Source of the DNA: Candidatus Zhuqueibacterota bacterium
Lineage (GTDB): Bacteria; SM23-31
Reading direction: 5' to 3'
NCBI GenBank assembly: GCA_022562855.1
Contig: JADFON010000007.1
Coordinates: 1 to 15,148, forward strand
DNA length: 15,148 nucleotides
Numbering within the stretch: the stretch's first letter is position 1; each line of letters starts with the position of its first letter. Positions 1-15,148 of this stretch are shown piece after piece. Below the pieces are notes generated by a model. It saw nothing but the letters and a program-made list of their open reading frames with translations. It did no database searches and was not told the DNA's origin. A program made the translations under genes and the position numbers.

Positions 1-1
1 T

Positions 2-1021
2 GTGAACTATTCTCTGAGTTTAAGTTTCTCACAAAATATATGGGATCAGGGTAGATGGTGGAATCGAATTCATCAAGCGGAAACAAATGTCAAGGCAGCA
101 GAGTTTAACGTAGATAACATTAAACAAAATACAATTGCACAGGTAAATGTAACGTATTATGAACTTATAAAGGCGCTTGAACAAAAAAAAGTAAGTGAAG
201 AATCTGTTAATCTCTCTTTAGAACAATTGAAAAGATCGGAGACAATGTATCGAATCGGTACAGTTGCACAGATTGACATATACTCTTCACAAGTAAATTA
301 TGACAGGAGTAAGATCAGCTTAATAAACCAGGATCTCTTTATCGAGAATGCGGAAAATAATTTAAACCTCGCTATGGGAAGAGAACCCAACACACCTCTC
401 AATATAAATACTAATGTTCCTCTTGATGTGAATTACGATTTGTCTCTTGAGGATTTGACCAATCAGGCGCTAAACTTCAGTCCTGAATTAAGGAGGTTAG
501 ACCAGTTCGTCCAGGGTGCGGAAATTGGCGTCAAAATATCAAAAGCAAGCAGGTATCCTACTTTGAGCTATTCAATTGGGTATTCCCGGAGTAATTCAGA
601 TGTAGACCGGCTCTATAACGACATCACAAAAAACTATTCTCTCAATACGAGTATAAGTTTAAGATTCAATATCTTTGACGGATTTCAAACAAAAAGGGAT
701 ATCCAGCAGTCGCAAAATACAATGAAGATAAATGAAGAGAATATGGAGAGTCAAGCAAGGACGATAAGGGCAAATATTGAAAATTATTACAGGCAGCTTC
801 TTGCGTTCCAAAAAAAAATTGATATCAATGCGAGCATGATTATCGCGGCTCAAGAAGGTCTTCGTCTTGCAAACGAAAGATACCGCGTAGGTTCGGGAAC
901 GCTGATTGAGACAATAGATGCGCAAGTACAGTTGACATCCGCCCGATACAATTTACTACAATTGCAATATGACGCATTGATTGCACAAGCAAATCTCAGA
1001 GCGGCGGCAGGCAATAATTAA
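2..1021 (+). CDS. TolC-family outer membrane efflux protein, 5'-truncated by the window edge
   Basis: This is the outer membrane channel of a tripartite efflux or type I secretion system, which acts as a trimer spanning the outer membrane and periplasm. The visible 339 residues show the duplicated TolC architecture. The first repeat has a beta strand ending near FSQNIWDQG, followed by long helices with YRIGTVAQIDIYSSQ. The second has a beta strand ending at LRFNIFDGFQ, followed by helices containing ANERYRVGSGTLIETIDAQ and a typical C-terminal helix. Family members are usually 420-500 residues, so the signal peptide and roughly the first 100 residues lie upstream of base 1. The GTG at base 2 is therefore probably an internal codon and not the start. 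The gene ends at TAA 1019-1021. A possible partner, an ABC ATPase, follows after 173 bases. The family is clear; the substrate cannot be read from the sequence. Confidence 0.93.
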   Translation: MNYSLSLSFSQNIWDQGRWWNRIHQAETNVKAAEFNVDNIKQNTIAQVNVTYYELIKALEQKKVSEESVNLSLEQLKRSETMYRIGTVAQIDIYSSQVNYDRSKISLINQDLFIENAENNLNLAMGREPNTPLNINTNVPLDVNYDLSLEDLTNQALNFSPELRRLDQFVQGAEIGVKISKASRYPTLSYSIGYSRSNSDVDRLYNDITKNYSLNTSISLRFNIFDGFQTKRDIQQSQNTMKINEENMESQARTIRANIENYYRQLLAFQKKIDINASMIIAAQEGLRLANERYRVGSGTLIETIDAQVQLTSARYNLLQLQYDALIAQANLRAAAGNN

Positions 1022-1194
1022 TCGGATTCAATTAAAAGGATAAAGTGAATTTTAATCACCTTCAGGTGTAATTATGGTGAATTGAAAAAGCAGATCATTT
1101 ATAGTTCCTTGAAACTTTAATTTTGGAACGTATGAATTGAAATATATTTAGTAATTTTATCATTGTTTACAGTACAATATTTTAAAGGCGGACG

Positions 1195-2190
1195 ATGAAC
1201 GCGAATGACAAACAAAACGCTCAATCCGAGGTTAGAAAAAAGGTTATCGCACGGATTCGGGAACTCGTAAAAGCAAAACATCCTATAAAAAAATCAGAAT
1301 TCCTGAGTGAACAAATATCACAGCAAATGATTGCAGATTTTTCCGGGATTATTGACCGGAATGAATATGAAATTATTGTATTTAATATCTTTGAAGAATT
1401 AATCGAAAAGCAGCGAAATCGTAACGAATCAGGCGGAGTAGAGAAAAAGATAGAGCAAATGGTAAAATCGGACAACAACGGTGATACTGTAATTGAAATG
1501 AAAAATTTGCATAAGATTTACAGGATGGTTGCTGAAGATGTGCACGCGCTGAGAAGTATTACTTTTAATATAAAGAAGAATGAATATCTTGCTATAATGG
1601 GTCCTTCCGGATCCGGCAAGTCAACTCTTATGAATATAGTCGGCTGTCTTGACACCCCCACCGAAGGAGAGTACTGGTTTACCGGTCAGGATGTCAGCAA
1701 AATGAATGATAATCAACTTGCGGGAATACGAAACCGTGAAATCGGCTTCGTATTTCAAACATTCAATTTGTTATCGCGGGCAACATCGCTGCACAACGTG
1801 GAACTTCCATTAATTTATTCCGGCAAAAGCGGGTCGAGACGTAAAGAGCTTGCAATGGAAGCTTTGGAAAAGGTCGGACTTGCCGACCGGGTTGAGCACA
1901 AACCAAACGAACTTTCGGGAGGGCAGAGACAAAGAGTTGCGATAGCCCGTGCGCTGGTCAATAAGCCGTCTTTGATACTTGCAGATGAGCCTACAGGTAA
2001 TCTCGATTCCGAAACAGGCGATGAAATCCTGGAGCTCTTCCAGGCACTCCATGAAGCGGGCAATACAATTATTATTGTTACGCACGAAGAGTATGTCGCC
2101 GACAAGACTCATAGGATAGTAAGGCTAAAAGACGGGAAAATAGAAAGCGATGTATTTAAAACCAAAGGTAAACCTTATAATTCGGCTTAG
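1195..2190 (+). CDS. ABC transporter ATPase, MacB/LolD type, with N-terminal helical extension
   Basis: This is the nucleotide-binding subunit of a MacB/LolD/FtsE-type ABC transporter, a cytosolic ATPase that drives an FtsX-like permease. The ABC domain spans about residues 99-320. It has Walker A GPSGSGKS (136-143), Q-loop Q188, signature LSGGQ (240-244), Walker B ILADEP (261-266), D-loop NLDS (269-272) and H-loop H297, so it should hydrolyse ATP. Typical LolD or MacB ATPases are about 220-230 residues. This protein has an extra 95 residues at the front, predicted helical and rich in charged residues (about 9-78), joined by a short linker. The ATG at 1195 has an AAGGCGG-like ribosome site at 1185-1191. 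A TolC-family gene lies just upstream and no permease follows, so the permease and adaptor are probably upstream of the window or elsewhere. The transported substrate is unknown. Confidence 0.93.
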
Positions 2191-2357
2191 ATTCCATGGT
2201 TTTCGTTGTGGTATAACTCCTCTCGCCACTGTAATATCGTCATCTCAATTTTGAAGAAGTATTCGCGAATAGTATTTTGATTTCTTTTTGTTAAAACCTG
2301 CCATTAATCCATCCTAATATTCTTAAGAACTCGCCAATTTCAAGATTTAATCGAAAC

Positions 2358-2386
2358 TTGATTTTAAACCGTATATTTCTTACATT
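2358..2386 (+). promoter_or_regulatory. candidate promoter of the SelW-like gene
   Basis: A TTGATT -35 box (2358-2363) and a TACATT -10 box (2381-2386) are separated by 17 bases. Each matches 4 of 6 sigma-70 consensus positions. Transcription would begin near 2393, leaving a leader of about 26 bases with the ribosome site inside it. The AT-rich background makes chance matches likely, so this is tentative. Confidence 0.3.
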
Positions 2387-2418
2387 AGATATCACGAAAC
2401 AAACGCAGGGAGATTAGA

Positions 2419-2643
2419 ATGAATGTTTCAATAGAATATTGCGTTCAATGAGACTATTGGCCGCAGGCTTCCAGTTTGGCAGCCGAAATTAAACAAAAAT
2501 TAGGTATTACTGCCGAATACATTAAATCGGGTAATGGCAAATTTGAAATTGTATCTAAAGGAAAATTGCTTTATTCAAAAAAAGCGACGGGAAAATTCCC
2601 TGCAATCAACGATATTATTGAAAAACTGAGGTCAATGCAATAA
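2419..2643 (+). CDS. SelW-like (Rdx family) selenoprotein; TGA at 2449-2451 read as selenocysteine
   Basis: This is a small thioredoxin-fold redox protein of the SelT/SelW/SelH (Rdx) family, 74 residues if the TGA is read as selenocysteine (U). The start is VSIEYCVQU, which places the family's CxxU redox motif at residues 8-11 directly after the first beta strand. Further family hallmarks follow in the same frame: SGNGKFEI (37-44) and GKLLYSKKATGKFP (48-61), then a C-terminal helix. Cysteine homologues carry CxxC at the same site. The ATG at 2419 has a GGGAG ribosome site at 2408-2412 with a 6-base spacer. The frame stays open on both sides of the TGA with family-like residues, which argues against a dead gene. 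TGA is a normal stop elsewhere in this window, so it is not globally reassigned. A SECIS-like hairpin lies at 2466-2484. Standard gene callers would miss or truncate this gene. The exact physiological role of bacterial SelW-like proteins is not settled; a thiol or selenol redox function is inferred from the motif. Confidence 0.88.
2449..2451 (+). other. in-frame UGA selenocysteine codon
   Basis: This TGA is codon 11 of the SelW-like frame and sits exactly where the family has selenocysteine or the second cysteine of CxxC. The preceding codons give YCVQ and the following codons give DYWPQA, both typical of the family. Confidence 0.87.
2466..2484 (+). promoter_or_regulatory. candidate bacterial SECIS hairpin inside the SelW-like gene
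   Basis: GGCT (2466-2469) pairs with AGCC (2481-2484). T2470 faces C2480 unpaired. CCA (2471-2473) pairs with TGG (2477-2479), and the loop is GTT (2474-2476). The stem begins 15 bases after the TGA and the loop lies 23-25 bases after it. Bacterial SECIS elements bound by SelB are stem-loops just downstream of the UGA with a G at the start of a small apical loop. E. coli fdhF also has an unpaired U below a 3-bp upper stem. The match in shape and spacing is good, but the structure is judged by eye. Confidence 0.65.
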
Positions 2644-2656
2644 TAATGATAATAGA

Positions 2657-2672
2657 ATTTCGTGAACGAAAT
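2657..2672 (+). other. small hairpin after the SelW-like gene
   Basis: ATTTCG (2657-2662) and CGAAAT (2667-2672) form a perfect 6-bp stem around a TGAA loop, 13 bases after the SelW-like stop codon. No U-run follows, so it is not a classic terminator. It could protect a transcript 3' end or be chance. Confidence 0.25.
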
Positions 2673-2781
2673 CAATATCATCTTGCGTCGCTCATGAAAT
2701 TGTGATAAACGATTTGCTGACCGGTGATTTTTGTTTCGAATCATTGTTTTTGAACGAGATACCATTCATGTATGTTAAAAT

Positions 2782-4983
2782 ATGAAAAATTACGAGTCGG
2801 CAAGCAAAAAAGTTGATTATTCTCTCAAACTAAAAAGTTATGTAGATAACACATGTCGAAAAATCCTCAATGACAGCCAAGTACTTCTTCAGTCTTTATC
2901 TTCTGAAGATTCCAAAACAAAGAATTTGGCAGCTATCCAGGTGCAGAATCTCTTTGAATTTGAATCTAAAATCAGCAGTCTTTTAGAGCTTCATGAGCTT
3001 GAACAGAATCGATTTTCGAATACCAGAAAATTTGTAGATATTTGTGACCAAATTTCGACAGTAGTAAACAACCTTAAGAAAAAAAATCCCCAGGTTAAAA
3101 CAATTGTTGAGATTCATTATCCCTCACATAAACCTGAGGTACGTTTGAAACCTGACCTGTTTCAAAAGTGGTTTTTCAATTGCCTCGATAAACTATACTC
3201 AAATAAGGCTGTATCCCGTATAAAGATAGAAGTTTTCAACAAGAAGAATGTAACGGTTATCAAGATTAGCCAAAAAGGATTATCCGGCGAAAATGATAAA
3301 AATACAAAAGGGATAGACTGGATTTTCGCCAAACTTTATTTTGAATTGGAAAACGGAGATTTGACCCATGAACAAGACGGTGGGCTGAAATTATTATTTA
3401 CCTCAGCGGGTCCGGATGAAGAGGTTGTATCAAAGGCAGACGACGTCACGGATGTTGAAATTTTAAAGAAACTTAAAGATGGGGACGATCTGCCAACGTT
3501 ATCACCTATTGCAATAAAAATTGTAAAATTAGCTTCAGACGCATCCTCTTCCGCGCAGGACATCGCAAACGTTATATCGCTCGATCCGGCAATGACCGCA
3601 AAATTACTTAAAGTTGTCAATTCTCCCTTTTATGGATTTGCAAAGGAGATCACATCTGTTTCTCAGGCGGTAGCTCTATTAGGGATGAAAGCAGTAAGGA
3701 CTTTGGCTCTTTGCATTTCAATTTTAGACACGTTTCCTTCAGAATCGGATAGAAAATTCGACTACCGCAGCTATTGGGAACGGTCTTTTGCTTCCGCTGT
3801 GACATGCAGAATTACTGCAAAAAAGCTTGCCTTACATATTGAAGAAGAAGCATTCATAACCGGGTTAACGCAAAATATCGGAAGTCTGATTTTTGCCAGG
3901 TTTTATCCAACAAAATATACGAGAATACTGGAAAAGCATAAGAAAAATGCAGATGAGCTGATTGCAGCTGAGCAAAATAGCTGGGGAATTGACCACGCAA
4001 AACTCGGTAGTGAACTATTTTCATTATGGAAAATGCCGGCAATTTTAGGACAGACGATTCTTTATCATCATTCACCATCGAAAGTACCGGAAAACAATCA
4101 CGATTTGAAAAATCTGGCTACCCTGGTATATCTCTCTGAATTATCTTCCAGGGTTCTCTTTGACGGGAAAAAGAGCGTTACCCTCCAACATTTAAAAACT
4201 GAATACAAATCATTATTGAAAATAGATGAAATCGAAGTCGACGAGATAATGCAATTGGTTTCTAATGAAATAGAAATTGTCGCGGGAGAGTTCAATTTTA
4301 CCATAAAAACACCTATCGATTATGCGCAAATTCTCCAAAACGCAAATATAGAATTGGCAAAGATAAATCTTGACTATGAGCAGATTAACCGCGCTCTGGA
4401 GAATGAGAAAAAGCGTGCCGATGAGCTCACCTTGAAATTGCGTAAAGCGAACAAACTTCTTGAAGAAGAAGTCAACACCGACGGGCTGACAAAACTCTAT
4501 AATCATAGGTTCTTTTTTGAATTGGTTACCAAAGAATTTGCAAACGCCCAGAGAAATAATTTCCCGTTAAGCTGCATTTTGATTGACATAGATTTTTTTA
4601 AAAAGGTAAACGATATCTATGGTCATCAAATAGGAGACAAAGTACTTGAAAGAATAGGGAAAATTCTCAAAGAGGCAATACGAACCGGAGATTTTGCCGC
4701 ACGTTACGGTGGAGAAGAATTTGCCATAATTTTACCGAATACGGTAGTCGATAAAGCGAAAATGGTTGCGGAACGAATAAGAAAATCTGCGGAGAACAAA
4801 AATCTAATAGATAATTTTGAAAACAAAAAGATTACCTTGAGCGCAGGCGTTGCAAGTACAGAAAACAACAATGTTGCTAATGCAATCGAATTGGTTGGGC
4901 TGGCGGACAAAGCTGTTTACAAAGCCAAAAAAGAAGGAAGAAATAGAGTTGTTGTTTACTCTCATGATAAATTGAAAATTTGA
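2782..4983 (+). CDS. HDOD-GGDEF signalling protein with degenerate histidine-kinase-like N-terminus (diguanylate cyclase)
   Basis: This is a 733-residue cytosolic protein that probably makes cyclic di-GMP. There are no membrane segments. Residues about 20-100 are helical, and about 105-210 resemble a degraded HATPase_c fold: FFNCLDKLYS (131-140) in the N-box position, VTVIKISQKG (157-166) in the G1 position, and LYFELENGDLTHEQDGG (185-201) like the end of a kinase ATPase domain. No phosphoacceptor H-box or glycine-rich G boxes are intact. An HDOD domain spans about 227-435 (LPTLSPIAIKIVKLA onward). It has TQN where catalytic HD proteins have HD, as is usual for HDOD. A coiled coil (about 520-565) leads into the GGDEF domain (566-728), with active site GGEEF (643-647) and an RxxD inhibitory site (R634-D637). 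An in-frame stop at 2776-2778 makes the ATG at 2782 the first possible ATG start. There is no clear ribosome site. Input signal unknown. Confidence 0.92.
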   Translation: MKNYESASKKVDYSLKLKSYVDNTCRKILNDSQVLLQSLSSEDSKTKNLAAIQVQNLFEFESKISSLLELHELEQNRFSNTRKFVDICDQISTVVNNLKKKNPQVKTIVEIHYPSHKPEVRLKPDLFQKWFFNCLDKLYSNKAVSRIKIEVFNKKNVTVIKISQKGLSGENDKNTKGIDWIFAKLYFELENGDLTHEQDGGLKLLFTSAGPDEEVVSKADDVTDVEILKKLKDGDDLPTLSPIAIKIVKLASDASSSAQDIANVISLDPAMTAKLLKVVNSPFYGFAKEITSVSQAVALLGMKAVRTLALCISILDTFPSESDRKFDYRSYWERSFASAVTCRITAKKLALHIEEEAFITGLTQNIGSLIFARFYPTKYTRILEKHKKNADELIAAEQNSWGIDHAKLGSELFSLWKMPAILGQTILYHHSPSKVPENNHDLKNLATLVYLSELSSRVLFDGKKSVTLQHLKTEYKSLLKIDEIEVDEIMQLVSNEIEIVAGEFNFTIKTPIDYAQILQNANIELAKINLDYEQINRALENEKKRADELTLKLRKANKLLEEEVNTDGLTKLYNHRFFFELVTKEFANAQRNNFPLSCILIDIDFFKKVNDIYGHQIGDKVLERIGKILKEAIRTGDFAARYGGEEFAIILPNTVVDKAKMVAERIRKSAENKNLIDNFENKKITLSAGVASTENNNVANAIELVGLADKAVYKAKKEGRNRVVVYSHDKLKI

Positions 4984-5390
4984 CCTCTTGTTGACTCTTA
5001 AAAGCGTTATTATGCAGCTAAAACAAAGATATGCTTCAAGATTATGACTGGCAAACTTCTTTTAGTAAAATATTCAAGTCCAAACAAATAATCCATCCTC
5101 AATTATCATTTTTTGCTCCTGGTTAGGTTTGTAATTTTGAACAATATTTTAATGACAATTTGAATTGCCTGAGATTTCAAGGAAATGTTATTTGACGAAA
5201 TTACAAATCTAAAAAACTATTTTTCCTTTGGAAAATGGCAGTTTGGATAGTAAATTGTAAAGTTTTGAGAAATGTATCCTTTTCTTTATGAAAAGAGTCC
5301 GATTCACAATAAAGTTTTTGATGATAGGTAATCTATAGGGTTAAGATTTCTTGACCGTGGTATTCAAATATTGATGGGGATATTAAAGAT
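4984..5390 (+). other. 407-base intergenic stretch with no gene seen
   Basis: No coding frame with family resemblance was found on either strand, including frames with a single in-frame TGA. The stretch is very AT-rich. Two small perfect hairpins are visible: TTTTCC/GGAAAA at 5221-5235 (3-base loop) and CTTTTC/GAAAAG at 5279-5295 (5-base loop). A weak promoter-like pair, TTGGAA (5228-5233) and TAAATT (5251-5256) with a 17-base spacer, overlaps the first hairpin and could serve yebC. The GGGGA at 5376-5380, 10 bases before the yebC ATG, is the likely ribosome site. Confidence 0.5.
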
Positions 5391-6137
5391 ATGTCCGGTC
5401 ATTCCAAGTGGTCATCTATTAAGCACAAAAAAGCCAGAACGGATGATAAACGTGGTAAAGTGTTTACCAAGCTCATAAAAGAAATTACGACCGCAGCAAG
5501 ATTGGGCGGTGGAGATGAAAGCTCCAATCCAAGACTTAGACAGGCGATTAGTTCCTCTAAAATAGTGAATATGCCTGTCTCAAACATTGAGAGAGCGATA
5601 AAAAAGGGAACCGGGGAATTACCCGGAGTAACCTATGAAGAAAGCACTTACGAAGGTTATGGTCCTGGTGGGGTGGCTCTCTTAATTGAGGTATTGACGG
5701 ATAACAAAAACAGAAGTGTTTCGGATATTCGCCATATTCTGACGAAGTACAACGGAAACATGGCGGAACTTGGAGCTGTTTCATGGATGTTTGAAAATAA
5801 AGGTTTGATAATCGTTGAAGAATATGACGGGAATGAAGATTCCTTGATGGAAATCGCTCTTGAGGCTGGCGCAGAGGACTTTTCATATGATGACGGCACT
5901 TATGAAATCATTGTAGATCAGAAGGATTTAGAATCGGTTCGTAATGAATTAGACAATTCAGGTGTAAAATATACTTCTGCCGAAATCACCAAGATTCCAA
6001 AGTCGACTGTAAAAGTAGAAGGTAAAGATGCTGAGACAGTTTTGAAATTAATGGAAGCAATGGAAGACCTTGAAGACGTGCAGATCGTTTACTCAAATTT
6101 TGATATTGATCCCAGGGATATGGAGATAGTTTCTTAA
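5391..6137 (+). CDS. yebC: YebC/PmpR/TACO1 family protein
   Basis: This is a cytosolic YebC/PmpR family protein of 248 residues, the usual length. The N-terminus [20 protein letters not shown] is the diagnostic family start and fixes the ATG at 5391. The characteristic [22 protein letters not shown] block (about residues 67-88) and the acidic C-terminal half ([12 protein letters not shown]) are present. Members have been described both as DNA-binding transcription regulators and, more recently, as ribosome-associated factors that help translation of proline stretches. The mitochondrial homologue TACO1 is a translation activator. Which role applies here cannot be told. It lies 13 bases upstream of ruvC. 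The yebC-ruvC-ruvA-ruvB neighbourhood is common in bacteria and suggests cotranscription. Confidence 0.96.
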
Positions 6138-6150
6138 AAAGGGGCGAGAC

Positions 6151-6636
6151 GTGCGGATTTTGGGAATCGATCCGGGATTGGAAATAACAGGATACGGCTG
6201 CATAAGTATCCACGATGGCGGCATAAATTTCAATGAAGCAGGTGTAATAAGAACAAAGAAATCAGACGATTTACCTGTCAGGTTAACCGAGTTGTATGAA
6301 AGTTTTACAGAAATACTAAAAGAGTTTGAACCCGGAGTTGTAGTCATAGAAGACCTATACACGCACTATAATTTTCCAAAAACTGCAATTATAATGGGTC
6401 ACGCCAGGGGAACCTTGATTCTGGCGGCGGGTCAAAAATCGATTCAGGTAGTTTCATACAGTGCTACCCGGATCAAAAAGTCCCTTACCGGCAATGGTCA
6501 TGCAAGCAAAGAACAAATGCAGCGAATGATAATGAGCTTGCTGGGAATGGCGGAGCCGCCTTCACCGCCCGATATTGCAGACGCGCTTGGCACTGCCCTT
6601 TGCCATGCTAATGTGGTCAATAGAGTCTCTTTTTGA
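6151..6636 (+). CDS. ruvC: Holliday junction resolvase RuvC
   Basis: This is the endonuclease that cuts Holliday junctions symmetrically, acting with RuvAB in recombinational repair. The 161 residues match the family length. The RNase H-like fold carries all four acidic metal ligands: D7 (GIDPGL), E67 (VVIEDLY), D141 and D144 (DIADALGTALCHA). The start is GTG at 6151 with a G-rich ribosome site (GGGGCGAG, 6141-6148). This start puts the first catalytic Asp at position 7, as in E. coli. The gene starts 13 bases after yebC and ends at TGA 6634-6636. It should be active. Confidence 0.96.
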   Translation: MRILGIDPGLEITGYGCISIHDGGINFNEAGVIRTKKSDDLPVRLTELYESFTEILKEFEPGVVVIEDLYTHYNFPKTAIIMGHARGTLILAAGQKSIQVVSYSATRIKKSLTGNGHASKEQMQRMIMSLLGMAEPPSPPDIADALGTALCHANVVNRVSF

Positions 6637-6700
6637 GTAGTGATTAACATCGAATCACAAATGTTGGAACTAACCGTGGGGCGTCCATTTTTCAAACTTT

Positions 6701-6729
6701 TTGACTGCATGAATAAATACGTGTAAAAA
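6701..6729 (+). promoter_or_regulatory. weak candidate promoter before ruvA
   Basis: TTGACT (6701-6706) and TAAAAA (6724-6729) are spaced by 17 bases in the 105-base ruvC-ruvA gap. Transcription would start only about 6 bases before the ruvA ATG and would skip its ribosome site, so a functional promoter here is doubtful. Confidence 0.2.
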
Positions 6730-6741
6730 AGAAGTATATTA

Positions 6742-7386
6742 ATGATTACAAAATTTTCCGGTCAGATTGACTCATTTACGAAGTCTTCAGTAATTATTGA
6801 GAATGGCGGTATATATTATGAGATAAGTATTCCACCCTTTCAATTAGTTAAAATTCAAAAAACACATAGACTCGGCGATAGTATTCTGCTGCATACACGA
6901 TATTACATCGAAGGCGGTGTTGCGATGGGAAACCTTGTACCAAGATTATTGGGATTCCTGGAAGAGTCAGACAGAGAATTTTTTGATATATTTACAACGG
7001 TAAAGGGGTTGGGCGAGAAAAAAGCGCTTCAAACCATGACTATTCCGATACCGGCTATCGGTCGAGCAATAGAATCCGGTGATGTGTTTACTCTGAAAAA
7101 GCTCCCGGGAATCGGTGGAAGGATGGCAGATAAAATTGTTGCAGAACTTCGTGGTAAAGTTACAAAGTATGCTTCCGCAATTGAATTGTCGGAGGATACA
7201 AGCGTATCGAAAAAAATCCAAGGATTTGAAGAGGATGCGTTCGAAGTATTAATCTCACAATTAGGGTACCGCCGCGTTGAGGCGGAAAACTTGATCCGCA
7301 AAGCAATCTTGGAGGACAGTTCAATCGAATCGGTAGAGAAATTGCTGCAATCCATTTTTGTTCATAATGCTGATGGGCGGGAGTAA
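6742..7386 (+). CDS. ruvA: Holliday junction branch migration protein RuvA (divergent)
   Basis: RuvA binds the four-way junction as a tetramer and loads the RuvB motor. The 214 residues contain an N-terminal OB-fold (1-70), two helix-hairpin-helix motifs (TTVKGLGEKKAL, about 85-96; KKLPGIGGRMADKIVAELRGK, 119-139) and a C-terminal RuvB-binding domain (about 160-210, ISQLGYRRVEAENLIRKA). The OB-fold loop that carries the acidic pin (E55-D56 in E. coli) reads IEGGVAMGNLVPRLLGF here. Only one acidic residue (E57) remains, and about seven residues are inserted before the conserved GF. The gene sits 36 bases upstream of ruvB and 105 after ruvC. AGAAG (6730-6734) is the probable ribosome site. Identity is secure from the HhH motifs and the ruvC/ruvB neighbours. 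Confidence 0.93.
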   Translation: MITKFSGQIDSFTKSSVIIENGGIYYEISIPPFQLVKIQKTHRLGDSILLHTRYYIEGGVAMGNLVPRLLGFLEESDREFFDIFTTVKGLGEKKALQTMTIPIPAIGRAIESGDVFTLKKLPGIGGRMADKIVAELRGKVTKYASAIELSEDTSVSKKIQGFEEDAFEVLISQLGYRRVEAENLIRKAILEDSSIESVEKLLQSIFVHNADGRE

Positions 7387-7422
7387 GATTAAATTTGCCT
7401 TTAATAAGTTCAGGGAGATTGA

Positions 7423-8451
7423 GTGAGTAGAGAGCGTCTTATTAATAATCAGGCTATTGCGGAGGATGAAGAGAATTTTAACTTTACTTTAAGACCGGGT
7501 TCGATAGACGATTATGTAGGACAAAAGGATGTTCTTGCAAAACTAAAGATTTCTCTGAAAGCCGCCCAGCAGAGAGAAGAATCTCTCGAGCATGTACTTC
7601 TGCACGGACCACCCGGATTGGGCAAAACCACACTTGCACATATTATCGCAAGTGAAATGAAATCTAAACTTGTGGCAACCTCGGGACCGGCACTTACGAG
7701 ACCGGGAGATCTTGTTGGAATTCTCACAGGATTAAGACAGGGCGATATTTTATTTATAGACGAAATACACAGGTTGGGAACTACGGTAGAAGAGTTTATT
7801 TATCCGGCAATGGAGGATTTCAAGATAGATTTTGTTGTTGATAAAGGGGCATTTGCTAAAACCATTAATATACCCCTGAAAAGCTTTACCTTGATAGGCG
7901 CTACAACAAGGGCAGGGCTTCTTTCGGGACCCCTGCGCCACCGTTTTGGAATACATCATCATATTGATTTTTATCCGGTAGAGGATATCAAAAAAATAGT
8001 TGAACATTCTGCGTTAAAATTGAAAACGAAAATTGACGGCGATGCATTGGATGAGGTTGCTAAGCGGTCACGAGGTACGCCCCGAATAGCAAACCGGTTA
8101 CTCCGGAGAGTGCGGGACTACTGCCAGGTCAAGGGAGACGGCGCTATTGTGGGTGACATCGTTGAGAAAGCAATCGACCTTGAAGGTGTGGACGAAATGG
8201 GTCTTGACACGCTTGACAGAAAATACTTGAGAATGATAATGGAAAATTTTCGCGGAGGTCCGGCAGGAATCGATGCGATTGCCGCATCATTGAATGAGGA
8301 AACGAACACGCTGGAAGAAGTAGTAGAGCCCTATTTGCTAAAAATAGGATTTATTGAACGGACAAGACTGGGCAGAAAAGCCACTGGAATTGCATATAAT
8401 CATCTACAAATAAAACCTCTGCATGGACAGGTCGCCATTCCGGGGAACTAA
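7423..8451 (+). CDS. ruvB: Holliday junction branch migration ATPase RuvB
   Basis: This is a hexameric AAA+ motor that drives branch migration with RuvA. Its 342 residues are the usual length. Walker A is GPPGLGKT (62-69), Walker B FIDEIH (111-116), sensor 1 IGATTRAG (158-165), the arginine-finger region LRHRFG (171-176) and sensor 2 TPRIANRLLRRVRD (209-222). The C-terminal winged helix contains the conserved NFRGGPAGIDAIAASL segment (265-280). The start is GTG at 7423 with a strong CAGGGAG ribosome site (7411-7417) and a 5-base spacer. All key residues are intact. It is 36 bases after ruvA and likely in the same operon. Confidence 0.98.
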   Translation: MSRERLINNQAIAEDEENFNFTLRPGSIDDYVGQKDVLAKLKISLKAAQQREESLEHVLLHGPPGLGKTTLAHIIASEMKSKLVATSGPALTRPGDLVGILTGLRQGDILFIDEIHRLGTTVEEFIYPAMEDFKIDFVVDKGAFAKTINIPLKSFTLIGATTRAGLLSGPLRHRFGIHHHIDFYPVEDIKKIVEHSALKLKTKIDGDALDEVAKRSRGTPRIANRLLRRVRDYCQVKGDGAIVGDIVEKAIDLEGVDEMGLDTLDRKYLRMIMENFRGGPAGIDAIAASLNEETNTLEEVVEPYLLKIGFIERTRLGRKATGIAYNHLQIKPLHGQVAIPGN

Positions 8452-8516
8452 TACAATCTAAGCTGAGAATCTAATCCTTTTGATTATGGTTTAAGTAATT
8501 TTTACAGGAGAATTTC

Positions 8517-9545
8517 ATGAAATTATCTGATTTTAAATACTCTATTCCCGAAGAATTGGTTGCCTTTTATCCTGCTGAACCGAGAGACAGTTCCCGCTTA
8601 ATGGTCATTAACCGCGCAGATTCGAAAATTGAGCACTCAAGTTTTACTGATATAACGGATTATCTTAATGAAGGAGATTGTCTTGTAATAAATGAGACAA
8701 AGGTTTTCCCGGCAAGATTGATTGGAATAAAAGAAAAAACTGAGGCTGAAGTCGAAATATTTTTATTGAGAGAACTCGAAAATAATCTATGGGAAGTATT
8801 AGTAAAACCTGCGAGAAAGGTACGAATAGGAAACAGGTTGATTGTGAACGGGGATATTATGTGCGATGTTCTTGATAATACCGTTTCAGGTGGAAGAGTA
8901 GTACGGTTTGATTATGATGGGGACTTTCATGAGGTTGTTGTAAAGATTGGAAAAGCCCCCTTGCCGCCTTACATCCATCGGGAGCCGGAAGAAGAAGATA
9001 AAGAGAAATATCAAACCGTTTTCGCTAAAGTGAGGGGAGCGGTTGCTGCACCGACCGCCGGTCTGCATTTTACAGACAAACTGCTAAAAAAAATCAAAGC
9101 AAAAAATATACAGATCGTACCAATCGTTTTGCACGTCGGCTTGGGGTCTTTCAGACCAGTACAGGTGGAAGACTTGACGCGCCACCGTATGGATTCGGAG
9201 TATTGCGAAATCAGTGAGGAAGCGGCAAATATTATCAACAAAACTAAGAAAGATGGAGGCGCGGTGGTTTGTGTCGGCACCACATCTGTAAGATCGCTTG
9301 AGTCTGCAATAACATCCGAACATCAGGTAAAACCGTTTGCCGGCTGGACAGATAAATTTATTTTTCCACCTTACGAGTTTAAGATTGTAAACAGGTTAAT
9401 TACTAATTTTCACCTGCCTTGTTCGACATTAATAATGCTTGTATCCGCTTTTGCCTCTCGCGATCTTATGTTTAAAGCCTACCGAAAGGCAATTAAAGAA
9501 AAATACAGGTTTTACAGTTTTGGTGACGCGATGATTATCTTATAG
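8517..9545 (+). CDS. queA: tRNA preQ1 ribosyltransferase-isomerase QueA
   Basis: QueA uses S-adenosylmethionine as a ribosyl donor to turn 7-aminomethyl-7-deazaguanine at the tRNA wobble position into epoxyqueuosine. Its 342 residues match the family. Conserved blocks are LSDFKYSIPEELVAFYPAEP (3-22), LVINETKVFPARLIG (56-70), the catalytic-region APTAGLHFT (178-186), LHVGLGSFRPV (205-215), HRMDSEYCEI (223-232), GTTSVRSLES (254-263) and LITNFHLPCSTLIMLVSAF (294-312). The ATG at 8517 follows an AGGAGA ribosome site (8505-8510). The partner tRNA-guanine transglycosylase gene is not in this window. The gene begins a tight run with ispD, ispF and a DedA gene. Confidence 0.97.
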   Translation: MKLSDFKYSIPEELVAFYPAEPRDSSRLMVINRADSKIEHSSFTDITDYLNEGDCLVINETKVFPARLIGIKEKTEAEVEIFLLRELENNLWEVLVKPARKVRIGNRLIVNGDIMCDVLDNTVSGGRVVRFDYDGDFHEVVVKIGKAPLPPYIHREPEEEDKEKYQTVFAKVRGAVAAPTAGLHFTDKLLKKIKAKNIQIVPIVLHVGLGSFRPVQVEDLTRHRMDSEYCEISEEAANIINKTKKDGGAVVCVGTTSVRSLESAITSEHQVKPFAGWTDKFIFPPYEFKIVNRLITNFHLPCSTLIMLVSAFASRDLMFKAYRKAIKEKYRFYSFGDAMIIL

Positions 9546-9588
9546 GTATATTAATGTTAAGCCCTCATTTAATTCCAACCACTTTTTT

Positions 9589-10305
9589 ATGACTTCTGAA
9601 TTATCAAGTGAGTCCGCTGCAATTATTGTCGCAGCAGGCAAAGGAGTCCGCTTTGGCAGCCAAAGTAAAAAGCAGTACTCGATTTTAGCAGGACATCCTG
9701 TTCTTGCCTGGTCAATATTCGCTTTTATCCGCGCCGGCTACGACAAGAAAATTATCGTTGTGGCAGATGAAGAAGAGATTGCACATATTAAAGAGAAAAT
9801 ATTAGGATCCTACAGCTTTGCAAATCTAATCGATTTTACATCGGGCGGTTCGACAAGACAACAATCGGTCTTTAAGGGTATTGATTTACTGCCGCCGAAA
9901 ATTAATTGGGTCGCAATACATGATGCCGCCAGACCTCTCGTTAAGGTTGAAACGATTAAATCTGCGTTTCAGGCTGCTCTAATTCATGGAGCAGCATTGA
10001 CTGCGATACCCGCTACAGACAGTACTTTTATAGCGTCTGATATGAAAGTGGATATGTATCTCGACAGAAAAAAACTATGGCAGGCGCAAACCCCACAGGT
10101 TTTCCGGAAAGTCGCTATCATTGAAACTCATAAAAAGGCGCAAAGCGAAAATTTCACGTCAAACGATGACGCAACATTATACCGTAAATATATAGGTGAC
10201 GTAAAGGTTGTTCAAGGCGATATTACGAACATAAAAATTACCTTTCCACATGATTTGACTATGGCTGAAGAGTTTTTGAAAGAAGTCCGGGAGTATCCAT
10301 ATTGA
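9589..10305 (+). CDS. ispD: 2-C-methyl-D-erythritol 4-phosphate cytidylyltransferase IspD
   Basis: This is the third enzyme of the MEP isoprenoid pathway. It transfers CMP from CTP to methylerythritol 4-phosphate. The 238 residues show the nucleotidyltransferase fold: the CTP-binding loop AAGKGVRFG (15-23) with the following basic SKKQY (27-30), GGSTRQQSV (87-94), HDAARP (111-116), TPQVF (168-172), and NIKITFPHDL (214-223) near the C-terminus. The ATG at 9589 is used because the conserved loop begins soon after. No strong ribosome site is visible, so translation may depend on coupling to queA, which ends 43 bases upstream. The stop TGA overlaps the ispF start. Confidence 0.96.
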   Translation: MTSELSSESAAIIVAAGKGVRFGSQSKKQYSILAGHPVLAWSIFAFIRAGYDKKIIVVADEEEIAHIKEKILGSYSFANLIDFTSGGSTRQQSVFKGIDLLPPKINWVAIHDAARPLVKVETIKSAFQAALIHGAALTAIPATDSTFIASDMKVDMYLDRKKLWQAQTPQVFRKVAIIETHKKAQSENFTSNDDATLYRKYIGDVKVVQGDITNIKITFPHDLTMAEEFLKEVREYPY

Positions 10306-10790
10306 TCAGAATAGGTTTTGGGAAAGACATACATAAGTTGGTTAAAGGACTGCCACTTATAATCGGAGGTGTAGATATTCCGTTTGAGAAAGGGCTACTT
10401 GGACATTCTGATGCAGATGTAGTATGCCATGCAATCGCCGATGCGCTTCTCGGAGCTGCTGCTTTAGGAGACATAGGCAGGTTATTTCCTGACTCCGACC
10501 CTCAGTACAAAGGAATATCCAGTTTGATTATTTTAGAACAAGTAATACAAAAACTTCGAAATGAAAACTGGGAAGTGAACAATGTTGACTGTACCGTACA
10601 ATTGGAAAAACCAAAAATAGCCGGATATATACCTGGTATGTGCAAAAAAATAGCAGAAGCCTTGTCTGTCGATGCGTCAATTGTTTCCATCAAAGCAACT
10701 ACAAGTGAGGGATTGGGCTATACAGGAAAAGGGGATGGAGTAATCGCCGAAGCAGTGGCCTCAATCAGCAAACAAGACTCCCATAAATAA
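10302..10790 (+). CDS. ispF: 2-C-methyl-D-erythritol 2,4-cyclodiphosphate synthase IspF
   Basis: This enzyme cyclises CDP-ME-2-phosphate to MEcPP with release of CMP, the fifth MEP step. Its 162 residues match the family. The metal ligands D9 and H11 (GKDIHKL) and H43 are present, as are GHSDADVVCHAIADALLGA (34-52), GDIGRLFPDSD (56-66) and the C-terminal KATTSEGLGYTGKGDGVIAEA (131-151). The start is TTG at 10302, overlapping the ispD stop by four bases (TTGA). A GGGAG ribosome site at 10289-10293 supports it, and the next residues MIRIGFGKDIH are the conserved family start. The overlap implies translational coupling with ispD. Confidence 0.96.
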   Translation: MIRIGFGKDIHKLVKGLPLIIGGVDIPFEKGLLGHSDADVVCHAIADALLGAAALGDIGRLFPDSDPQYKGISSLIILEQVIQKLRNENWEVNNVDCTVQLEKPKIAGYIPGMCKKIAEALSVDASIVSIKATTSEGLGYTGKGDGVIAEAVASISKQDSHK

Positions 10791-10797
10791 ATGTGAT

Positions 10798-11400
10798 ATG
10801 GAAGGTTTATTAGATTTCATAAGTAGTACGGATGTAGTCTGGATATACACATTTTTATTTTTTGGGGCATACGTTGAGAATCTGATTCCGCCGGTACCCG
10901 GTGATACAGTCGTGGTGTTTGGTGCAATTCTTGTCGGAACAGGGACGCTCAGATTTGATCTTGCTTTGCTGACTACTACTTTTGGCAGTATAGCAGGATT
11001 TATGACGATGTACGGTCTTGGTATTGTCTTTGGCAGAAAAATAGTAGATTCAGCGCGCTGGCGGTTTTTTTCATCTACAGAATTTGAAAAGATAGAGTTA
11101 TGGTTTGAAAAGTACGGCTACAAAATTGTTGCCGCTAACAGGTTTTTTGCAGGAGCAAGAGCAGTTATTTCGCTTTTTGCAGGCGTGGCAAGGCTCAATA
11201 TAAAAAAAGTTTTTACTCTCGCTTTTTTAAGCTGCTTTATCTGGAACACGATTCTTATATATGCCGGATCAAAGGTAGGCGCAAACGGGGAAGTTATTAT
11301 AGAGGTGGTAAGAAAATACAATATTGCAATGATTTCTGTATTGGTACTTCTATTAATAATTGTATCGTATCGGTGGTATAAAAGGAGAAATAATAATTAA
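10798..11400 (+). CDS. DedA/SNARE-associated family inner membrane protein
   Basis: This is an integral membrane protein of 200 residues from the DedA (VTT domain) family. Hydrophobic segments are about 13-50, 52-78, 108-132, 138-160 and 176-191, with a basic tail YRWYKRRNNN at the cytosolic end. Family motifs are ENLIPPVPGDTVV (27-39), with the conserved acidic residue and the PxxPGD turn, and NRFFAGARAVISLFAGVARL (114-133), with the functional arginines R115 and R121. Some DedA proteins (UptA of Bacillus subtilis) flip undecaprenyl phosphate; others are linked to membrane potential and drug tolerance. The gene starts 7 bases after ispF. Placement next to two isoprenoid enzymes fits a polyprenyl-phosphate role, but that is inference from context. 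Confidence 0.93.
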   Translation: MEGLLDFISSTDVVWIYTFLFFGAYVENLIPPVPGDTVVVFGAILVGTGTLRFDLALLTTTFGSIAGFMTMYGLGIVFGRKIVDSARWRFFSSTEFEKIELWFEKYGYKIVAANRFFAGARAVISLFAGVARLNIKKVFTLAFLSCFIWNTILIYAGSKVGANGEVIIEVVRKYNIAMISVLVLLLIIVSYRWYKRRNNN

Positions 11401-11473
11401 GCTGCAGTTTTCATGTACCCATCAATCAAAATCAATGATCGGATAACGTTAAATTCGGAAAGCAAAAATTTAA

Positions 11474-12949
11474 ATGAGTGAAAAAATCAGAGTCCGTTTT
11501 GCACCAAGCCCTACAGGAATGCTGCACGTTGGAAATGCCCGTACAGCAGTAATGAACTGGTTGTGCGCGCGCCATTATGGTGGCGATTTTATTTTGCGGA
11601 TAGAGGATACAGATACTGAAAGATCTACCGCAGAATCAGAGAAAAGCATCATGGAACAACTTCAGTGGCTTGGTCTGGATTGGGATGAGGGACCGGTCAA
11701 AGGTGGTAAATATGGCCCATACCGGCAATCTGAAAGACTTAAATTATATAATGAAAATGCAGATACTTTGCTTGCCGAAAATAAAGCCTATTATTGTTTT
11801 TGCGCGAAAGAAGAACTTCAGGAACAAAAAGAGCGCGCTATCCGAGAAAAAACCACTCCCGGTTACAACGGTAAATGCAGAAATTTAACTGAAGAGGAGA
11901 AGGATAAACTGCGCGGTCAGGGCAATGCGGCAGCCGTCAGGTTCAGGGTGCCTGAAGAAATTATAGTATTGAATGACCTTGTTCAAGGTGAAATCAGATT
12001 TGAAAGTGCTGTTATCAGTGATTTTGTTATTCAGCGTGAAGACGGTTCGGCAACGTACAATTTCGCAGTTGTGGTTGATGATTTGTCGATGAATATCACC
12101 CATGTCATCCGGGGAAACGACCATGTATCCAACACGCCCAAACAGATTTTGCTTTATAAAGCGCTGAGAGGAAAGATACCGAAATTTGCCCATATTCCAA
12201 TGATTACCGGTGAAGACGGGGCGCGTTTGTCAAAAAGACATGGACATACTTCAGTGGCAGAATTCAAGGATGCGGGTTACATGCCGGAAGCGTTAATAAA
12301 TTTTATGAGTTTGTTAAGCTGGTCATCGGAATCAGGGGACGAGATCCTATCGGTTGACCGACTGATAAAAGAATTTGATTTTTCCCGGATTTCACGAAGC
12401 CCTGCAGTTTTCGATAGAACAAAATTAAACTGGCTTAACGGAAAATATATAAGGTCTTTGGATGATAAAGAACTTGTGGATGGAGCGAAGCCTTTTCTTG
12501 AAAAGGCAGACATGATTGAAAACGATTCCAAACGTCTGGAGAGAATCATTTCCTCCGTAAAAGACAATGTTGAAACTTTTTCAGACTTTCCGAAATACGC
12601 CTCAATCTTTTTTGTCGACAAGATAGACATATCCGGAGAAAAAGAGCGAGAGTTGATTAAGAGTGCATCCTCTCAAAAAGTGTATGCAAAATTATTGAAT
12701 CAACTGTCAGATCTATTGAATGGAAAAAATCCATTAACTGATAAGAAAATACTGACAATCGATATATTCCAGGCTATCATGAAGAAAATTCAGGAAGAAA
12801 CAGGAATAAAAGGAAAAGACCTATGGATGCCGGTTCGTGTCGCCATGACTGGACAAATGCACGGTCCGGAACTGCCAAAAATACTTGAAATATTGGGTGT
12901 CGACAGATGCAAATTACTGATCAACGCAGTAACTGTGAAAGAAAAATAA
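11474..12949 (+). CDS. gltX: Glutamyl-tRNA synthetase
   Basis: This class I synthetase charges glutamate onto tRNA-Glu. The 491 residues match bacterial GluRS. The HIGH-type motif lies in PSPTGMLHVGNART (11-24, HVGN) and the KMSKS-type motif in ARLSKRHGH (250-258). A CxC...C cluster (C108, C110, C135) lies where many bacterial GluRS have a zinc site. The C-terminal half is a helical anticodon-binding region, ending with WMPVRVAMTGQMHGPELPKILEILG (451-475). The ATG at 11474 is fixed by the conserved start MSEKIRVRFAPSPTG; a GGAAAG at 11458-11463 is a distant possible ribosome site. Whether it also charges tRNA-Gln cannot be told without knowing if GlnRS or GatCAB is encoded elsewhere. Confidence 0.97.
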   Translation: MSEKIRVRFAPSPTGMLHVGNARTAVMNWLCARHYGGDFILRIEDTDTERSTAESEKSIMEQLQWLGLDWDEGPVKGGKYGPYRQSERLKLYNENADTLLAENKAYYCFCAKEELQEQKERAIREKTTPGYNGKCRNLTEEEKDKLRGQGNAAAVRFRVPEEIIVLNDLVQGEIRFESAVISDFVIQREDGSATYNFAVVVDDLSMNITHVIRGNDHVSNTPKQILLYKALRGKIPKFAHIPMITGEDGARLSKRHGHTSVAEFKDAGYMPEALINFMSLLSWSSESGDEILSVDRLIKEFDFSRISRSPAVFDRTKLNWLNGKYIRSLDDKELVDGAKPFLEKADMIENDSKRLERIISSVKDNVETFSDFPKYASIFFVDKIDISGEKERELIKSASSQKVYAKLLNQLSDLLNGKNPLTDKKILTIDIFQAIMKKIQEETGIKGKDLWMPVRVAMTGQMHGPELPKILEILGVDRCKLLINAVTVKEK

Positions 12950-12982
12950 TATTAAATTGAGAAGTTATATACTCGATAGGAT

Positions 12983-14455
12983 ATGAGAAGAGCATTGACA
13001 GAGCAAGAAAAAGGAACAATTTATATTTATAATTCCAGAAACCGGAAAAAAGAAAAATTTATCCCGGTTCAAGAGAATAAAGTCGCAATGTATACCTGTG
13101 GACCAACCGTTTACAATTATATACATATAGGAAACGCGAGACCATTGATTGTCTTTGATGTAATAAAAAAATATTTTGAATATTGTGGTTATGAGGTAAA
13201 ACATGTTCAAAATATAACAGACATCGATGACAGGATTATTGGAAAAGCAATCGCGGAGAAGACTTCTACAAACGAAATAGCGAACAGGTATACAAAAGCC
13301 TTTTTTGACGATTGCAAAGCCCTGGGAACAAAAAAACCGGATTTCAGCCCAAAAGCGACCGATTACGTAGGGGAAATGATAAGTCTGATAAATGAACTTG
13401 TGAAAAACGATACCGCTTATGAAGCGGAGGGGAACGTATTTTTTGATGTTTCAAAAGATTCACAGTACGGCAGTTTTTCCGGCAAAGACCTTAACAGCAT
13501 GGAATTGGGTAACAGAGTCGATGAAAAAATCACAAAAATAAAACGGAATCAAGGCGATTTTTCGTTGTGGAAACCTGCCAAACCTGGAGAACCTTCATGG
13601 GACAGTCCATGGGGAAAAGGGAGACCGGGTTGGCACACCGAATGCGTTGTAATGTCTGCAAAACTCCTTGGCGGCGAATTTGACATTCATGCCGGTGGGG
13701 TGGATCTCATTTTTCCTCATCATGAAAACGAAATAGCCCAGGCGCGGTGCGTTGGAAATCCCAAATTCGCAAAATACTGGATGCATAATGAATTTGTCAA
13801 TATAAAAGACAAAAAAATGGCGAAATCTGTGGGAAACGTTGTACTTGTCAATGACCTGGTCAAAAAATACAGAAAAGAGGCTATCCGGCTGTTTTTTCTA
13901 CAAACGCATTACCGTAAACCGATAAGTTATGATGAAAAGCATATTGAAAGTGCAGAATCTGCCGTAGAGTCAATGTACCGTTTTTGGTTTCTTTTAAAAA
14001 AAGCCATGAAACGAAGTACGAGTAAATTATCCGATAAAGAAGTTTTAAAGATTGCTAAAAATCAACATTTGGATCAATACAAGAAAGACGCGATTCGCTG
14101 TATGAACGAAGATTTTAATACGTCAGGTGCGATTGCCGAAATGTTTTCTTTAAAAAGTGTGTTAGAACAACTTATGGAGCCATGGTCTGACGATAACTAT
14201 GCAGAATTGAAATATGGACATGATTTATTACTCGATTTAGACAAATTCTTATGTATAATTCCTAAAGATGAAAAATCTCAAATTCCGTTCGAATCTCTGG
14301 AAATCAAAAAAATAGAAGGACTTATTGCCGAACGAACCAATAACCGGAATAACAAGGAATGGGGAAAAGCGGATAAAATCAGGGCTAAACTGATGGGAAT
14401 GGGTGTTGTTATCGAGGACACAAAAGATGGCACCAGGTGGTGGTCAAATAAGTGA
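12983..14455 (+). CDS. cysS: Cysteinyl-tRNA synthetase
   Basis: This class I synthetase charges cysteine onto tRNA-Cys. Its 490 residues match the family. The zinc ligands that select cysteine are all present: C39 (YTCGPTVYN), C221 (GWHTECVVMS), H246 and E250 (FPHHENE). The HIGH motif is HIGN (48-51). The KMSKS loop is KKMAKSVGN (277-285), with Ala replacing the first Ser. The C-terminal helical anticodon-binding domain ends in GTRWW. The ATG at 12983 gives about 11 residues before the usual start (IYIYNSRNRKK), and only a weak AGG lies just before it, so the true start might be the TTG at 12995. It ends at TGA 14453-14455, 33 bases after gltX began the gap upstream. Confidence 0.96.
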   Translation: MRRALTEQEKGTIYIYNSRNRKKEKFIPVQENKVAMYTCGPTVYNYIHIGNARPLIVFDVIKKYFEYCGYEVKHVQNITDIDDRIIGKAIAEKTSTNEIANRYTKAFFDDCKALGTKKPDFSPKATDYVGEMISLINELVKNDTAYEAEGNVFFDVSKDSQYGSFSGKDLNSMELGNRVDEKITKIKRNQGDFSLWKPAKPGEPSWDSPWGKGRPGWHTECVVMSAKLLGGEFDIHAGGVDLIFPHHENEIAQARCVGNPKFAKYWMHNEFVNIKDKKMAKSVGNVVLVNDLVKKYRKEAIRLFFLQTHYRKPISYDEKHIESAESAVESMYRFWFLLKKAMKRSTSKLSDKEVLKIAKNQHLDQYKKDAIRCMNEDFNTSGAIAEMFSLKSVLEQLMEPWSDDNYAELKYGHDLLLDLDKFLCIIPKDEKSQIPFESLEIKKIEGLIAERTNNRNNKEWGKADKIRAKLMGMGVVIEDTKDGTRWWSNK

Positions 14456-14473
14456 AATAATTACAAAAACCTA

Positions 14474-14502
14474 TTGACACTTTGAGTTTTGGATATTATA
14501 TT
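14474..14502 (+). promoter_or_regulatory. strong sigma-70-like promoter of the tRNA-tuf operon
   Basis: A perfect TTGACA -35 box (14474-14479), a 17-base spacer and a TATATT -10 box (14497-14502) form the best promoter in the window. It lies directly after cysS and before four tRNA genes and tuf, which are highly expressed genes. The predicted start is near 14509. Confidence 0.75.
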
Positions 14503-14516
14503 AGAAAGTCTATAAT
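14489..14516 (+). promoter_or_regulatory. possible second, overlapping promoter
   Basis: A perfect TATAAT -10 box (14511-14516) lies 14 bases after the first -10, with a poor TTGGAT -35 (14489-14494) and a 16-base spacer. The predicted start near 14523 falls inside the left arm of the following hairpin. Confidence 0.35.
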
Positions 14517-14545
14517 AAAACGGGGATGTTTGTCCCGTTTTTATA
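14517..14545 (+). terminator. terminator-like hairpin between cysS and the tRNA cluster
   Basis: AAAACGGG (14517-14524) pairs perfectly with CCCGTTTT (14534-14541) around a 9-base loop, followed by a U-rich run. This is the form of an intrinsic terminator and probably ends cysS transcripts. It lies downstream of the promoter at 14474-14502, so transcripts from that promoter would have to pass it. It may therefore act as an attenuator, or as a 5' structure removed in tRNA processing. Confidence 0.6.
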
Positions 14546-14553
14546 TATTTTGT

Positions 14554-14626
14554 GCTGGCATAGCTCAGTTGGTAGAGCAGCTGATTTGTAATCAGCAGGT
14601 CGGGGGTTCAAATCCCTCTGCCAGCT
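14554..14626 (+). tRNA. tRNA-Thr (anticodon TGT)
   Basis: The acceptor stem GCTGGCA (14554-14560) pairs with TGCCAGC (14619-14625), with discriminator T14626. The anticodon stem GCTGA/TCAGC encloses loop TTTGTAA, giving anticodon TGT. The D-loop (AGCTCAGTTGGTAGAGC) and the T-arm with GGTTCAAATCC are canonical. No CCA is encoded. Confidence 0.98.
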
Positions 14627-14699
14627 CGAAATGCCGGCAATAATAAATTGAAAAAATTAATTGAGCTTTTGCGGGGCTGACAGAGAGAATGTGTGATAT

Positions 14700-14781
14700 G
14701 GAGAGGTACCCAAGCGGTCAACGGGAACAGACTGTAAATCTGTCGGCGAAGCCTTCGGAGGTTCGAATCCTCCCCTCTCCA
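14700..14781 (+). tRNA. tRNA-Tyr (anticodon GTA)
   Basis: The acceptor stem GGAGAGG (14700-14706) pairs with CCTCTCC (14774-14780), with discriminator A14781. The anticodon stem ACAGA/TCTGT encloses CTGTAAA, giving anticodon GTA at 14734-14736. A long variable arm marks it as class II, as expected for bacterial tRNA-Tyr. No CCA is encoded. Confidence 0.98.
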
Positions 14782-14797
14782 CGGAAAGTGTTTTCCG
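14782..14797 (+). other. spacer hairpin between tRNA-Tyr and tRNA-Gly
   Basis: CGGAAA (14782-14787) and TTTCCG (14792-14797) form a perfect 6-bp stem with a GTGT loop. It begins at the base after the tRNA-Tyr discriminator and fills most of the 21-base spacer. It could guide processing of the tRNA transcript; this is inference. Confidence 0.4.
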
Positions 14798-14802
14798 AAT
14801 GT

Positions 14803-14879
14803 GCGGGAATAGCTCAATTGGCTAGAGCATCAGCCTTCCAAGCTGAGGGTTGCGGGTTCGAGTCCCGTTTCCCGCTCCA
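14803..14879 (+). tRNA. tRNA-Gly (anticodon TCC)
   Basis: The acceptor stem GCGGGAA (14803-14809) pairs with TTCCCGC (14869-14875), with discriminator T14876. The anticodon stem TCAGC/GCTGA encloses CTTCCAA, giving anticodon TCC. CCA follows at 14877-14879, unlike the other three tRNAs here. Confidence 0.97.
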
Positions 14880-14922
14880 GATTATCTTGGCGTAGGATTA
14901 CTGATGATTTTCGGGGAATTGT

Positions 14923-14995
14923 GCCTACGTAGCTCAGTCGGTAGAGCACATCCTTGGTAAGGATGAGGTCACCGGTTCAATCCCGGTCGTAGGCT
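14923..14995 (+). tRNA. tRNA-Thr (anticodon GGT)
   Basis: The acceptor stem GCCTACG (14923-14929) pairs with CGTAGGC (14988-14994), with discriminator T14995. The anticodon stem CATCC/GGATG encloses TTGGTAA, giving anticodon GGT. Placement directly before tuf is a widely conserved arrangement. No CCA is encoded. Confidence 0.98.
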
Positions 14996-15023
14996 CATAA
15001 TTATTTTAGGATTTTTCATTACA

Positions 15024-15148
<125 letters not shown>

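Follow-up and report, generated by a model that had tools for sequence, protein, structure and literature searches.

A functional SelW-like selenoprotein gene, in which selenocysteine (Sec) is inserted at the UGA codon 2449-2451 to give a predicted thiol/selenol redox protein, almost certainly lies in the stretch of DNA analyzed here (15,148 nucleotides from a Candidatus Zhuqueibacterota bacterium, referred to as the window). The gene, its family and its fold, a TGA conserved among relatives, a hairpin under constraint and a complete Sec machinery were all computed directly. The host assembly, of which the window is contig 334, comprises 2.51 Mb in 491 contigs and is 79.6% complete. The features discussed below are the following:

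2408-2412, forward strand: Shine-Dalgarno-like GGGAG, 6 nt upstream of ATG 2419, recognized from the sequence
2419-2643, forward strand: selW-like gene of the Rdx family, coding for 74 residues including a predicted Sec at position 11; stop codon TAA at 2641-2643
2449-2451, forward strand: UGA codon with selenocysteine (the U in CVQU) as its predicted reading; aligned with TGA in 22 further homologues and with Cys in 3 Cys forms
2466-2484, forward strand: putative bacterial SECIS hairpin, in which the loop AGUUU (2473-2477) is closed by the stem GGCUUCC/GGCAGCC, containing one U-C mismatch

The gene is located in a gap (2191-2781) between the genes for an ABC-transporter ATPase (1195-2190) and an HDOD-GGDEF protein (2782-4983), and the ORF listing gave no convincing gene there under the standard code. 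The longest ORF inside the gap is a 64-aa antisense one and the selW frame itself yields just a 55-aa fragment from TTG 2476, so that the gap had rightly been described as empty in the first-pass annotation. With TGA read as Sec, the translation of 2419-2643 is MNVSIEYCVQUDYWPQASSLAAEIKQKLGITAEYIKSGNGKFEIVSKGKLLYSKKATGKFPAINDIIEKLRSMQ*, reproducing the frame of 74 codons with one in-frame TGA, at codon 11, that had been proposed. The nearest in-frame stop 5' of ATG 2419 is the TAG at 2386. A ribosome site had also been claimed, and the GGGAG ahead of the ATG can be graded as a fair one. The residue following Sec (GAC, 2452-2454) is Asp; in most of the TGA homologues it is Asn (AAC).

TGA is the normal stop codon of the HDOD-GGDEF, ruvC, ispD and cysS genes on the same stretch, and the region could accordingly be taken for a pseudogene, or for two fragments separated by a true stop. 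However, a true stop would leave a 10-residue product with no evident use, while the family blocks SGNGKFEI and SKKATGKFP, already pointed out in the first-pass annotation, are kept after the TGA with no further damage to the frame, and homologues at 34-67% identity have the same layout. We consider this explanation very improbable.

Membership of the Rdx/SelW family, as predicted, is agreed upon by profile, sequence and structure searches. The 74-residue protein matched Pfam Rdx (PF10262) with 58.1 bits (E 1.1e-15, cut-off 22.6), the match spanning both sides of the TGA, and TIGR02174 (SelT/SelW/SelH) with 49.1 bits against a cut-off of 34.2. The narrower subgroup model NF041051 (SelTWH_Campy equivalog) was not reached (76.4 bits, cut-off 88); the protein is related to that subgroup but falls outside its model. 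A phmmer search against the PDB recovered solved Rdx proteins including 2ljk, 2fa8 and 2p0g, the best match being MIEN1 (2ljk). An AlphaFold model built from 26 sequences (pLDDT 95.8) has the thioredoxin-like order strand-helix-three strands-helix (E3-8, H14-28, E33-37, E42-46, E49-53, H63-73). All 22 Foldseek matches of the model at E <= 0.001 were SelW-related/Rdx proteins, some of them displayed by target name alone and assigned to Rdx via the phmmer sequence match; the best was 2fa8 with a TM of 0.89. The CxxU motif expected at residues 8-11 is present as CVQU, and in the model Cys8-Val-Gln-Sec11 is placed at the end of strand 1, before helix 1, which is the active-site position of the family.

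The reading of the TGA as Sec is strongly supported by comparison with relatives. Among 116 genomes searched for Rdx, the host's own included, the family was found in 23, and in 19 of these (again counting the host) the match contains one TGA. The other four have Rdx with no internal stop, one of them as a partial match beginning after the motif. Four additional TGA loci came from a KSB1 bacterium, two planctomycetes and a deltaproteobacterium. In the studied gene and 22 homologues the TGA falls at the same column and the reading is intact on both sides, as would be expected of Sec retained in independent relatives, and the three Cys forms (L023-L025) have Cys at the U11 column. Other genomes of the same class carry the gene in four of five cases, all four with TGA; it was not found in the remaining class member, G003 (83% complete). 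SelA was above its cut-off in 18 of the 19 genomes with the TGA form and in 36 of the 97 others (Fisher p 4e-6, the genomes being related and the trials thus not independent). The TGA-form genome in which SelA was not found, G036 (86% complete), has a TGA-form Rdx gene with a hairpin (L038, G036:C169), and the lack of SelA there probably reflects missing sequence. Two genomes of the same family, G001 and G002, each have two full-length SelA matches on separate contigs, compared with one in the host genome; these could be either paralogues or the result of strain mixture in the assemblies.

The SECIS-like hairpin reported in the first-pass annotation fits the published bSECIS model, which asks for an apical loop of 3-9 nt with G in its first two positions, an upper stem of 4-16 bp, a spacing of 16-37 nt and an MFE of at most -7.5 (PMC13188914). 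Its stem consists of six pairs and one mismatch, and the loop, which starts 21 nt after the UGA, has G as its second base and U as its third. The best fold of the region has -10.7 kcal/mol, the folded minimum pairing slightly differently around the same loop. On its own the hairpin is not exceptional relative to dinucleotide shuffles of the whole sequence (z -0.68, 43 of 200 as good), and its support comes from the comparison with relatives.

Synonymous resampling was applied to 23 genes, with the protein fixed and the codons drawn from local usage in 1000 resamples. The summed hairpin energy was -241.6 compared with -152.0 +/- 11.6 in the resampled genes (0 of 1000 as low), and the pairs formed, out of seven per gene, numbered 119 compared with 89.9 +/- 4.2, although these figures overstate independence because the 23 genes are related. 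The position control, run on the same genes and therefore sharing their relatedness, gave z -6.7 at the hairpin and -0.6 to -2.3 at seven later positions. The loop codon is AGT in all 17 genes with Ser there (background AGT, 9.5% of Ser codons), and GGT in all four genes with the Gly variant. Covariation amounted to 12 cells with double changes, in which both sides are altered, compared with 4.8 after shuffling, and the given pairing register outscored all slides. The exact stem varies, since L026, L035, L038 and L042 form a shifted or shorter one.

The Sec pathway implied by such a gene was found in the host genome. Profile searches detected SelA (530 bits, cut-off 268) and SelB (377 bits, cut-off 242), encoded by neighboring genes on contig 464, and SelD (391 bits, cut-off 125) on contig 359, and tRNA-Sec is located on contig 435 (69.3 bits, cut-off 47; ARAGORN anticodon TCA). 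A complete lack of Sec genes, which had been named as grounds for rejecting the prediction, is thus not the case here. A second SelD-like match, on contig 66, has 34 bits, below the cut-off, and probably represents a different member of the same superfamily.

These observations bear on two further explanations. A TGA is one base away from both TGC and TGT, and in an assembly as fragmented as this one (491 contigs) a Cys-type SelW gene could have acquired it by a sequencing or assembly error. The same TGA in 22 homologues from other genomes refutes such an error for the family, and the machinery in the genome as well as the synonymous constraint on the hairpin 3' of the TGA argue against it in the studied gene, where its probability is minimal. 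An internal TGA by itself would also be compatible with genome-wide reassignment of the codon to Trp or another residue, for example under code 4. Yet other genes on the same stretch end in TGA, the non-Sec homologues have Cys at the TGA column, and SelA, SelB, SelD and tRNA-Sec are all present; reassignment, the least probable of the alternatives, is already refuted by these observations.

For the selenoprotein gene, the following mechanism is proposed. Ribosomes would start at ATG 2419, and SelB bound to the hairpin 2466-2484 would bring to UGA 2449-2451 the Sec-tRNA-Sec that SelA produces using selenophosphate supplied by SelD, after which translation would continue to the TAA. We infer Sec incorporation from the comparative evidence above, and a redox role from the family and the CxxU motif. 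The product would be a small protein of thioredoxin-like fold, whose Cys8-x-x-Sec11 makes and breaks a selenenylsulfide bond. Its predicted activity is thiol/selenol redox chemistry, with peroxide defense or redox repair as the probable role.

Gene order around selW is shared with relatives: G001 has the order TolC-like - ABC ATPase - selW - HDOD-GGDEF, G002 has selW - HDOD-GGDEF - yebC - ruvC, and selW sits directly beside HDOD-GGDEF in three of the family's genera. In this bacterial family the selW locus has a stable place on the chromosome. It could be speculated that SelW is functionally tied to the adjoining HDOD-GGDEF signaling gene in the host lineage, the two forming a redox-sensing or stress-signaling unit rather than SelW being a free-standing antioxidant, but we regard this as unlikely. 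Further along the window, 3' of cysS, there is a cluster of four tRNA genes at 14554-14995 (Thr-TGT, Tyr-GTA, Gly-TCC and Thr-GGT).

Several other genes in the host genome contain an in-frame TGA. In the SelD gene (L047:2362-3450, contig 359, minus strand) it lies in the N-terminal motif ECAGU, and SelD is probably itself a selenoprotein. Three AhpC/TSA-family (peroxiredoxin/thioredoxin-like) genes, L051, L055 and L056 on contigs 234, 199 and 350, have one in-frame TGA each, in the active-site-like motifs WASWUVC, GACTUPPY and NNTPGU; the NNTPGU gene encodes a TxxU peroxiredoxin and is cut by the contig end. These three are probable further selenoproteins, and since the TGA of these redoxin-family genes falls in an active-site-like motif, the host genome is probably selenoprotein-rich. 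Formate dehydrogenase alpha was rejected as a candidate, its two molybdopterin Fe4S4-domain matches having no internal TGA within that short matched domain.

SelW-like proteins are among the most common bacterial selenoproteins (PMC1088965, PMC2398784). They made up the largest family of the Sargasso Sea selenoproteome, with 48 genes (PMC1088965), and again of the Global Ocean Sampling data, with 427 genes and CxxU (PMC2398784). The gene described here resembles them in family, in CxxU and in having a bSECIS directly after the UGA, with no substantial difference (PMC1088965, PMC2398784). Its sequence is new, sharing about 50-52% identity with its best relatives in named public genomes, the nearest of which belongs to a KSB1 bacterium (50% protein identity); selA, selB and selD have been reported in KSB1 genomes (PMC9012183). 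Cys-type bacterial Rdx proteins such as Atu0228 (2fa8) and VcR75 (2p0g) have the same fold (TM 0.84-0.92), with Cys in place of Sec (CTQC in Atu0228), whereas animal selenoprotein W (2npb) and MIEN1/C17orf37 (2ljk) share the superfamily and fold and are more distant. In eukaryotes the SECIS is in the 3' UTR (PMC1088965), whereas the hairpin of the studied gene is inside the coding region.

The finding is well supported as a new sequence of an already described, widespread bacterial selenoprotein family; it is correct but ordinary, given how common SelW-like selenoproteins are in bacteria, and leaves existing knowledge of SelW unchanged. A stop-interrupted gene was nevertheless called correctly from the raw sequence. 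For this lineage, a complete selenocysteine system is now documented. Two of its selenoprotein genes are well supported and their number is probably five; such genes would be cut short or overlooked by standard gene callers.
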